Source: Chloroflexota bacterium
Lineage (GTDB): Bacteria > Chloroflexota > Anaerolineae > Anaerolineales > Villigracilaceae
Length of the DNA stretch: 64,000 nt
Direction: 5' to 3'
NCBI GenBank assembly: GCA_016213105.1
Contig: JACRBN010000026.1
Coordinates: 248,001-312,000, forward strand
This document shows positions 1-64,000 of this stretch, in pieces (the first letter of the stretch is position 1; each line of letters begins with the position of its first letter). Position numbers and translations under genes: made by a program. The notes under the pieces were generated by a model, which made no database searches, had not been told where the DNA came from, and saw only the letters and a list, made by a program, of their open reading frames with translations.

Positions 1-123
1 GGGGATGGGGGGCGGCATCCCAGCCGTGGGCAGGCAGGCGGAGAGCAGGGTCAACAGCAACAGGCAGAGCGTGATCTGCACTGCCTGATTCGTACCGCGG
101 AATGTGGGGGGCCGTAACGGCAT
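1..123 (-). CDS. Secreted lipoprotein, N-terminal part (runs off window)
   Basis: An open frame begins with ATG one base after the stop codon of the M1 peptidase gene and stays open for 41 codons to the window edge. It encodes a positively charged start, a hydrophobic stretch rich in Leu and a lipobox ending LLSAC, followed by Pro-rich sequence. This is a typical lipoprotein signal peptide. The near-zero spacing to the upstream gene suggests translational coupling in one operon. The function cannot be told because the mature domain lies outside the window; by position it could be a second peptidase of the same kind. Confidence 0.6.
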   Translation of the reverse strand, partial: MPLRPPTFRGTNQAVQITLCLLLLTLLSACLPTAGMPPPIP

Positions 124-124
124 G

Positions 125-1606
125 TCAGTAGACGTTTTGGAAGTATTGACGGATCAGGTCGGAAATATCCGTGCTGGTGTGCGCGCGCAGGATGCGGAAG
201 AAATCCTCGGGGGTGGAGAACCTGCCCTGCTCCTGCTGGTAGTAATCCTGCAAAAAGGCAAAGAAGACCTCATCGCCCACACGCGCGCGCAAGTCCTCGA
301 GGAAGTGCGCCCCGCGGAAGTAGACCGCGTTGGTATACGGGCGGAATCCCTGGCCCTCATAGACGGGGATGTCCACGAAGCCCTGCGGGTTGTAGAAATC
401 GATGCGGTAGGACCACCACCACGGCACGATGTCGGGTGAGATGCCCTCATAGTACAGCCGCTCGGAGTAGGTGGCCAGGGCCTCGTCCAGCCAGGGCTGC
501 AGGGCCTGGTCGTTGGCGACCTGTTCGAACCACCACTGATGGGCGGTTTCGTGCGCGGCCACGAAGACGAGGTAATTTTGAAGCGTGTTGTCGTACAGGT
601 TGTAAAAGTCGCGGCTGAGATAGTACAGGGCCGAATATTCCATGCCGTCGTTGAAGTCGCCCATCACCACCGAGAGAGACTTGTGCGGATACGGCCCGAA
701 GCGCTGGGCGTAGATCTGCATGGATTGGACCGTGGTGAGCAGCGAGGCCTGCCCGCCGCCGTCATAGGATGGGAAGAAATAACTGGAGACCAGCACATCC
801 CCGACCTGTTGGGTGGCGACCTTGAACTCGCGGCTCATCGAGAAGACGAAGGCGCGGCCAGCCATGAGGGTGTAGCGGGTCGCGTCGCCGTTGGGCTGGG
901 CCGCTCCGCTGGAGGCCACGACGGGCGCGTTGATGTTCGTGAATTTGAGGTTGACCTCGTAGTCCACCGCATCGTAGACGAGATGTTCGCCGTAATACCA
1001 CGGGTCGTGCAGCACCCAATTCCCGTTGATGAAGGGGACGACGAACGGGTACCAGTTCGTCAGGTTGGACTGGGCCCGGGTGTACCCGAAGATGCGCGGA
1101 CGCGAGACGCTGGGGTCTTCCTGCTCCGCGAACGGCAGGGCCAGTGTGTACTGGATCGAGATGCCCGCCATTTTCTCGGGGTCGAGCGGCGCGGGCAGGG
1201 TCAACTCCAGGCGCTGGCCGATGAGGGTGTAGCTGGTGACGGGAGTCCCATCCACGCTTAGGGAGGTCAGCGTGAAACAGCCCGCCCACAGGTTGGGGAC
1301 GACCGCCAGCACGAGGCCTGTCAACGGTCCGCCCGTGTGATTGGGATAGACGATGCCCTGGTCCACGCTGAGGGTGTGGGCGTCATAATCCATGAGCACG
1401 TTGAGGCTGTACGCCGCCCGCGAAATGGCGGGCACCCGCGTGGCCGTCGCCGTCGGCGCGGGCACGGAAGTATATGTTGGCAGGGGCGTCAGGGTCGGCG
1501 GGGGAGTTGGGGTGGGTGTGGGCGGTTCTGCCAGCGTGGAGCAGGAGGCCAGGAATGAAAGAAGAAATAGGGAAAGGAGGGCAAGGGCGGAGAGGCGTTT
1601 GGACAT
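125..1606 (-). CDS. M1-family zinc metallopeptidase lipoprotein
   Basis: A gluzincin aminopeptidase-like protein of 493 aa. It shows the zinc motif HETAH followed by QWWFE, and a third-ligand glutamate 18 residues on in LDEALATYSE, as in family M1. A DGMEYS segment sits where M1 enzymes have their GAMEN-type exopeptidase motif. The N-terminus is a lipoprotein signal (lipobox LASC) followed by a Pro/Thr-rich linker, so the enzyme is probably surface-anchored. It is shorter than classical M1 aminopeptidases and seems to lack their C-terminal helical domain. A TAAAAT box lies 6 nt before the ATG with no Shine-Dalgarno sequence, so the mRNA may be leaderless. Substrate unknown. Confidence 0.87.
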   Translation of the reverse strand: MSKRLSALALLSLFLLSFLASCSTLAEPPTPTPTPPPTLTPLPTYTSVPAPTATATRVPAISRAAYSLNVLMDYDAHTLSVDQGIVYPNHTGGPLTGLVLAVVPNLWAGCFTLTSLSVDGTPVTSYTLIGQRLELTLPAPLDPEKMAGISIQYTLALPFAEQEDPSVSRPRIFGYTRAQSNLTNWYPFVVPFINGNWVLHDPWYYGEHLVYDAVDYEVNLKFTNINAPVVASSGAAQPNGDATRYTLMAGRAFVFSMSREFKVATQQVGDVLVSSYFFPSYDGGGQASLLTTVQSMQIYAQRFGPYPHKSLSVVMGDFNDGMEYSALYYLSRDFYNLYDNTLQNYLVFVAAHETAHQWWFEQVANDQALQPWLDEALATYSERLYYEGISPDIVPWWWSYRIDFYNPQGFVDIPVYEGQGFRPYTNAVYFRGAHFLEDLRARVGDEVFFAFLQDYYQQEQGRFSTPEDFFRILRAHTSTDISDLIRQYFQNVY

Positions 1607-1612
1607 GGGACA

Positions 1613-1618
1613 ATTTTA
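1613..1618 (-). promoter_or_regulatory. -10-like box of a probable leaderless promoter
   Basis: TAAAAT on the minus strand ends 6 nt before the ATG of the M1 peptidase gene. There is no purine-rich ribosome-binding site in between, so transcription would start at or next to the start codon. No clear -35 hexamer is seen. Confidence 0.4.
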
Positions 1619-1669
1619 TCGTATTAAACAACACCCGCGCCGGGCACGGCGCGGGGAGTATACGGCTTC

Positions 1670-1840
1670 TCGACGATTTTCAATCGTCGACCTGACCGGG
1701 GCGGTTGGTTCTGCCGTCCGCTGGCTTACAAATCCAGCGGGAGCATGTGCCCCATTACGCTCGTCGACGATTTGCAATCGTCGACCTGACAGGGCGGCTG
1801 GTTCTGCTGATCCGCTGGATTACAAATCCAGCGGGAGCAG
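1670..1840. repeat. Two direct copies (about 76 bp) of a composite palindromic repeat
   Basis: Copies at 1670-1745 and 1764-1840 are nearly identical. Each holds two small palindromes, GACGATTTGCAATCGTC-like and CGCTGGATTACAAATCCAGC-like, joined by a short GC-rich spacer. Both palindromes share a core close to GATTTGCAATC with different but self-complementary outer arms. The stretch between the peptidase and SRPBCC genes holds nothing else recognisable. Related palindromes recur at 8929-9018. Confidence 0.8.
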
Positions 1841-1844
1841 GGGC

Positions 1845-2288
1845 TTATCCCTCGATGGCCTTCTTCATTGTAGCCAGGGTGGCTTCGAAGGCGGTGGACA
1901 TTTGCTTCTTCATCATGTCCTCAATGCCGGGCATCTTGGGCATTCCAGGCGGGGTCAGCACGGCATCCACCTGCATGGTGAGTTTCGTGCCATCGCCGTT
2001 GGGTTCGAGCACGTAGGTATTGGTCACGTCCGAGGCGGGCGGCGGGGCGAAGGTCTTGACGCCGAACTTCTTGTTGGGTTCGAAAGCCACCACCTCATTC
2101 ATGGTGTCGATGGTGCGGCCCATCGTCGTGGTCTGGATCTTGTAGCGCGTCCCGACCTTGAGCGGTTCGTTGACCTCGATGGCGGTGATGTACTGGCTCA
2201 ATTTCTTCTGGTTTTCGAGGTTGGTGATGAATTCGAAAACCGCTTCAACGGGCTTGCTGACCTGGGTGGAAAACTCTAAGATGGTCAT
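1845..2288 (-). CDS. SRPBCC / polyketide cyclase-like lipid-binding domain protein
   Basis: A single-domain protein of 147 aa with the START-like pattern: beta-strand opening with FSTQVSKPVEAVFEFI, a middle GTRYKI segment, and a long C-terminal helix rich in Met/Lys/Ala. Such proteins bind hydrophobic ligands in a cup-shaped cavity, but the ligand cannot be read from sequence. The start at 2288 is chosen because GAGGAG lies 8 nt upstream; an upstream extension of the same frame has no conserved content. It is separated from the zinc genes by a terminator. Confidence 0.75.
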   Translation of the reverse strand: MTILEFSTQVSKPVEAVFEFITNLENQKKLSQYITAIEVNEPLKVGTRYKIQTTTMGRTIDTMNEVVAFEPNKKFGVKTFAPPPASDVTNTYVLEPNGDGTKLTMQVDAVLTPPGMPKMPGIEDMMKKQMSTAFEATLATMKKAIEG

Positions 2289-2408
2289 GGACTTGGCTCC
2301 TCTTTGAACTTTGGCGAAAACGATGTGTCCATTATACGGGCCGCGGGAAAAAGGCGTTATGAAACGGCGGTAGTCGGTTGGTCCTATTGCGGCGGCGGGC
2401 CGTAGATA

Positions 2409-2436
2409 CAAAAAACCTCCTGCACAGGCAGGAGGG
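2409..2436 (-). terminator. Intrinsic terminator after the metal permease gene
   Basis: CCTCCTGC and GCAGGAGG form a stem with a 4-nt loop; on the minus strand it is followed by a run of T. It lies just past the stop of the permease gene at 2478. Confidence 0.8.
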
Positions 2437-2477
2437 TGGATGGCTTTCTTTGAACCCGGCGGGGCAGGATCGGAAAA

Positions 2478-3311
2478 TCATGCGGGCTTCATTCGTTTCC
2501 ACAGGAAGGCCAGCATGAAAAACGCGGTAGCCGTTAGTACTATCGCCGCGCCTGATGCAATGCTTAAATAGTAGGAAAGGTATAAACCGATCGCGCCCGC
2601 AAGCGAAGCCAGAATAGCGGCAAGCGTCATCATGATCCACAAACGTTGCGTGAGCAGGTACGCCGTCGCGGCGGGCGTGACGAGCATGGCGACCATCAAT
2701 GCCACGCCCACGGTTTGAAGCGAGACAGCTACCGTCACGGCAATCAATCCCAGCAAGAGGTTGTTGAGCAGGTTCACCGGCAGGCGGAGAGTCATCGCAA
2801 GGATGGGATCAAACGAAAGGGTCAGAAATTCCTTGTAGAATGCGGCAATCGTTAGAATGACAAGCGCGCCAAAGATGATAATCAGCCACAGGCTTTGGGC
2901 AGACACACCCAGCACATCGCCGAACAGAAAGTGACTCAAATCCACTGTGTAACTGCGGACAGTGGAAATCAGAGCGATGCCCAGCGCGAACATCCCAGCG
3001 AAGATAATGCCAATTGCCGTATCCTCCTTCACCTCCGCCTGTTTGCTGATCGCGCCAATTCCCCACGCGGCAAGCACGGCAGTTCCCAGCGCCCACCAAA
3101 ATAAGGTGTCCCGCGCGCCGCCCGTGATGAGATAGCCGACCGCAATTCCAGGCAGGATGGTGTGGGCAAGCGCGTCGCCAAAAAATGCCATGCCGCGCAA
3201 CACAACATACGTGCCGACCACGGCGCAAACAATGCCGACCAGCACAGCCGCAATCATTCCGCGCTGCATGAATTCATATTTGAGCGGCTCCACCAACCAG
3301 TTAATGAACAT
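2478..3311 (-). CDS. znuB: Zinc/manganese ABC transporter permease (ZnuB/MntB type)
   Basis: A membrane protein of 277 aa with about eight hydrophobic segments and the family's GDALAHTILPGIAVGYL region near the N-terminus. It would form the channel of a cluster-9 metal importer with the ATPase and binding protein next to it. The start at 3311 places GGAG 9 nt upstream; an in-frame ATG at 3317 has only 3 nt spacing. The gene overlaps the end of the ATPase gene by 11 bp, which fits translational coupling. Zinc rather than manganese is inferred from the His-rich binding protein and the adjacent Zur-like regulator. Confidence 0.87.
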   Translation of the reverse strand: MFINWLVEPLKYEFMQRGMIAAVLVGIVCAVVGTYVVLRGMAFFGDALAHTILPGIAVGYLITGGARDTLFWWALGTAVLAAWGIGAISKQAEVKEDTAIGIIFAGMFALGIALISTVRSYTVDLSHFLFGDVLGVSAQSLWLIIIFGALVILTIAAFYKEFLTLSFDPILAMTLRLPVNLLNNLLLGLIAVTVAVSLQTVGVALMVAMLVTPAATAYLLTQRLWIMMTLAAILASLAGAIGLYLSYYLSIASGAAIVLTATAFFMLAFLWKRMKPA

Positions 3312-4116
3312 GGTCATGCGCTCCTTCGTCACAGCAAGAATCGTCAACGGCCAACAAACCATCTTTCCCTTCGACTGTGCGAAAGCGTCCGCCATACGCG
3401 GATAATAAATTATCAGTTTGTAATACGTTTTCAGGGTCGCCAAACGCCACGATTTTTTTATTCAATAACATGATGCGGTCAAAATGTTTTGCGGCTTGTT
3501 CAAGGTCGTGCGTTGCCACCATCACGGTGACTTTCTGAGTCCGCAAAGTATCCAGCAGATCAAGCAAGCCTTCCTGCGCGGGCGTATCGAGGCCTGTGAG
3601 CGGCTCGTCCATCAACATCAATTCCGCTTCCTGCGCCAGCGCGCGGGCGATAAACATCCGCTGCTGCTGTCCGCCCGACAACTGGCTGATCTGTCGCTTG
3701 GATAGGTTTCCGATCTCGACGGTTTCGAGCGCGTGATTCACAAAGTCCCAATCGCGTTTCTTCGGGAAATTAAACGGGCCCAACTTTGCGGAGCGTCCCA
3801 TCATCACCACATCCGCCACGCTGACGGGGAATTTCCAATCCACCTGACTGCGCTGCGGGATATAGGCGATGCAACTGTGAACGGTGGGCTTGGAACCAGA
3901 GATGGTCACCTCTCCGCTGTTGGGTTGCAGCACACCAGAGACCACCTTGAACAGGGTGCTTTTCCCCGCCCCGTTCGGACCCACCACCGCAATGCGCTCC
4001 CCGACATGCAAATGAAAGGAAACGTTGTCGAGCGCGACGCGCCCGTCATAACGAACGGACACATCGCGCACATCGAGAATGGGTTTATCTTTTTGGTGAC
4101 TTATGTGAGGGTACAT
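3301..4116 (-). CDS. znuC: Zinc/manganese ABC transporter ATP-binding protein
   Basis: An ABC ATPase of 271 aa with Walker A GPNGAGKST, signature LSGGQQQR, Walker B LMLMDEP and the H-loop in VATHDLEQA. The family drives import of Zn2+ or Mn2+ through the permease encoded directly downstream. The last residues carry a DSCCDE pair of cysteines and HDHVH, an unusual metal-binding tail that could sense cytoplasmic zinc. No ribosome-binding site is visible before the ATG; the gene follows a 45-bp inverted repeat. Confidence 0.88.
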   Translation of the reverse strand: MYPHISHQKDKPILDVRDVSVRYDGRVALDNVSFHLHVGERIAVVGPNGAGKSTLFKVVSGVLQPNSGEVTISGSKPTVHSCIAYIPQRSQVDWKFPVSVADVVMMGRSAKLGPFNFPKKRDWDFVNHALETVEIGNLSKRQISQLSGGQQQRMFIARALAQEAELMLMDEPLTGLDTPAQEGLLDLLDTLRTQKVTVMVATHDLEQAAKHFDRIMLLNKKIVAFGDPENVLQTDNLLSAYGGRFRTVEGKDGLLAVDDSCCDEGAHDHVH

Positions 4117-4131
4117 AATTTTTGCTCTGTT

Positions 4132-4176
4132 GCTTAATATGGGATACGCGATTTTTATCGTTATCCCATATTAAGC
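4132..4176. repeat. 45-bp inverted repeat between binding-protein and ATPase genes
   Basis: The arms at 4132-4146 and 4162-4176 are perfectly complementary over 15 bp (GCTTAATATGGGATA) around an AT-rich 15-nt middle. It fills the only gap inside the transporter operon. It could be an mRNA stem-loop protecting or partly terminating the binding-protein message, or an operator. It has no T-run, so it is not a standard terminator. Confidence 0.75.
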
Positions 4177-4184
4177 AGGATTTT

Positions 4185-5123
4185 TCACTTCAGGGCTTCC
4201 ACAATTTTCGAGACGTTATCTTTCATCATCTCGATATAGGTTGGCGCAGGCGCGCCGTCGGTCAGGGATTCCAAATGCAGGTCGCTCACAATGATAACAC
4301 CTGTTTCATCCGCGATTTGTCTGGCGAGGATATCGTTATCGGCAGTATCCAAAAAGATGGCGGGCGCGTTCAGGCTTTTGATCTCATCCACCAGCCCCGC
4401 CATTTCCTGCGCGGAAGGCGCGGCGTTGCTGCTGAAACTTGGTATGACGGAACCAGCCACTTCAAAGCCGTAGCGTTCGGCAAAATATCCCAGCGCCTCG
4501 TGGTTGGTCACCAGCAGGCGGCGCTCGGCGGGGATGGTGTTGACTTGTTCCACGATCCACGCATCCAAATCCTTGAGTTGGGCGGTGTAGGCATCGGCGT
4601 TGGCTGTGTAGGTCGCGGCGCCCTCGGGGTCGGCCTGGATCAGCCCGTCGCGGATGTTCTCGACGTAGGTGACGACCAGCACGGGATTCAGCCACATGTG
4701 CGGGTCGCCCGCGGCGTGGTCGTGGCCCGCGCCTGCGTCCGTTTCATTGGCGTGATCCTTCACCTCGTGCGGTTCCAGTCCCGCCGAGGCTTCGATGACC
4801 AGGCGTTCTCCGCCCGCATTCTCCAGCAGCGGCTCGATGAAGTGTTCATACTCCACGCCGTTCAGGATCAACACGTTGCTTTTGGCGATCTTCGTCACGT
4901 CGGAGGGCGCGGCCTGATAGGCGTGCGGATCCGCGCCGATGGGCAGCAGGGATTCTACAGTCACACGCCCGCCCGCCACGTTCCGGGCGATGTCCGCCAG
5001 GAAGGAGGTGGAGGCCAGCACCTTCAGCCCGCCCGTGTCGCTTTGCGGGGCGGCGGTTCCGCAGGCGCTCAACAGCAGGGCGGCAATGGAAATGACGATA
5101 ATGGAATTGATAATCTTTTTCAT
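4185..5123 (-). CDS. znuA: Zinc/manganese ABC transporter substrate-binding lipoprotein
   Basis: A cluster A-I metal-binding protein of 312 aa. It has a lipoprotein signal with lipobox LLSAC and the family landmarks GADPHAYQ, GDPHMWLNP, LVTNHEALGYFAERYG and LDTADNDILARQIADE. A His/Asp-rich loop (HEVKDH to GAGHDHAAGDPH) is characteristic of zinc-specific members. It would capture zinc outside the membrane and pass it to the permease. First gene of the transporter operon; the Zur-like gene lies upstream on the same strand with an inverted repeat between. Confidence 0.9.
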   Translation of the reverse strand: MKKIINSIIVISIAALLLSACGTAAPQSDTGGLKVLASTSFLADIARNVAGGRVTVESLLPIGADPHAYQAAPSDVTKIAKSNVLILNGVEYEHFIEPLLENAGGERLVIEASAGLEPHEVKDHANETDAGAGHDHAAGDPHMWLNPVLVVTYVENIRDGLIQADPEGAATYTANADAYTAQLKDLDAWIVEQVNTIPAERRLLVTNHEALGYFAERYGFEVAGSVIPSFSSNAAPSAQEMAGLVDEIKSLNAPAIFLDTADNDILARQIADETGVIIVSDLHLESLTDGAPAPTYIEMMKDNVSKIVEALK

Positions 5124-5179
5124 TTATTATCCTTTTTTATCCCCCACAGCGGTGTGAGGGACAGTGTAATTGGGTTTAC

Positions 5180-5210
5180 GTTCATCCCACAGTCCAGCCG
5201 CGGGATGAAC
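5180..5210. repeat. Inverted repeat between regulator and transporter genes
   Basis: GTTCATCCC and GGGATGAAC form a perfect 9-bp stem with a 13-nt loop, just after the stop of the Fur-family gene. No T-run follows on the minus strand, so it may be a weak terminator or a regulatory stem ahead of the binding-protein gene. Confidence 0.55.
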
Positions 5211-5237
5211 AGATTTAACTGGGGGAGGAATGGAAGA

Positions 5238-5660
5238 CTATTGTGTTCGGCAGTCCGCGCACAGGCCGAAGAGTTGCAGCCAGTGCTCGGTGATCTGGTA
5301 GCCCGATTTTCTGGCGATGGCCCTGGTGAGCGCGTCCAGGTCATCGCCGTCGAAGAAGGCCACCTGACCGCAGTTTTTACAAAGCAACAGATGCTGGTGA
5401 CCCTGTCCCGCAGAGATGAAGGCCTGGCAGCCCTGCGGCTGGTGTACGCGCTGGATCAGGTGCAATTCTTCGAGCTTCTCCAGCGTGCGGTAGACCGTGA
5501 CCAGCCCGAGTGCGCGATATTTCCTGCGCGCCAGGTCATAGACCTCGACCGGGGTCAGGGCGCGCGTGGACTTTTCCACGGTCTCCACCACGGCGCGGCG
5601 CGCATCGGTCAGGCGGTAGCCGTTTTCGTGCAATTGGGTCAGCCACAGTTCAGCGGTCAT
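5238..5660 (-). CDS. zur: Fur-family metalloregulator, probably Zur
   Basis: A protein of 140 aa with the Fur winged-helix (NGYRLTDARRAVVETV; TVYRTLEKLEEL) and C-terminal metal-binding sequence: GHQHLLLCKNCGQVAFF and GLCADCRTQ, giving two CxxC pairs for the structural zinc site. It most likely represses zinc uptake when zinc is plentiful. The assignment to Zur instead of Fur or PerR rests on its position next to the zinc transporter genes. Its own promoter region contains a 7-1-7 inverted repeat, so autoregulation is likely. Confidence 0.82.
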   Translation of the reverse strand: MTAELWLTQLHENGYRLTDARRAVVETVEKSTRALTPVEVYDLARRKYRALGLVTVYRTLEKLEELHLIQRVHQPQGCQAFISAGQGHQHLLLCKNCGQVAFFDGDDLDALTRAIARKSGYQITEHWLQLFGLCADCRTQ

Positions 5661-5677
5661 GATTGTTCTTTCTGGTA

Positions 5678-5694
5678 TTGAAAATCATTTTCAA
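5678..5694. promoter_or_regulatory. Fur/Zur-type operator
   Basis: TTGAAAATCATTTTCAA is a perfect 7-1-7 inverted repeat 17 bp upstream of the regulator's start codon. It matches the architecture of Fur-superfamily boxes and is the only such sequence I found in the window. Confidence 0.72.
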
Positions 5695-5739
5695 TTAGTA
5701 TAAACAAGAAGAAACAAAGAGTCAAGGACGGAAGGATTT

Positions 5740-7101
5740 CTACGGCAGCCAGCGCGGCATCAGGCCCTCGGTCAACAGGCGCGGTTCGACATCCCCCACG
5801 CTCCACAGGCTGACCTCGGGGACGTATTCGCCGCGCAGTTTGAACTGCTGGAAAAGGAGCGCCGTGCCCCAGGGATTCCAGACGGGCGCGTTGTAGGTAA
5901 CCCCATCGGCGTTGGCAATCATTGGGCCTTCCAGCACGACGGGGTCGAACAGCCACAGCGATTCGCCTGGCTTGTCATCGGCCACGCGCAGGCCCAGCAC
6001 CACCCGGTCGCCGAGCGGAGACCAGGCCAGCGAGCCATAGGAGTAATCGCGCCGGTCGTTCAGTCCGATCAACACGTCGGTCTTGTTGAGGGTCAGGTCA
6101 GCCCGCCGCACCTGGGTGCGCAGTCCGTTCTCGTCCTGGAGCATGTCGGTAAAGAGGAAAAATGCGCCGTCGGGCGACCAGGTGACGGTGTCGCCGGTCT
6201 CGGAGGAAAAGATGAATTGTTCGCTGTTGGTCAGGTCGAGGATGCGCAGTTGATCCGACAGGCCGTCGAAGGAGGCCAGGCGCGCGCCGTCGGGCGACCA
6301 GGACGGGCCGTAGCCGATGACCTGTTGATCCGCGTAGACGGGGCCGTTCTGCCCGTTGGCGATGTCCAGCATCCAGATGCGCGGGGAGCCATAGGGCAGG
6401 TCGGGACCCGGGCCGGCCGCTTCGCGCGAGTAGGCCACGCGCGCGCCGTCGGGCGAGATGGCGGGAGCGGTGCAGCGGTCGCGTCCGCAGTCGAGCAGGA
6501 GCGCGTCATCGCCGCCCGCGCGGCTGACGCGCCACAGGTCGATGCCGCCCTGTTCGTTCGCGGAGCAGTAGACGAGATAGTCGCCGCTGCGCGCCGCGTC
6601 GTAGCTGATGACTTTCACGGATTCGCTTGTCAGGCGGTGAGAGGTGTTCCCGTCCAGGTCCACCGCCCACAGGCCGCTGTCGCCGTTGACGGAGCGCAGC
6701 ACGACGGCCAGCGGTTCGCGCACACGCACCGTCCACGTTTGGGCGCGCTCGATCTCACGGCCGCCCGGGGTGACGGCGCCCGGGCGGAGGGTCAGCTCGT
6801 AATCGGTATCCAGGCTGAAGGGGCGGGAGGGGGTGAAGCGCAGGGTGCGCGGATTGGGCCAGTCGATGAGTCCATCCACCTGCGGCTGGAGCGTCCACAG
6901 GGCGGCGGTCAACTCGGGATCGACTGGCTCGGAGAAGGTTAATGTGATGACCTGATACGGGCCGACGAGTCTGCCCTCAGGCAGGTCGGCGGCGGCGCGC
7001 ACGCCCATCTGCCCGCCGAGCAGGATGACCAGCCCGATGGCCGCAGCCAGGACGAGGGCCAGGCCGATGGCGAGCGTGTCCAGCGTCAGGGGACGTTTCA
7101 T
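5740..7101 (-). CDS. Membrane-anchored Ig-like plus TolB/WD40-like beta-propeller protein
   Basis: A protein of 453 aa. An N-terminal transmembrane helix (TLAIGLALVLAAAIGLVIL) is followed by an Ig-like domain of the type that begins with ITLTFSEPVDPEL, then by TolB-like propeller repeats with SPDGAR/WSPDGA motifs. The start at 7101 is set by a 4-bp ATGA overlap with the upstream gene, which indicates translational coupling in an operon with the TIGR03943 protein and the permease. Its role in metal handling is unknown; propellers of this kind usually bind proteins or glycans outside the membrane. Confidence 0.75.
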   Translation of the reverse strand: MKRPLTLDTLAIGLALVLAAAIGLVILLGGQMGVRAAADLPEGRLVGPYQVITLTFSEPVDPELTAALWTLQPQVDGLIDWPNPRTLRFTPSRPFSLDTDYELTLRPGAVTPGGREIERAQTWTVRVREPLAVVLRSVNGDSGLWAVDLDGNTSHRLTSESVKVISYDAARSGDYLVYCSANEQGGIDLWRVSRAGGDDALLLDCGRDRCTAPAISPDGARVAYSREAAGPGPDLPYGSPRIWMLDIANGQNGPVYADQQVIGYGPSWSPDGARLASFDGLSDQLRILDLTNSEQFIFSSETGDTVTWSPDGAFFLFTDMLQDENGLRTQVRRADLTLNKTDVLIGLNDRRDYSYGSLAWSPLGDRVVLGLRVADDKPGESLWLFDPVVLEGPMIANADGVTYNAPVWNPWGTALLFQQFKLRGEYVPEVSLWSVGDVEPRLLTEGLMPRWLP

Positions 7102-7841
7102 GGGTAGAGGTAGGGCTGGTCGGGCGCGGGGACGATCTCGATGGACTCGGCCCGAATGATGGGGATGGTGCGCTCGTCCGTTTTCAGGGAGTTGACCGGG
7201 CCGCGCACCAGCACCCAGGCATCCTGTTCGAGGCTGGCGGCTTCGGGCCACTCGACGGCCATGGCCAGCGCGAAGCCGTCTGCCGCGCAGCACGAGACTA
7301 CGAAGCGGCTGACGTAGAATTGGCCCTCGGGCAGGGTCTTGTCGTGATAGACGAAACCGATCACGGCGGCCTGCTGGCCGAGATAGGGCGCGAGGTCGGA
7401 TTCGTAGTTGAAGATCTTGATCCAGTCGAGGATGGTGCGCTGTTCGGCGTCGGTCTCGAAGAAAGTGGTCGACGATCCCGAACTGACCAGCGCCGAGCTG
7501 GTGGTGAATCCGCGCGTGGACAGGGCGGTCGAATCCAGCGGGCGGGCGGGGATGAGCACGCCGATGGCCAGCGGGATCAGCAGGAAGGCCAGGTTGCCGC
7601 CCGAGACATGGCTGTGTTCGTGCTCATGGTCATGCTCGTGGTCGTGATCAGCGTCCTTTTTGCCCTGACGGTAAATGGCCTGCGCCATGATGGACAGCAG
7701 GACGATGCCCAGAAAGGTCAGCGGCGCGAAGCGCTGGTTGATGTACCAGGACAGCGTGCCGTTGATGATCTTGAGTCCCAGAAAGAGACTGAGCGCCATC
7801 AACAGCAGGGCTTGAAAGGAACGATACATGCGTGGGGTCAT
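7098..7841 (-). CDS. TIGR03943-family (DUF1980) permease-associated protein with His-rich loop
   Basis: A protein of 247 aa with two or three N-terminal membrane segments, then a loop holding seven alternating histidines at about residues 66-78 (DHDHEHDHEHEHSH), and a C-terminal domain with the family's VVSCCAADGFAL segment. Families TIGR03943 and UPF0718 are repeatedly encoded side by side, as in Bacillus ycgQ/ycgR, and are often predicted to be tied to zinc control. The His loop and nearby Zur-like gene support a zinc role here; transport itself is inferred. Confidence 0.8.
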   Translation of the reverse strand: MTPRMYRSFQALLLMALSLFLGLKIINGTLSWYINQRFAPLTFLGIVLLSIMAQAIYRQGKKDADHDHEHDHEHEHSHVSGGNLAFLLIPLAIGVLIPARPLDSTALSTRGFTTSSALVSSGSSTTFFETDAEQRTILDWIKIFNYESDLAPYLGQQAAVIGFVYHDKTLPEGQFYVSRFVVSCCAADGFALAMAVEWPEAASLEQDAWVLVRGPVNSLKTDERTIPIIRAESIEIVPAPDQPYLYP

Positions 7842-7848
7842 GGCATAC

Positions 7849-8856
7849 CTATGGCAGTAAATAATTGAAGACCAGGCCGGAGAGCAGGCTCATCAGCAGC
7901 GGCAGGAGCACGAGATAGATCACGGCGCGCGGCTTGAAGACCTGGCGATACATCATGATGCTCTTGATGTCCACCATCGGGCCGAAGACCAGGAAGGACA
8001 GGATCGACCCGAAACTGAACGAGCCCACGAAGCCGAGCGCCACGAAGGCGTCCACGGTGGAGCAGATCGAGAGCACGAAGGCCAGGGCCAGCATGACCAG
8101 CACCGAGAGCAACGGGCCGCTGCCAATCGAGAGCAGGGCGCTCTGCGGGATGAAGGTCTGCATGGCGGCGGCCAGCATGGCGCCGACGATCAGGTAGCGG
8201 CCCATCTCGAAGAACTCATCCGCGGCGATGACCAGCGCGCGGCGCATCTTTTCGGTGAAGGGCAGGCTGGTCTTTTGGATCGGATTCGGGTTCAGGATGG
8301 GCGTTGCCATCTTGAGGACTTTGCCCGCATCCTTCTCGACCGAGAAGATGAGCCCGACCACGACGGCGATGACCAGCGTCAGCCCCAGCCGCCAAAGCAG
8401 CATCCGCCCCCAGCCAAAGGCCGAGGCCGTGCTGAAGATGACGATGGGGTTGAAGACGGGCGCCGCCATCAAAAAGGCCACTCCCGCTGGGAGCGGCAGT
8501 CCTTTGCTGAAGAGCCGCCGCGTGAGCGGGATGACGCCGCACTCGCAAACGGGAAAGACCAGTCCCAGCACCGCGCCCGCCAGGGCCGAGCCGAGGCTTC
8601 CACGCGGGATCAGGCGCGCCATCTGCTCGCGGTCGAGGAAGATCTCGACCAGCCCCGAGGCCAGCGTGCCCAATAATAAATAGGGCACCGCCTCGACGAA
8701 GATGCCGAGGAAGACCGTGGCGAACAGGTTGAGCTGCTCCCACAGCCAGGTGAAGAGATTGCCCGGCACGATGCTGAACAAAACAGCGGCCAGCACGGCG
8801 ACAGCAACCAGGATGATCAAAGTCCGGGAAGGACGACGGGGGGAGGTGGATTCCAT
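7849..8856 (-). CDS. UPF0718 / YraQ-family permease
   Basis: A polytopic membrane protein of 335 aa with around eight to ten hydrophobic stretches and family motifs VEAVPYLLLG, LGLVFPVCECGVIPL and MAAPVFNPIVI. The CECG segment is typical of this permease family (PF03773). The start at 8856 is chosen because translation further upstream would read through repeat DNA. A TATAAT box lies only 6 nt before this ATG and no Shine-Dalgarno sequence is present, pointing to a leaderless message. It heads a three-gene operon with the His-rich partner and the propeller protein. Confidence 0.83.
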   Translation of the reverse strand: MESTSPRRPSRTLIILVAVAVLAAVLFSIVPGNLFTWLWEQLNLFATVFLGIFVEAVPYLLLGTLASGLVEIFLDREQMARLIPRGSLGSALAGAVLGLVFPVCECGVIPLTRRLFSKGLPLPAGVAFLMAAPVFNPIVIFSTASAFGWGRMLLWRLGLTLVIAVVVGLIFSVEKDAGKVLKMATPILNPNPIQKTSLPFTEKMRRALVIAADEFFEMGRYLIVGAMLAAAMQTFIPQSALLSIGSGPLLSVLVMLALAFVLSICSTVDAFVALGFVGSFSFGSILSFLVFGPMVDIKSIMMYRQVFKPRAVIYLVLLPLLMSLLSGLVFNYLLP

Positions 8857-8862
8857 GGGGAG

Positions 8863-8868
8863 ATTATA
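8863..8868 (-). promoter_or_regulatory. -10 box TATAAT, leaderless promoter of permease operon
   Basis: A consensus TATAAT on the minus strand sits 6 nt from the permease ATG. This is too close for a conventional 5' leader with a ribosome-binding site. The -35 region is weak. Confidence 0.5.
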
Positions 8869-8928
8869 CGGCATACGGGGTGGTTGCTGCCACGCCGCTG
8901 GATTGAGCATCTTGTTCACCTTGCTCGC

Positions 8929-9018
8929 AGCGGATTTATAATCCGCTCCGTTCCATCTGAGCCACTGGATTGCAGATCCAGCGGGAGCCCTTTGCTCACG
9001 GCGGATTTGCAATCCGCC
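8929..9018. repeat. Cluster of three small palindromes with GATTTGCAATC-type cores
   Basis: AGCGGATTTATAATCCGCT (8929-8947), CTGGATTGCAGATCCAG (8965-8981) and GGCGGATTTGCAATCCGCC (9000-9018). Each has a similar core but different, self-compensating arms. The phrase CCAGCGGGAGC next to the second is also found in the repeats at 1670-1840, so these belong to one dispersed family. Confidence 0.8.
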
Positions 9019-9031
9019 GCGCCCTGGGAAC

Positions 9032-9064
9032 AAAAAAGCGACGCGGGCTGCGCGTCACTTTTTT
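9032..9064 (-). terminator. Intrinsic terminator after the rhodanese gene
   Basis: A GC-rich stem (about GTGACGCG with CGCGTCGC) is flanked by six A on one side and six T on the other, so it could work in both directions. It lies 24 nt past the rhodanese stop. Confidence 0.85.
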
Positions 9065-9087
9065 CGATGCAGGGATTGCGATGCGGC

Positions 9088-9561
9088 TTACGGCCCGCTG
9101 ACGGTGGGATAGCCCATCGAACTCCAGGACTTCAATCCGCCCGCCATGCTGGTGACCTGGGTAAAGCCCGCCTGGAGCAGGATGTCGCGTCCCTCCTGGC
9201 TGCGATTGCCTGAGCGGCAGACCACCACGATCTCCTGATCCTTGGGCAGTTCGTTCACGCGGCTGGCCAGTTCGCCCAGCGGGATGAGCGTGGTGTTGGG
9301 AACGTGGTATTCGTTCCACTCTTCGGGTTCGCGCACGTCGAGCAGGAAAACACCGTTCTGATACTTCTCGTGGGCCTGTTCCACGCTGATCTCGGACGGG
9401 AGACCGTTGGCCTGCGAGGAACCGCCTCCGCTCAACGATGCGATCAGGAAGACGATCAGGGCGATCAGGAGCACTGCGCCAAGCTGGACCAGGGGCTTGC
9501 GCATAAAGCTGTTGAAACTATTGCGCGAGGCGCGCTCGCGGCGGGCGGACTTTTTGGGCAT
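9088..9561 (-). CDS. Membrane-anchored rhodanese-like sulfurtransferase
   Basis: A protein of 157 aa: a basic N-terminus, one transmembrane helix (about residues 27-47), then a single rhodanese domain with LLDVREPEEW and the active-site loop CRSGNRS whose cysteine would carry the persulfide. The loop has six residues, the size typical for sulfur-acting members. The domain would face outward. A GAGG sequence precedes the ATG. The sulfur donor and acceptor are unknown. Confidence 0.88.
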   Translation of the reverse strand: MPKKSARRERASRNSFNSFMRKPLVQLGAVLLIALIVFLIASLSGGGSSQANGLPSEISVEQAHEKYQNGVFLLDVREPEEWNEYHVPNTTLIPLGELASRVNELPKDQEIVVVCRSGNRSQEGRDILLQAGFTQVTSMAGGLKSWSSMGYPTVSGP

Positions 9562-9616
9562 GGGACCTCACAAATTCAAGTTTTCTTTTCAGATGCGCGG
9601 GGACCCGAAAAGTTGC

Positions 9617-9646
9617 GAAAACCCCGCAGCGGAAACGGTGCGGGGT
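9617..9646 (-). terminator. Intrinsic terminator
   Basis: CCCCGC and GCGGGG form a stem with a 12-nt loop followed on the minus strand by TTTT. It ends the gene at 9665. Confidence 0.7.
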
Positions 9647-9664
9647 GCGGCAATGGGCGGAGTC

Positions 9665-10216
9665 TTATTTTTGCAATTCGGCGGCTTCGTCGGCGTGGAC
9701 TTCGCGCTTGAGCAGGAAGTACGCGCCTACAAAATGATCGTCCATGCTGCCGACCAGCACGGCGCTGCGGCGCGGCAGCATATTGACCACCTCCCAGCCT
9801 TCCAGGCCGAGATCATCCAGGGCGGGCACGTCGAAGCCCTGACTCAGGGGATCCTCGCTCATGATCTCGCCCGCGGGCAGGTAGACCATCTTATAGCGGA
9901 AGACCCTGGCGCCCTTTTGCAGGCGCTTCTTTGCAACGTCGAAATGCACCTGACGTTCGCGCGCAAATTCGGCATCCATCTGGGCTTTCATGTCCCGCAT
10001 GGCGGGATCGGCCAGAATCTCGCGCGCCACGTCGCGCACCTCCTCATCCTCGCTTTGCGAGGCGCTGAGCAGGAACTCGTATCCGCGGCGGTCATTGAGC
10101 TTGACCAGTCCTTCGGCCGCGTCCAACTGGATCATCCAGTCTTCGTCCTCGGCCATCAATTCGTACAGGGTTTCGATGTCGTGCATTCGTACCAGTTCAT
10201 CGATCGGTTTGGGCAT
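9665..10216 (-). CDS. HEAT-like repeat protein with DUF4177-like C-terminal segment
   Basis: A hydrophilic protein of 183 aa. The first half (roughly residues 1-75) reads as short paired helices, with LVRMHDIETLYELMAEDEDW and VRDVAREILADPAMR suggesting HEAT-type repeats. The last 60 residues contain GLEGWEVVNMLPRR and VGAYFLLKRE, resembling the small beta-rich DUF4177 fold in which a Gly-Trp-Glu motif is typical. AGGAGG lies just before the start. No enzyme motif is seen; I read it as an adaptor of unknown function. Confidence 0.6.
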   Translation of the reverse strand: MPKPIDELVRMHDIETLYELMAEDEDWMIQLDAAEGLVKLNDRRGYEFLLSASQSEDEEVRDVAREILADPAMRDMKAQMDAEFARERQVHFDVAKKRLQKGARVFRYKMVYLPAGEIMSEDPLSQGFDVPALDDLGLEGWEVVNMLPRRSAVLVGSMDDHFVGAYFLLKREVHADEAAELQK

Positions 10217-10248
10217 GGCTTCCTCCTGCGGGTAATTTTATCACTCCA

Positions 10249-10276
10249 AATAAAAACAGCCCCATTATGGGGCTGT
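10249..10276 (-). terminator. Intrinsic terminator after the STAS gene
   Basis: A short hairpin AGCCCC-ATAAT-GGGGCT followed on the minus strand by TTTTTATTT. Confidence 0.85.
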
Positions 10277-10293
10277 CGTCTGTGTGAGAAATT

Positions 10294-10704
10294 CTAAAAC
10301 GAACGCAGGGCGGTTTCGCGGTCGGTGTAGGCCTCGAAGAAGGCGGTCAGCCCGACCATCTCCAGCACGCTGTTGACCTCGGGACGCACGTCCAGCAATT
10401 TGACGTGCTTTTGGATGCCCGCCTCGCGGGTGCGCTCCACCGATTTGACGGCCGACCAGCCCTGTTCGGGATCGGGCAGGGCCTCGCCGCGCAGCAACAG
10501 GGCGATGGTGTGCAGGGCCACGATGCCCGCGCTGCTGATGTAGGTCAGCCCGCCCAGGTCCAGCAACACGTCGCGGGTTCCCGCGTCGTACAACTCCCTG
10601 GCTTTGGAAATCAGTTCCTGGTAATTCTGCCCATCCAGTTGACCTTCCACGCGCACGATGGCCACGGATGTGTTCCCCTGCGCCTGCGATACGACCATAT
10701 TCAT
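10294..10704 (-). CDS. STAS-domain protein (anti-sigma factor antagonist type)
   Basis: A single STAS domain of 136 aa. It has the opening strand VAIVRVEGQLDGQNY, and the YISSAGIVAL segment in which a serine is phosphorylated in SpoIIAA/RsbV proteins. Such proteins bind partner-switching anti-sigma factors or sensory modules. No kinase or sigma factor gene is adjacent, so the partner is unknown. A stretch around residues 77-95 (GEALPDPEQGWSAVKSVERT) looks like an insertion relative to compact RsbV proteins. Start at 10704 chosen from AAGGAGAGAAAA upstream. Confidence 0.82.
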   Translation of the reverse strand: MNMVVSQAQGNTSVAIVRVEGQLDGQNYQELISKARELYDAGTRDVLLDLGGLTYISSAGIVALHTIALLLRGEALPDPEQGWSAVKSVERTREAGIQKHVKLLDVRPEVNSVLEMVGLTAFFEAYTDRETALRSF

Positions 10705-10753
10705 TTTTCTCTCCTTGAAACGATAAAACAACAGATACGATAAACTCGTTCGA

Positions 10754-11977
10754 TTATGAGCCGGTCTTGCGCTCCAAACGGGAAAGCCGATGCCCAATCT
10801 CGCCCAGCCAGTGTTGGCGCATGTAGGGCGGCAGATCCTGTCCGTTCACCAGGTCGCGCGCGGTCTGGGCCCAGTGCATGGCCTGCTGCGGGTCGCGTTC
10901 GCGATGTTCGTAATGCTTGGCCAGTTCGATGCAGGCGTAGATGTGACCGCGCTCCGCGGCCTGCTCCCACCAGCGGATGGCCTGCGTCACGTCGCCGCGC
11001 CGCTTTTGCAGGATGGCATGCCGCTTCACCGCCACCCCGAAATCTGATTCCGTTAAATTGGATTCGAGTCCCCGCTCGTAGAGTTTGGCCGCCTCGTCCC
11101 AGCGGCCCAGATCCTCGAACAGCTTGCCGAGCGCCACGAAGTCCAGTCCGTGCTCCACGCGCCCGCTGAACGGATCGGCCAGCATGTCATTGACGTGGCT
11201 GAGCAGCGCGGCCATCGTCACCACGTCCATGGCGTTGTGATAGAACACGCCCTTGAGCGGCGACGCGTCCCCCGTGCGCAGGTAGTCGAAGTACAGCCAG
11301 GGGATCTCGTAGCCGGGCACCTCCTCGGAAGTGCGCGGCAGGCCGAGAATGTTCTCTTCGAGATATTTCAACGCGCGGCTGGGCAGGCGGTCGCGCCACA
11401 GGCGGCGGGCCAGCGGCAGCAGGTCGATGTGGGCAAAATCCGCGAAGGGATTGGGGATGTGGTGCAGGGTGAAGCGCGTGCGCAGCAGCGGCGCGTCGAA
11501 GGTCTTGCCATTGAAGGTCACCAGCGCGCGGCACGGGGCCAGGAAGTCGGTCAATCCTTCGAGCAGGGCAGGTTCCTCCGAGGGGTCGCGCAGGAAAAAT
11601 TGCGCCAGTTGGAACTGGTCGTCCACGAAGCGCGCCACGCCGACCATGAAGGCGTAGGTGCCCGTGCCGCCCGCCAGGCCGCTGGTCTCGGTGTCGAGGA
11701 AGGCCAGGGACGCAAGCGGCAGTTCTTCGATGCGCGCGTCGTCGGCCCATTGCGCGATGACCGAGAGCGGCGAGGCGGGTACGATGAGCGCCGCGCCATG
11801 ACGGTAATCGGACGGGAAGATTTGTTCGGCCACGAAAACCTCGCCGCGCCGCGTTTGACGGAAGCAGCCGGGAACGAGGGCATCGATTCCATGACGGCGG
11901 TCCGCCTGGGGGACGGGCAGGTCGGCGGCGCCGACTTTCACGCCGAGGGCTTTCAGCTTATCCGCAAGAGAGGGCAT
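10754..11977 (-). CDS. YprB-like RNase H-fold exonuclease with TPR-like C-terminus
   Basis: A protein of 407 aa. The middle domain shows the DEDD exonuclease signature: LAFLDTETSGL (DxE), LVTFNGKTFDAPLL, HIDLLPLARRLW and the closing aspartate in YHNAMDVVTMAALL. These would bind two metal ions for 3'-5' hydrolysis of nucleic acid. The C-terminal third (LFEDLGRWDEAAKLYERGLE, AIRWWEQAAERGHIYACIELAKHYE) has Sel1/TPR-like helices for protein contacts. Matches the YprB ribonuclease H-like family. A TAGAAT box 7 nt before the ATG suggests a leaderless message. Confidence 0.83.
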   Translation of the reverse strand: MPSLADKLKALGVKVGAADLPVPQADRRHGIDALVPGCFRQTRRGEVFVAEQIFPSDYRHGAALIVPASPLSVIAQWADDARIEELPLASLAFLDTETSGLAGGTGTYAFMVGVARFVDDQFQLAQFFLRDPSEEPALLEGLTDFLAPCRALVTFNGKTFDAPLLRTRFTLHHIPNPFADFAHIDLLPLARRLWRDRLPSRALKYLEENILGLPRTSEEVPGYEIPWLYFDYLRTGDASPLKGVFYHNAMDVVTMAALLSHVNDMLADPFSGRVEHGLDFVALGKLFEDLGRWDEAAKLYERGLESNLTESDFGVAVKRHAILQKRRGDVTQAIRWWEQAAERGHIYACIELAKHYEHRERDPQQAMHWAQTARDLVNGQDLPPYMRQHWLGEIGHRLSRLERKTGS

Positions 11978-11984
11978 GGGCTGG

Positions 11985-11990
11985 ATTCTA
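11985..11990 (-). promoter_or_regulatory. -10-like box of a probable leaderless promoter
   Basis: TAGAAT on the minus strand is 7 nt from the start codon of the YprB-like gene, with no ribosome-binding site between. Confidence 0.4.
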
Positions 11991-12016
11991 ATCCATTTGT
12001 GCGGGGCCGATAATTC

Positions 12017-12044
12017 GACCTGCCGCAGATTTCTGCGGCAGGTC
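12017..12044. terminator. Strong hairpin between YprB-like and SLH genes
   Basis: GACCTGCCGCAG and CTGCGGCAGGTC make a perfect 12-bp stem with a 4-nt loop, 27 nt past the stop of the minus-strand SLH gene. T-content after it is low, so termination is probable but not certain. Confidence 0.6.
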
Positions 12045-12070
12045 CTGGTGAGACTGGCTTGAACGATCCG

Positions 12071-14983
12071 TTATGGGGTGGGCAGGCTGAATGCCGCGAC
12101 CAGGAAAACGGACATTTGGTCGCGCAGGATGGTGGCAGACGGGCAGTAGTTGCCGCCGCCGCAGCCCCCGGTCACGCCTTCGGCGGCCAGTTGCTTGATC
12201 CAGGCCGCGGCCCAGTGACTGGTGGACACATCATTGAAACCGCTGGCGGCTCCCACGGCGGGCGGGGTATAGGTGTTGCCATACTTGGCGCGCAGCAGGA
12301 AGACGGCCATCTGATCGCGGGTGACAGGTTTGGTCGGGCAGTAATTGCCTCCACCGCAGCCGGCCGTGATGCCTTCGACGGCCAGTTGTTTGATCCAGGC
12401 GGCAGCCCAGTGATCGGTGGGCACATCGTTGAAGCCGGTAGCGGCGCCCACAGCCGGCGGGGTGTAGCCGGTGCCATACTTGGCCTTCAGCAGGAAGACG
12501 GCCATCTGGTCACGGGTGACCGCCGACAGCGGGCAGTAGCTGAGCGGGCTGCTGCCGCATCCGCCGCTGACACCGAACGCATAGAGCGACTCGATGTATT
12601 TCCAGGCCCAATGGTCCACCGGCACGTCGGCGAAGGTGGCGAAGTTGACGCTGGAGACCGTCAGCGTGCCGTCGATGTAGGAGGTAAAGCTGTAGTTGTC
12701 ATCCGAGCCGCCCGAGCAGGTGATCGGGTAGGCGCCCGGGGAGCCGTGCGGAACGGACACGATGCAGGTGGGGGCGGTGTCGAGCACGGCCGCGGTTTCG
12801 CCGTTCTGCAAACCGCTCAAGTCGAAGAGGAAGGCCGGGTCGGCCGCGCCGAAGGCCCGGGTCTGGCTGAGCGCGCTGACGACCAGGCCCGCCTTGTCCA
12901 CGCTCAACGTGCCGTCGACATAGGTGATTTCGTAGTTGCCGAGGCCCACCCCGAGGGCAGCGCTGGGCGTGATGTCGTAGCCGCCGACGTTGGCCGTATC
13001 GACTGCGCCGCTGCTGGTGAGGGTTACCAGGTTGACCCCGTCGTTGTTGATCAGGCCGCTGGCGGTGAATTCGTCGCCGTTGAAGGCGACCGTCTCACCG
13101 TAGGTCTTGACGGCGTTGTCGGCTGTGATGGTCAGATCCTTGGGGGCGACCGTCACGGCCCCGTTGATGTAGTTGAAGCCGTACTTGTCGTCGGATCCGC
13201 CGGAGCAGGATGAAGTGAAGGGGCTGGCGACGACCGTGAACGGACCGCTGACGCTGCAGGTGGGGAGCACATCCAGCACGGCCATGGTGTCGTTGTCGAT
13301 GAAGCCGTCATACGCGGGGCTGATGAGCGGGGCCGCGTCGCCGTAGGTGATGGCGGCGCTGGAGGCGCTCACGTTCAGCACCACCTTGTTCGAGATGGAA
13401 TAGGTGCCGTCCACGTAGCTAATGGTGTAGTTCGTCCCCGCATCGCCACCGGAACAGTTGATCGGGTAATCGCCCGCCGCAACGGGTGACCCGGTCACCG
13501 AGCAGGTCGGGACGACGGTGAAGGCATCCGGGGCGACGAAGCCGGTGGCCGTGAAATCGAAGGCCGGGGTCGGGCTGCCGAGGTAGACGGTCTTGTCGTT
13601 GGCGGTGACTTCCAGCGGGGCCGGGTCGATCGAGGCTGTGGTTGTCGGCGGGGTCAGGCTGTAGTTTCCGCTGGCCGACCCGCTGATGTTCAATCCCGTA
13701 ATTTGGACGGTCTTGCCCACGCCCGCATTGGCGTTGGGGCTGAAGGAGCCGGTCGCGCTGCCGGTGTTGAGCGTCACATTGCCGCCGTCCAGGTTGCCGA
13801 CCAGCGCGGCGCTGCCGGTATCGAGGCTGGCTGAGATGCTGCCATCGTAGGTTTTATTGCCGGCCGTGATGCCGCTGACCGTCAGGCTCCGCTTGTTCAC
13901 CACCTGTTGCATGGCCGGTGACGTGCTGGCCGCGAATGAGCCGTTCCCCACGAATTTGGCCGTGATTGAGTGCGGGGAGGTGGTGGCCGATAATTGGGTG
14001 GCCGGGGTGGTATAGGAAGCCACGCCGCCCGAGGTGACGCCGCTCCCAAGCAGGGTCACGCCATCGTAGAATTGAACGGTGACGCCATTGGTGGGGGTGG
14101 GGGAGACGGTGGCGGTAAAGGTCACGGCCGTGCCATAAGTGACTGCGCTGAGCGCATTCAACGTGATGGTCGTGGCGGGGAGGGCCGGGTTGAGCGTGGC
14201 CGCCACGACGCCCTTGCTCTGGCTGACCCCCCAGTTGAAGGTCGGGTTGGTAACGGTCGCGCTGCCGTAGGTCTTGCCGCCCTGGTACGAATAACTGCCA
14301 TTGGTCGAGAGCGGCGACAGGGCCGTCTGGATATAGCCAGGCTCCGACATGCCCGCGGCGAAATTCGCATCCGCGCTCATGGAGAAAAGGGCATAGCCGC
14401 CGGCGTTTACAGTGAGGAGATTCCCATAATTGAGGGTTGGGCTGCCTGCGCTGAAATTTTCCTGGAATTCGGTGATGGGCGCGGTTTGATCCACCCCCGC
14501 ATACGTGGACACGTAAATGTTGATCCCGTTCTGTGAACCGACGGCGGTGGGCAGGTTCGTGACGGTGACGCGCAGGTTGGTGTTTCCAGCCGCAGCGATG
14601 TCCGCTTCCTTCAGGTAGCCCATCCACGCGACCTGGCGCTGGGTGTCATCCGAGATGGAGATCTGGGTCAGGAGTTTTGGCGCGCTGCTGCCGTGTCCAT
14701 AGACGGCATAGACATTCAAACCTCCGCCCACGGGCAGGTTATTGCTGCCAAAATCCATCGCCACGACCATCAGGCGGTTGGAGCCGGGGGATACGACAAA
14801 GCTCGTGTCGTTGATTCCCGTCGTGCCCGACACGCTAGGGGTGTCCGCCCAGGCTTGCAGCACGGAGATTGTGCCAGCCGCATAAACCGGGTTGACTGGG
14901 ATGGCCGCCATGAACAATGCGGTGATCACCAACGCCGCAACGATGCGGTTCAAAACTCTCGACGCTAAAGGTTGAGTTTGCAT
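12071..14983 (-). CDS. Large S-layer-anchored protein: Ig-like and MBG/YDG repeats, three SLH domains
   Basis: A secreted protein of 970 aa. A signal peptide (cut near VYA-AGT) is followed by an N-terminal beta domain, a bacterial Ig-like domain (ITLNALSAVTYGTAVTFTAT), a YDG domain (NKTYDG) and about four MBG-type repeats ending in phrases such as INYVDGTLSV. Three SLH repeats close the protein (FADVPVDHWAWKYIE; then two with HWAAAWIKQLA). Each SLH repeat contains a GC...YCP cysteine pair. It is probably a cell-surface adhesin or S-layer component held by wall polymer. Start at 14983 is set by GAGGAAAAT upstream and a good signal peptide. Confidence 0.85.
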   Translation of the reverse strand: MQTQPLASRVLNRIVAALVITALFMAAIPVNPVYAAGTISVLQAWADTPSVSGTTGINDTSFVVSPGSNRLMVVAMDFGSNNLPVGGGLNVYAVYGHGSSAPKLLTQISISDDTQRQVAWMGYLKEADIAAAGNTNLRVTVTNLPTAVGSQNGINIYVSTYAGVDQTAPITEFQENFSAGSPTLNYGNLLTVNAGGYALFSMSADANFAAGMSEPGYIQTALSPLSTNGSYSYQGGKTYGSATVTNPTFNWGVSQSKGVVAATLNPALPATTITLNALSAVTYGTAVTFTATVSPTPTNGVTVQFYDGVTLLGSGVTSGGVASYTTPATQLSATTSPHSITAKFVGNGSFAASTSPAMQQVVNKRSLTVSGITAGNKTYDGSISASLDTGSAALVGNLDGGNVTLNTGSATGSFSPNANAGVGKTVQITGLNISGSASGNYSLTPPTTTASIDPAPLEVTANDKTVYLGSPTPAFDFTATGFVAPDAFTVVPTCSVTGSPVAAGDYPINCSGGDAGTNYTISYVDGTYSISNKVVLNVSASSAAITYGDAAPLISPAYDGFIDNDTMAVLDVLPTCSVSGPFTVVASPFTSSCSGGSDDKYGFNYINGAVTVAPKDLTITADNAVKTYGETVAFNGDEFTASGLINNDGVNLVTLTSSGAVDTANVGGYDITPSAALGVGLGNYEITYVDGTLSVDKAGLVVSALSQTRAFGAADPAFLFDLSGLQNGETAAVLDTAPTCIVSVPHGSPGAYPITCSGGSDDNYSFTSYIDGTLTVSSVNFATFADVPVDHWAWKYIESLYAFGVSGGCGSSPLSYCPLSAVTRDQMAVFLLKAKYGTGYTPPAVGAATGFNDVPTDHWAAAWIKQLAVEGITAGCGGGNYCPTKPVTRDQMAVFLLRAKYGNTYTPPAVGAASGFNDVSTSHWAAAWIKQLAAEGVTGGCGGGNYCPSATILRDQMSVFLVAAFSLPTP

Positions 14984-15141
14984 ATTTTCCTCTATGTTGT
15001 GACTGGATACAGGTAAATTCCCTTCCAGCAGGGCCAATAAAAGTGTTGACGGGGACTTGTCGTTTCGCCTCCTGCGAGGTCGCGGCCTGGGTGGGAATGC
15101 TCACGAAATAATCAAGGGTCGCTGTCCGCCGGGACCTTGCT

Positions 15142-15366
15142 TCATTTTGGCAGAAGTGTTCCGGTGGCGACCTTCAGCACGAAGGATGCCTTGCGCAGGT
15201 TGCTGAGATACATGTCATTGTCATTGAAGTTGTCGAAGTTCTCGTACTCGCCGCGCCAGATCTTCAACGCGGTCGGTTCACTGCAGCCCCGCTTGCGCAT
15301 CTCCCCGACAAATTCATCCACCGACATGTTGATCCTGGCTGCCAATTCCTGAACTCTACTGGTCAT
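15142..15366 (-). CDS. Small helix-turn-helix-like protein
   Basis: A protein of 74 aa, all helical in character. It opens with VQELAARINMSVDEFVGEMR and ends with LSNLRKASFVLKVATGTLLP, an arrangement like a small XRE-type DNA-binding domain. The gene has AGGAG 8 nt before its ATG. It lies between two surface-protein genes and could regulate either, but that is a guess. The family is not one I can name. Confidence 0.55.
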   Translation of the reverse strand: MTSRVQELAARINMSVDEFVGEMRKRGCSEPTALKIWRGEYENFDNFNDNDMYLSNLRKASFVLKVATGTLLPK

Positions 15367-15884
15367 GCTGTTTCTCCTGATTCTCTACCGTACAAAACCT
15401 GCGTTGGACGCGGATTATCGCAGATGTACGCGGATTTTCAGGGTGTTTTCTCCGCGTTTTCGGCGCTCGTCTGCGTCCTATTTCCAAAATGCACGGTAGA
15501 AAATCTCCTGACAATAAACGAAGGCGTGGTCAAGTATATTTCCAAAGCAAAAAGTATTTTTTGCCGACATAAAAATGCGCTTGCAGTTCTTCTTAAAAAG
15601 CTGGAACACCTCCCGAGCCGGATCTGGGGGAGTAATCCGTTTCGTAGATAAAAATGGTGAAAAATATCCAATTAAAACTGCACATAAAACGTCGGCCAAA
15701 AAATGCGCTCCGAAAACCGTTCAGATTTGCAAGGAGCTTGTTTCGATTGTAGCTATAACACAACCAGAGTCAAGGTGATTTTTGGGCCATTTTCCACCCC
15801 CCTCTACTACGGCCCATTTGCGGGGTTGACAATCCTGTAAAGCCAGGTTTCAGAACCGTTAGGTGAAAGGCATGAAAAGTGCTC
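15367..15884. other. Gene-free leader region
   Basis: No convincing gene. At about 15400-15480 there is a GCGGATT/CGCAGATGTACGCGG/TCTCCGCG-rich stretch resembling degraded dispersed repeat DNA. From 15480 to 15780 the sequence is AT-richer than its surroundings. Small frames here lack ribosome-binding sites and family features. Confidence 0.5.
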
Positions 15885-15890
15885 TATAAT
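15885..15890 (+). promoter_or_regulatory. -10 box upstream of the riboswitch leader
   Basis: A consensus TATAAT ends about 15 bp before the first aptamer, so transcription starting near 15897 would include both aptamers. No good -35 at 17 bp spacing is seen. Confidence 0.5.
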
Positions 15891-15905
15891 GCCTCGTATT
15901 CATCA

Positions 15906-15993
15906 ACCGAAAAGGCAAACCCGGCGAAAGCCGGGGGCGCAAAGCCAATGGGTCTACCGCCGCGCAAGCGGCCACGATTGCCAGGCCGCCGAA
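15906..15993 (+). promoter_or_regulatory. c-di-GMP-I (GEMM-I) riboswitch aptamer, copy 1
   Basis: Matches the GEMM-I consensus: AAAAGGCAAACC, a stem capped by a GAAA tetraloop (CGGCGAAAGCCG), the joining GCGCAAAGCCAATGGG, a second stem closed by GCAA (CCGCGCAAGCGG), and the closing TTGCCAGGCCGCCG. This class binds cyclic di-GMP. It is followed within 25 nt by a terminator hairpin with eight T, so this copy probably controls transcription. Confidence 0.9.
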
Positions 15994-16015
15994 TTCCATC
16001 ACAGCCTTCCTTGCA

Positions 16016-16048
16016 GCGAACCTGGCATGTTTATGGTTCGTTTTTTTT
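16016..16048 (+). terminator. Intrinsic terminator between the two aptamers
   Basis: CGAACC (16017-16022) pairs with GGTTCG (16035-16040) and is followed by eight T. It sits in the expression platform of the first riboswitch and before the second. Confidence 0.75.
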
Positions 16049-16075
16049 GTTTCGTTTTGTATTTTCCAATCGTAA

Positions 16076-16162
16076 CGACAAGGGCAAACCCGGCGAAAGC
16101 CGGCGACGCAAAGCCAACGGGTCTACCGCCACGCAAGTGGCCAGGATGGCCGGGCCGCCGAA
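16076..16162 (+). promoter_or_regulatory. c-di-GMP-I (GEMM-I) riboswitch aptamer, copy 2
   Basis: Closely similar to copy 1: AGGGCAAACC, CGGCGAAAGCCG stem-loop, GACGCAAAGCCAACGGG, CCAC-GCAA-GTGG stem, then GGATGGCCGGGCCGCCG. Between it and the start codon there is no T-rich terminator, only short GC hairpins near 16169-16206 before the ribosome-binding site at 16213-16218. This copy may act on translation instead. Confidence 0.9.
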
Positions 16163-16224
16163 AACGACGCGCGGAGTATCGCGCCACGGTGTGCATCTTT
16201 GGGTGCCCTTGTCAGGAGATGACA

Positions 16225-17907
16225 ATGGCGCCCAAATTTTTTTCCAGGCTGGCAGGTGTTGCAACCCTTATCGCCATTTGCGCGGCGGCCCTGCCCGCCC
16301 CTGTATTTGCATCCACGCCCGCCGCCGACCCGCTCAGGGAACATACCCTCAAGTACTATCTGGACCCCGCCCTCGTGCCCGACATGGCTTTCGCCGGGAG
16401 CGCGCTGGTCAAATACACGGAAGACCTGAACTTTGTGCTGGCCAAGAATACGAATCTCCGCCTGGTCTTTAATCCTGAAACGGACATCATCCTGACCACG
16501 GCCCAACCCCACTCCAACCGGGCCGTCCCGCCCCTGCCGGTCGATGACTTCGAGATCTGGGCGCACGCCGTGCATACCGACTTCCCCGTTTCCCACGGAG
16601 GCTACGCCGGCCTGGACGACAGCGGAGCGGGCGTGCTGGCCGGCCTGAAATGGACGCGCCTGTACGATCCCGACCAGTTGACTTCCAGCGAGTTGCTGGA
16701 CTACTGGACGCAGATCAACAACATGCTGCACGAACTGGCGCACGTGTTCGGGGCGGGGATGGGGGAATATTACAGCCTGTTGACCATCCAGGATACGACC
16801 GCGATCCAGCCCCAACTCAACATCAATATTTACGATGAAGATGACCCGTTCTGGAGCGACAAACCCGATTTCAAAGTTGACCCGCTCCTGTGGAATTTGG
16901 CCCAGACGGGCAATCCAGGCCCGGGCTCCGACCGCGAAAAGCTGCTGGCCCTGACGCAATTTTCCACGCTGACGGCAACGATCCTCAGCAACGAGTACCG
17001 CAACGCGGCGCCCATGCTCGACCTCGAAAACATCCGCGTCAAGGTCCTATCCGCGGAGGGGCTGCCCCTCGCAGGCGCGAACGTCAAGGTCTGGAGCGTG
17101 GTCGGCAGTTCCCCATACGAGACGGACTTGCTGGCAGACACCCTCACGACCGCCGACGGACAGGCCGCCTTTGCCTGGGGCGGAGCGGCCAACCCGCACA
17201 ACAGCTACGATTTCCTGCGCCTGGTCAAGGTCTACCTGGACGGTTACATCCCATCAGCGCGCTACGTCTCCATCTTCGACGCCGATATTGCGCGATTGGT
17301 GAACGGAAGCGAAACCCTGGAGATCACCATCCAGTTGAGCGCGGCCCCGCCCGTTTCCAGCTTTGCCGATGTCCCCACCGATCATTTCGCCTGGCCGTTC
17401 ATCGAGCGATTGTATGCGGCTGGCATTACCGGCGGATGTTCCAGCGCGCCCCTGCAATATTGCCCAAACCAGGTTGTGACCCGCGCCCAGATGGCCGTCT
17501 TCATCGAGCGCGGCTGGAAGGGCGCGGCGTTTACCCCGCCATCCGTCCCGCCCACCTTTGGAGATATCTCCGGCCACTGGGCGCGCAACTGGATCGAGGC
17601 CCTGGCCGCGGATCAGGTGACCAGCGGCTGCGGCGATGGCAATTACTGCCCCGACGCCCCGGTCGACCGGGCGCAAATGGCGGTCTTCCTGCTGAGGGCC
17701 ATCCACGGCAGCGCCTACGTGCCCGCTCCCGCCACGGGCGCCATCTTCGCGGACGTGCCCGCTGATCACTGGGCGGCCGCCTGGATCGAACAGCTTGCTG
17801 CGGAAGGGATCACGGGAGGCTGCGGCGGCGGGAAATATTGCCCCGCTCAACCGGTCACCCGCGCGCAGATGAGTGCATTTCTGGTAACAACGTTTGCATT
17901 GCCATAA
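16225..17907 (+). CDS. SLH-anchored surface protein with metalloprotease-like HELAH motif
   Basis: A protein of 560 aa. A signal peptide (cut near VFA-STP) is followed by a domain of about 300 residues containing HELAHVFGAGMGE at residues 169-181, a zincin HExxH motif. The residue where metzincins carry their third ligand is Met 179, so zinc binding may use Glu 181 or be lost. A beta-rich domain comes next, then three SLH repeats (FADVPTDHFAWPFIE; FGDISGHWARNWIE; FADVPADHWAAAWIE), each with a GC...YCP cysteine pair. Start at 16225 is favoured over 16219 because AGGAG is then 6 nt upstream. Expression is placed under two c-di-GMP riboswitches. Confidence 0.83.
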   Translation: MAPKFFSRLAGVATLIAICAAALPAPVFASTPAADPLREHTLKYYLDPALVPDMAFAGSALVKYTEDLNFVLAKNTNLRLVFNPETDIILTTAQPHSNRAVPPLPVDDFEIWAHAVHTDFPVSHGGYAGLDDSGAGVLAGLKWTRLYDPDQLTSSELLDYWTQINNMLHELAHVFGAGMGEYYSLLTIQDTTAIQPQLNINIYDEDDPFWSDKPDFKVDPLLWNLAQTGNPGPGSDREKLLALTQFSTLTATILSNEYRNAAPMLDLENIRVKVLSAEGLPLAGANVKVWSVVGSSPYETDLLADTLTTADGQAAFAWGGAANPHNSYDFLRLVKVYLDGYIPSARYVSIFDADIARLVNGSETLEITIQLSAAPPVSSFADVPTDHFAWPFIERLYAAGITGGCSSAPLQYCPNQVVTRAQMAVFIERGWKGAAFTPPSVPPTFGDISGHWARNWIEALAADQVTSGCGDGNYCPDAPVDRAQMAVFLLRAIHGSAYVPAPATGAIFADVPADHWAAAWIEQLAAEGITGGCGGGKYCPAQPVTRAQMSAFLVTTFALP

Positions 17908-17935
17908 CCCCATTGCAACGTTCTCCTCAAAAGAC

Positions 17936-17970
17936 CCGCCCTGGCCGCATTCCAGGGCGGATCGCTTTTC
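17936..17970 (+). terminator. Intrinsic terminator after the SLH protease-like gene
   Basis: CCGCCCTGG and CCAGGGCGG form a 9-bp stem followed by ATCGCTTTTC. Confidence 0.75.
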
Positions 17971-17979
17971 TGATGAACC

Positions 17980-20493
17980 TCACGGAGGGGTGACCGTCAC
18001 CTGGATGACCGCCGTCTCCACGCGCTGGTCGGCGTAGACCACGACCAGTTGCACGGCGTACAAGCCTTCCAGGCCGCTGGTGTCCCATTCGGCCAGCAGG
18101 CCATTCTCGACGGGAGTCTGGCGGTCCGCGCCGACCTGGATCCAGGCGCTGGGATTCAATCCCTGGCCGACCTGCACGCGGTAGTAGGCGAAGCCCTCTC
18201 CCGTGGCGGTGCCGATGATCCTGACCGTGCCCTTCACGTCCGCGAAGAGCTCGGGAGCGGTGATGCTGACGTTGGGATTAATCCTGGGCGGCTGGATGGC
18301 GTCATACGAACTGGGCGGCAGCGGCAGGCCCGCGCTTTCGGCCCAGGCCTGCGCCTCGGGCGGAACGATCAGGTACACGCGCCGCTCCACGAATTGCGGC
18401 GGGGTGAAGACCGTGGCCAGGAAGCCCGTCTCGCGGTTGATCTGATAGGAGCGATACAGCGTGTCGGCCTGCGTCGGCTCACTGCCGGTCAGGAAGACCT
18501 CGCTGACGATGTTGGGGCAATCGGTGGTGGGCAGCAGGCCCGAGGGGTCGCACACATCCATCACTGCCACGCCCGGCGGGATCGGCCAGCCGTCGCGCGG
18601 CTGGCCCTGGCTGGCGAGCTGCATCAGCGCGTTCCACAGGACGATGGGCAGGCGCGGCGAGAGACGCGCCCCCTCCGCGCGCGCGCCCGTCCAGGCCGCC
18701 ACCACGCGGGTGGGGGTGTAGCCCACGGCCCAGGCATCCCTCCCATCCGCGGTCTGGCCGACCTTGGCGCCCACGGGCCGTCCGACCTCGAAGGAGTTCG
18801 GGTTGCCCAGGCTGGGCCAGCGCGCAGGCTCGTCGCTCAGGACGCTCGTGACGAGATAGGCCAGCGCGGGTGAAACCACGGGCCGCGCCTCGGGGGCCGA
18901 CCAATCTAGCCAGACGGCGTGATCGGCGGTCTCCACGCGCAGGATGGCCGACGGTTCAAAGACCTCATCCACCGACTGGCCGTAGTACACGCCCTGCGCG
19001 CTGAACACGCCGTACGCGCCCGCCACCTCCAACAGGCGCAGGGGTTCACCCAGCGCGATGCCAAACGAACCGCTGGTCTTCGACACGCCCTCCAGGCCCA
19101 TTTGCTGAAGGGTGGCCTCGGCGGGCACGCGGTAGTCGTTGGCCAGCGCATTGCGCAGGCGCAGCGGACCGTGATACTGCCCGTCGTAGTTCTGGAGGTT
19201 GACCTGGGCGGGGATGTCCCACACCAGCGAGGCGGGACCCAGCCCGCGGGTGAATCCCGTCAAATAAACGAAGGGTGTGAGCAGGGACCCGGGGTTGTGC
19301 GCCGTGACCAGCGGCGTTTCCTGCCCCTTGAGCGTTTCGCCGACCAGCGCCAGCACCTGGCCCGTGGACGGATCGAGGATCAACGCGCTGGACGAGGACT
19401 CGGTCAGGGCCGCGCCGGGCGGCAGGGGGGGCAGCAGGCGCGCCGCGTCGCAGGCCGCTTCGGGGAGTCCCTCCAGGCGGGCGGCGTAGGCGGCGGTGAC
19501 GCACGAGGCGCTGCGCTGCAGGTCGTAGTCGAGGGTGGTGTGGATGGTCATCCCGCCGCGTTCGATGCGGGCGCGGCTTAAACGGGAATCCAATTGGGCC
19601 AGGACCAGGTTGACGAAGGCCTCGGCCGGCCCGGGCGCGGACTCGGGCTGGGGCTGAATCCGAATGGCGGCGGCCAGGGCGGCGTCGGCTTCCTTGGCGG
19701 TGAGCAGTTCCGCATCCCGCAACTGTTCGATGATCTCGCGCCCGCGCTGCATGGCGGTCTCGGGCGCGTCCAGCGGATTCAGGCTGGGCGATTCCAGGAC
19801 GCCCGCCAGGATGGCGCATTCCATCAGGCTGAGTTCTCCCGCCGATTTGCCGAAGTACAACTGCGCCGCGGATTCGACCCCGAAGGCGTAGCGGCCGAAG
19901 TGCGCCGAGTTGAGCGTCCATTCGAGGATCTGCGCGCGCCCGAAGTGGTCGGTGATCTGCGCGGCCAGCAGGCGTTCGCGCAGGGCGCGGCGGATGGAAG
20001 GCGGCTCGTCGAAAAGCAGGAAATCGGCTACCAGGCGCTGCGTCAGGGTGGGGTGCAGGTCGGGGTCCTGCCAGCCGTCGACGGTGAAGCCTGGGTGGCT
20101 CCAAAAATTCGGGTCATTCAGCGCGACCACGGCTTCGGCCAGCGCGGGCGGGATGTGCTGCGGGGTGTTCTCGTCCAGCGCCACGTAGCCGCGCGGAGAG
20201 TCATCGGGGGCGAAGGCAAAGAGCAGATTCTGGCCGGTGCGGTCGTAGATGCGCGTGGGTTGGAGCAGCAGTCCGTCGGGCGGGTTGAGCAGGCGCGGCA
20301 GCAGTTCGAGCGAGGGCAGGCCGCGAGTGAGGTCGGCGTAGGCCAGCGCGGTGACCAGGATCAGCGCGGCCAGCACCAGCGAAAGGATCATCCCCAGGCT
20401 GAGCAGGACGCTGCGCGCGCGTCCCTCGCCTTTGCGGAGTTTGTTCAGGCGGCGTTCCCGCCGCGAGCGGAGGATGGGACGAAGTTCCTGCAT
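17980..20493 (-). CDS. Class A penicillin-binding protein homologue with degenerate active sites
   Basis: A protein of 837 aa in PBP1 order: cytoplasmic basic start, one transmembrane helix (about 30-52), GT51-like domain (about 75-270), transpeptidase-like domain (about 310-640) and a C-terminal Ig-like domain. The fold landmarks are clear (YFGKSAGELSLMECAILAGV; DAWAVGYTP). The catalytic ones are changed: the GT51 Glu-Asp pair reads Asn 126-Asp; SxxK reads S403-L-L-T; SxN reads D453-Y-R; KTG reads K-V-G at 578-580. It therefore looks like a pseudoenzyme derived from a bifunctional peptidoglycan synthase, perhaps a scaffold or a wall-binding factor. No frameshift or stop interrupts it. Confidence 0.85.
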   Translation of the reverse strand: MQELRPILRSRRERRLNKLRKGEGRARSVLLSLGMILSLVLAALILVTALAYADLTRGLPSLELLPRLLNPPDGLLLQPTRIYDRTGQNLLFAFAPDDSPRGYVALDENTPQHIPPALAEAVVALNDPNFWSHPGFTVDGWQDPDLHPTLTQRLVADFLLFDEPPSIRRALRERLLAAQITDHFGRAQILEWTLNSAHFGRYAFGVESAAQLYFGKSAGELSLMECAILAGVLESPSLNPLDAPETAMQRGREIIEQLRDAELLTAKEADAALAAAIRIQPQPESAPGPAEAFVNLVLAQLDSRLSRARIERGGMTIHTTLDYDLQRSASCVTAAYAARLEGLPEAACDAARLLPPLPPGAALTESSSSALILDPSTGQVLALVGETLKGQETPLVTAHNPGSLLTPFVYLTGFTRGLGPASLVWDIPAQVNLQNYDGQYHGPLRLRNALANDYRVPAEATLQQMGLEGVSKTSGSFGIALGEPLRLLEVAGAYGVFSAQGVYYGQSVDEVFEPSAILRVETADHAVWLDWSAPEARPVVSPALAYLVTSVLSDEPARWPSLGNPNSFEVGRPVGAKVGQTADGRDAWAVGYTPTRVVAAWTGARAEGARLSPRLPIVLWNALMQLASQGQPRDGWPIPPGVAVMDVCDPSGLLPTTDCPNIVSEVFLTGSEPTQADTLYRSYQINRETGFLATVFTPPQFVERRVYLIVPPEAQAWAESAGLPLPPSSYDAIQPPRINPNVSITAPELFADVKGTVRIIGTATGEGFAYYRVQVGQGLNPSAWIQVGADRQTPVENGLLAEWDTSGLEGLYAVQLVVVYADQRVETAVIQVTVTPP

Positions 20494-20558
20494 GGGGATA
20501 TTAAACCACAGATGAAGAAGGGGATGAGGCTGGCGTTAGAAAATCCCCCGCAGTTTCC

Positions 20559-20638
20559 ATGTCATTGCGAGTCTTCGGGAAGCAATCTCAAGTTTGTTGG
20601 TAACTTTGAGATTGCTTTTCGCACCCTCGCAATGACAT
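20559..20638. repeat. 80-bp MITE-like inverted repeat with CATTGCGAG ends
   Basis: ATGTCATTGCGAG at 20559-20571 pairs with CTCGCAATGACAT at 20626-20638, and inner arms GAAGCAATCTCAA and TTGAGATTGCTT pair as well, forming one long hairpin. Related ends occur at 21931-22036 and a single end at about 31390. It has no coding capacity. Confidence 0.85.
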
Positions 20639-20649
20639 GAAAGTTGATT

Positions 20650-21879
20650 TTACGGGGTGAACTTGTATATCTGTCCGTCAACTGCAGTCCAGATATTTCC
20701 TTCAGCATCTTCGGTGATGGGATATCCGGAAAGTGTTTTAACCACTGCGCTCAAGCACCACGATTTGTTTTTTACATCATATTTGACAATTCCAATATCG
20801 CTTGCAAACCAGACATTACCATCGGAAAACACTTGTGTTGAAAAGACTTCCGCCCAACGGTAGGCATAATACGGATGAAATGTGTTTACGAAAATAGGTG
20901 GCAAATCCATTGCATGCCAACTGTATTGCTTGTTTACGTTTGGTTCCAACCTCCCAAAATATGAACTCCAAACCCGTCCCTGTCCATCAATATCTATAGG
21001 CTTCATAGCAGCCAGCAATTCGTCCGCTGTCCCGATTTGGTTCTTCAAGGGATGTGGCCTGTTGTATTCGCTTACGTTGCCAGTCCTAACATCCACTTCC
21101 CGTAAATGATAGTCAATATAGTTATTTGTAAACCAAATGTGGTCGTTTTTTTCGATGGCAATTGTCACGATGTGCCCCGAATCTACAAGCAAATTTCCTA
21201 ATTTGGTGACAGGATTGTATAAATAAATGTCTCCTCCAAGGATAGCCACCAACCGACCATCAGGCAATTCCCCCAGCCTCTTTTCACCCACCCCAAGCAT
21301 TCTGTCTTCTTGAGCTAGTTTAAATACTCCATCCTGATCATCGATTACCTCAAAGTCATCTTGCTCGGAGCTATAACGTGCAAGCGCAGAATATTCACCA
21401 TCTAAATACGAACTGTTCAGAGTTACCCACAGAGTCCCGTTCTTGGTAATGTAAAGGTCTGCTACGTCATATGGTTTTCCTTCATTATTCAAAATGCTGT
21501 ACGTTTTTTCCTCCTTTGTTAGGTTGTCGTAGCGTGCAATTAATCCTTCAGAAAATCTGGTGTACCAGATATCTTTCCCTGCCACAACGATACGATTTAT
21601 TATGTAATGATTATCTAATAGGTATTCCGTTTTAGCTCTACTAAGTTGAGGTTTCCACCAGGATGGAAATTTATAGGACAGATGGCTAAAGTCTTCACGG
21701 TATTGTTCTTTCGGCATTGAGGCGTGAATGGTTGCGAATGGCTGTACCAGGCACTTTGTGCTCAAATTTTCATAGGACCAGTCACGTCCTTTATCGTCCA
21801 AAAACCAAAATAAAATAATTACTGATATCACAAGTAGAATATATGGCACCACGGGTTTGATAGCAATCAATTTCTTCAT
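20650..21879 (-). CDS. Membrane-anchored beta-propeller protein, AT-rich
   Basis: A protein of 409 aa with an N-terminal transmembrane helix (VVPYILLVISVIILFWFL) and a body of repeats such as ITKNGTLWVTLNSSYLDG, EKNDHIWFTNNYID and DAEGNIWTAVDGQIYKF. This is the pattern of two-component-regulator-type and streptogramin-lyase-like propellers. No catalytic motif is evident. Its base composition is much more AT-rich than its neighbours and it lies between MITE-like repeats, both signs of recent acquisition. Start at 21879 is chosen from AGAGGA upstream and the membrane segment. Function unknown. Confidence 0.72.
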   Translation of the reverse strand: MKKLIAIKPVVPYILLVISVIILFWFLDDKGRDWSYENLSTKCLVQPFATIHASMPKEQYREDFSHLSYKFPSWWKPQLSRAKTEYLLDNHYIINRIVVAGKDIWYTRFSEGLIARYDNLTKEEKTYSILNNEGKPYDVADLYITKNGTLWVTLNSSYLDGEYSALARYSSEQDDFEVIDDQDGVFKLAQEDRMLGVGEKRLGELPDGRLVAILGGDIYLYNPVTKLGNLLVDSGHIVTIAIEKNDHIWFTNNYIDYHLREVDVRTGNVSEYNRPHPLKNQIGTADELLAAMKPIDIDGQGRVWSSYFGRLEPNVNKQYSWHAMDLPPIFVNTFHPYYAYRWAEVFSTQVFSDGNVWFASDIGIVKYDVKNKSWCLSAVVKTLSGYPITEDAEGNIWTAVDGQIYKFTP

Positions 21880-21930
21880 GAGCAGTTCCTCTACGTGAAC
21901 TCGGATTTTCGGGTGAAACATTTAAGATAT

Positions 21931-22036
21931 CTTTGCGAGGCGAGGACAGGCTTCCCAAAGTAACCTCTGCATTTTCGATGCTTATCATGTTTGCGAGGAG
22001 ATTGCTTCGTCGGCCTTCGGCCTCCTCGCAATGACG
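21931..22036. repeat. CATTGCGAG-type repeat cluster
   Basis: Contains TTGCGAGGAG and CTCCTCGCAA flanking ATTGCTTCGTCGGCC, plus a degraded half at about 21931-21960 (CTTTGCGAGGCGAGGACAGG). It shares the TTGCGAGG and GAAGCAATC words with the element at 20559-20638 on the other side of the AT-rich gene. Confidence 0.7.
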
Positions 22037-22040
22037 CACG

Positions 22041-23351
22041 TTAAAGCAACGTTCTCCCCTTCAACTCCAAATAGCGATTGATCACCGCCAGCGAAAGCTG
22101 ATTGGCGGGCACGTCCAGCGTCAGCACGCCGCGCTTCTGGAGCGTCTCCAGCACCACGCGCCGTTCGTCGAGGATTTGTGTCGCGGCGGCGCGCTGATAC
22201 ACGGCCAGCGAATCGCGCGGACGCTGGTGGGCGGCGGCGTACACGTCGGGGTCGCTGATGGTGACCACCAGCGGCAGGCTCGAGCGCGCCAGCAGGGAGA
22301 CCTGCGCCACGAGCGAGTCCATGCTCAGGCCGCTGGTCAGGTCGGTGAAGATCACCACCAGCGCGCGGCGGCGCTGCTTGACGGCCAGGTAGGTCAGCGC
22401 CTTGCGGTAGTTCGGCTCCACCTGCTGAGCGTCCACGGCGTAGAGCACTTCCAGCGTGCGGTAGAACTGTCCGCGGCCCTGGCGCGGGGCCAGGTAATGG
22501 CCCACATCATCGGCGAAGGTCATCACGCCCACGCGGTCGCCCTTACCCGTCGCCACGTAGGAGAGGAACAGCACGGCGTTGACGGCGTAATCCAGCTTGG
22601 CGATATCGGCCACGGGTGCCTGCATCATGCGGCCCGTATCCAGCACGGCGATCACGGTCTGGCTGCGCTCGGTCTGATATTGCACGGTCACGGGGCGATG
22701 GCGGCGGGCGGTGGCCTTCCAGTTGATGCGGCGGAACTCGTCATCGGGCAGGTACTCGCGCAGGCGCTCGAACTCGGTGCCCTCGCCGAACATGCGCGTG
22801 GTGCGTAGGCCCAACTCCTGCAAACGGTTCTTGCGCAGCAGCAGGTCGTACATGCGTACGTCGAGCAGGTTGGGATAGACCTTGACGGGCTCCGAGGCGG
22901 GGATCCGCCCCTGGCGTTGGATCAGGCCCAGCGGTCCGAACCAGCGCAGATGCAGGTCGCCAAACTGATAGTCGCCGCGCCGCAGCGGCTGAAGGTGATA
23001 GGTGCCCTGCCATTTTCCCAACGGCGGGACTTCACCCTCCAGCGTGCGCGTCTCGATCTTGAAGGCCTCGGGCGCCTCATCGCGGAGCGTGAATTTGGTC
23101 CCGCGCCTGGAGCGATTCCGCACGCTGACGAGCACCGCGTTCTCCGCGCCCAGCGAGAGTTTGGTGTCGTGATGACGTCCCACCTCGAAGCGCTCGACGC
23201 GCCCCGCCAACCGCCAGTCCAGCGCGAACAGAACGAGCGCGACCAGGGCATAGCCCCAGCCGACCCATTCCATGCCGCGCCACCAGGTCCCGAGCGCGAG
23301 GATCGGCGCGGCCAGCAGCAGGATCAGGATTCCACGCGTGGTCGGGAGCAT
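22041..23351 (-). CDS. DUF58-domain protein
   Basis: A protein of 436 aa with two N-terminal membrane segments and a von Willebrand-like region typical of DUF58: [25 protein letters not shown], then [15 protein letters not shown] as a degenerate metal-site motif. Proteins of this family are encoded with MoxR ATPases and are thought to help assemble or activate membrane or secreted complexes. Its start codon overlaps the MoxR stop by 1 bp (TAATG), so the two are translated together. Confidence 0.87.
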
Positions 23352-24307
23352 TATCTCGGCACTTCCACCTGGCCCAGGATGCGCTGAATGACGCCGTCCG
23401 CGTCGAGGCCTTCGATTTCGGCCTCGGGCTTGAGCAGGATGCGGTGACGGAAGACGGGCGGCACGATGAACTTGACGTCGTCGGGCGTGACGAAGTCGCG
23501 TCCCTGCAGGGCGGCGAAGGTCTTGGCCGCGGCCAGGACGTGGGTGGCGGCGCGGGCGGATGCGCCCAGCACCAGGTCGGGCGAGCGGCGGCTGGCGGCG
23601 TTGAGGTTGGCGATGTAGCGCAGGATGCCGTCCTCCACGGTCACGCTCTGAATCAGGGCGCGGATCTCGGCCACCTGTTCGGCGCTGATGATCGCGGTCA
23701 GGCCCGCGCTGGGCAGGTCGTGGGCGTTGAAGCCCTGGTGTGAGCGGCGCAGAATCTCCACCTCCACATCCACGGGCGAGTAGGGCACCAACACCTTGAA
23801 CATGAAGCGGTCGAGCTGCGCCTCGGGCAGCGGATAGGTGCCTTCGTACTCGATGGGGTTCTGCGTGGCGATGACCATGAAGGGCGAGGCCAGCACGTGG
23901 CGTTCGCCTTCCAGGTTGACCTGGCGCTCCTCCATTGCCTCCAGCAGCGCGGATTGGGTCTTGGCGGGCGCGCGGTTGATCTCATCGGCCAGCAGCAACT
24001 GGGTGAAGATGGGACCCTTCTTGAGGAAGAAGCGCGCCGTGTTCATGTCGAACACGCTCGTGCCGAGGATGTCGGAGGGCATCAGGTCGGGCGTGAACTG
24101 GATGCGCGTGAACTGGGCCTGCACCATGTGCGAGAGTGTCTTGGCCATCAGGGTCTTGGCCGTGCCGGGCACGCCTTCGAGCAGGACGTGGCCGTTGCTG
24201 AACAGCGCCACCACCAGCAATTCGAAGGGGTCTTCCAGCCCAACCAGGACTTTGCCTGACTCGGCGCGCAGGCGTTCGAACATGGTGCGAAGATCGGTGA
24301 GATTCAT
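23351..24307 (-). CDS. MoxR-family AAA+ ATPase
   Basis: A protein of 318 aa with Walker A GVPGTAKT, Walker [25 protein letters not shown], sensor [24 protein letters not shown] and a C-terminal lid with VLGASARA. MoxR ATPases act as chaperones for partner proteins, usually the DUF58/VWA protein encoded next to them. Start at 24307 is set by AAAAGGAGCCTTC upstream. Confidence 0.92.
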
Positions 24308-24330
24308 GAAGGCTCCTTTTCGGTTCAACC

Positions 24331-24906
24331 TTACGAGCGTAAACTTGTGGGTCGAATATATATTTTGATAATAGCGATTAGTTGTCCCGCTTCTGCTTCA
24401 GTAAGTTCTTTGCCAAAAGCGAAAGTTTTAGAACCATAGTCAAACTTAATTATCTTATCGGACAAAAGCGGTTTATCAATCCTTAGGTCGACTATGTGAT
24501 CTGACCAATATTCTTTTGATTTATTGGCAAGAAGTGTGCGATATGAGATCTCGGTCAATTTCTGGCCAATAGTTATGATTTCTTTGCCCGTCGTTATCCA
24601 TACTACTCTGAAAATAACCAGGCCTGCAGGCAGAGCAATGAACAATGCAAATGCCAAAAAAAATACGATAAAAACAATTATGGCGATGTAAATTTTAGTG
24701 TCCTCTGGTGGAGTAGAAATGTTAATTAGAAAATTATGTGTTGCCTGCCATGCAGCATAAAGAACTTTTGTAAGGAAGATAAAAATGCTCAAGAGAAGAA
24801 TTCCAGCGAGTAAAGTTATGACCCCTTTTTTGGAAGGAATGATAATTGTTAGCTTATCGCCTGATGTTTCAACTACATAGCGGGGTGGTTGCGGTTCAAT
24901 TGGCAT
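24331..24906 (-). CDS. Two-helix membrane protein, AT-rich insertion in the MoxR cluster
   Basis: A protein of 191 aa with two strong transmembrane segments ([37 protein letters not shown]) and hydrophilic ends. The C-terminal part ([46 protein letters not shown]) looks like a PH/YcxB-like beta domain. The gene is far more AT-rich than its neighbours and separates two genes that are usually adjacent. Upstream of it lies a duplicate of the end of the next gene. I take it as an inserted gene of unknown function. Confidence 0.6.
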
Positions 24907-24946
24907 GAAAAAAATTGACCTCAAGTGTACGTAATGGTTTAACATT

Positions 24947-24991
24947 CCATCATCCATTTCGCGGCTTCGTCATCCAACTTGACTAACTACA
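24947..24991 (-). pseudogene. Duplicated 3' end of the DUF4350 gene
   Basis: Reads LVKLDDEAAKWMMEC then a stop codon in the frame matching the real C-terminus LVKLADEAAKWMTER at 25159-25212. About 80 percent of bases agree. It is cut off from the rest of the gene by some 170 bp containing TTGTCCTTCGAC and GGACGAAGGATCAA repeat words. It is a leftover of insertion or recombination. Confidence 0.75.
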
Positions 24992-25158
24992 CCATTGCGA
25001 AGGTTATGGCACGGCAAGGTGTGTTCTTTCAAAGATCAAGTCGATAACGGCGACAGATTCATTCTTGTCCAAACCTTCGCAAGGATGGGACTTTGCCTTG
25101 AACTTGTCCTTCGACTGCGCCGCAACGAGCGCGGCTCCGCTCAGGACGAAGGATCAAG

Positions 25159-26301
25159 CTATCGTTCCGTCATCCACTTTGCGGCTTCGTCGGCCAGCTT
25201 GACCAACTCGCCGTCGCTGACGTTCTTCTGCGAGAGGCGCGTCAGCAGGTAAAACAATTCATGCTCGTTGATGGCGGGGTTGTAGCTGTACAGCATGCGC
25301 GCGTATTCCACATCGGGCAGGGCCGGGTCGAGGCGATAACGTTTGCCGAGGTGGCGTTTGAGCTGACGGTGATAATGCGCCAGCACGGCGGCGCGGTGTC
25401 CCGCCTTGCGATTCAGGTTCGCCACGGCGGTGACGTGTTCCAACGGGCCGCGGCGTTTGATCTCGCGCAGCAGCGGGATTGGCCGCCCGAATCCGCGTCC
25501 CTGCAGGACGAGCGCCAGGAAGATCGCCAGCAGGATGAACAGCAGCGCGTGTCCCATGGGCGTGCGCCGCAGCCATTCCTCCGGGCCGACGATGACGCTG
25601 CGCTGGATGCCGTGATGCCACTCGTCGAACCAGACCGCGTCGCGCTCGACCGCCAGGCTGACCAGATTCAGCACCAGTTCCGCGTTGCCGGCTTCCTGGA
25701 TGCCGAGGTTCGAAAACGGATAGGCCGTGGTGGACAGGATCACGCGTCCGCGTCCCTGCTCGAACGAAACGATGATCGGATGCCCCTCGTGGGCGATGTG
25801 CGTGACGTAATCGTTGCGGTCGCTGGTCAGGCCATAGAGCGCGTCGAACCTGGCCGGGTCGACCTGGGGCGGGGACATCAGCAGCGGGGTCTGCGCCGCC
25901 AGCGGCGGGGAGGCCGTGGGCAGGAATTCCCGATTGAACTCATAATAAAAGAAGAGGGTGCGGGCGGGCAGGCTGTCTCCCGCCACGATCAGCGTGCCGC
26001 CGTTTTCCACCCAGGCATCGAGCGTCTTGAACTCGCCAAAAGTAACTTCGGCCAGCGGCTGGATCATCAACAGGATGTCGGTCCCGGCCGGCGGCTCGAA
26101 GCTCTCCACGGTATCCTGCCGCACCTGGTAGTTGAGGCGTCCCAGCCAAAGGCGCAGGGCCAGCATCCCGTTGGGCGCGGGCGAGGTGCTAAGGTACGGG
26201 GTGGCCTCGGCGTTCTGCTGCTGCATGGCCGCAGCCGTCATGACCAGGATCAACAGGAACGCCAGTCCCAGGCCGAGCCAGCCGTCGCGGGAGAGCCTCA
26301 T
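25159..26301 (-). CDS. DUF4350-domain membrane protein
   Basis: A protein of 380 aa: N-terminal transmembrane helix, an extracytoplasmic domain of about 200 residues with the family pattern SPAPNGMLALRLWLGRLNYQV and LDAWVENGGTLIVAGDS, a second transmembrane helix (ALLFILLAIFLALVLQGRGFGRP) and a C-terminal cytoplasmic tail. DUF4350 proteins are encoded with DUF4129, MoxR and DUF58 proteins and resemble GldG-type domains. Its start overlaps the stop of the DUF4129 gene (ATGA), so it is coupled to it. Role unknown. Confidence 0.83.
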   Translation of the reverse strand: MRLSRDGWLGLGLAFLLILVMTAAAMQQQNAEATPYLSTSPAPNGMLALRLWLGRLNYQVRQDTVESFEPPAGTDILLMIQPLAEVTFGEFKTLDAWVENGGTLIVAGDSLPARTLFFYYEFNREFLPTASPPLAAQTPLLMSPPQVDPARFDALYGLTSDRNDYVTHIAHEGHPIIVSFEQGRGRVILSTTAYPFSNLGIQEAGNAELVLNLVSLAVERDAVWFDEWHHGIQRSVIVGPEEWLRRTPMGHALLFILLAIFLALVLQGRGFGRPIPLLREIKRRGPLEHVTAVANLNRKAGHRAAVLAHYHRQLKRHLGKRYRLDPALPDVEYARMLYSYNPAINEHELFYLLTRLSQKNVSDGELVKLADEAAKWMTER

Positions 26302-27287
26302 TGGGGCTTCTTCTCCTTGAGTTCTTCCACGCGGGCGCTGTAATGCTTGAAGGAGTCCTCGTCCACTGTGTGATAGCCGTACCAGACGTTATCGAATACA
26401 TCGACCACCTCGCGCAGCGGCTCGGCCAGCTCGGGCTGACCCGCCACACTGCGCAGGTACTCGTGGTTGGTCTTGGAGCGGTCGTAGCGCAGCATCCCGC
26501 GCTCGTCGAGCAACAGCAGCGAGGACAGGTACAGGTACCGCACGGCGGAGCGATAATCGCCGCCGCGGGAAAGGGTTTGCGCGCGCGCAAAGGCCTGTTC
26601 TGCCGTGATGGGTTCGCCCCCGTCCGCGTCTTCGTTCGACAGGCGGGATTCGGCCGCCAGGTCGAAGAAGAAACTGCGGAAGATGTACACCAGCGCCGCG
26701 GCCAGAAGGATGGCCGCCAGGATCGGGATGAGATTGAACGTCCCCTCGCCGATGGCCACAGCCACTTCGTTGTCTTCACCGAAGAGGCCCGCCAGCCAGC
26801 GGTTGAAGCGCGCCCACTGCTCGGTGAACCACTTGGAGATGGGGTCCTCCTGCTGTTCCTTCCATTGGAACTGCGGGTCGGCCAGGATCTCCTGAAGCGG
26901 CTCCAGGTCGGCGGAGGTGAACACCTGCACCGGATATTGACTGTGCGCCTCGAGCAGCGCCTTGACCATGCTCTGGATGCCCTCCAGCGCCGCCTTGTCG
27001 CCCAGTTGCAGGGCCAGGATCAACCGGCTGTTGTCCACCGTGAGCAGCGTGCCATCCTCGAGCCGCACCTGCTTGACCGCCTGCCACTGCGTGACGAGTT
27101 CGTCCAGCGCCGGGCGGACAGCGGACTCGGGCATGGATTGCAGTCCCGCCACGATCTGGCGGGTGTGCTCCACCAACTTCCAATACTCGGCCTGGGAGAT
27201 GGGCGAGCCTGCGGCCAGCGCAACTCCCCCGGGCAGGAGGAGTCGCGCCAGGAACAGGGCAAGCAGGAGCGGCCGCAGCAGGCGCAT
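26298..27287 (-). CDS. DUF4129-domain membrane protein
   Basis: A protein of 329 aa with a signal sequence, an extracytoplasmic helical region, one transmembrane helix (FNLIPILAAILLAAALVYIF) and the C-terminal DUF4129 pattern AVRYLYLSSLLLLDERGML plus YDRSKTNHEYLRSV. In other bacteria this domain follows transglutaminase-like domains; here it stands alone. It belongs to the MoxR cluster and is translationally coupled to the DUF4350 gene. Confidence 0.85.
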   Translation of the reverse strand: MRLLRPLLLALFLARLLLPGGVALAAGSPISQAEYWKLVEHTRQIVAGLQSMPESAVRPALDELVTQWQAVKQVRLEDGTLLTVDNSRLILALQLGDKAALEGIQSMVKALLEAHSQYPVQVFTSADLEPLQEILADPQFQWKEQQEDPISKWFTEQWARFNRWLAGLFGEDNEVAVAIGEGTFNLIPILAAILLAAALVYIFRSFFFDLAAESRLSNEDADGGEPITAEQAFARAQTLSRGGDYRSAVRYLYLSSLLLLDERGMLRYDRSKTNHEYLRSVAGQPELAEPLREVVDVFDNVWYGYHTVDEDSFKHYSARVEELKEKKPQ

Positions 27288-27294
27288 TCGGTTC

Positions 27295-28356
27295 CTAGAA
27301 GCCCCCGGACATCAATCCGCCCAAGCCGAACAGCGGGATAAAGATCACGAGCAACAGGATGAAGTACAACGCGACGAAGATCATGGTCAACAGGACGAAA
27401 TAGGCCACGTCGGTGCCGGTCACGAAACTGCCCAGCGGGCCGGCGGGCGTGGTCTCGGCCAGGGTGGCGATGTTGGCCTCGGGGTCGGTCTGGCTGGCGG
27501 CCTGCATGGCCAGGTCGAGACCTTCGGAGCGCACGCGCAGGTCGAAGTACACCACCGTCATGGCGGTCATGCTGAGCGGCAGGAACAGCAGGCCGGTGGC
27601 AAAACCCGTCAGCGAGGAGACCACGCTGCTGAGCAGCGCAATCTGCCCGGGGCCGATCTGGCTGCCGATCCCGACATTGACCAGGAAGTTGACCAGGTAG
27701 ACCGGGACCGCCACGAGTAACTGTCCCAGCAGGGACAGGACAAAGGCAAAGCCCAGCAGCCACCAGAAGCGGCTGCGTCCCAGGTCCCAGGCGCGGCGAA
27801 ATGCGTCGAATCCGCCCTTCTTTTCCAGGATCGTGATTGGGATGATCAGTGGGACCACGATGGAGGCCAGGAAAAAGAGCACGCCCGGCCCGCTGAACCA
27901 GCCGATGCAGGGGATGAGCAGCCAGACGAAGGCGGCGATCAGGATCAGGCCCGTGGCAAGCAGGGTCAGAACCACGCGGCCCAGGCTGGGCGCGACCTGG
28001 CGGTAGGCTTCCATGATGCCGGTCGGTCGGTTGGCGTAACTATCGGCTGCCACGCGGGTCACGGCCGAACCGCCCACGCCCTGCACGAGGAAATATTGCA
28101 GGATCAAGGTGCCATACGTCCCGGCGATGCCGAGCCAGTAGGACGAGCTCCCGAACAGCTCGGTGGATGATCCCATGGTCGGGATGGAGGAGACCATCAG
28201 ATACGAGGAAAGCGCCTGCATCACGACGATCGGAAAATACGGGATGACGAGGATGCCAACCAGGGTCAGGAACTTGCGGCGGTAGATGCGAATGGCCTGG
28301 TCGAGCAACTCCCCCAGGCTGAGCGGACGGATGAACGGGGCGGAAGATGTAGTCAC
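27295..28356 (-). CDS. Polytopic membrane protein heading the MoxR cluster
   Basis: A protein of 353 aa with about six hydrophobic segments. It opens with FIRPLSLGELLDQAIRIYRR, a motif common to membrane proteins encoded upstream of DUF4129 genes in Gram-positive-type bacteria and resembling the GDPD membrane domain family. Translation starts at GTG (28356) with GGAGG 5 nt upstream. It lies 7 bp before the DUF4129 gene and is probably the first gene of the operon running to 22041. No catalytic residues are evident. Confidence 0.72.
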   Translation of the reverse strand: MTTSSAPFIRPLSLGELLDQAIRIYRRKFLTLVGILVIPYFPIVVMQALSSYLMVSSIPTMGSSTELFGSSSYWLGIAGTYGTLILQYFLVQGVGGSAVTRVAADSYANRPTGIMEAYRQVAPSLGRVVLTLLATGLILIAAFVWLLIPCIGWFSGPGVLFFLASIVVPLIIPITILEKKGGFDAFRRAWDLGRSRFWWLLGFAFVLSLLGQLLVAVPVYLVNFLVNVGIGSQIGPGQIALLSSVVSSLTGFATGLLFLPLSMTAMTVVYFDLRVRSEGLDLAMQAASQTDPEANIATLAETTPAGPLGSFVTGTDVAYFVLLTMIFVALYFILLLVIFIPLFGLGGLMSGGF

Positions 28357-28426
28357 GTGGCCCTCCTTCCAGAATGGAAATCGAGAGATTGTGGGCGGTT
28401 CCGAACGTTCCGCCCATTATACCCAG

Positions 28427-28903
28427 TTATTCGTACAACTTAATCCCGCTTTGATCCTGCCCGGCCAGCAGGTCGGCCACGCTCCTGCCCAGCACGGGAT
28501 GCACCAGGCCGGGCGCCATGTCCATCAGCGGCACGAGCACGAAGGCGCGTTCGTGCAGGCGCGGATGCGGAATGGTCAGCGACTCGGTCCGCATCACCAG
28601 GTCATCGTAGAACAGGATGTCGATGTCGATGCGCCGCGGCCCGTAGCGGAAACTTGGCTCGCGCCCCACCTCGACCTCGACCTGCTTCAACCGCCCCAGC
28701 AGCGACTCCGGGCTGAGGCTGGTTTCCGCTTCGACGGCCATGTTCAGGAAGGCGGGCTGCTCGGTATAGCCCCAGGGCGGAGTCTCGTACACGCGCGACT
28801 CGGCCCGCACGTCGACATCCGGTGCGAACGCCTTCAAGGCCGCGCGCAGGTTGCCCGGACGGTCGCCCAGGTTGGTGCCCAGCGCCAGGTAGATGATGTG
28901 CAT
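28427..28903 (-). CDS. folK: 2-amino-4-hydroxy-6-hydroxymethyldihydropteridine pyrophosphokinase
   Basis: A protein of 158 aa matching HPPK, which transfers pyrophosphate from ATP to hydroxymethyl-dihydropterin in folate synthesis. It shows YLALGTNLGDRPGNL, the pterin loop PPWGYTEQPAFLNM and the signature RYGPRRIDIDILFYDD followed by IPHPRLHERAFVL. Length is normal for a monofunctional enzyme. It lies 24 bp after the homoserine dehydrogenase gene, so it may be co-transcribed with it; no other folate gene is nearby. Confidence 0.93.
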   Translation of the reverse strand: MHIIYLALGTNLGDRPGNLRAALKAFAPDVDVRAESRVYETPPWGYTEQPAFLNMAVEAETSLSPESLLGRLKQVEVEVGREPSFRYGPRRIDIDILFYDDLVMRTESLTIPHPRLHERAFVLVPLMDMAPGLVHPVLGRSVADLLAGQDQSGIKLYE

Positions 28904-28927
28904 CGTAGGACGGGATACTATCTCGCC

Positions 28928-29965
28928 TTACCGGCGAGCGATGTTCACAAAATCCGCGAACAGGCCGTAGGCGGTCTCCTCGGGACCGCCGCGCAGGTCG
29001 GGACTCTCCGAGACGGTGATGGAGTAGAACGGCAGCACATCGGTCTCGAAGCTCAGGCCCGTGGACGAGTCCATCATGCCGTACAGCGGCGAGGACGGCG
29101 CGACCAGTTCGGGCGCGACGCTGGCAATGATTTCGTTTCCGTCACGTTTGGCCGAAGCGACCAGCTTCCAGCGTTTGCCCTCGGCTTTGGCCTGCTCAAT
29201 CATCGCGGATGTAATGCCGCGGATGCCTGTCGGGGCCACCATCTGCGGGGTGAAGGGCGTATCCATCAGCACCGTGACCAGCGCCGCCACCTTGATGGCC
29301 GCGTCCCAGCCGTCCACGTCGTTGGTGGGGTCGGTCTCGGCCAGCCCGATGGACTGGCAGAATTGGACCGCATCCTCGAAGCTCTCGCCGTTTTCCATGC
29401 GCGAGAGGATCACGTTGGTGGTGCCGTTGATGATGCCCTTGAATCCGCGCAGTTCGGCGGCGGGGAAGGCTTCGCGGAAGACCGAGAAGACCGGCGACCC
29501 GCCCAGCACGGTCGACTCGAAGCGGAAGGTTTTGCCCTTCAAAGCGGCCAGGTCGGTCAACTCGCGGTAGCCATGCACGACGGGGCCTTTGTTGGCGGTA
29601 ATGGCGTGCATGCCCAAATGCAGCGCCGTGCGGATGTGATCCAGCGCGGGCTGGCCCGTTTCCACGTTGACGGGCGAGTTCTCGAACAGCACGTCCGCCT
29701 GGGAATGTTTAATGACGGACAGGGAGTCTTCGACCTGGAAAGTGGAAAGTGGAGCAATAGAGTCGCCCGCTTCGACCAGGCCGAGCGCCTTGCCCAGATC
29801 GAGGCCGTTGGCGTCCACGGCGAAGCCATGCCGCCCCGTGGCGATACCAGTGACTGAAAAGGTGATGCCATAGTCCTTTTCGAGGCGGGCGCGTTTGCGT
29901 TCCAGCAGCCGCGCCAGGTTGCGGGCCACATTCCCAAAACCGATGAATGCGAGTTTGTAGTGCAT
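28928..29965 (-). CDS. hom: Homoserine dehydrogenase
   Basis: A protein of 345 aa. NAD(P)-binding start LAFIGFGNVARNLARLL, then the catalytic region GIINGTTNVILSRM and LAETDPTNDVDGWDAAIKVAAL with the conserved Glu, Asp and Lys. It reduces aspartate semialdehyde to homoserine on the way to threonine and methionine. There is no C-terminal ACT domain, so feedback control by threonine through that domain is not expected. Start ATG follows GGAGGC. Confidence 0.9.
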   Translation of the reverse strand: MHYKLAFIGFGNVARNLARLLERKRARLEKDYGITFSVTGIATGRHGFAVDANGLDLGKALGLVEAGDSIAPLSTFQVEDSLSVIKHSQADVLFENSPVNVETGQPALDHIRTALHLGMHAITANKGPVVHGYRELTDLAALKGKTFRFESTVLGGSPVFSVFREAFPAAELRGFKGIINGTTNVILSRMENGESFEDAVQFCQSIGLAETDPTNDVDGWDAAIKVAALVTVLMDTPFTPQMVAPTGIRGITSAMIEQAKAEGKRWKLVASAKRDGNEIIASVAPELVAPSSPLYGMMDSSTGLSFETDVLPFYSITVSESPDLRGGPEETAYGLFADFVNIARR

Positions 29966-29992
29966 GATGCCTCCAGAGATAAAAGCGTGGAG

Positions 29993-30053
29993 TCAAAAGT
30001 CTCCAGACTTTTGATGGGTTCCTAAAACAGTCCAAAGTCGGGAGACTTTGGAC
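29993..30053. repeat. Two palindromes with AAAGTC/GACTTT cores
   Basis: TCAAAAGTC-TCCA-GACTTTTGA (29993-30014) and GTCCAAAGTC-GGGA-GACTTTGGAC (30030-30053). The inner core is shared while outer arms differ but remain complementary. A third member is at 62502-62523. Confidence 0.8.
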
Positions 30054-30058
30054 TCCGA

Positions 30059-30790
30059 TTAAACGGGCGGATACGGAAACGCGCGGCGGTCGGCGGGCGG
30101 GCGCGGGAACAGGCGCGAGGCCAGCAGGCGTTCTCCGCGTTGACGCAGTGCGGCGATTTCTTCGGGGCTGAGGTACGGGGTGAGGAAGGCGGGATCAGAG
30201 GAAAGATGAAAGAGGAAAGATGCGAGAGATGCGAGCAAGTCCTCGGGGATGGTATGGCCCGCGAAATCCCAGATCACGCTGCGCAGCTTGTCCTCTTCGT
30301 GGAAGCAGACGCCGTGGTCGATGGCCCACAGCTTGTGCGTCTCCTCCTCGAAGAAGACGTGGCTGCCCTTGCGGTCGGCGTTGTTGATCAGCAGGTCGAA
30401 CAGCACCACGGGGCGCAGCAGATTCTTGTCTTCGCCCGTGAAGTTGAAGTAGTGATACTCGGGGTTGTACTCGATGTACTGTTGCAGTGAGCCCGCGCCG
30501 TACGGCCCGTCCTCGCGCAGCACGGTGAACGGAACAAAGCACAAGCCAAGCGCCTCGCTGACCTGATAAGCCGCCACCTCGCGCAGGGCCAGCGTGCTCT
30601 CGGGGAAGTCCCACAAGGGCTGCTCGCCGCGCGAAGGCTTGTACACAGCGGGATAGGTCTGGCCTTCGTGATTCACATCCACGAGGAATGTGTAATTCGA
30701 GCCAAGCACAAACTGCCCTTTCAACTCGAATTCACCAAGTCGAAGGGCAGTCTTTATGGTTTCGTCAGGTGTTGAGATTGTCGCGGTCAA
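30059..30790 (-). CDS. SCO1664-family protein (kinase-like fold)
   Basis: A protein of 243 aa of the SCO1664 family, related to phosphatidylinositol 3/4-kinase-like folds. Visible landmarks are AVYKPSRGEQPLWDFP (nucleotide-binding lysine), VVLFDLLINNADRKGSHVFF (catalytic-loop like, with Asp and Asn) and LWAIDHGVCFHEEDK (metal-binding Asp). This suggests a phosphotransferase acting on an unknown substrate. The likely start is TTG with no clear ribosome-binding site. It lies 27 bp after the DUF3090 gene, its usual partner in actinobacteria. Confidence 0.82.
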   Translation of the reverse strand: MTATISTPDETIKTALRLGEFELKGQFVLGSNYTFLVDVNHEGQTYPAVYKPSRGEQPLWDFPESTLALREVAAYQVSEALGLCFVPFTVLREDGPYGAGSLQQYIEYNPEYHYFNFTGEDKNLLRPVVLFDLLINNADRKGSHVFFEEETHKLWAIDHGVCFHEEDKLRSVIWDFAGHTIPEDLLASLASFLFHLSSDPAFLTPYLSPEEIAALRQRGERLLASRLFPRPPADRRAFPYPPV

Positions 30791-30817
30791 CTGTTTACCG
30801 ATAACTGAATACTGAAA

Positions 30818-31345
30818 CTAATGTTTGTGCCCGTTCTTCTTCGGGCAGAAGTGGCCTTCGGGCTCCATCGGCTGGCCGCATTGCAGACAGATCGGGCGTC
30901 CGCGGGTGGTGACTTCCAGTCCCCAGCGCGCCAGCCTTCGCATCTGCGTGCGCGTGGCCCAGAAACGCACCACGGCCGCCGAGTCGGGGTCGACTTCATC
31001 CAGCAGGAGTTCCTTCACGAACAGCACCACCAGGTCGCGGGTCTTCTCGTAGCCCAGGCCGATCTCTCCCACGCGGAAAAGTGGCTCCACGGGCGGGTGG
31101 ATGTGCATCTGGTCTTCGAGGTAGTCGCCGCTGGCTTCATCCAGTTCGGGGTTGGCTTCCATGACCTGCGCCAGGAACTGCTCGATGCCCACCGTCAGCG
31201 ACTGCAATTGGGCTTTCTCGATGATGACCGTCACCGCGCGCTGGTCCTGCCAGGCGTGGATGTAAAAAACGCGCTGGCCCGGCTGGCCGATGGCGTCGGC
31301 GGTGATGTGATCCACGGGGTCTACGTCAATTTCGAAACGAGGCAT
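30818..31345 (-). CDS. DUF3090-family protein
   Basis: A protein of 175 aa that matches DUF3090: FEIDVDPVDHITADAIGQPG at the start, FYIHAWQDQRAVTVIIEKAQ, and a C-terminal zinc-ribbon half ICLQCGQPMEPEGHFCP. The metal site is probably structural. In actinobacteria the family is encoded beside the SCO1664 protein and often a histidine phosphatase; the pair is kept here. Start at 31345 follows GGAGAGAAG. Biochemical role unknown. Confidence 0.85.
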   Translation of the reverse strand: MPRFEIDVDPVDHITADAIGQPGQRVFYIHAWQDQRAVTVIIEKAQLQSLTVGIEQFLAQVMEANPELDEASGDYLEDQMHIHPPVEPLFRVGEIGLGYEKTRDLVVLFVKELLLDEVDPDSAAVVRFWATRTQMRRLARWGLEVTTRGRPICLQCGQPMEPEGHFCPKKNGHKH

Positions 31346-31482
31346 AAACTTCTCTCCATCTTCAATGACGGGCAGTATACCAGAATGGTCATGTCGTTGC
31401 GAGGAGCCGTGCAGATGTGATGAAGCCATGGCATACGCAGCAGGTCAAGTATAATTCGCCCATCTCGCCAAAGGAGATGAGC

Positions 31483-33162
31483 ATGTACGACAAGAGCAAA
31501 CTGAATGAATTGAAGGATTCTCTCGAAACCTGGGAGGCAACCGGGCTGCAAAAGGCTCTGGCCTCCCTGCCCGAACGCCAGGGGCAGTTTATCACCACCT
31601 CCTCCGAGCCGATCAAGCGCCTCTACACCCCGCTCGACGTGGCCGACCTGGATTATGCCGCCGACCTCGGTCAGCCGGGCGAGTATCCGTACACGCGCGG
31701 CGTGCATCCGACCCTGCACCGTTCCAAGTTGTGGACGATGCGCATGTTCGCGGGCTTCGGCACCGCGGAGGAGACCAACGCCCGTTTCAAATATTTATTG
31801 GATCAGGGCCAGACCGGCCTGAGCGTGGCCTTCGATTTGGCCACCCTGATGGGCTATGACACCGACCAGCCCGAGGCGTTGGGCGAGTTCGGCAAATGCG
31901 GCGTGGCGGTCTCCTCGCTCAAGGACATGGAAATCCTGATGGACGGCATCCCGCTGGAGAAGGTCTCCACCAGCATGACCATCAACTCGCCCGCCGCCAT
32001 CATCTGGGCCATGTACATCGCCGCTGCCGAGAACAAGGGCGTGCGTCCCGACCAGTTGCGCGGCACCATCCAGAACGACATCTTAAAGGAATTCATCGCA
32101 CAGAAGGAATTCATCTTCCCGCCCGAGCCGTCCATGCGCCTGGTGGTCGACACGATGGAGTTCGGCGCGCAAAAGGCCCCGCAGTGGAACACCATCTCGA
32201 TCAGCGGATACCACATCCGCGAGGCGGGTTCGACCGCCGCGCAGGAGCTGGCCTTCACCCTGGGCGACGGCCTCGAATACGTGCGCTGGGGCATCGCCCG
32301 CGGCATGGACGTGGACGAGTTCGCGCCGCGCCTGTCCTTCTTCTTCAATGCCCACAATGACTTCTTCGAGGAGATCGCCAAATACCGCGCCGCCCGCCGC
32401 ATTTGGGCGCGCGAGATGCGTGAAACCTTCAAGGCCAAAAATCCGCGCTCGTGGCTGCTGCGTTTCCACACGCAGACGGCGGGAGTCAGCCTCACCGCCC
32501 AACAGCCCGAGAACAACGTGGTGCGCGTGGCGCTCCAGGCGCTGGCGGCCGTGCTCGGCGGGACGCAGTCCCTGCACACCAACTCGCTGGACGAGGCCCT
32601 GGCCCTTCCATCTGAACATGCCGTGACCATCGCGCTGCGCACCCAACAGATCATCGCCGAGGAGTCGGGCGTGACGAATACGGTTGATCCACTCGGGGGC
32701 AGCTTCTTCGTCGAGGCCCAGACCGACCGCATCGAGGCGCAGGCTTATGAGTATTTCCGTCGCGTCGAGGAATTGGGCGGCGTCATTCCCGCCCTCGAAA
32801 AGGGCTTCTTCCAAAGCGAGATTTCCGATGCGGCCTATCGCTATCAACGCGAGATCGACGCGGGCCTGCGCCGCATCGTCGGCGTCAACGCCTATGCCGA
32901 GAAGAAGCCGCTGACCATCCCCATTCTCGAAATGGACCCGCAAGGTTACGAACGCCAGGTGGCGCGCCTGGACGAAGTCCGCAAGACGCGCGACAACGGC
33001 CGAGTGGGTCAATCGCTCGACCGCCTGCGCCTGGCCTGCCAGGGTAAAGAAAACACCATGCCCCACATCATGGAAGCCGTCCACTCTTACGCCACCCTGG
33101 GAGAAATCATTCAGGTAATGAAGGAAGTGTTCGGCACGTACGAGGAACCCAATTGGATTTAA
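31483..33162 (+). CDS. icmA: B12-dependent acyl-CoA mutase large subunit, isobutyryl-CoA mutase type
   Basis: A protein of 559 aa of the methylmalonyl-CoA mutase family: a complete TIM-barrel substrate domain without the B12-binding domain, as in two-subunit enzymes; the small subunit must lie elsewhere. Two residues that define substrate match isobutyryl-CoA mutase: Phe in [13 protein letters not shown] where methylmalonyl-CoA mutase has Tyr 89, and Gln in [13 protein letters not shown] where that enzyme has Arg 207. The usual Ala of SVAFDL is kept, unlike 2-hydroxyisobutyryl-CoA mutase. It would interconvert isobutyryl-CoA and butyryl-CoA. Start at 31483 chosen from AAGGAG 6 nt upstream. 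Confidence 0.8.
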
Positions 33163-33184
33163 GAGAATAGAGAGTAGAGAGTAG

Positions 33185-33223
33185 AAAAAAGCGGCCAGCA
33201 TTGCGCTGACCGCTTTTTATTTT
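33185..33223. terminator. Bidirectional intrinsic terminator
   Basis: AAAAAAGCGGCCAGC and GCTGACCGCTTTTTATTTT form a stem with A and T runs on both sides. It serves the mutase gene and the convergent phosphofructokinase gene. Confidence 0.85.
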
Positions 33224-33251
33224 ACTGATCACTGTCCACTAATCACTGCTC

Positions 33252-34232
33252 TTACCGCGCCAATACCCTCGCCATGCTGTAATAGTCTTCATTGGCCTGT
33301 TGTTTATTGGAGATGACCTCCTCCAACGGCACTAGCTCGATGCCGCGGCCTTGCAGGCCGGTCATCACATCCACCTTGCCTTCGAGCAGGGACTCGACCG
33401 CCTTCACGCCCATGCGCGCCGACAGCAGACGGTCGAACGCCGTGGGCGAACCGCCGCGCTGGATGTGACCGAGGATGGTCACGCGCGTCTTGAAGCCGAT
33501 GTCCATCTCGTCGATGGCCTTGGCCAGTTCGGTCGTGCGGAAGTTGGCGCCCTCGGCGATGATGATGATGGCGTGCGTTTTGCCGCGCCGATAGGCGTCC
33601 TCGATGGTGTCGGCCACGTCCTGCAAGGTGACGGTCACCTCAGGCACCAGCACCAATTCCGCGCCGCACACGATGCCCGCCATGACGGCCAGGTAGCCCG
33701 AGCCGCGGCCCATCGTCTCGACCAGGAAGGCGCGTCCGTGCGAGGAGGCCGTGTCGCGCAGCTTGTCGACCGCTTCCATGATGGTGTTCATGGCGGTATC
33801 CACGCCGATGGCCATGTTGCTGCCCCACACGTCGTTGTCGATGCTGGCGGGAATGCCGACCACGTTGATGCCCTGTTTGGCCAGGGCGTGTGCGCCGTTC
33901 ATCGAGCCTTCGCCGCCGATCACCACCAGTCCGTCCATGCCCGCTTCATTGATGTGGCGGATGGCCTCGCGCTGTCCGCGCGGATCTTTGAAGCGTTCAC
34001 TGCGGCGGGTTTGCAGGATCGTGCCGCCGCGCTGCAAAATTCCGCCCACATCGCGTGGACCCAGCACGCGGAACTCGCCGTTGATCAGGCCTTCGTAGCC
34101 GTTGTTGATGCCGATCACGCGCGCGTTATGGGTGGCGCCCGCCCGCACCACCGAACGGATGCAGGAATTCATGCCGGGGGCATCTCCCCCGGAGGTCAGC
34201 ACCCCCAGGGTGTATTGTCGCATTGCGTCCAT
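33252..34232 (-). CDS. pfkA: 6-phosphofructokinase
   Basis: A protein of 326 aa. It has GVLTSGGDAPGMN, IGGEGSMNGAHAL, the catalytic IPASIDNDVWG (Asp base kept) and ETMGRGSGYLAV. It phosphorylates fructose 6-phosphate in glycolysis. Gly after the acidic residue in GGEGS favours ATP as donor over pyrophosphate; the usual metal-binding Asp is Glu, and the Thr before IDND is Ser, both mild changes. Start at 34232 chosen from GAAGGA 10 nt upstream. Ends convergently with the mutase; 7 bp after RNase Z, so probably co-transcribed with it. Confidence 0.9.
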   Translation of the reverse strand: MDAMRQYTLGVLTSGGDAPGMNSCIRSVVRAGATHNARVIGINNGYEGLINGEFRVLGPRDVGGILQRGGTILQTRRSERFKDPRGQREAIRHINEAGMDGLVVIGGEGSMNGAHALAKQGINVVGIPASIDNDVWGSNMAIGVDTAMNTIMEAVDKLRDTASSHGRAFLVETMGRGSGYLAVMAGIVCGAELVLVPEVTVTLQDVADTIEDAYRRGKTHAIIIIAEGANFRTTELAKAIDEMDIGFKTRVTILGHIQRGGSPTAFDRLLSARMGVKAVESLLEGKVDVMTGLQGRGIELVPLEEVISNKQQANEDYYSMARVLAR

Positions 34233-34239
34233 GCAGAAA

Positions 34240-35160
34240 CTATCCTTCTCGTTTGATTTGAAACGTATCGAAATCGCGCGCCACCACTGCGCCGGGGAAA
34301 ACGGACTGGGCTTCCGCCAGTACATCCTTTTCACGATATCGGCGCGAAATGTGCGTAAGAATCAACTTCTTAACCCCTGCTTTTACAGCCAGTTCCGCTC
34401 CCTGACGCGCGGTCAGGTGCGAAAATTGTTTTGCCATGTCGGCTTCGGCATCCAGGTAGGTGGACTCGATCACCAGGCCGTCTGCATCCTGGCAGACTTC
34501 GAGCAGGTCCTCGGTGCGGCCGACGTCGCCCACCATCACGAACTTGGTCCCGCGCTGGGAGGGACCCAGCACGTCGTTGGGTTGAATGATCCGCCCGTCG
34601 GGCAGGGACACGCTGCGGCCCTCGACCAGGTCGCGCCGCTCGGGTCCGAACGGCACGCCCAGCGCATTCGCCTTTTCGGCCTGGAACGGGCGGCGCGATT
34701 TTTCCTCGAATAGGTAGCCGAGACAGTCGGGGCCGCGGTGCATCACGGGAAAGGCCGTCACGCTGAAATCCTCGGTCTCGAAGAATGTCCCCGCCTTGAT
34801 CTCCCGCAGGGTCAGCGGCATGGGCGGCTGGTTGCCGCGCAGCACTACCCCGTACAGCAGGTCATGCACGCGGTCGAGGGTCGAGCGTCCGCCGAAGATC
34901 TCCAGCTCATCGATGGCCTCCCAGCGCAGGAACGTGGACATCAGTCCGCCCAGCCCGAGGATGTGATCGAGGTGTCCGTGCGTGAGCAGGATGCGCGTCA
35001 GGCGTTTAAAACCGACACCCGACTGCAATATCTGCCGCTGGGTGCCTTCGCCGCAATCCACCAAAAAGCGAAACTCATTATGGGAAATGATCTGACTTGA
35101 AAGTCCGCGTTTGGCTGATGGCGCCGACGCGGACGTGCCTAGAAAAAGAATCTCAAACAA
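34240..35160 (-). CDS. rnz: Ribonuclease Z
   Basis: A protein of 306 aa of the metallo-beta-lactamase fold that cuts the 3' trailer of tRNA precursors. It opens with the family's ILFLGTSASAPSAKRGLSS, carries the zinc motif LLTHGHLDHILGLGG, further ligands in FPVMHRGPDCLGY and VMVGDVGRTED, and a C-terminal LILTHISRRY. The start is TTG, with GGAAGGA about 9 nt upstream. Its tRNA-processing role is independent of the tRNA gene 2.5 kb away. Confidence 0.92.
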   Translation of the reverse strand: MFEILFLGTSASAPSAKRGLSSQIISHNEFRFLVDCGEGTQRQILQSGVGFKRLTRILLTHGHLDHILGLGGLMSTFLRWEAIDELEIFGGRSTLDRVHDLLYGVVLRGNQPPMPLTLREIKAGTFFETEDFSVTAFPVMHRGPDCLGYLFEEKSRRPFQAEKANALGVPFGPERRDLVEGRSVSLPDGRIIQPNDVLGPSQRGTKFVMVGDVGRTEDLLEVCQDADGLVIESTYLDAEADMAKQFSHLTARQGAELAVKAGVKKLILTHISRRYREKDVLAEAQSVFPGAVVARDFDTFQIKREG

Positions 35161-35188
35161 CGGGTTCGTCCTTCCAAAGAGTCACGCA

Positions 35189-35227
35189 ATTGTACCTTAA
35201 AGACAAACAGACCATTTGTGCTATAAT
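35189..35227. promoter_or_regulatory. Divergent promoter elements for rnz and ftsK
   Basis: TACAAT on the minus strand (35189-35194) points to the RNase Z gene; TATAAT on the plus strand (35222-35227) points to the FtsK gene. The -35 hexamers are not clear in either case. Confidence 0.4.
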
Positions 35228-35303
35228 GATTTTCACCTGTCCGCGCCCTCCGCTTACTACTCCCTGTTCTCTTCTATCTACTCTCATCTTCTCCCCCTTA
35301 CCC

Positions 35304-37610
35304 ATGCCGATCATCAAACCCACCGAGCCTCCCAAAAAGACGAGCAAGCCGCAGGGCAAATCTGTGACGCCCAAGGGCGGCGCGCGTTCCAAGTCGGGCG
35401 GGCGTCACCATGAACCGCCTCCCCCGCCGCCTGCGGTCGGGTTGTGGGACCAGCTCTCGCCCGAGCGCCGCCTGGACGTGATCGGCATCATCCTGGCCGC
35501 GGTCGGCGCGTTGATCCTGCTGGGCCTGGTCTCGGCCAAGCGCAGCATCCTCATTGGCGGCACCATTTCGTTTCTGTCGCAGATCTTCGGCTGGGGCATC
35601 TACCTCCTGCCGTTTGGGTTGCTGGTCTTCGGCCTGTGGCTGGTCTTCCGCAAGATCGAGCGCATCCCGCCGCTGTCGCTCGAGCGCTCGGTGGGCAGCG
35701 TCATCTTCTACCTCTGGTTGTTGACCCTGTTCCACACCTTCGTGGCCGACGCCGAAAGCGCCGAAGCCATGGCCCTCAACGGCATCGGCGGCGGTTACAT
35801 CGGCAGCCTCTTTCAGCGCATCCTGTGGTTCAGCCTGGGCGCCGCGGGCGGATATGTGGCCCTCATCGCCTGGTTCATCCTGGCGCTTTCCATGACCCTC
35901 GACATCTCGGTGCAGGATATGTTCCGCTGGATGGGACCGCCCCTGGCCCGCGCCCGCGACCTGCTTCGCCAGCGGATCGGACGCCCCGCCTCCCCGCCCT
36001 TCCCTGGTTCCGTGACCGAAAACGGATACACCCCCCTAAGCCCCTCCGTCCAGCCGCCGACTGTCGAGTCGCCGCTGCAGGTCGCGCCCACCGTGACTAC
36101 CGCGGTCGGACAGCCCATCCAGTGGAAGCTGCCGCAGACCCGCGACATCCTCGACGCCGGCAACGCCCCCGCCATCAACGAGGATTTTATCCAGCAGCGC
36201 GCGCGGCTGATCGAATCCACGCTGGCCTCCTTTGGCGCGCCTGCCCAGGTGGTGGCCATCAGCCGCGGGCCAACCATCACCCAGTTCGGCGTCGAGCCGC
36301 TCTTCCTCGAAAGCCGCGGCGGGGTGCGCACGCGCGTGCGCGTCAGCAAGATCGCCTCCCTGTCCGATGACCTGGCGCTGGCCCTGGCCGCGCCGCGCAT
36401 CCGCATCCAGGCGCCCGTGCCCGGCCACAGCTACGTGGGCATTGAGGTGCCCAACGACGAAATGGCGCTGGTCTCCCTGCGCGACGTGGTCGAGAGCGAA
36501 ACCTTCCAGCGCAACCGCAAGGCGCTCAGTTTCGCCCTGGGCCAGGACGTGGCGGGACATCCCATCTCGGGCAACCTGGAGAACATGCCGCACCTGCTCA
36601 TCGCAGGCACCACTGGGTCGGGTAAATCGGTGTGCGTCAACTCCATCATTGTGTGCTTCCTGCTCAACAATACCCCCGACGACCTGCGCCTGGTGCTGGT
36701 CGACCCCAAACGCGTGGAGTTGACCGGCTACAACGGCATCCCGCACCTGCTCGGTCCCGTGGTCGTCGAAATGGACCGCGTGATCGGCGCCCTGCAATGG
36801 ATGACGCGCGAGATGGACAAGCGTTATCACGAGTTCGCCAAGGTCGGCGCGCGCAACATCAGCGACTACAACGGCAAGATGAAGGTGCAGGGTGCCAAGA
36901 AACTGCCCAACCTGGTCGTCATCATCGACGAGCTGGCCGACCTGATGATGATCGCTCCCGACGAGACCGAGAAGACCATCACGCGCCTGGCCCAACTGGC
37001 GCGCGCCACCGGCATCCACATGATCCTGGCCACCCAGCGTCCCTCCGTCGATGTGGTGACCGGCCTTATCAAGGCCAACTTCCCCGCGCGCATCGCCTTT
37101 GCCGTGGCCTCCAACACCGACAGCCGCGTCATCCTCGACCAGCCCGGCGCGGAACGCTTGTTGGGCCGCGGCGACATGCTCTACCAGGCCCCCGACGCTC
37201 CGTCGGCGGCGCGTTTGCAGGGTGTATTCGTCTCCGATCACGAGATCCAGAAACTGGTGGCGTTCTGGCACGACCAGGCGGCGGGCGCCAGTTCGTACGC
37301 GGTGGCAGGCGGCATGCCCGCTGATTCCATCCCCACGGGTGTGCCGCTCAAGCAGCAGCCGATGTGGGACGACATGGAGAAATCGGACGATGACCCGCTG
37401 CTCGACGAAGCCATCGAAACCGTGCGCCGCGAAGGCCGCGCCTCCGTGTCCATGCTGCAAAGGCGGCTGCGCATCGGTTATACCCGCTCGGCCCGCCTGG
37501 TGGACAAGATGGAGGACAAGGGCATCGTCGGCCCGCCCGAAGGCGCCACCCAGGTGCGTCAGGTGCTCGATTACGGCCAGACCGCCCCGCCCAAAGACGA
37601 CGGCGCCTGA
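35304..37610 (+). CDS. ftsK: FtsK/SpoIIIE-family DNA translocase
   Basis: A protein of 768 aa. A basic Pro-rich start leads into four transmembrane helices (about residues 50-200), a linker, the alpha-beta motor with Walker A AGTTGSGKS and Walker B VVIIDELADLMM, and a C-terminal winged-helix gamma domain (IETVRREGRASVSMLQRRLRIGYTRSARLVDKM). It pumps DNA during chromosome segregation at division and the gamma domain reads polarity sequences. No Shine-Dalgarno sequence is visible before the ATG. Followed 25 bp later by a tRNA gene. Confidence 0.93.
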   Translation: MPIIKPTEPPKKTSKPQGKSVTPKGGARSKSGGRHHEPPPPPPAVGLWDQLSPERRLDVIGIILAAVGALILLGLVSAKRSILIGGTISFLSQIFGWGIYLLPFGLLVFGLWLVFRKIERIPPLSLERSVGSVIFYLWLLTLFHTFVADAESAEAMALNGIGGGYIGSLFQRILWFSLGAAGGYVALIAWFILALSMTLDISVQDMFRWMGPPLARARDLLRQRIGRPASPPFPGSVTENGYTPLSPSVQPPTVESPLQVAPTVTTAVGQPIQWKLPQTRDILDAGNAPAINEDFIQQRARLIESTLASFGAPAQVVAISRGPTITQFGVEPLFLESRGGVRTRVRVSKIASLSDDLALALAAPRIRIQAPVPGHSYVGIEVPNDEMALVSLRDVVESETFQRNRKALSFALGQDVAGHPISGNLENMPHLLIAGTTGSGKSVCVNSIIVCFLLNNTPDDLRLVLVDPKRVELTGYNGIPHLLGPVVVEMDRVIGALQWMTREMDKRYHEFAKVGARNISDYNGKMKVQGAKKLPNLVVIIDELADLMMIAPDETEKTITRLAQLARATGIHMILATQRPSVDVVTGLIKANFPARIAFAVASNTDSRVILDQPGAERLLGRGDMLYQAPDAPSAARLQGVFVSDHEIQKLVAFWHDQAAGASSYAVAGGMPADSIPTGVPLKQQPMWDDMEKSDDDPLLDEAIETVRREGRASVSMLQRRLRIGYTRSARLVDKMEDKGIVGPPEGATQVRQVLDYGQTAPPKDDGA

Positions 37611-37620
37611 GATTTTTTGA

Positions 37621-37626
37621 TATAAT
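37621..37626 (+). promoter_or_regulatory. -10 box upstream of tRNA-Arg
   Basis: TATAAT ends 9 nt before the mature 5' end of the tRNA, so the primary transcript would carry almost no leader. It overlaps the region just past the ftsK stop. Confidence 0.45.
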
Positions 37627-37635
37627 CCAAGTCGC

Positions 37636-37710
37636 GCCCTGGTAGTTCAATGGACAGAACAAGGCACTCCTAAGGCTTAGATATAGGTTCGATTCCTATC
37701 CGGGGCACCA
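37636..37710 (+). tRNA. tRNA-Arg (anticodon CCU)
   Basis: Folds as a cloverleaf: acceptor GCCCTGG with CCGGGGC, D-stem GTTC/GAAC, anticodon loop CTCCTAA with anticodon CCT, short variable loop, T-arm ATAGG-TTCGATT-CCTAT, and an encoded CCA end. The anticodon stem (AGGCA/GGCTT) has an A-G mismatch at its last pair and a G-T pair, weaker than usual. It reads AGG codons. Confidence 0.9.
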
Positions 37711-37780
37711 CATTTTTTAAGGTTCGAGTTTCCTCAAAACCCTTGCCAGATGGGGCACCCCATAGTATTATTCACATCGG

Positions 37781-37819
37781 CAAGCGCTAGGGTGCCCCCC
37801 TCACCCTGGCGCTTGCCAT
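37781..37819. repeat. Long inverted repeat after tRNA
   Basis: GGCAAGCGC and GCGCTTGCC with inner AGGGTG/CACCCT form a 16-bp stem with one mismatch. It may terminate the tRNA transcript, though no T-run follows. Confidence 0.55.
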
Positions 37820-37852
37820 TTAAGTCGAAAAATAAGCGCCCACCCGGCGCAC

Positions 37853-37894
37853 AAAAAAGATGGTTGGACTCGAAAAAGTCCAACCATCTTTTTT
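37853..37894. terminator. Strong bidirectional intrinsic terminator
   Basis: A perfect stem of about 18 bp including GATGGTTGGACT and AGTCCAACCATC is bordered by six A and six T. It lies directly at the stop of the esterase gene. Confidence 0.92.
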
Positions 37895-37895
37895 G

Positions 37896-38681
37896 TTATG
37901 CAACGTTGATCGGCAGCCAGGCCAGCACTCTTTGGATCATCTTGTCCCAGAAGTCCCAGGTGTGTTCGCCGGGACCTTCTTCATAGGTGTAGTTCAGCGG
38001 CAGGGACAGAGCGTGGTCGCGGAAGCGCAGGTTGTCCTGGTAGAGGAAATCCCCGGTGCCACAGCATTGATAGAGCCTGGGCCTGGTTCGTCCGCGGGCG
38101 ACCTTTTCAGCCAGCACGAACAGGTCATGCTCACTGCCGGGCACCTTGCCCAGGTCGCCGAAAATGTTGCGCATTTCCTCCATCCATATATCGCTGTTGG
38201 GATCGTCACTGGGCTTGACCACCTGGTTGATGTCGACCGCGCCCGAGAGGCTGGCCGCGGCGGCGTAACGCTTCGGGTGGGTGAGGGCCAGCTTGAAGGC
38301 GCCGTAGCCGCCCATCGAGAGTCCCGCCACGAAGTTATCGGCGCGCTCGGCGGAAAGCGGGAACAGGTCGCGCGCCACGGCGGGGACTTCCTCGCTGATG
38401 AACTGCCAGTATTTGCCGCCGTGGACCATGTCTGTGTAGAAGCTGAGATGCACGGCAGGCATGACCACGGCCAGGTTGTATGCTTCGGCGTAGCGCTCGA
38501 TGGAGGTCCAGCGCTGCCAGGCGGTGTGATCGTCGGAGTGGCCGTGGAGCAGATACAGGGTGCGGTAGGCGGGCTTGTCTCCGCGTTTGGCCTTTTTGAG
38601 CAGACGCTGCGGCAGGATGACGTTCATGCTGCAGCGCAGGCCCAGGGTTTCGGACATGAAATTAACATCGGTGAGGATCAT
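37896..38681 (-). CDS. Esterase D-type alpha/beta hydrolase
   Basis: A protein of 261 aa of the esterase/S-formylglutathione-hydrolase-like family. It shows [20 protein letters not shown] (oxyanion region), [15 protein letters not shown] with the nucleophile serine, and a C-terminal [15 protein letters not shown] with the catalytic His. It would cleave a small ester, possibly an acyl ester of a sugar; substrate unknown. It begins 15 bp after the aromatic amino acid lyase stop, so it is likely in the same transcript, with no obvious ribosome-binding site of its own. Confidence 0.83.
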
Positions 38682-38696
38682 GGGGTCCCGTTCACT

Positions 38697-40220
38697 CTAG
38701 TTCAGTTTGCCGACAACCTGTTCGACCGCCTCCAAGATCTCACCCGACTTGACCAGCGCCTTCATGGTGTTGTGATCGGGGTAGAGCGGCCGGTCGACTT
38801 CGAGGTGCTGGACGTGTTTGCGGATGGTCTCGCGCGCGGCCTGCGTGCCCTTGCCGGGCTGGAACTCGCGGAAGTCGAGCGCCTGGGCAGCGGCCATGAA
38901 TTCGATGCCGAGCACGCCATAAGCGTTGTCAAGGATCTGGGTGTTCTTGAGGGCGGTGTTCATGCCCATCGAGACGAAGTCCTCCTGGTCGGCGGCGGCT
39001 GGGATCGACTGGATGCTGGCTGGCGTCGAGAGGATACGCTGCTCGACGATCAGATGGTCGGCGGTGTATTGGCTGAGCATCAGGCCGGAATAGAAGCCAG
39101 GCTCGTGCGCCAGGAAGTCGGGCAGGCCCTGCGAGAGCGCGGGGTTGGTGAGGCGGTTCAGGCGGCGTTCGGAGAGCACGCAGATCATCGTGATGGCGAT
39201 GCCCGCCATGTCCATCGGCAGGGCCACGGGCGTGCCCTGGAAGTTGGCGCCCGTCAGGGTCAGCTTGAGTTCGGGGACGAAGATCGGGTTGTCGCCCACG
39301 CCGTTCAACTCGATCTCGACCTGTGAGCGGGCGTAGGCAATCGCGTCGCGCGCCGCGCCGATGACCTGCGGGGTGGAGCGCATCGAGTAGGCATCCTGCA
39401 CCTTGGTTTTCATCCTGCCCGTGGCCAGGTCCGAGCCCTCGATCATCTTCATGATATTTTGCGCCGACTTGACCGAGCCGCCGAATCCGCGCAGCTCGTG
39501 CAGTTTGGTATTGTAGGGCTTGAGGTTGCCGAGCAGCGCCTCGATGGACATGGCCGCGGCGATCTCGGCCTGCCTGAGGAAGCGCTCCATATCGTGGATG
39601 TTGAGGGCCGAAATGGCGGTCAGCAGGTTGGAGCCGTTGATGGCGGCCAGCCCGTCGCGCGCCTGCAAGCCCGGGACGGGGATGCCCGCCCGCTGCATGG
39701 CCTCTGCGCCTGGGAGTTTTTCACCATTAAAGAAGGCCTCGCCTTCGCCCAGCAGCAGCAGCGCGGCCTGCGCCATCGGGGCCAGGTCGCCGCTTGCGCC
39801 GACCGAGCCCTTCTGACAAACAACGGGTGTGACGCCCTTGTTGAGCATCTCCACCAGTGTCAAAGTGATCTGGGGCCGGCAGCCGGAGTTGCCGTGCGCG
39901 TGAACGTTGATGCGTCCCGCCAGCGCCGCGCGCACGTGCTCGATGGGCGCGGGGTCGCCGATGCCGGCCGCGTGATTGTAGATCAGATATTTCTGGAATT
40001 CCTTGACCTGCTCATCGTTGAGCATCGTCTCCGAAAACTCGCCGATACCGGTATTGGTGCCGTACATGATCTCTTTGGCGGCCAGTTTCTCCTCCAGCAT
40101 GGCGCGGCAGACCTTGATGCGCTCCAGGGCTTCGGGAGCCAGCTCCACCTGCTCGTGGAAGCGGGCAATGGCGACGACTTTTTCGATGGTCAGGGACGAA
40201 CCGTCGAGGATGATGGTCAT
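38697..40220 (-). CDS. Aromatic amino acid lyase family protein (HutH-like)
   Basis: A protein of 507 aa that forms the MIO electrophile from the Ala-Ser-Gly in GSVGASGDLAPMAQAALLL. Other landmarks are YGTNTGIGEFSETML and QEDFVSMGMNTALKN. The family includes histidine, phenylalanine and tyrosine ammonia-lyases and the related aminomutases. Histidine lyases usually read QEDHVSM; here the His is Phe and there are no other hut genes nearby, so I do not fix the substrate. Start at 40220 chosen from AGGAG 9 nt upstream. Confidence 0.85.
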   Translation of the reverse strand: MTIILDGSSLTIEKVVAIARFHEQVELAPEALERIKVCRAMLEEKLAAKEIMYGTNTGIGEFSETMLNDEQVKEFQKYLIYNHAAGIGDPAPIEHVRAALAGRINVHAHGNSGCRPQITLTLVEMLNKGVTPVVCQKGSVGASGDLAPMAQAALLLLGEGEAFFNGEKLPGAEAMQRAGIPVPGLQARDGLAAINGSNLLTAISALNIHDMERFLRQAEIAAAMSIEALLGNLKPYNTKLHELRGFGGSVKSAQNIMKMIEGSDLATGRMKTKVQDAYSMRSTPQVIGAARDAIAYARSQVEIELNGVGDNPIFVPELKLTLTGANFQGTPVALPMDMAGIAITMICVLSERRLNRLTNPALSQGLPDFLAHEPGFYSGLMLSQYTADHLIVEQRILSTPASIQSIPAAADQEDFVSMGMNTALKNTQILDNAYGVLGIEFMAAAQALDFREFQPGKGTQAARETIRKHVQHLEVDRPLYPDHNTMKALVKSGEILEAVEQVVGKLN

Positions 40221-40320
40221 GGGCAAATCTCCTGTGTGGGATATTTTCATTGTACTCCCAAAGGCAGGGTGAAATTCGTCACTCCCCTGTCCCCAATCGC
40301 GGGTGACATTAGGCGCAGGC

Positions 40321-40361
40321 CATCAGGTGACAGTCACCTCCAAGGCGACTGTCACCTGATG
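40321..40361. repeat. REP palindrome at the 3' side of the RAYT gene
   Basis: CATCAGGTGACAGTC and GACTGTCACCTGATG are perfect 15-bp arms around an 11-nt loop. The stop of the transposase gene (40364) lies in a further half-copy, GGGTCACC. Same core (GTGACAGTCAC) as the elements at 40980-41020 and 45674-45706. Confidence 0.88.
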
Positions 40362-40363
40362 GG

Positions 40364-40960
40364 TCACCTTTCGACTTCCTCGATGGATTTCCACACCTCG
40401 TCGGGCAGCAGGCGGGATTGCAGATACTCCTGCACGAAGCGCCTGTATTCCCCCGCGCCGCCGAATTGGTTTTGGATAAAGTCGTGGTCGACCAGCGTGC
40501 CGCGGCGTTCCCCGATCCAGTCGAGGTAGTTGGAGTAGGGCCAGTCGGCGGGGTCGGCCACCAACCCATCCTTGACGGGGTTGGCGTGGATGTAGCGGCA
40601 CAGGTGCAGCAGGTGACTCTTCGACTGGATGACCTTGGCGCGGAAACGCCCCTCGAAGAGCGTGCCGCTGTGGGAGTACATCAGATTGTAGGCTTTCGAG
40701 TAACTGTTGAAGGTGAACTGGGGCACGTCGCTGGCGGGCTTGTCCCCGTCCTGACGCAGCATCAGGTGATAATGGGTGGGCAGCAGACAATAGGCCACGA
40801 CGGCAATGCCGCTGGCCTTGCGGTATTTCTGGATCTTTTCGATGACGTACAGGTAATTGGCGGCCTCGCGGAAGATGGCCGTTTGATGCGCCCCGCGATT
40901 GTAGATGTGATAATACATCCCCTTTTGCCAGACCAGCAAATCCTTGCGCGCGTATGGCAT
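40364..40960 (-). CDS. REP-associated tyrosine transposase (RAYT, IS200-like Y1)
   Basis: A protein of 198 aa of the Y1_Tnp/RAYT family, which cut single-stranded DNA at folded palindromes. It has YHIYNRGAHQTAIF near the N-terminus, the HUH metal motif in LLPTHYHLMLRQ (His 63 and His 65) and the tyrosine region NSYSKAYNLMYSHSGTLFEGRF. Start at 40960 is set by AGGAGG 5-6 nt upstream; a longer frame would only translate a flanking palindrome. The gene stands between two perfect REP copies, 3 bp and about 20 bp from its ends, the classic arrangement of a RAYT with its substrates. Confidence 0.92.
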   Translation of the reverse strand: MPYARKDLLVWQKGMYYHIYNRGAHQTAIFREAANYLYVIEKIQKYRKASGIAVVAYCLLPTHYHLMLRQDGDKPASDVPQFTFNSYSKAYNLMYSHSGTLFEGRFRAKVIQSKSHLLHLCRYIHANPVKDGLVADPADWPYSNYLDWIGERRGTLVDHDFIQNQFGGAGEYRRFVQEYLQSRLLPDEVWKSIEEVER

Positions 40961-40979
40961 TTTTCCTCCTGACGTGGGA

Positions 40980-41020
40980 AAGCAGGTGACAGTCACCTCC
41001 AAGGTGACTGTCACCTGCTT
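40980..41020. repeat. REP palindrome at the 5' side of the RAYT gene
   Basis: AAGCAGGTGACAGTCACC and GGTGACTGTCACCTGCTT are perfect 18-bp arms with a 5-nt loop (TCCAA). It lies directly against the stop codon of the small duplicated tail at 41021. Confidence 0.92.
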
Positions 41021-41170
41021 CTATCCTTCGACGATCCGTATCTCTTCGTCGCTCAATCCATATAACTCATACACCAGGGAGTCGATCCGCTTGTCCGTGG
41101 ATTCGAGCTCGCGCGCCAGGGATTCTTTCTCCTGCGGGGTGTCTTCATGGCGTGGCCGTCCGTCAGTCAT
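41021..41170 (-). pseudogene. 49-codon frame repeating the C-terminus of the restriction-modification enzyme
   Basis: Reads MTDGRPRHEDTPQEKESLAR and ends VYELYGLSDEEIRIVEG. The last 38 residues copy the C-terminus of the enzyme encoded at 41667-44738 (EKESLAREIESTDKRIDSLV; YELYGLTEEEIKIVEG). Its ATG overlaps the stop of the DUF559 gene by 8 bp (ATGACTGA), so it might be translated by coupling. Either a remnant of a second gene copy or a tail duplicated when the DUF559 gene was inserted. Confidence 0.75.
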
Positions 41171-41522
41171 TGCCTTGCAGGTCCTCCCGTATCACGCCGA
41201 GAACTGTTTCGATATCATTCATCACCGCATCATTCCAGAAGCGCAGCACTCGATACCCTCTCGATTGCAGGAACTCGGTGCGGGCCGCGTCGTACTCTTT
41301 CTGCTCCAGGTGCTGGCTGCCATCCAGTTCGATGACCAGCTTTCGGCGCGGGGCGCAGAAGTCGACGATGTAGTTTCCAATGGGGTGTTGCTCTCTGAAA
41401 TGGACGCCTCCCAAACGATGCGCGCGCAGGCGCGACCAAAGTTTGATCTCGGCAGGCGTTGGGTTGCGGCGCAGTTCCTTTGCGAGGGCGAAAATTTTGG
41501 GTGTGGTGCGCTTGTGGGGCAT
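41163..41522 (-). CDS. DUF559 Vsr-like endonuclease-fold protein
   Basis: A protein of 119 aa with the DUF559 signature: LRRNPTPAEIKLWSRLRAHR, then FREQHPIGNYIVDFCAPRRKLVIELDGSQH and GYRVLRFWNDAVMND. The D...E-D pattern in YIVDF and VIELDG is that of the PD-(D/E)xK fold shared with Vsr mismatch endonuclease. Stand-alone DUF559 proteins are widespread and their role is unsettled. It lies downstream of the restriction-modification gene and upstream of a repeat of that gene's 3' end, so it may be part of a mobile unit. Confidence 0.82.
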   Translation of the reverse strand: MPHKRTTPKIFALAKELRRNPTPAEIKLWSRLRAHRLGGVHFREQHPIGNYIVDFCAPRRKLVIELDGSQHLEQKEYDAARTEFLQSRGYRVLRFWNDAVMNDIETVLGVIREDLQGND

Positions 41523-41666
41523 GACCCCCCTCCCGACCTCCCCATTTGAAGAGCACAAATGGGGGAGGAGCATGTGCTGGATTTTGGATTACAAGGGATT
41601 CATTCGAACTTCATATTCACCTTCCCCCATTCATGTTCTTTGAATGGGGGAAGGACGGGAAGGGGG
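41523..41666. other. Gap between restriction-modification and DUF559 genes
   Basis: Contains CTTCCCCCATTCATGTTCTT near GAATGGGGGAAGG (41620-41655) and CCCCATTTG...CAAATGGGGG (41540-41570), two imperfect inverted repeats. They could terminate the restriction-modification transcript. No gene. Confidence 0.5.
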
Positions 41667-44600
41667 TTATCCCTCCACAATTTTAATTTCCTCTTCCGTC
41701 AATCCATACAACTCATACACCAGGGAGTCGATCCGCTTGTCCGTGGATTCGATCTCGCGCGCCAGGGATTCCTTCTCCTGCGGCGTGCGCGGATTGCGGC
41801 GGTGCAGGTCCATCATGCGCGTGACCAGCGCCACCATGTTCTCGTGCCGCGCGCGCTCGGCGGGGTCGTTGAAGTTGATGGTACGGATGGGAAAAGGATT
41901 AAGATAATTCGTTTTGAAAACAAAGTAACCACCACGAAGCACATAACCTGTTGTTGACAAAAACCACCACATAATGCGTGAGTTCAGTAACCCTAGCCAA
42001 TAATTCTTATTCTCTTTATAGTTTGACGAAGGTATTATGCTATAAACTTTTGTGTTGTGATACAAGCCTGCTGGCGCAATAGTCATATTACAACCCAGAC
42101 TGATTTCAGGCGTGATAATTCTCTCGCTTTCAAATACATTCATGTCTCTACTTCTATGACATGAATACCAATACTTTATATTTGTCTTCTGCCTTTCCCT
42201 GATGTCTGTTAATTCTCTTCGGTATTCTTTAAGATAAGTATATCCATTGGGGAATTTACTTTGAAATTCAGCTTCTTCAAATATCTTTGTTTTGCCATTT
42301 ACCAATCGATAGGGGTAAATACAGTAATAAGAATGTTTGGGAACTTCATACCTGTCCACATCTTCCCCTCGCAAGAAAGGCTTAACAAGGCCCCTTTCAA
42401 CAATAATACTCCCTCCAGCTCTTTCCGAGAATAATTTTAATAAGCCATTGGGTAGTTCTTCTTCAAATTTAAGTACATGTACATTGTCAATTCCTGACTG
42501 GACGCCAACAAGTATTTCATCGCAAACATCCCCAAGGGTATGGGGTTGCCTGGATAATGATTGTAAAAGTGAAGGAGCCTGCTTTTTCGTCAATGTCCAG
42601 GGCTTTTCAGATAACTCCTCTCTACTGTAAAGTGTAAAGTCTTCGATTGATAAATTCAATAGGTGCGATGGTAGATTCTGACGCGGGATATTTTCAAATT
42701 CATAATAATTAAATCCTTCAGTGATTGATTTCTGTAAAAAGAGAAGCCCTGTATAAGTCGATGCTTGTTCAAAAACAAGATTATTCCCAAAGCTGATAAA
42801 TTTCTCAATAGCTGAGTTTCTTGCTAGGAAACTTCTCAACCCTGAGCCGAAGTCAGAGTTTACAAATTTATGTGGACAAATGAATCCCAGCTTCCCCTGT
42901 TCACGAAGTAGTTTGAAGGCTCGTTCAATAAAGAGAAGATACAAATCAAACCGCTTAACAGCACTTTCATATTTCGTAATATAGTAATCAATTTGATCGT
43001 TATAGTTTTCCTGCAAGCCTTGAATCCTCAAATACGGGGGGTTACCCACCACCACATCGAAGCCGCCCTGAATGAAGACCTGCGGGAAGGCGGCCTTCCA
43101 GTCGAAGACGTTGACGCGCGCGCGTTCGTCCTCGTCCACGAAGCCGCCCATCGTCAACTGCCGGCCTTCGTAATAGTCAGGTCCGATCAGCGAGTTTCCG
43201 CATTGAATGTTGCGTCCCAGGTCGGGCAGTACGCGTTCCTGCAAGAGCGCCAACTGTGAGCCGACCGTCTCCTGGGTCTCTCCCTCCAGCACCTTGAGCA
43301 GCAGCGAGAGCTTGGTCACTTCCACGGCCTGCGGGTCGATGTCCACGCCGTGGATGTTGTTGAGCAGGATGCGCTTCTTCTCGGCGGTGGTTAAACGGTA
43401 TCCGTCCTTTGCCTGATACAGCACAGGGTTCCTGCCCGCCAGCGATCTTTCGAGGTCGTGTTCCACGTACCATTTCAGGTGCCAGTCCAGCAAATACTGG
43501 TACGCGCCCAGCGGGAAGGTGCCCGAGCCGCAGGCGGGGTCGAGGATTCTCAAACTCGCAGCCTGTTTGGGTGTCATCCCCTCCAGTAGTTTGCCCACGG
43601 TATTCTGGACGATGTAGTCCACGATGTAGGTGGGCGTGTAATAGACCCCGCCCGCCTTGCGCACTTCGGGCTTCTCCTCCACTTTGGCCTGGTGCCCCGC
43701 CGTCAGGCGGATGACCCTGCCCAGGAAGCGCTCGTAGACCTGCCCGAGAATGTCCGAGGGAATTTCGCGGAAGACGTACGGGCTTTCGGGGTAATACAGG
43801 TTTTTGAGAATGTCCAGCAGGACCTTGTCGTCGATCTTCAAGTTCAACGTCAGCGAGTCGGCCGCGCTGGATTGGCCCTTCTCGTCCTTGAAGTGGAACA
43901 GGCCCGAGTTATAGCGGGCATCTGCGCGCTGGAAGAGGCGGACAAGATTTGAATATACGGCCCCACCCGCAGAGATTTCCTTGAGTTGGTAATCACTCTC
44001 CACCCCGCGATCCTCGCAGATGCGCAGGAAGACGATGCGGTCGATGGTCATTTGCACGGCGTAATTCAGTTCACGCGCGCTCAGGCTGGGGTTGCGCAGG
44101 GCGATGTTGCGCGCCAGCAAATCGCGCCAGCGCTCGATCTCGGCCAGGAAGGCATCGTCCACCTCGGCGGTGCCCTTTTTGCCCTTCAAGCCTTCGGCGT
44201 ACTGGTCGAACGAGCCTTTCAGCACGGCCTCGCGCGAAAAGACCGCGGCGATCTCGTCCCACTTTTCGGCGTACTCGCGGAAGGAGAACATGCGCACGCG
44301 CCCGGTGGATGCCTTGTCGCTCTGGTTGGGCTTGACGCGGCAATCGTAGACCGCGAACTCCTCGAAATCGGTCAGGATGCCCAGCGGCAGTTTGGCGCTC
44401 CAGGCGTAGCGCCGCAGTTGATAGGCGGGATGGATGTTGTCCTGGATGTTGACGGCGGGCTTCTTGGCCTCCACGAAGAACTTGCGCGCGCCGCCGATGC
44501 GGAAGGCGTAATCGGGGGCCTTGTTCCCGCCTTCGATCTCCAGGCTGTCCTCGTGGATCACATCCTTGTACATCTCGGCATAGCCCTGGCGGTTGAACAC

Positions 44601-44738
44601 GTCCCAGCCCAGGGCCTCGAAGAACGGGTCGAGGAACTCGCGCCGCAACTGCGTCTCGTTGTATTTCCCCGAGCGATAGGTATCGTAATGCTGTTCGAAG
44701 CGTGCCACAAGCTGCTGGATGATCTCAGGTGCGGTCAT
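41667..44738 (-). CDS. Single-chain type II (IIG, Eco57I-like) restriction-modification enzyme
   Basis: A protein of 1023 aa that joins cutting, methylation and recognition. The N-terminal domain has APDYAFRIGGARKFFVEAKKP, a PD-(D/E)xK nuclease pattern as in HsdR-like ends. The middle has methylase motif I (ILDPACGSGTFPLGAYQYLL) and motif IV (NPPYLRI) for adenine-N6 methylation. The C-terminal third is a TaqI-like recognition region. Codons for the middle-to-late part (about 41900-43000) are very AT-rich while both ends are GC-rich, so the recognition region has probably been exchanged. Start at 44738 has AAGGA 9 nt upstream; the frame before it is repeat DNA. Confidence 0.87.
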   Translation of the reverse strand: MTAPEIIQQLVARFEQHYDTYRSGKYNETQLRREFLDPFFEALGWDVFNRQGYAEMYKDVIHEDSLEIEGGNKAPDYAFRIGGARKFFVEAKKPAVNIQDNIHPAYQLRRYAWSAKLPLGILTDFEEFAVYDCRVKPNQSDKASTGRVRMFSFREYAEKWDEIAAVFSREAVLKGSFDQYAEGLKGKKGTAEVDDAFLAEIERWRDLLARNIALRNPSLSARELNYAVQMTIDRIVFLRICEDRGVESDYQLKEISAGGAVYSNLVRLFQRADARYNSGLFHFKDEKGQSSAADSLTLNLKIDDKVLLDILKNLYYPESPYVFREIPSDILGQVYERFLGRVIRLTAGHQAKVEEKPEVRKAGGVYYTPTYIVDYIVQNTVGKLLEGMTPKQAASLRILDPACGSGTFPLGAYQYLLDWHLKWYVEHDLERSLAGRNPVLYQAKDGYRLTTAEKKRILLNNIHGVDIDPQAVEVTKLSLLLKVLEGETQETVGSQLALLQERVLPDLGRNIQCGNSLIGPDYYEGRQLTMGGFVDEDERARVNVFDWKAAFPQVFIQGGFDVVVGNPPYLRIQGLQENYNDQIDYYITKYESAVKRFDLYLLFIERAFKLLREQGKLGFICPHKFVNSDFGSGLRSFLARNSAIEKFISFGNNLVFEQASTYTGLLFLQKSITEGFNYYEFENIPRQNLPSHLLNLSIEDFTLYSREELSEKPWTLTKKQAPSLLQSLSRQPHTLGDVCDEILVGVQSGIDNVHVLKFEEELPNGLLKLFSERAGGSIIVERGLVKPFLRGEDVDRYEVPKHSYYCIYPYRLVNGKTKIFEEAEFQSKFPNGYTYLKEYRRELTDIRERQKTNIKYWYSCHRSRDMNVFESERIITPEISLGCNMTIAPAGLYHNTKVYSIIPSSNYKENKNYWLGLLNSRIMWWFLSTTGYVLRGGYFVFKTNYLNPFPIRTINFNDPAERARHENMVALVTRMMDLHRRNPRTPQEKESLAREIESTDKRIDSLVYELYGLTEEEIKIVEG

Positions 44739-44765
44739 GGTCAGTATCCTTCCTGGTGTGCAGGG

Positions 44766-44790
44766 GATAGTCGCTTTCAAAGTGACTGTC
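44766..44790. repeat. Degenerate REP palindrome upstream of the restriction-modification gene
   Basis: GATAGTCGCTTT and AAAGTGACTGTC pair with two mismatches. It carries the AGTGACTGTC core of the RAYT-associated repeats. Confidence 0.6.
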
Positions 44791-44880
44791 ACCTTTTTCA
44801 AGCATACAGGAAAATCAGCGAAACATCAAGCCTTATCAATCCTGTAAGGTCGGCGCGGGTGGCGGCGGGTTCCTGTTCAG

Positions 44881-45174
44881 TCGGTCATGCAGGCTGTACC
44901 TGCTTTGATTCCATCCACACTGACTTGATGGGTGTGTGTACCGATTTTATCGATGCGCCTTTTGGTTTTGTCGGTGCGCTCACTATTTTAGTTTCGGCGC
45001 GTACCGAGGTTGTCAGTAGGCGTACCCACTCGAATGATGGGCCTATTGATTGAGTTGGCAGGCATACTAACTTTGTCGGTGGGGATACTGATTTTGTCGG
45101 TGCGCATATTTTTCGAGTGGGTGCGCCTGTCGGTTTTGTTGGCAGGCATACCGAGCTTGTCGGCGCGCAGTCTG
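44881..45174. repeat. Degenerate 21-bp tandem repeat array (12-14 units)
   Basis: From 44923 to 45174 the DNA divides into twelve consecutive 21-bp units without a single indel; two weaker units extend it back to 44881. The plus-strand consensus is near ATTTTGTCGGTGCGCATACC plus G. Because 21 is a multiple of three, frames stay open: on the minus strand (44885-45223, 112 codons) it reads as heptads such as APTKSVS, PPTKLVC, ASIKSVH. A coding role is possible but no start signal or secretion signal supports it. Not CRISPR: units abut and diverge. Confidence 0.8.
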
Positions 45175-45232
45175 CCTCTGAACAGGCTGGCCCGTTCGGA
45201 AGGGAGGTCAGGAGACATAACATAATTGTAAG

Positions 45233-45261
45233 TTGACTTCGCGGTTATTTTTTTGCATACT
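45233..45261 (+). promoter_or_regulatory. Promoter for the small gene at 45314
   Basis: TTGACT (45233-45238) and CATACT (45256-45261) are separated by 17 bp, with TTG preceding the -10 box. This is the best sigma-70-type promoter in the island. Confidence 0.6.
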
Positions 45262-45313
45262 AAAAACAGGTTCTGGGGGCTACCCCGGACGCAATCCACC
45301 ATAGGAGGAACCC

Positions 45314-45667
45314 ATGCCCGGCAAGACCTATCCAACCGACGTCATCGAACAAACCCGAATTGTGCTGGATGCCTGGAGGCAGATCAAGGAGGATCTGACC
45401 CTGGGCGACCTGACCCTGTCCATGCTGGCGGGTGAACTGGCGCAGGCCGAACCCGGCGAGGCCGCCATCGTCAACCTGGAGAATCAGTTGACCGAGGCGC
45501 GCAACCAGCGCGACGCGCTCTACACCGCCATGTGGGACAAGGTCAAGCGCGTGCGCTCCGCCATCAAAGGCATCTACGGCGACGACTCGTCGCAGTATGA
45601 ATTGGTCGGCGGCACGCGCAAGAGCGACCGCAAGACGCCCGTCCGCAAGCCCAAACCAACAGTGTAG
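45314..45667 (+). CDS. Small helical protein, unknown
   Basis: A soluble, charged protein of 117 aa. Two helical stretches (VIEQTRIVLDAWRQIKEDLT; EAAIVNLENQLTEARNQRDALYTAMWDKVKRVR) suggest a helical bundle or short coiled coil. A basic tail (GGTRKSDRKTPVRKPKPTV) could bind nucleic acid. TAGGAGGAACCC lies directly upstream and a good promoter is present, so it is a real gene. I do not recognise the family. Confidence 0.75.
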   Translation: MPGKTYPTDVIEQTRIVLDAWRQIKEDLTLGDLTLSMLAGELAQAEPGEAAIVNLENQLTEARNQRDALYTAMWDKVKRVRSAIKGIYGDDSSQYELVGGTRKSDRKTPVRKPKPTV

Positions 45668-45673
45668 CTCACA

Positions 45674-45706
45674 AGGTGACAGTCACCTCGCAGGTGACTG
45701 TCACCT
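45674..45706. repeat. REP palindrome, double copy
   Basis: AGGTGACAGTCACCT and AGGTGACTGTCACCT, each palindromic by itself and complementary to the other, separated by CGC. It lies 7 bp after the small gene's stop and matches the RAYT-flanking repeats. Confidence 0.9.
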
Positions 45707-45809
45707 GAATCCTGGGGCGGCGCGGCCTTGAAAATGAAATTATGCTGCAAGTGTGCGGCTTTTCGATGTATGCCACCAATGGGGGCAATTTCCTGGCAGG
45801 AAGCCTGTT

Positions 45810-47027
45810 TTATTGCGTCTCCTCGGGCGGCTTCATGGTTTGAAAACTTTGGTACAACAACAGGTCATACACAATCTTCAACCCGCCGGAGAGGAAAAAC
45901 GGCAGGCTCAACAAGGCGGGCACGCCAAAGAACACGCCCGTCAGCGCGGGGGAAAGCGCCGCTCCCACCGAGCGGGCGATGGCCGTCACCCCCGAGGCCG
46001 CCGAACGTTCGTCGGGATCCACCACTGCCATCGTGTAAGACTGACGCGTAGGCACGTCCATTTGAGAAATGCTGAATCGAAGCAATAATGCTCCAATGGC
46101 CAGCGGCAGGTTGGGCATGAGCGGCACCAGCATCAGCAGGATGTTCGAGGGGATATGGGTAAAGACCATCGTGTTGATCAACCCGATCTTTGCGGCCAGC
46201 CTCACCGCCAGCAGGGCAGAAACGCCTGCCAGCACATTTGCCCCAAAGAAGATGCTCCCCAGCACGCCCGTATCAACGCCAAACCGTACATGGAACCAGT
46301 AGGCAATCATGCTTTGCACAATCAACCCACCCGCAAAGGCATCCAGCGAAAATAGCGCGCTCAACTTGAGAACCACGGTCCTGGAACGATGCAGGCCCAG
46401 GGTAGTCTTCCTCGTGGAATTGGAAATGGGCGCTTCGATCTCCTTCCTGACGAAGAGAAAAAGAATTGCCAGCGCCAGGCCGCCCAGGGCGTATCCCGAT
46501 AACACCGCCCGATAGGCATCCAGTGTCGACCATCCAATCCATTGCAGTCCGCGCACCAGCCAGCCGCCGCTCAGAGCACCCGTGGCCGTGGCGAACGACC
46601 CGGCCAGGTTATACCAGGCGAAGACCTGGGTACGCCGTTCATTGGGAACCAGTTGGGTCAACCCCGCCTGTTCCACCGAGAGGAAAGGCCCGATCTCGTT
46701 GCCGCTCGGGCTAATGACGCCGATGATGGCGGCCAGTATCAAAGCGTACGGGTTGCGCGTCAGGATAAAGGCCAACCCTGCGCCCATCATCAGCAGCGCC
46801 CCAGCCAACAATGTCCTGCGCCTGCCAAAGCGGTCGGCTGTAGTGGTCAACCAGAGTGAGACACCGGCATCGCCTGCCAGTGTAAGGGTAAAGAGCAGGC
46901 CGATCTGCCCTTCGGTCAGGCCGATTTCGGCAAGGTACAGCGCCAGCACCACAGACAGGAAACCATAACAAAACAGGCGTATGATGCGCGTGGTGAAAAG
47001 CAGGGAAATGTCATGGTTCTTTTTCAT
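45810..47027 (-). CDS. MFS transporter
   Basis: A membrane protein of 405 aa with about twelve hydrophobic segments. The loop between helices 2 and 3 reads DAGVSLWLTTTADRFGRRRTLLAG, the major facilitator motif A (DRFGRR). A conserved VPTRQSYTMAVVDPDERSAASG near helix 10 resembles multidrug-type members. Substrate unknown. It is divergent from the haem-type lipoprotein gene and shares with it a region with inverted repeats. Confidence 0.85.
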   Translation of the reverse strand: MKKNHDISLLFTTRIIRLFCYGFLSVVLALYLAEIGLTEGQIGLLFTLTLAGDAGVSLWLTTTADRFGRRRTLLAGALLMMGAGLAFILTRNPYALILAAIIGVISPSGNEIGPFLSVEQAGLTQLVPNERRTQVFAWYNLAGSFATATGALSGGWLVRGLQWIGWSTLDAYRAVLSGYALGGLALAILFLFVRKEIEAPISNSTRKTTLGLHRSRTVVLKLSALFSLDAFAGGLIVQSMIAYWFHVRFGVDTGVLGSIFFGANVLAGVSALLAVRLAAKIGLINTMVFTHIPSNILLMLVPLMPNLPLAIGALLLRFSISQMDVPTRQSYTMAVVDPDERSAASGVTAIARSVGAALSPALTGVFFGVPALLSLPFFLSGGLKIVYDLLLYQSFQTMKPPEETQ

Positions 47028-47124
47028 GGGAAATTGCGCTCCTTTAAGATGCGATTTGCGCGGTCACATCATTCTAAGACAAAATCACTCTTCTGGTCAG
47101 AACCCGCCAGGATGGTGAGGATTT

Positions 47125-47206
47125 CCCCTAGCCCAATAGGGGAGAACGCCTCTAGCCTGTTCGAGGCAGCCCAACTACAATGGGCCATGCCCCAATTTCA
47201 ATTGGG
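47125..47206. promoter_or_regulatory. Row of four short inverted repeats in a divergent promoter region
   Basis: CCCCTA/TAGGGG (47125-47142), GCCTC/GAGGC (47048 side, 47148-47167), GCCCA/TGGGC (47169-47185) and CCCAATT/AATTGGG (47191-47206) lie in series between the MFS and lipoprotein genes. They look like operators. The two-component regulator encoded at 48471 is a candidate binder, but no half-site matches a known consensus closely. Confidence 0.45.
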
Positions 47207-47251
47207 TGATCTTGCCCAAAACAGATCGACAACAACTTAATAGGAGAATGT

Positions 47252-48418
47252 ATGAAATCACTGTTGAAAGTCATCTCACTGCTTGTGCTGGCCTCCTTGC
47301 TGTTGGCAGCCTGCGCCACTGCCACACCCACCCCTGCCGCCACCGAAGCGCCCACGGAAGCCCCCACCAAGGTTCCCACTGCCACCGAACCGCCCGTTCC
47401 CGCCTGGACTGCCCCTGAAGGCGCGCTTGTGGCTGTGATGGCTGACGCCGCCCCCACCCTCGATGGCGTGGGCGATGAGGCCGCCTGGTCCAATGCGGAA
47501 GAGATTGTCATTGAAGTCTCCGGCGGCGCCAATGGTTATGCCACCGAGGTCCATCTCAAGGCCATTTACACGGCCGACAGTGTGTACTTCCTGATGTCTT
47601 ATGCCGATACCACCGAATCCTTCTTCCGCTCCCCCTGGCAGAAACAGGAGGATGGCACCTGGAAAAAGATCAACGACCCGAGCGACAAGGGCGGCGACAA
47701 TAACCTCGTTTATGAAGACAAAATGGCTTTTATCTGGCCGATCAACGAAGTGAAGAACTTCGAGGCCGCGGGTTGTTTTGTGGCCTGCCATGCCGGTGAG
47801 AATAGCGACATCAAGCCCTACGGAAACAAGTACCTGCCCGAAGGCGAAATGGCCGACATCTGGCATTGGAAATCCGTTCGCAATCTAAACCAGGTGGATG
47901 ATCAATATCTCGACTCCACCACACTTGACACTTCCACGCCTGAGAACCAAACCAAGACCATCGAAGCGGGACGCCACAGCGACCCGAAGGATTCCGGCGG
48001 TTACAGCGACAACTATGCCTCCAAGCCCGACCCAAATGACGCCACAAAGACCGTCCCCGATAAGAGTATGCCTGGCTTCTCCTCCCCCAATTTCGACATG
48101 ACCACAGGCGCGCCCGGCTACATTCTGGATGCCGACAAGATTCCTTTCGACGATGCCGCCTTCAAGGCTGGCGACTACCTGCCTGGCATCGTCAAGAGTG
48201 AGATCGTGGGCGACCGCGGCAACATCTCGGCTGGCTGGAAATACGTTGACGGCACCTGGACACTCGAGTTCGGCCGCAAACTGGACACTGGCTCACAGTA
48301 CGACGTGCAGTTCACCGATCTGAGCGCCATGTACTATTTCGCCATGGCTGTCTTCGACAATGCCCAGGTTCGCCACGCCTTCCAGGCGGGTGCTTCCTTC
48401 CTGATCTTCAAACCCTAA
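47252..48418 (+). CDS. Ethylbenzene-dehydrogenase-related haem-binding lipoprotein
   Basis: A protein of 388 aa with a lipoprotein signal (lipobox LLAAC), a Thr/Pro-rich linker and a domain of the EB_dh family (DMSO-reductase gamma-subunit-like): VMADAAPTLDGVGDEAAW, VHLKAIYTADSVYFLMSYAD. At residues 175-180 it carries CFVACH, a CX3CH haem-attachment-like motif common in this family's lone members. It would be an exported electron-transfer protein. No molybdenum catalytic or iron-sulfur subunit is adjacent. Good ribosome-binding site (AGGAG). A two-component system lies directly downstream on the other strand. Confidence 0.83.
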   Translation: MKSLLKVISLLVLASLLLAACATATPTPAATEAPTEAPTKVPTATEPPVPAWTAPEGALVAVMADAAPTLDGVGDEAAWSNAEEIVIEVSGGANGYATEVHLKAIYTADSVYFLMSYADTTESFFRSPWQKQEDGTWKKINDPSDKGGDNNLVYEDKMAFIWPINEVKNFEAAGCFVACHAGENSDIKPYGNKYLPEGEMADIWHWKSVRNLNQVDDQYLDSTTLDTSTPENQTKTIEAGRHSDPKDSGGYSDNYASKPDPNDATKTVPDKSMPGFSSPNFDMTTGAPGYILDADKIPFDDAAFKAGDYLPGIVKSEIVGDRGNISAGWKYVDGTWTLEFGRKLDTGSQYDVQFTDLSAMYYFAMAVFDNAQVRHAFQAGASFLIFKP

Positions 48419-48440
48419 TCAAATCTCCCTCCTTTGCAAA

Positions 48441-48470
48441 GAATACAGCCGCTTCGAAGCGGCTGTATTC
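48441..48470. terminator. 30-bp perfect palindrome between convergent genes
   Basis: The arm GAATACAGCCGCTTC pairs with its exact complement, making a stem that could terminate both the lipoprotein and the response-regulator transcripts. T-runs are short. Confidence 0.7.
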
Positions 48471-49133
48471 CTATTCGCTGCTCCTCTTTTCGAAGAGGTG
48501 ATGCTGGTAGGCATATGCCGCCAGTTCTATGCGATTGCCTAAATGCAGCTTTTCGAACATATTACCTACATAATTCCCCACAGTCTTTTCACTCAAGTTC
48601 AGCAATTGGCCGATCTCCGCGTTGGTTCTGCCGCGCGCCAGCCACAGTAACACGTCCATCTCACGGTCAGACAACATGCGAAACGCATCCTCTTCCATCC
48701 TGCGTTCGGTCTCCCGCACGCGGCTCAACAGACGGGCCGTTGTGGAAGGGTCAAGCAGAGCCTCGCCCCGCGCTGCTGCCTGGATGGCTCGCAGTAGTTC
48801 CTCGTTGCCGACCTGCTTAAGAACATATCCCACTGCGCCCGCGCTGATGGCGCGTACGATCAGTTCATCGTCCGCAAAGGATGTCAACATTACCACCTTG
48901 GTGGAGGGAAATTGCGAAGCGATCTGCCGCGCAGCCTCGATCCCGCCCTCGCCGGGGATGCGGATGTCCATCAACGCCACGTCGGGCTGAAGCCTGGCAA
49001 CGATATTGACCGCCTCCAAAGCCGTGCTGGCCTCTCCCACCACTTCCATGTCGGGCTGATCGTTCAACAGGGTCATCAACCCCAGCCGCACAATGGCATG
49101 ATCGTCAACGAGAATAATTTTGGTTTTATCCAT
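48471..49133 (-). CDS. NarL/LuxR-family response regulator
   Basis: A protein of 220 aa. The receiver has the acidic pair in ILVDDHAIVRLG, the phosphorylated Asp 56 in ALMDIRIPGEGG, and the Thr/Lys positions in VVMLTSF and GYVLKQ. The C-terminal LuxR-type helix-turn-helix reads LSDREMDVLLWLARGRTNAEIGQLLNLSEKTVGNYVGNMFEKL. It would act on DNA after phosphorylation by the kinase encoded 3 bp upstream. A likely target is the lipoprotein gene next to it. Confidence 0.92.
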   Translation of the reverse strand: MDKTKIILVDDHAIVRLGLMTLLNDQPDMEVVGEASTALEAVNIVARLQPDVALMDIRIPGEGGIEAARQIASQFPSTKVVMLTSFADDELIVRAISAGAVGYVLKQVGNEELLRAIQAAARGEALLDPSTTARLLSRVRETERRMEEDAFRMLSDREMDVLLWLARGRTNAEIGQLLNLSEKTVGNYVGNMFEKLHLGNRIELAAYAYQHHLFEKRSSE

Positions 49134-49136
49134 ATG

Positions 49137-50531
49137 CTAGTCTGTCCATGGGATTTCGAGCACAACACTTGTTCCCTTATCGTTCACGAAGTTCAGCGAA
49201 CCATTCAGAAGCCGGGCGCGATCGCGCATATTGCGCATTCCATATCCATTGCGGGCCGAAGCCGATATCCCCATGCCATCATCTTTCACGACAAGCAACA
49301 AGGTACTGCCCTGATCCCGGGCTTCGATATGTACCTTCCTGGCTTGGGCATGACGCACCGTATTCGATAACGCCTCATTGATGATCGCAAGGACATGGCT
49401 GGAACGCAGGGGGGAGAGTGATTTCTCTTCCCCCAACTGCATGTCGAGGATGATTTGAACGAGTGAATTAAAATAGGGGTCTTCGGCCAGTCCGCGCAGA
49501 GATTGGGAAAGGGGTTCGGATTTTAGGACGGTGGCATCATGCAGATCGGCCAGGTTGCGGCGCAGGTCGGCGATGCTGTCATTCAAGACCACGACGGCCC
49601 GTTTCAGCCGTTGACCAATTTCGGTCTCAGACCCTGTCAGCCGCGACGCTGATTCGACCAGTAGCCCCGCGGTATAGACCTTTTGGATTGCGCCGTCGTG
49701 CAGATCACGCGCCAGCCGCTCATGATCTGCCGCCAGGATCTGTTGCTGCTCAAGCGCCTCGATCCTGCGCAGGGTTTCCAGATCGAAAACCTCCAGGGCA
49801 CGGACAATTGCTACCAGGATGACCAGCCCCATCAGCGAACGATATATGGAAGGCGGGGCTACCATAATCTTGGTAAACGTTGCAGTGTTGAGCCAGTTGC
49901 CAGGGAAGAACTCTACAGGCGGTGGTATCAAGCCGCCTAAAAGCGCGTAAACACCCAGAGATATGCCCGCTATTTCCAATGTTCTCACAATCCTGGGCAC
50001 GTTGAGAGGGCGGATGCGTTGAAACGTGTGCTTTCTCAACCCATAAGCCGCCAGCAATCCCCCCGGGAAGCCTATAAAATAACGTGCCAGCGCGTTGGCC
50101 GTGTTGCGCCAAAGACGCGCATCAGGAATGATTTGGTTCAGAACAAAGAAAGTCACCAATTGCCAGGCAAATAGCAGCGCTGGCGCCAGGCCGTACAACC
50201 AGCGGGTGCGTCCCGAAGGGCGCAAGACAGCCACCCCGAAATGCAGTAAACAGGCAAAAGATATCCCCAGAAGTTCAATGTGCAACATACCCAAAAACCG
50301 CATTGCCGGTTTGCTGAGATAGGCAGACTGGATCGGAAGAAACATATCGCCCCATTCATAGAACGCATGCGTAATTCCAAACAAGGCCAGCCAGCGCAAA
50401 CTGCGTGCCAGGTCAAGTCGTGAGGAACTACGTGCCTGTAAAAAGATGGTCACCCCCAGAAGAAAGAACACCAATCCATATACAAAAAGGATCAGGTCTC
50501 GATTCAGGGTGAAAAACTCAGTGAGGGTCAT
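49137..50531 (-). CDS. Sensor histidine kinase, HisKA_3 type
   Basis: A protein of 464 aa with seven or eight transmembrane helices in the first 250 residues, an integral-membrane sensor without a clear known domain. The dimerisation/phosphoacceptor region reads ERLARDLHDGAIQKVYTAG and the ATPase domain has INEALSNTVRHAQA, VKDDGMGI and GYGMRNMRDRARLLNG. It pairs with the downstream NarL-type regulator. Start at 50531 chosen because upstream sequence has no membrane or family content; a TACAAT box lies 9 nt before it with no ribosome-binding site. Confidence 0.87.
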   Translation of the reverse strand: MTLTEFFTLNRDLILFVYGLVFFLLGVTIFLQARSSSRLDLARSLRWLALFGITHAFYEWGDMFLPIQSAYLSKPAMRFLGMLHIELLGISFACLLHFGVAVLRPSGRTRWLYGLAPALLFAWQLVTFFVLNQIIPDARLWRNTANALARYFIGFPGGLLAAYGLRKHTFQRIRPLNVPRIVRTLEIAGISLGVYALLGGLIPPPVEFFPGNWLNTATFTKIMVAPPSIYRSLMGLVILVAIVRALEVFDLETLRRIEALEQQQILAADHERLARDLHDGAIQKVYTAGLLVESASRLTGSETEIGQRLKRAVVVLNDSIADLRRNLADLHDATVLKSEPLSQSLRGLAEDPYFNSLVQIILDMQLGEEKSLSPLRSSHVLAIINEALSNTVRHAQARKVHIEARDQGSTLLLVVKDDGMGISASARNGYGMRNMRDRARLLNGSLNFVNDKGTSVVLEIPWTD

Positions 50532-50831
50532 GTTGTGTAAATTGTAGCATGATAAATAACCCAGGCTGCTGCCTTGAAAGAAAAAATAAGAATGTGTCGC
50601 CCTGAGGGAGCATTCTCCGCAACCGAAGAGCCTATACGATGATCGTAGAGATGCTTCGGGGCCAAAGCCTGCCCTGCGACTGCAAGGAGTGTCGAAGGGA
50701 ATGCCCCTCACACCGTCCCGAAGCGGTGGCAACTTGGGGTAAATATGTTGCTGCGATTGACGCCCTGCTTCCCCCGAAAATGGAATTTTTTTGTAAGTTT
50801 TCACCTTCCCGATGTGTGCTACCATGTCCCC
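50532..50831. other. Divergent intergenic region
   Basis: Holds the TACAAT box for the kinase gene (50541-50546, minus strand). The rest has no convincing gene; short frames at 50639-50857 lack ribosome-binding sites and conserved content. Confidence 0.5.
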
Positions 50832-51746
50832 ATGCAAGGAAAACTGCCCGAGAGTGAGTTTCACAAGCAGCTAATCGACAATCTCTATGATGGGGTGTAC
50901 TTCGTTGACACCGAGCGCCGCATCACCTACTGGAACAAAGGTGCGGAGCGTATTACCGGTTACCTGTCCGAAATGGTCGTGGGGACCTTCTGCAATCAGA
51001 ACCTGCTCAATCACATCACCGACAACGGAAAACTCCTGTGCGAAGACGGCTGTCCCCTGCTGGATACCCTGCACGACGGCAACCTGCGCGAGGCCGAGGT
51101 GCATCTGCGCCACGCCGAGGGCCACCGCGTGCCGGTCCTGATCCGCACCACGCCCATCCTGGACGACAACCAAACCATCGTCGGCGCGGTGGAGGTGTTC
51201 AGCAACAACCAGTCGCTGTTCAGCATCCGCCGCAAGGTTACGGAACTGGAGAAGAAGGCCTTTTACGATGCGCTGACGGGGCTGGCCAACCGCGCCTACA
51301 CGGAAATGAAACTCAAGGCCGCCGCCGTGGAATACCACCAGCACAAGCTGCCCTTCGGCCTGCTGTTCATCGACGTGGACCACTTCAAAGCCATCAACGA
51401 TACCTTCGGGCACGAGGCGGGCGACAAGGTCCTGCAAACCATTGCCAGGAACCTGTCCCTGCACCTGCGCGAGACGGATACCTGCGGGCGCTGGGGCGGC
51501 GAGGAGTTCGTGGTGATCGCCATGAACGTGGACGAACGCCGCCTGCGCCTGATCGCCGAAAAGGTGCGCGCCATGATCGCCAATTCGATGATCAAGCTGG
51601 GCGAGCGCAACCTGCGCGTCACCGTCTCCATCGGCGCGACCCTGGTCCACAACGACGACGATCCCGTCACCCTCATCCAGCGCGCCGACGGCCTGATGTA
51701 TCAAAGCAAACAGAACGGCAGGAACCTGGTCACGCTCGAGGCGTGA
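50832..51746 (+). CDS. PAS-GGDEF diguanylate cyclase
   Basis: A protein of 304 aa with one PAS domain (LIDNLYDGVYFVDTERRITY; GAERITGYLSEMVVG) that contains three cysteines (CNQN, CEDGC) and a GGDEF domain with LLFIDVDHFKAINDTFGH and active-site GGEEF. RETD lies exactly five residues before the active site, forming the RxxD inhibitory site. It should make c-di-GMP from two GTP and be feedback-inhibited. Cytoplasmic, no membrane segment. Start at 50832 chosen as the ATG just before the PAS fold. Confidence 0.92.
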   Translation: MQGKLPESEFHKQLIDNLYDGVYFVDTERRITYWNKGAERITGYLSEMVVGTFCNQNLLNHITDNGKLLCEDGCPLLDTLHDGNLREAEVHLRHAEGHRVPVLIRTTPILDDNQTIVGAVEVFSNNQSLFSIRRKVTELEKKAFYDALTGLANRAYTEMKLKAAAVEYHQHKLPFGLLFIDVDHFKAINDTFGHEAGDKVLQTIARNLSLHLRETDTCGRWGGEEFVVIAMNVDERRLRLIAEKVRAMIANSMIKLGERNLRVTVSIGATLVHNDDDPVTLIQRADGLMYQSKQNGRNLVTLEA

Positions 51747-51766
51747 GTTAGCCCCTTGAAAACCAA

Positions 51767-51793
51767 CCTCCCGCTTTTGGCGGGAGGTTTTTC
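51767..51793. terminator. Intrinsic terminator between convergent genes
   Basis: CCTCCCGC-TTTTG-GCGGGAGG followed by TTTTT on the plus strand. It ends the diguanylate cyclase gene and abuts the stop of the FmdB-like gene. Confidence 0.88.
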
Positions 51794-51794
51794 A

Positions 51795-52022
51795 TTAATG
51801 TCCGCAGGAACTGCAGTTCCCCGAGCACGAGTCGCAGTTGCAGCCGCCCGAGGTGCCCGGGATGGCGCTCCCGCCGCTGTGGGCGTAGAAGACGGCCAGC
51901 TTGCGCTTCACGTCCTGGCTGCCGCAGGTCTCGCAGGCGATGGCGGCGTCCTTCTGGCTCATGGAGCGGATGGCTTCGAATTCCTGCTTGCAGGTCTGGC
52001 AGACGTATTCATAGATGGGCAT
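51795..52022 (-). CDS. FmdB-family zinc ribbon protein
   Basis: A small protein of 75 aa. It opens with MPIYEYVCQTCKQEFE and continues ACETCGSQDVKRKL, the two CxxC knuckles of the FmdB/CxxC_CxxC_SSSS family. The C-terminus is Gly/Ser/Cys-rich (CNCDSCSGNCSSCGH), adding possible metal ligands. These proteins are regulatory or chaperone-like, with unproved function. Lies between c-di-GMP genes on the opposite strand without an evident link. Confidence 0.9.
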   Translation of the reverse strand: MPIYEYVCQTCKQEFEAIRSMSQKDAAIACETCGSQDVKRKLAVFYAHSGGSAIPGTSGGCNCDSCSGNCSSCGH

Positions 52023-52444
52023 GGCGCACCTGGTTTCAATGGGATTTCAGGGATGATTTTACTTCCAAAGGCGAAAAAACGCGTTTCGTAAGCGTCGCAA
52101 TTGTCATCGAGGGGTGGGCTTCAGACGGGAAATTGCTACGATTTCGTCAGTATTAAGCTGAAAGGCAAGTGTAAAATAAGCGTTATGACAAGCGGACGAA
52201 AAAACGCCTGCCATCCTTATCGGTTGTTGTCTGCGGTAACTGACAGGATGATAGAAAATGGTGAAATACAGGAAAGTTGTCCCCAGACCTAAAAATCCAG
52301 GTTCGATTGTGAAAAATTTACCTGTGCATGACCAGGCTGCATGGGAAGGTGAAGGGTTGCGCCTGCGTATCTGGAACTTTCCAGCAGCATGCCGGCAGGC
52401 GGGACGAATAAGGATGCGGTCCGAGTGGCGAAGGGAGAAACCGC
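52023..52444. other. Leader region of the second diguanylate cyclase gene
   Basis: No convincing gene. A 67-codon frame at 52258-52461 has no ribosome-binding site or family features. The segment 52370-52444 is rich in short complementary GC words (CATGCCGGCAGGC; GCGGTCC...GAAACCGC) and might form mRNA structure, but I could not match it to a known riboswitch. Confidence 0.45.
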
Positions 52445-54259
52445 ATGAAAAGGAAACATAGGATCAGTCCGCCGGATGCTGTACTGCGCTCTCCGACAGA
52501 GGCAGATACGGGGGGGCCTGATGAGAATCATGATGGAGTTCATCGGCCGGCAGAGATTGAGGACGGGCGCTTCATCCACGAACTGGCGGAATACCAGATC
52601 GAGTTGGAAGCACAAAAGCATGAGTTGATGAAATCACGGGTGGAGTTGGAAGCGGCTTATCGCCAATTTACCGATCTGTACGATTTTGCCCCGGTGGGCT
52701 ACTTTGTCCTGGGGCAGGATGGCGTGGTGCTGAACGTCAACCTGGCCGGGGCGAACCTGCTGGGGGTGGAGCGTGACAACTTACTCCGTCAGCGCCTCGG
52801 GCTGTTCCTGCCGGACGAATCCCGCCCTGCCTTTCAGGCCTTTCTCGAAAAACTGCTGGATGGGGAGGGCAAGGCAACCTGCGAGTTGATGTTCCTGAAA
52901 GAGGGGGATGGGGAGTTCTGGACGCACATCGAAGCCTCCTGTTTCGAGGGCGGGACGGAATGCCGCGCCGTGTTGACCGATATCACCGAGCGCAAGCGCA
53001 TGGAACAGGCCCTGCAGGAGAGCGAGAACCGCTTTCGCTCCATGCTGCGGAACGTGCCGAACATCGCCATCCAGGGGTATGCCATGGACGGCACCACCCA
53101 GTATTGGAACCAGGCCTCGGAGAACTTGTATGGGTATACCGTCGGGGAGGCCATCGGGCGCAGCCTGCTGGATTTGATCATCCCGCCCGAGATGCGCGCG
53201 GAGGTCCGTCAGGCCATCCAGCACATGGCTGAGAGCGGGCAGCCCCTCCCGGCCGAGGAACTGTCCCTGATGCGCAAGGACGGCACGCGCGTGACGGTCT
53301 ATTCGAGTCACGCGGTGGTGTCCGCCCCCGGACGTCCGCCGGAATTATTCTGCCTGGATGTCGACCTGTCCGAGCGCAAGCGGATGGAGGAGGCTCTGCG
53401 GGAAAGCGAATGGCGCAACCGCATCGTCTCCGAGCTGACCACGGATTACATCTTTGTCGTGGACGTTGAAAAGGATGGCGGCCTAAAACTGCGCTGGGCC
53501 TCGGACAATATGCTGCGCCTGACGGGGCGGACGGTCGCGGATGCGGCCACCTCCGAATTGTGGGGCAACATCATTCACCCGGACGACGCGGAGCGTTTCT
53601 TCGGCTTTGCACAACAGATCCTGTCCACGGGGGAGGCGGGCGAACTGGAATGCAGGACCTTCCACAAGCAGGGAAATGAACGCTGGATACGCATCTTTGC
53701 GCGCCCGCAGGCGGGCGATGGGGGCCGCGTTGCCACCATCGTTGGCGCTATCAAGGACATCACCGAGCGCAGGCGGGCGGAGGAGGAACTGCGCTACCTG
53801 GGCACGCACGATGCCTTGACCGGCCTGTATAACCGCAGCTTTTTCGAAGAAGAGGTGACTCGCCTCGAACGCGGACGCGAGTTCCCGGTCAGCATTGTCA
53901 TGGCCGATGTGGACCATTTGAAGATCACGAACGACCGGGACGGCCACGCTGCCGGGGATGAAATACTCAGGCGCGCCGCGTATGTGCTGGTGGCCGCCTT
54001 CCGCGCCGAGGACGTGATCGCGCGCATCGGCGGGGATGAATTTGCCGTGCTCCTGCCTGCCACCGATGCGGCTGCCGCGGAGTTGTCCCTGCAGCGGGTG
54101 CGGCAGTTGGTCGCGGAGAACAACGCGGGGCGCTTTGGCCCCGCGCTGCGCCTTTCGCTGGGGGCGAGCACGGCCGGACATTCCGTATCCCTGACGAGCG
54201 CGCTCCAGGAGGCGGATACCCGCATGTATCGCGATAAAAGAGGCGAAAATTCCATGTAA
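52445..54259 (+). CDS. Multi-PAS diguanylate cyclase
   Basis: A protein of 604 aa: an N-terminal helix (HELAEYQIELEAQKHELMKS), three PAS domains (about residues 75-180, 185-310, 320-440), each closed by ITERKRMEQAL-like linkers, then a GGDEF domain with THDALTGLYNRSFFEEE, MADVDHLKITNDRDGHAAGD and active-site GGDEF. RAED five residues earlier is the RxxD inhibitory site. It should synthesise c-di-GMP in response to an internal signal. No membrane segments. GGGAG precedes the ATG. The next gene encodes a matching phosphodiesterase. Confidence 0.92.
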   Translation: MKRKHRISPPDAVLRSPTEADTGGPDENHDGVHRPAEIEDGRFIHELAEYQIELEAQKHELMKSRVELEAAYRQFTDLYDFAPVGYFVLGQDGVVLNVNLAGANLLGVERDNLLRQRLGLFLPDESRPAFQAFLEKLLDGEGKATCELMFLKEGDGEFWTHIEASCFEGGTECRAVLTDITERKRMEQALQESENRFRSMLRNVPNIAIQGYAMDGTTQYWNQASENLYGYTVGEAIGRSLLDLIIPPEMRAEVRQAIQHMAESGQPLPAEELSLMRKDGTRVTVYSSHAVVSAPGRPPELFCLDVDLSERKRMEEALRESEWRNRIVSELTTDYIFVVDVEKDGGLKLRWASDNMLRLTGRTVADAATSELWGNIIHPDDAERFFGFAQQILSTGEAGELECRTFHKQGNERWIRIFARPQAGDGGRVATIVGAIKDITERRRAEEELRYLGTHDALTGLYNRSFFEEEVTRLERGREFPVSIVMADVDHLKITNDRDGHAAGDEILRRAAYVLVAAFRAEDVIARIGGDEFAVLLPATDAAAAELSLQRVRQLVAENNAGRFGPALRLSLGASTAGHSVSLTSALQEADTRMYRDKRGENSM

Positions 54260-54387
54260 AAAGTGACTGTCATTTGTCTGTGTGTTTCCAATAAAATCGT
54301 AAGCTATATGATTTTGCAGGGGAGGAAGGGAAGTGCTATACTTTTTAAACATTAACTGGGCAGTTCTTGGTCTCCCTGGAGGCGCTG

Positions 54388-57300
54388 ATGAAAAAAACTT
54401 TCCGTAGGCATGGCTGGCAGCGGCTCGACCTCGGCGGCCTGCTGATTGTTGCGTTGTACCTGCTGGTCGGGGGGCTATGGATTCTATTTTCAGATACCCT
54501 GGCAGCCATCCTGGCCGGCGGCGATCACGAGTATTTGACCCAACTCAGCATGTATAAGGGCTGGGGCTACGTCCTGGTAACGAGCATCCTGCTCTTCCTG
54601 CTGATTCACGCCAACAGCCGCTCCTTGAGGACCGCCCACCGAAAATACCTGCTGCTGGCCGAGAATATCTCGGACGTGGTTTGGGTAATGGACATCGAAA
54701 CCCTGCGCTTCACCTATGTCAGCCCGTCCATCCAGCAATTGCGCGGCCTGACGCCAGCCGAAGCCTTGCGCGAAACCCCGCAGCAGGCGCTCCTGCCCGA
54801 AAGCTGGGAGCGGGTTGCCCGCGACCTGCCAGCCCGCATCGAAGCATTCAAGGCGGGGCTGGAAAAGGTGTACGTGGACGAGTTGGCCCAACTCCATCAG
54901 GACGGCTCGTCGGTCTGGGTGGAGGTCACCAGCCGTTTTGTGCTCAACGCAAAGAATGGGCACGTCGAGGTCTACGCCGCCAGCCGTGACATCACCGCCC
55001 GCAGGCAGACCGAGCAGGCCCTGCGGGACAGCCAGTCCATCCTGAACACGGCGGAAGAGGTCGCGGGGGTGGGAAGCTGGCGCTGGAATCTATCCTCCCA
55101 AAAGGTGACCTGGTCCGACCAGATGTTCCGCCTGTTTGGGGTGGAGCAGGAGGGCTTCGACGGAGATTTGAGCCGCGTGATCGCAGAAAGTATTCATCCC
55201 GACGATGTCGCCGCCGTGCAGGAAGCCAACCGACGGGTCATGGAGGAGGCCAGGCCCACGCCCATGTCCTACCGCATCCTCCTGCCCGATGGGGCCGAGC
55301 GTATCGTCTGGGCGCAGGGACGATTGATCGCGGATGAACAGGGCCGCCCCGTGGCCTTGACCGGCTATGTGCAGGACATTACCGAACGGGTGCGCGCCGA
55401 AAAGCAACTCCTGCAAATAAAGCGCCTGTACGTCACCCTGAGCCAGGTCAACCAGACCATTGTGCGCGTCAAGAGCCGCGAGGAACTGTTCCAATCCATT
55501 TGCGATGTGGCCTTGTATTATGGGGAGTACGCCCTGGCCTGGATTGGCCTGTTGGATGTGACCACCGGGGAGGTGCGCCCGGCGGCGTCGAGCGGGTTGG
55601 AAATATCCGATTGGCCCTTCCCGTCGATCAACACCCGTCAATCCCAGGATGAGGGATTGGTCGTTACGGCGCTGCGCAGCCTGTGTGTGGTCAGTAGTGA
55701 AAATGTCCAGACCGACGCGCGTTTGCAGTTCATGCACGATCAATTCGCCACGTATGGTTTTCGCTCCTCGGCTGCGGTTCCGCTTCAACAAGGGGGCAGC
55801 CCTGTGGGTATATTGGTCCTGGTTTCCTGCGAGGCGGGGTTCTTCAAGGCGCAGGATGAGTTGCAACTGCTCGAAGAGATGGGGCTGGATATTTCCTTCG
55901 CGCTCGACAATTTGGAACGGGAGAAGGTCAAACGCCAGTGGGCAGATGCCTTCGAGCATTGCGCGCACGGCATTGCCATTGGACTGCCCGACACCAACCG
56001 CATTCTGACCTGCAATCCCGCCTTTGCCCTCATGCAAGGCCGCCCCATCGAGGAAATCGCTTCCATGCCCATCCTGGACATGTACGCGCCCGAGGATCAT
56101 GAGCACGTCGGGCAAAGTATTGCGGAGGCCGACCGCGTGGGCCGCGTGCAATATGAGGCGCGCATGATCCGCAAGAATGGAAGCCTGTACCCCGTCCAGA
56201 TGGATGTGGTCAGCGTGCGGGACGCGGATGGGAAGTTGTTGTACCGCGTGGCCACCCAGCAGGATATCTCGGCTCGCAAACGCGCCGAGCAAATCCTGCG
56301 TGAGTCGGAGACGCGCTTCTCGAAGATCTTCCGCGCCAGCCCGATCGGGATCAATATATTCCGCCTGGCCGACGGCCGTTCGCTCGACGTCAACGACTCC
56401 TTCCTGGAACTCGTGGGATATTCCCGCGAGGAACTCATTGGCCGTTCTGCCGCAGAGTTGAACCTGTTCGTCGACCTCGAAGCCCGCGCGGTCTGGATGG
56501 AACAACTGCGTGGGGGACATTCGGTCCGCAACCAGGATGCCCGCATCCGCCGCAAGTCCGGCGAGATCCGCGATGCGCTGGCCTCGTTCGACGTGATCAA
56601 CATCAACGGCGAGCCGATGGCCCTGGTGATCGCCGCCGATATCACCGAGCGCAAGCAGGCCGAACTAAAACTGGAGGAATCCGAGCATTTCAATCAGGCT
56701 ACCATTGACGGCCTGGCGACCAATTTATGCGTGCTGGATGAATATGGCAATGTCTTGAAGGTCAATCGTTCCTGGATCGACTTTGCCGAAGCCAATCCGC
56801 CTGCCCCATCCAATTATTGTGTCGGCAGCAACTATCTTGAAGTGTGCGATCAGGCTGCGAATGCGGGCCTGGAGGAGGCGGCCCTCTTTGCGGAAGGGCT
56901 GCGCGCCGTCTTGCGCGGTGAGCGCAGCCAGTTTAATCTGGAATATGCATGCCACGAGCCATGCGGCGAAAGCCGCTGGTTCAATGCCCATGTCACCAGT
57001 TTCAACGCAGACCGTCGCTTACGGGTGGCGATTGCCCACGAGAACATTACCGAACGCAAGACGGCAGAGCAGAATGTGCGCCAAAGCGAAGAGACCTACC
57101 GCTATCTGTTCGCAAATCAACCGTTTGCCATGTGGATCTATGACCTGGAAACCCTGGCTTTTCTGGAAGTCAATGAGGCGGCCATTGCCCGGTATGGATA
57201 TTCACGCGCCGAATTCCTGCAAATGACCTTAAAGGATATTCGCCCGCCCGAAGAATTACCGCTCCTGATGGAAAACTTGTCCAAGCCGCGCCAGGTCATG

Positions 57301-58539
57301 GAATATTCGGAGGGTTGGCATCATCTTCTCAAGGATGGGCGGTTAATCGAAGTTGCCATTACCTCCCACGTGATACAGTTTGGCGAGCGCGCAGCCGTGT
57401 TGGTTGTTGCGCAGGATATCACCGAACGCAAGCAGGCCGAAAACCAGGTGCGCATCCAGCTCGAACGGATCAGCGCGCTGAACGAGATCGAGCACGCCAT
57501 CAGTTCCAGCCTGGACATGCGCCTGTCGCTCGACATTCTGCTTGGGGAGGTGCGCTCGCAGTTGGGCGTGGATGCGGCCTCGATCCAGTTGTTCAACCCG
57601 GCCGCCCAATCCCTCGATTACGTGGTGGGCAAGGGCTTCCGCTCCCCGGTCATCCCCCAGCCGCGCCTGCGCCTGGGGGAGGGATTGGCGGGACAGGTGG
57701 GGCTGGAGCGCAAGCTCCTGCGCGTTTCCGATCTGGGTGAAGTGCAGACCCGCTACAAACATACCGAGGCGCTCAGAAAAGATGAATTCAAGGAGTACTT
57801 TGGCGTTCCCCTGATCGCGAAGGGTACGCTCAAGGGCGTGCTGGAGATCTTCCACCGCACGCCTCTCAACCCCGACCAGAACTGGGTGAAATACCTGGAG
57901 ACCCTGGGCGGCCAGGCGGCCATCGCCATCGACAACGTGCAATTGTTCGAGGGCCTGCAGCAGTCGAACCTGGAACTCATCACAGCCTACGACGCCACCA
58001 TCGCGGGTTGGTCGCGCGCGATGGACCTGCGCGACAAGGAAACCGAGGGCCACACCCAGCGCGTCACCGACCTGACCGTGCGCCTGTCCGAACAGATGGG
58101 CATCCGCCAGCAGGAGCAGGTTCACATCCGCCGCGGGGCGCTGCTGCACGACATCGGCAAGCTGGGCGTTCCCGATCAGATCCTGCTCAAGCCCGGCCCG
58201 TTGACCGCCGAGGAATGGGTCATCATGCGCCAGCATCCCACCTATGCCTTCGACATGCTCATGCCAATCATTTACCTGCGGCCTGCCGTGGATATTCCAT
58301 ATTGCCACCACGAGAAATGGGACGGCAGCGGTTATCCGCGTGGATTGAAGGAGGAGCAAATCCCGCTGGCGGCCCGTCTCTTTGCCATCGTGGATGTGTG
58401 GGATGCCCTGTGCTCGGATCGTCCCTACCGCGCGAGCTGGTCCAGGGAGAAAACGCGCGATTACATCCTCGAACAATCCGGCAAATACTTCGACCCCAGG
58501 GTGGTGGACATCTTCCTGGAACTGGTGGATCATGAATGA
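54388..58539 (+). CDS. Large PAS/GAF sensor with HD-GYP c-di-GMP phosphodiesterase
   Basis: A protein of 1383 aa. Two N-terminal transmembrane helices are followed by PAS, PAS, GAF (about 335-490), three to four further PAS units each ended by ITERKQAE-type linkers, a second GAF domain (about 1030-1170) and a C-terminal HD-GYP domain. The last shows RRGALLHDIGKLGVPD, HPTYAFDML, CHHEKWDGSGYPRGL and DVWDALCSDRPYR, all metal and GYP residues intact. It should degrade c-di-GMP. GGAGG lies 6 nt before the ATG at 54388; a TTG 21 nt earlier is less likely. Confidence 0.9.
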   Translation: MKKTFRRHGWQRLDLGGLLIVALYLLVGGLWILFSDTLAAILAGGDHEYLTQLSMYKGWGYVLVTSILLFLLIHANSRSLRTAHRKYLLLAENISDVVWVMDIETLRFTYVSPSIQQLRGLTPAEALRETPQQALLPESWERVARDLPARIEAFKAGLEKVYVDELAQLHQDGSSVWVEVTSRFVLNAKNGHVEVYAASRDITARRQTEQALRDSQSILNTAEEVAGVGSWRWNLSSQKVTWSDQMFRLFGVEQEGFDGDLSRVIAESIHPDDVAAVQEANRRVMEEARPTPMSYRILLPDGAERIVWAQGRLIADEQGRPVALTGYVQDITERVRAEKQLLQIKRLYVTLSQVNQTIVRVKSREELFQSICDVALYYGEYALAWIGLLDVTTGEVRPAASSGLEISDWPFPSINTRQSQDEGLVVTALRSLCVVSSENVQTDARLQFMHDQFATYGFRSSAAVPLQQGGSPVGILVLVSCEAGFFKAQDELQLLEEMGLDISFALDNLEREKVKRQWADAFEHCAHGIAIGLPDTNRILTCNPAFALMQGRPIEEIASMPILDMYAPEDHEHVGQSIAEADRVGRVQYEARMIRKNGSLYPVQMDVVSVRDADGKLLYRVATQQDISARKRAEQILRESETRFSKIFRASPIGINIFRLADGRSLDVNDSFLELVGYSREELIGRSAAELNLFVDLEARAVWMEQLRGGHSVRNQDARIRRKSGEIRDALASFDVININGEPMALVIAADITERKQAELKLEESEHFNQATIDGLATNLCVLDEYGNVLKVNRSWIDFAEANPPAPSNYCVGSNYLEVCDQAANAGLEEAALFAEGLRAVLRGERSQFNLEYACHEPCGESRWFNAHVTSFNADRRLRVAIAHENITERKTAEQNVRQSEETYRYLFANQPFAMWIYDLETLAFLEVNEAAIARYGYSRAEFLQMTLKDIRPPEELPLLMENLSKPRQVMEYSEGWHHLLKDGRLIEVAITSHVIQFGERAAVLVVAQDITERKQAENQVRIQLERISALNEIEHAISSSLDMRLSLDILLGEVRSQLGVDAASIQLFNPAAQSLDYVVGKGFRSPVIPQPRLRLGEGLAGQVGLERKLLRVSDLGEVQTRYKHTEALRKDEFKEYFGVPLIAKGTLKGVLEIFHRTPLNPDQNWVKYLETLGGQAAIAIDNVQLFEGLQQSNLELITAYDATIAGWSRAMDLRDKETEGHTQRVTDLTVRLSEQMGIRQQEQVHIRRGALLHDIGKLGVPDQILLKPGPLTAEEWVIMRQHPTYAFDMLMPIIYLRPAVDIPYCHHEKWDGSGYPRGLKEEQIPLAARLFAIVDVWDALCSDRPYRASWSREKTRDYILEQSGKYFDPRVVDIFLELVDHE

Positions 58540-58633
58540 GCGCCGTGGCGGGATGGACATGACAAATTTGTTATGTTCCCATTCGGCACGCTGGCGTCAT
58601 TTATTGTAAAATCCACCCCTGGAGAATATTCAG

Positions 58634-59593
58634 ATGCGTATCCTAGTTACAGGCGTCACGGGGCTGGTCGGCAACTTGGTGGCCCGCCGGCTCATTGCCA
58701 ACCAGCATCAAGTCCGTGCCCTGGTGCGCGACAATAAAAAACTCGCCCAGGCGCGCGACACCTTTGGCGACGCCGTCATGGGCGACCTGACCAACCCCGC
58801 ATCCCTGAGCCATGCCGTCAAGGATATGGATGTGGTCATCCACTGCGCCGGGCTGGTCGGCACGGGGCGCGGCAGCCGCGACTTGTACACACGCCTCAAC
58901 GTGGACGGGACGCGTTCCCTGGTGGAGGCGGCCCGCGCGGCGCGCATCCGTCGTTTCGTGCAGGTCAGCACCGTCGGCGTGTACGGCACCAATACCTTCA
59001 AACCCGATGTCTCGGAGGAAACTCCGTACTCCCCCTCGACCGACTATCCGAACAGCAAGATCGATGCCGAGAAGGCCGTTCTCTCGGGCGGCGTGCCCTA
59101 CACCATCCTGCGCCCCTACTGGATCACGGGCGGCGGCGACCGCTTCCTCATCCCGCAGGTGGGACGCCTGCTGATGAACAACGAGTTCACCTTCATCGGG
59201 AATGGACGGCAGGAATGGTCGCTCAGCGCGGCCGAGAACGTGGCCAGCGCGATTGTCCTGGCGGCCACACATCCCGCCGCCGAAAACCAGATCTATAATG
59301 TGGCCGATGGGAAGGTGCAGATCGCCGAGACGGTGCGCGTGATTGCCGAGGCCCTCGGCGTCCCGATGCCCACCAAACGCTCCTCGGTCCTGTCGGTGAC
59401 CTTCCGCTCCCTGCTCAACCAGGCGGAGAGCAACCCCGCGCGCATCAGCGTGGATTTGTTCTTCCCGCTCTGGCGCGGCCTGACGATCAACGCCGACAAG
59501 ATCCGCCGCGACCTGGGCTGGGCGCCCGTCATTCCCTGGCAGGAGTCTGTGAAGGTCGGCACGCTGGAATGGAAGCGCGCGCAAAAAATGTAA
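58634..59593 (+). CDS. NAD-dependent epimerase/dehydratase-type SDR protein
   Basis: A protein of 319 aa of the extended short-chain dehydrogenase family. It has MRILVTGVTGLVGNLVARRL (NAD(P)-binding glycine motif), DVVIHCAGLVG, VQVSTVGVYG and the catalytic tyrosine-lysine pair in TDYPNSKIDAEK. C-terminal features resemble 3-beta-hydroxysteroid dehydrogenase-like and nucleotide-sugar epimerases. Substrate unknown. A GGAG element is 10 nt upstream of the ATG. Confidence 0.87.
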   Translation: MRILVTGVTGLVGNLVARRLIANQHQVRALVRDNKKLAQARDTFGDAVMGDLTNPASLSHAVKDMDVVIHCAGLVGTGRGSRDLYTRLNVDGTRSLVEAARAARIRRFVQVSTVGVYGTNTFKPDVSEETPYSPSTDYPNSKIDAEKAVLSGGVPYTILRPYWITGGGDRFLIPQVGRLLMNNEFTFIGNGRQEWSLSAAENVASAIVLAATHPAAENQIYNVADGKVQIAETVRVIAEALGVPMPTKRSSVLSVTFRSLLNQAESNPARISVDLFFPLWRGLTINADKIRRDLGWAPVIPWQESVKVGTLEWKRAQKM

Positions 59594-59600
59594 AGTTCAC

Positions 59601-59626
59601 CAGGGCCTGGCAAACGCCAGGCCCTG
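59601..59626. terminator. Hairpin after the epimerase gene
   Basis: CAGGGCCTGGC and GCCAGGCCCTG form a perfect 11-bp stem with a 4-nt loop, 8 nt past the stop. It lacks a T-run, so it may work as a weak terminator. Confidence 0.6.
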
Positions 59627-59647
59627 TGCTTGCGGAGATTGGAATTT

Positions 59648-59712
59648 TTCACCACGGAGGATACGGAGAACCCCTTTTTAATTCTCTGTGGACTCTGTGT
59701 TCTCCGTGGTAG
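59648..59712. repeat. Dispersed inverted repeat of the CACCACGGAG type
   Basis: TTCACCACGGAGGATACGGA at the left and TCTGTGTTCTCCGTGGT at the right form a long hairpin with repeated ACGGAGA/CTCTGTG words. It is of the kind scattered in many environmental genomes. Confidence 0.7.
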
Positions 59713-59741
59713 ATATTTTTTTTGGTTTCGGCTTGTCCGAG

Positions 59742-61376
59742 TTAGGGACTTGGGGGAACGAACGCGCCCGTATTGGTCAACGCGGCCAGCACGCCGCCGA
59801 AGGGCAGTTCCACCCACGGCTGGTACAAATTCCCCTCCTTGATTTTCAATTTTCCATCCCCATCCACGATCACCAGGCGATAGTCCGCGACCTGGAAGAA
59901 GCGCACGTTTTGCGCCGCGGCAATCCAGGGCGCGCGCAGGTTGCCCTCCTTCACCAGCAGGCTGCCCTGCGCATCCAGCATCGCCACCCGCAGCGGCGTC
60001 AACTGAAAATCCTGCACGCTGGTTCCCATCTCCTGCCACTCGGCGGTCAGGTCGCCTTCGTTGACCAGCAGCCTGCCCTGTATATCCACGTAGGCCACGC
60101 GGTTGTCCACCACCTGGGCGGCGCGCACGTTTCCCGCCAGCGGAGTCCAGCCCGAGTTCAGGTCGCCCTGCTTGACGTGCAGTTCGCCGTTGCGGGTCAC
60201 GATCCCCAGCCGCTGATCGGACAGGGAGAAGGCGGAAATGTCCCTGATCTGCTCGATCCAGGGGCTGTCCAGGCGGCCCTGTTGAACAGAGAGGATTCCG
60301 TTCGCGTCCAGGCGGGCGATGCGCTGCGCGCTGAGCTGGAAATCCACGATGTCAGTCCCCTGATTGCTCCAGCGCGAGAGGAAGTCGTGCGCGAAGGGCA
60401 GTTGCCGCTTGTACTCCCCCTCGCGCACCCACAAGGTCCCGTTCCCATCCAGCACGGCGATGCGCTGCCCGGCCAGTTGGATTTTTCGGATTCCGTCCGC
60501 TGCGTGGATCTCGACCAAATTGACCCCGTCCTGTTTGATGAATAAACGCTGCTGCTGCGTGTACAGCGCGAGGCGCGCAAAGCCGGGGTTCGGTGCGATG
60601 CACAGGGATTGATCCTGCCACATGCAGCCCAGCCAGGGGGCCTCGTCGCGCCCCCACGGGTTGACGAAGTTCTTGTAATTGCGTTTGCCGATGCCCACCT
60701 CGAAGTGCAGGTGTGAGTTGATGGTCTGGTCGTAGATCGTCCCCAGCGGCGTTCCCGCGGGAATATCCTTGTTCTCCTGCAGGAGGCTTGCGTCCGGGTT
60801 GATGTGCATGTAGGTGGTGTACCACTGCGTCCCGCCGATGCACAGATGGCTGGCGTCCCAGGTCCCGCCCACGCAGTGTTTGAGCACCAGCATGTTGCTC
60901 AGGCCGCTCAGCCGCCATTCCAGCACCTTGCCGTCTGCGGCGGCCAGGACGGGCGTCCCGGCCGGGGCCTTGATGTCGGTGCCTTCATGACCGTTTGCGC
61001 CGGCCTCGCCTTCCGTGGCGTAACATTCCACCATCTCGAAATTATGCGGGTCGGCCTGCGCCATGTCCTGCGCCTCAGGGAGGTCCGTGTCGCGCCAAAA
61101 GGGACACGAGTCCATGTTGAGCAGGTACCCGAACGCGGGCGGACATTGCGCGCCGGGATTCAGTCCCAGATAATTCCAGGTCCACGGGCTGTTGGGATAT
61201 TGCGAAATGCGGGCCGGGCCAATGTAGCCAGGCATCGGCCAGTGTAGGAACACGGGCCGTTCGGCGCTGTGCGAGTAGGCCAGGGGGGCGGCGTACGCGG
61301 CCTCTCCGCCTGCCAGGTTCGCCAGCAGCGCGACGCTCAACACGAACAGGATGATTTTTTGGGGTGGGATGCGCAT
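59742..61376 (-). CDS. M23-type peptidase-domain protein with repeated propeller-like tail
   Basis: A secreted protein of 544 aa. Signal peptide (cut near AAYA-APL), then an M23/LytM domain with GHEGTDIKAPAGTPVLAA and HLHFEVGIG, supplying the zinc ligands His, Asp and His. The last 230 residues hold about six units of some 42 aa, each like FQLSAQRIARLDANGILSVQ or LLVKEGNLRAPW, suggesting a beta-propeller or tectonin-like lectin. It may trim or bind cell wall or glycan. Start at 61376 follows GAGGAAAA. The gene is divergent from the SGNH gene. Confidence 0.85.
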   Translation of the reverse strand: MRIPPQKIILFVLSVALLANLAGGEAAYAAPLAYSHSAERPVFLHWPMPGYIGPARISQYPNSPWTWNYLGLNPGAQCPPAFGYLLNMDSCPFWRDTDLPEAQDMAQADPHNFEMVECYATEGEAGANGHEGTDIKAPAGTPVLAAADGKVLEWRLSGLSNMLVLKHCVGGTWDASHLCIGGTQWYTTYMHINPDASLLQENKDIPAGTPLGTIYDQTINSHLHFEVGIGKRNYKNFVNPWGRDEAPWLGCMWQDQSLCIAPNPGFARLALYTQQQRLFIKQDGVNLVEIHAADGIRKIQLAGQRIAVLDGNGTLWVREGEYKRQLPFAHDFLSRWSNQGTDIVDFQLSAQRIARLDANGILSVQQGRLDSPWIEQIRDISAFSLSDQRLGIVTRNGELHVKQGDLNSGWTPLAGNVRAAQVVDNRVAYVDIQGRLLVNEGDLTAEWQEMGTSVQDFQLTPLRVAMLDAQGSLLVKEGNLRAPWIAAAQNVRFFQVADYRLVIVDGDGKLKIKEGNLYQPWVELPFGGVLAALTNTGAFVPPSP

Positions 61377-61416
61377 TTTTCCTCGCTTTGTTACCCGTCC
61401 TCTTTGACAGGCTTTA

Positions 61417-61445
61417 TTGTACTTCAAAGCCGAGGCGGGTAAAAT
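61417..61445 (+). promoter_or_regulatory. Promoter of the SGNH gene, nearly leaderless
   Basis: TTGTAC (61417-61422) and TAAAAT (61440-61445) are 17 bp apart. The ATG is only 9 nt past the -10 box, with no ribosome-binding site, so the leader would be 0-3 nt. Confidence 0.55.
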
Positions 61446-61454
61446 CAACCCGTT

Positions 61455-62468
61455 ATGCGCCTGACCCTGCGTTACCTGGCCCTGCTGGGCACCTTGTTGC
61501 TCTTTAGCTCATTTTTCCTTCCCGCTTTTTTTAACGGCAGTTATCCCCACTCCGCCGGGCCGTCCTTCGACAGGAACGCCACCCGCCAGTATTTGCGCGA
61601 ATTCGAGAAGGTTCGCCCCGAAGTGATCCTGCTGGGGGATTCGATTCTCACCAAGGGAGTGGACCTCGAGACCTTCCAGGCGTTGAGCGGCAAGTCGGCC
61701 TACAAGCTGGACATCCCAGGCTCCTCGTCCGCGCTGTGGTATCTGCTGGTCAACTCCAACATCGTCGAGGCGGAGCCTGCGCCGCAGGCCCTGGTCATCC
61801 TCTTCCGCGATACCATCCTGACCGCGCCGACCTTCCGCACCACAGGACCGTACTTCGACCTGATCGATAAATTCGCCAGCCCCGACGATACACTGGTGCT
61901 CCAGCGTTCGTACCTGGTGCAGCTCACGCCCATGCAGGCCGCGCTGGAGATGTACTTTCCGCCGTATAGCTATCGCGGCGACCTGCGCGACAAACTGGAT
62001 GCGGGCCTGCGTCACGTCCTGCCGCGCCAGATCGGCTGTGACCGCGAGTGCGCCGACGACGCCATGACGAACGTGCTCGGCGATATGCGCGCGGAGGTGG
62101 TCGCTTCCTCCATTCGCGGCGCAGAGTCCGCCATCTACACCCCCGCGTATCTCGATTTCAACGCGCAGGTGGATGCGTCCTATCTGCCCGAGATCATCCG
62201 CCTGGCGCAGAAGCGCGGCATTCAGTTGATCTTCGTGCGCGCGCCCACCTATATTTTTCCCGACCCAGCCGACGAACCGCCCGCCCTGAAGCAATACCTG
62301 GCGGATATGGAAGCTTATCTGGCGGCGCGGGATATTCCTCTGATCGACCTCTCGCAGGTGCAGGGTATCGGCCTCGCGCAGTTCATCGACCCGCATCACA
62401 TGTCCCCTGAAGGCAAGGCGATCTTCACGCCCGTCTTCGCCGAGGCGGTGAAGACGGTTCTCAAGTAG
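61455..62468 (+). CDS. SGNH-hydrolase-like membrane-anchored protein
   Basis: A protein of 337 aa with an N-terminal signal anchor, the block I motif ILLGDSILTKG with its serine, and a late DPHHMSPEGK where SGNH enzymes have the catalytic Asp-x-x-His. The general build resembles AlgJ/AlgX-type proteins that move acetyl groups to polysaccharides beside an MBOAT membrane protein, and such a protein is encoded 0.8 kb downstream. It may thus be an O-acetyltransferase or esterase of an exopolysaccharide. The assignment to a precise family is uncertain. Confidence 0.72.
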   Translation: MRLTLRYLALLGTLLLFSSFFLPAFFNGSYPHSAGPSFDRNATRQYLREFEKVRPEVILLGDSILTKGVDLETFQALSGKSAYKLDIPGSSSALWYLLVNSNIVEAEPAPQALVILFRDTILTAPTFRTTGPYFDLIDKFASPDDTLVLQRSYLVQLTPMQAALEMYFPPYSYRGDLRDKLDAGLRHVLPRQIGCDRECADDAMTNVLGDMRAEVVASSIRGAESAIYTPAYLDFNAQVDASYLPEIIRLAQKRGIQLIFVRAPTYIFPDPADEPPALKQYLADMEAYLAARDIPLIDLSQVQGIGLAQFIDPHHMSPEGKAIFTPVFAEAVKTVLK

Positions 62469-62523
62469 GGCAAATTGGCAATTTGCCCCACGTCAAGTCT
62501 ATCAAAAGTCAGGAGACTTTTGA
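62468..62523. repeat. Two palindromes between SGNH and PIG-L genes
   Basis: GGGCAAATT-GGC-AATTTGCCC (62468-62488) and TCAAAAGTC-AGGA-GACTTTTGA (62502-62523). The second is of the same family as those at 29993-30053. Confidence 0.8.
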
Positions 62524-62538
62524 GTCCAAAGAGGCAGC

Positions 62539-63273
62539 ATGGAAAATGAATTTCTTCCCAAGATTGCAATGAGCATCCACGCCCATCCTGACGACCAGGA
62601 ATTTACCGTGGCCGGGACGCTGGCCAAGTGGGCGCGCCTGGGCTGCGAGGTGATCTCGGTCATCATCACCAGCGGCGACTCGGGCTCGAACGATCTCCAG
62701 CATGGCAGGGAGTACAAGTCCACGCTGGCGGTTTTGCGCGAGGAGGAACAGCGGGCCGCGAACGCGGTGCTGGGCGCCAGGGAGACGCTGTTCCTGCGCT
62801 ACCCCGATGGCGAACTCGAAGCGACCGTCGCGCTGCGCAGGGACTTGACGCGTCTCATCCGTCAGTACAAACCCGAGGCGGTGGTAACGGGCAACCTGGA
62901 GGCCGCCTTCTACGGCAACGAGTACATCAACCATCCCGATCATCGCGCTGCGGCCGAGGCGGCCACGTACGCGGTCTTCCCGTCAGCGGGGACGCGGCTC
63001 ATTTTCACCGACCTGCTCGAGGCGGGGTATGAACCTCACAACGTCAAACGGTTATACATCCACGGCGCGGAGAAATCCGATACGTGGATCGACATCAGCC
63101 AGGACATCCAAACCAAGATCGAGGCCCTGCGCAAACATTCCAGCCAGTTGGGCGATTGGGACCCCGAGAAGATGATGCGCGAGTGGGCCGCCGAGGAAGG
63201 CAAGGAAAAGGAAATGGCCTTTGCCGAGGCATACAAGGTCATGCTGTTGGTCAAGGACGAGGAGCAGGTTTGA
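62539..63273 (+). CDS. PIG-L-family deacetylase
   Basis: A protein of 244 aa with the zinc motif MSIHAHPDDQEFTVAGTLA (His-Pro-Asp-Asp) and the later INHPDHRAAAEA, as in LmbE/PIG-L N-acetylglucosaminyl deacetylases. It would remove an acetyl group from an amino sugar or a small glycoconjugate. It lies in a cluster with SGNH and MBOAT proteins, so deacetylation of a surface glycan is plausible. Its stop overlaps the TTG start of the MBOAT gene. Confidence 0.9.
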   Translation: MENEFLPKIAMSIHAHPDDQEFTVAGTLAKWARLGCEVISVIITSGDSGSNDLQHGREYKSTLAVLREEEQRAANAVLGARETLFLRYPDGELEATVALRRDLTRLIRQYKPEAVVTGNLEAAFYGNEYINHPDHRAAAEAATYAVFPSAGTRLIFTDLLEAGYEPHNVKRLYIHGAEKSDTWIDISQDIQTKIEALRKHSSQLGDWDPEKMMREWAAEEGKEKEMAFAEAYKVMLLVKDEEQV

Positions 63274-64000
63274 GTTTCACCAGTTTCGACTTTTTGATCT
63301 TCTTTCTGGTCGTCTTCGCGCTCTATTGGTTGGCGCGCGAACGTCGCTGGCAGAACGCGCTGCTGCTGGCCGCGAGCTATGTTTTCTATGGCTGGGTGCA
63401 TCCGTGGTATGCGCTGATGCTGGGCGCCTCGACCCTGGCCGATTACTTCGTCGCGCGCGGCATGGCCGCCCGCCCCGAGCGCAAGCGCGGATTGTTGTGG
63501 TTGTCCTTATTGATCAATCTCGGTGTGCTGGGATTCTTCAAGTATTACAACTTCTTCAGTCCCGCCCTGGTGAGTTCTCTCAACAGCCTCGGCCTGGAGG
63601 CGGATCCCCTGCTGGTGCGGATTCTCCTGCCTGCGGGGCTTTCCTTCTATACGTTAAAGAAACTCGGTTACATCCTGGATGTTTCGAACGGGACGCTCAA
63701 GCCGACTCACACCCTGCTCGACTTTGCTCTCTACGTTTCGTTCTTCCCGCAGATCGTGGCGGGCCCGATCGACCGCCCCCGCAGCCTGCTTCCGCAACTG
63801 GAAGCGCTCCGCGTCTGGAAGGCGGAGTATTTCTATCAAGCCTGGCCGCTGCTGGTCATGGGTCTCTTTAAAAAAGTCGTTATCGCCGATACCGTGCGCG
63901 GCGTGATCGACCCCATCTTCGGGCTGCGTGAGCCAACCCTGTTGATGCTCCTGGTTGGCGCGTTGGGTTTCACCCTGCAGATCCTGGCGGACTTCTCGGC
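63270..64000 (+). CDS. MBOAT-family O-acyltransferase, N-terminal part (runs off window)
   Basis: The first 243 codons of a polytopic membrane protein. It shows the family's opening FTSFDFLIFFLVVFALYWL, AASYVFYGWVHPWYALMLG, GFFKYYNFF and FYTLKKLGYILDV, then SFFPQIVAGPIDRPRSLLPQ. The Phe-Pro...Gly-Pro segment is typical of AlgI/DltB-type transferases that move acyl groups across the membrane. The catalytic His would lie beyond the window. Start is TTG at 63270, with GGAG 6 nt upstream, overlapping the deacetylase stop (translational coupling). Confidence 0.88.
   Translation, partial: MSFTSFDFLIFFLVVFALYWLARERRWQNALLLAASYVFYGWVHPWYALMLGASTLADYFVARGMAARPERKRGLLWLSLLINLGVLGFFKYYNFFSPALVSSLNSLGLEADPLLVRILLPAGLSFYTLKKLGYILDVSNGTLKPTHTLLDFALYVSFFPQIVAGPIDRPRSLLPQLEALRVWKAEYFYQAWPLLVMGLFKKVVIADTVRGVIDPIFGLREPTLLMLLVGALGFTLQILADFS

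Follow-up and report, generated by a model that had tools for sequence, protein, structure and literature searches.

Organization of the leader and its gene

The window, by which we mean the whole stretch of 64,000 nucleotides that was analysed, carries on its forward strand a leader in which two c-di-GMP-I (GEMM-I) aptamers precede the gene of a secreted protein with surface-layer homology (SLH) repeats. The features of the leader and gene are as follows:

15863–15890, + strand: sigma-70-like promoter, GTGAAA-16-TATAAT, matching 10 of 12 consensus positions
15905–15994, + strand: c-di-GMP-I aptamer 1, position 20 = G (Rfam covariance models)
15979–15985, + strand: TGCCAGG, 3′ strand of aptamer 1, with a predicted antiterminator partner CCTGGCA at 16021–16027 (sequence)
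16015–16048, + strand: predicted intrinsic terminator, 8-bp stem 16015–16022/16035–16042, 12-nt loop, T tract to 16048 (sequence and fold)
16073–16162, + strand: c-di-GMP-I aptamer 2, position 20 = G (Rfam covariance models)
16077–16086, + strand: S1, GACAAGGGCA, ligand-binding 5′ strand of aptamer 2
16198–16236, + strand: 16-bp start-codon hairpin, arms 16198–16214/16220–16236, one C·U mismatch, −25.4 kcal/mol (folding)
16204–16213, + strand: S2, TGCCCTTGTC, perfect complement of S1, also within the 5′ arm of the start-codon hairpin
16214–16218, + strand: Shine–Dalgarno sequence AGGAG, with the ATG at 16225 (sequence)
16225–17907, + strand: 560-aa secreted protein, putative metallopeptidase, SLH repeats at the C-terminus

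An Rfam scan of the window returned exactly two GEMM-I aptamers, and the 5.4-Mb genome holds only one further match. Against RF01051, for which the gathering cut-off is 35 bits, aptamer 1 scores 70.2 bits and aptamer 2 scores 68.2 bits (E = 3e-11), bearing out the two intact aptamers that an earlier, sequence-only reading of this DNA had described. The scan listed aptamer 2 under RF01051 and aptamer 1 under the clan sister RF03167 (c-di-GMP-I-GGC; 66.0 bits, gathering cut-off 59, E = 2e-13), which apparently reflects ranking within the clan, even though RF01051 gives aptamer 1 the higher bit score. That the GGC subfamily label might denote another ligand was ruled out by this higher score and by the G at position 20. 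This ligand-contact position is G in both window aptamers, and we take c-di-GMP to be the ligand of both putative sensors. Zero-linker triplets in relatives had raised the idea of a further, degenerate aptamer within the 78-nt spacer; Rfam gave no match there.

Transcription is predicted to start at about 15897, just 5′ of aptamer 1; the feature had previously been drawn from 15885, which takes in the −10 box and not only RNA. A promoter scan of the + strand found no second promoter between the aptamers. Since the only predicted promoter lies upstream of aptamer 1, both aptamers are most likely carried on one mRNA, so that two complete aptamers of the same class share one leader behind a single promoter.

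A predicted terminator between the aptamers

The inter-aptamer hairpin has the sequence AGCGAACC-12 nt-GGTTCGTT and is followed by eight T ending at 16048, so that by sequence and fold the first platform is a predicted intrinsic terminator. A simple terminator scan, which allowed loops of at most 8 nt, passed over this hairpin with its 12-nt loop. The 5′ side of the terminator is complementary to the 3′ strand of the aptamer, which makes this pairing a candidate antiterminator that ligand would break, and for that reason an OFF switch is predicted. With ligand bound, aptamer 1 would keep its own 3′ strand GCCAGG, the CGAACC/GGTTCG hairpin with its T8 tail would form and polymerase would halt; without ligand, GCCAGG would pair with CCTGGC in the 5′ side of the terminator and polymerase would continue.

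Taken alone, the window antiterminator is not significant (6/8 pairs, p = 0.88), and the call is made because of the family pattern instead. All 31 tandem spacers that were parsed have a terminator-like hairpin with a T-rich tail 3′ of the first aptamer, and in 28 of these 31 loci the aptamer 3′ strand has its complement in the 5′ arm of the terminator, with compensatory antiterminator variants among them (GCCAAGCC/GGCTTGGC and GCCAGACC/GGTCTGG). With its 8-bp stem and 12-nt loop, the window terminator is shorter than is usual in the group, and it stands at the weak end of the 31-locus set.

A start-codon hairpin and a proposed strand exchange after the second aptamer

The window leader shows no T-tailed hairpin 3′ of aptamer 2, which instead precedes the Shine–Dalgarno sequence; both this arrangement and the eight-T hairpin after aptamer 1 are as originally noted. 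S2 lies just 5′ of the Shine–Dalgarno sequence and has two possible partners. It can pair with S1 (p = 0.006 in the window), and it can pair with the start region, S3, to form the start-codon hairpin that holds GGAGA in its loop and the AUG in its stem. The likeness of S3 to S1 comes from the Met-Ala codons (AUGGCx), which mimic the conserved xGGCA of the aptamer. We propose this strand exchange of S2 between S1 and S3, new here, as the second expression platform, a predicted gate on the ribosome-binding site made of alternative pairings that covary (see below).

With ligand bound, aptamer 2 would keep S1, leaving S2 free to pair with S3 and hide the GGAG and AUG; without ligand, S2 would pair with S1 once transcribed and the start region would remain open. 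S1 would thus be out of reach throughout in the presence of ligand, while in its absence the start region would be open for a limited time. Folding of the window transcripts points to the same order: RNAs ending 5′ of the AUG form S1:S2 with probability 1.0, and in the full-length RNA at equilibrium the start-codon hairpin beats S1:S2. An ON state that follows from equilibrium folding alone is not predicted for the window. Because the start-codon hairpin is favoured at equilibrium, the ON state of the window requires kinetics, and given the strength of this hairpin the second stage would be decided co-transcriptionally or during ribosome loading. The OFF sign and the order of events are our reading of these sequences and folds.

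Covariation of S1, S2 and S3

The alternative pairings were examined across 38 leaders, in each of which S2 was located by complementarity to the start region only and the match to S1 was asked afterwards; the S1:S2 register was thus fixed by S2:S3 and not picked to favour S1:S2. The S2:S3 hairpin is complete (7/7) in 31 of the 38 leaders, and 24 of the 38 loci have an S1:S2 match with p < 0.05 relative to dinucleotide shuffles. Pair counts were taken over 27 loci, with three shifted-register loci set by hand, and with the genus that has no S1:S2 and L040 left out. Over these loci S1:S2 is paired at 82%, compared with 35–44% when slid by 1–3 columns, and S2:S3 is paired at 95% with 26 double changes. 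The column 9–31, which corresponds to aptamer nt 19, is occupied by AU in 15 loci, GC in nine and UA in two, with one locus unpaired. This diagnostic S2 base is Watson–Crick to the aptamer in 26/27 loci (permutation p < 1e-5, the loci being related and not independent) and matches the start-codon U in only 3/27, so the diagnostic column is not explained by the start codon. Together, the pair counts and covariation suggest that both alternative pairings are under selection. Leaders with only a terminator provide a control: S1 runs of 8 are reached in 9/21 of them as well, and runs of at least 9 in 2/21 as against 21/38 leaders (Fisher p = 0.0005, with related rather than independent loci).

S1:S2 is absent in ten loci of one genus and in L040 and L046, so the exact strand exchange is not universal. 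The ten loci (L074, L078, L153–L157, L163, L165 and L166) keep the S2:S3 start-codon hairpin, and by eye the aptamer 3′ flank GAGCCUCCA seems complementary to UGGAUGCUC, competing in place of S1. L179, from a second family of the order, retains a 9-bp S1:S2 pairing, and by eye its S3 has apparently moved onto the Shine–Dalgarno sequence.

Recurrence in relatives and genome setting

Orthologs of the 560-aa protein came from metagenome-assembled genomes of Chloroflexota/Anaerolineales, and GEMM-I lies upstream in 8/8 of the loci found, in two or three copies in 7/8 (two each in the window, G008, G086, G135, G083 and L126, three in G001 and one in G024; the G086 and G135 loci are near-identical). 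A search of 298 genomes of the class turned up this protein family only in the family to which the window belongs. An unrelated secreted family from the same bacteria, sortase-like by a weak PF04203 match below the curated cut-off, is preceded by this layout at most of the loci looked at. The switch of S1, S2 and S3 itself is seen 5′ of this family and of zincin orthologs in other Anaerolineales. Among the tandem leaders analysed, the first aptamer has the terminator behind it and the last one the start-codon hairpin. Among 61 genomes, made up of 60 relatives and the one that holds the window, 38 have GEMM-I hits, many of them in arrays. With its recurrence in dozens of relatives, the two-step layout looks like a real, selected control device.

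The window's own genome has 22 GGDEF matches, and these together with its further GEMM-I aptamer indicate that c-di-GMP signalling is probably present. Two GGDEF domains of the diguanylate cyclase type lie inside the window itself, at 51258–51725 and 53804–54247. The genome's only other GEMM-I, at L033:906–1547, has a terminator-type leader followed by a 133-aa exported protein, and similar proteins stand behind single aptamers in several genera.

Interpretation and alternative readings

On this evidence we consider it probable that the locus is a bi-mechanism tandem c-di-GMP-I riboswitch of OFF/OFF type that silences a secreted, SLH-anchored putative metallopeptidase at high levels of the biofilm signal c-di-GMP. 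The suggestion from the sequence-only reading that two controls of different type act on one mRNA has gained strong support from the anatomy and its conservation. A wider reading, to which we would give about an even chance, is that this is an Anaerolineales-wide device: c-di-GMP-I OFF switches of transcription and then of translation in one leader, with opening codons that mimic the ligand-binding strand so that one short strand senses occupancy, placed on two unrelated surface-processing enzymes (the putative zincin and the sortase-like family) and blocking surface remodelling at high c-di-GMP, with an altered specificity position in the first sensor at many loci, the window not among them.

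A simpler alternative holds that the tandem is pseudo-cooperative or redundant, the two aptamers being alike and the start-codon hairpin a constitutive damper unlinked to aptamer 2. Tandem c-di-GMP-I arrays are indeed common (347 doublets and 12 triplets; PMC9481103), the window hairpin is stable regardless of aptamer 2, and copies within an array are 87% alike compared with 76–79% between loci, as recent duplication or conversion would yield. However, such a damper does not account for the covariation of S2 with the aptamer strand at a column that the hairpin leaves unconstrained (26/27), nor for the consistent division of terminator and start-codon hairpin between first and last aptamers, and we regard this alternative as unlikely. 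That one or both stages could be ON switches, like B. thuringiensis Bc3-5 in which the terminator forms without ligand, has precedent in that class I riboswitches are known with both signs (PMC4759541; PMC11477304), but it is very unlikely in our leader: the aptamer 3′ strand can pair with the 5′ side of a terminator that forms a hairpin of its own, and ligand would lock S1, so that both the antiterminator and the S1:S2 pairing predict OFF.

It is most improbable that the two window aptamers read different signals, the first one responding to a different cyclic dinucleotide or over a different concentration range. At position 20, 18 loci have G in the first aptamer, 10 have A and 4 have C, while the last aptamer has G in 35/38, and G or A at this position distinguishes c-di-GMP from c-AMP-GMP (PMC9481103); yet the window aptamers both have G and score alike, and the G of the last aptamer may be forced merely by S1:S2 pairing. 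The variation in the first, terminator-bearing aptamer may itself mean a different specificity or affinity, or only a pairing constraint on S1.

For the OFF/OFF tandem favoured here, theory makes it plausible that the response is sharper or has two levels (PMC9481103), and its biological role would be to keep surface proteolysis off in the sessile state.

The downstream protein

The 560-aa protein carries the motif HExxHxxGxxxGE, in which H169, E170, H173 and E181 are invariant in 6–7 orthologs and E181 would be the third zinc ligand; at the level of sequence, a conserved HExxH zinc site with a putative third ligand, as expected of a zincin, is present. We call the protein a putative peptidase because of this HExxH...E motif. 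A Pfam search of the protein gave SLH only and no peptidase family, and a family assignment could be obtained neither through Pfam, NCBIfam or PDB sequences nor through AlphaFold2 (AF2) plus Foldseek. The AF2 model is of modest quality (pLDDT 64.5); small beta-sandwich (transthyretin-like) domains, which cover a minor part of the model, make up most of its leading PDB fold matches, and no zincin is among the fold matches listed for it. In two of six aligned orthologs the C-terminus is different and not SLH, so the N-terminal domain and the riboswitch form the conserved unit and the anchor does not. The earlier description as an SLH protein with a zincin-like motif therefore stands for the motif and the SLH domains of the window protein, with the catalytic fold unconfirmed and SLH missing in those two orthologs. 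On the opposite strand, the neighbouring gene at 12071–15037 codes for a surface protein of 988 aa, MBG/YDG/Ig-like and with SLH repeats, on which the putative protease might act.

Comparison with known systems

c-di-GMP-I is the commonest tandem riboswitch class (PMC9481103), and riboswitches arranged in tandem show an enrichment for the c-di-GMP type (PMC12452182). Bi-mechanism tandems have been described for SAM-II/SAM-V and some SAM-II pairs, and the review that lists them gives c-di-GMP-I tandems only as pseudo-cooperative, their platforms not having been comprehensively evaluated there (PMC9481103). A literature search that had most subscription papers outside its reach found no report of a c-di-GMP-I bi-mechanism tandem. 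The SAM-II/SAM-V pair resembles the present leader in that two complete riboswitches with one common ligand follow each other, the first with a terminator after it and the second adjoining the ribosome-binding site, both predicted to be OFF (PMC9481103). It differs in ligand and RNA class, whereas here both sensors are of one class and close copies, and the second is predicted to exchange its ligand-binding strand with the start codon.

Among class I systems, the B. thuringiensis triple-tandem Bc3-5 likewise has tandem aptamers each with its own platform, but all three are terminators that switch ON and none is translational (PMC4759541). In B. thuringiensis Bc1, transcription and translation are both affected downstream of a class I aptamer; a single aptamer there has a long platform and regulates incoherently, unlike the two aptamers with one level each proposed here (PMC11218506). 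The suggested convergence with the C. difficile PPEP-1 riboswitch, where c-di-GMP represses a secreted cell-surface metalloprotease (PMC11477304), agrees in the kind of target and in the OFF sign, which is predicted for our locus. The likeness does not extend to the protein, since a PDB sequence search covering PPEP-1 and any solved structure gave no homolog, its sole match at E ≤ 10 being due to chance, and PPEP-1 is a sequence-unrelated protein with known substrates under a single transcriptional riboswitch (PMC11477304).

If our reading is right, bi-mechanism tandem control, so far listed for SAM, would extend to the commonest tandem riboswitch class. Translational control by c-di-GMP-I would also gain a concrete model of strand exchange that brings its own mutational tests. 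Surface proteases and sortase-like enzymes, both repressed by c-di-GMP, are further predicted to form a shared regulon in Chloroflexota, a phylum with little known on c-di-GMP riboswitches, parallel to PPEP-1 via unrelated proteins.

Other GEMM-I arrangements in relatives

Single GEMM-I aptamers in relatives (L063, L076, L086, L092 and L049) lie 5′ of beta-helix surface proteins and secreted proteases of the trypsin, subtilase and M6 immune-inhibitor-A-like types, and these targets may make up a c-di-GMP regulon of exported enzymes. Linker-less GEMM-I triplets are found in many genera (L035:581–834, L047, L052, L059, L075, L081, L090, L042, L057 and L071), with a terminator directly 3′ that the three copies share; the middle copy is usually divergent and mostly has A at position 20. 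Downstream of such a triplet, four loci have ruvB, which in some is separated from the triplet by a TATAAT-like box of its own, and the linker-less triplet is possibly a free-standing c-di-GMP-sensing RNA.
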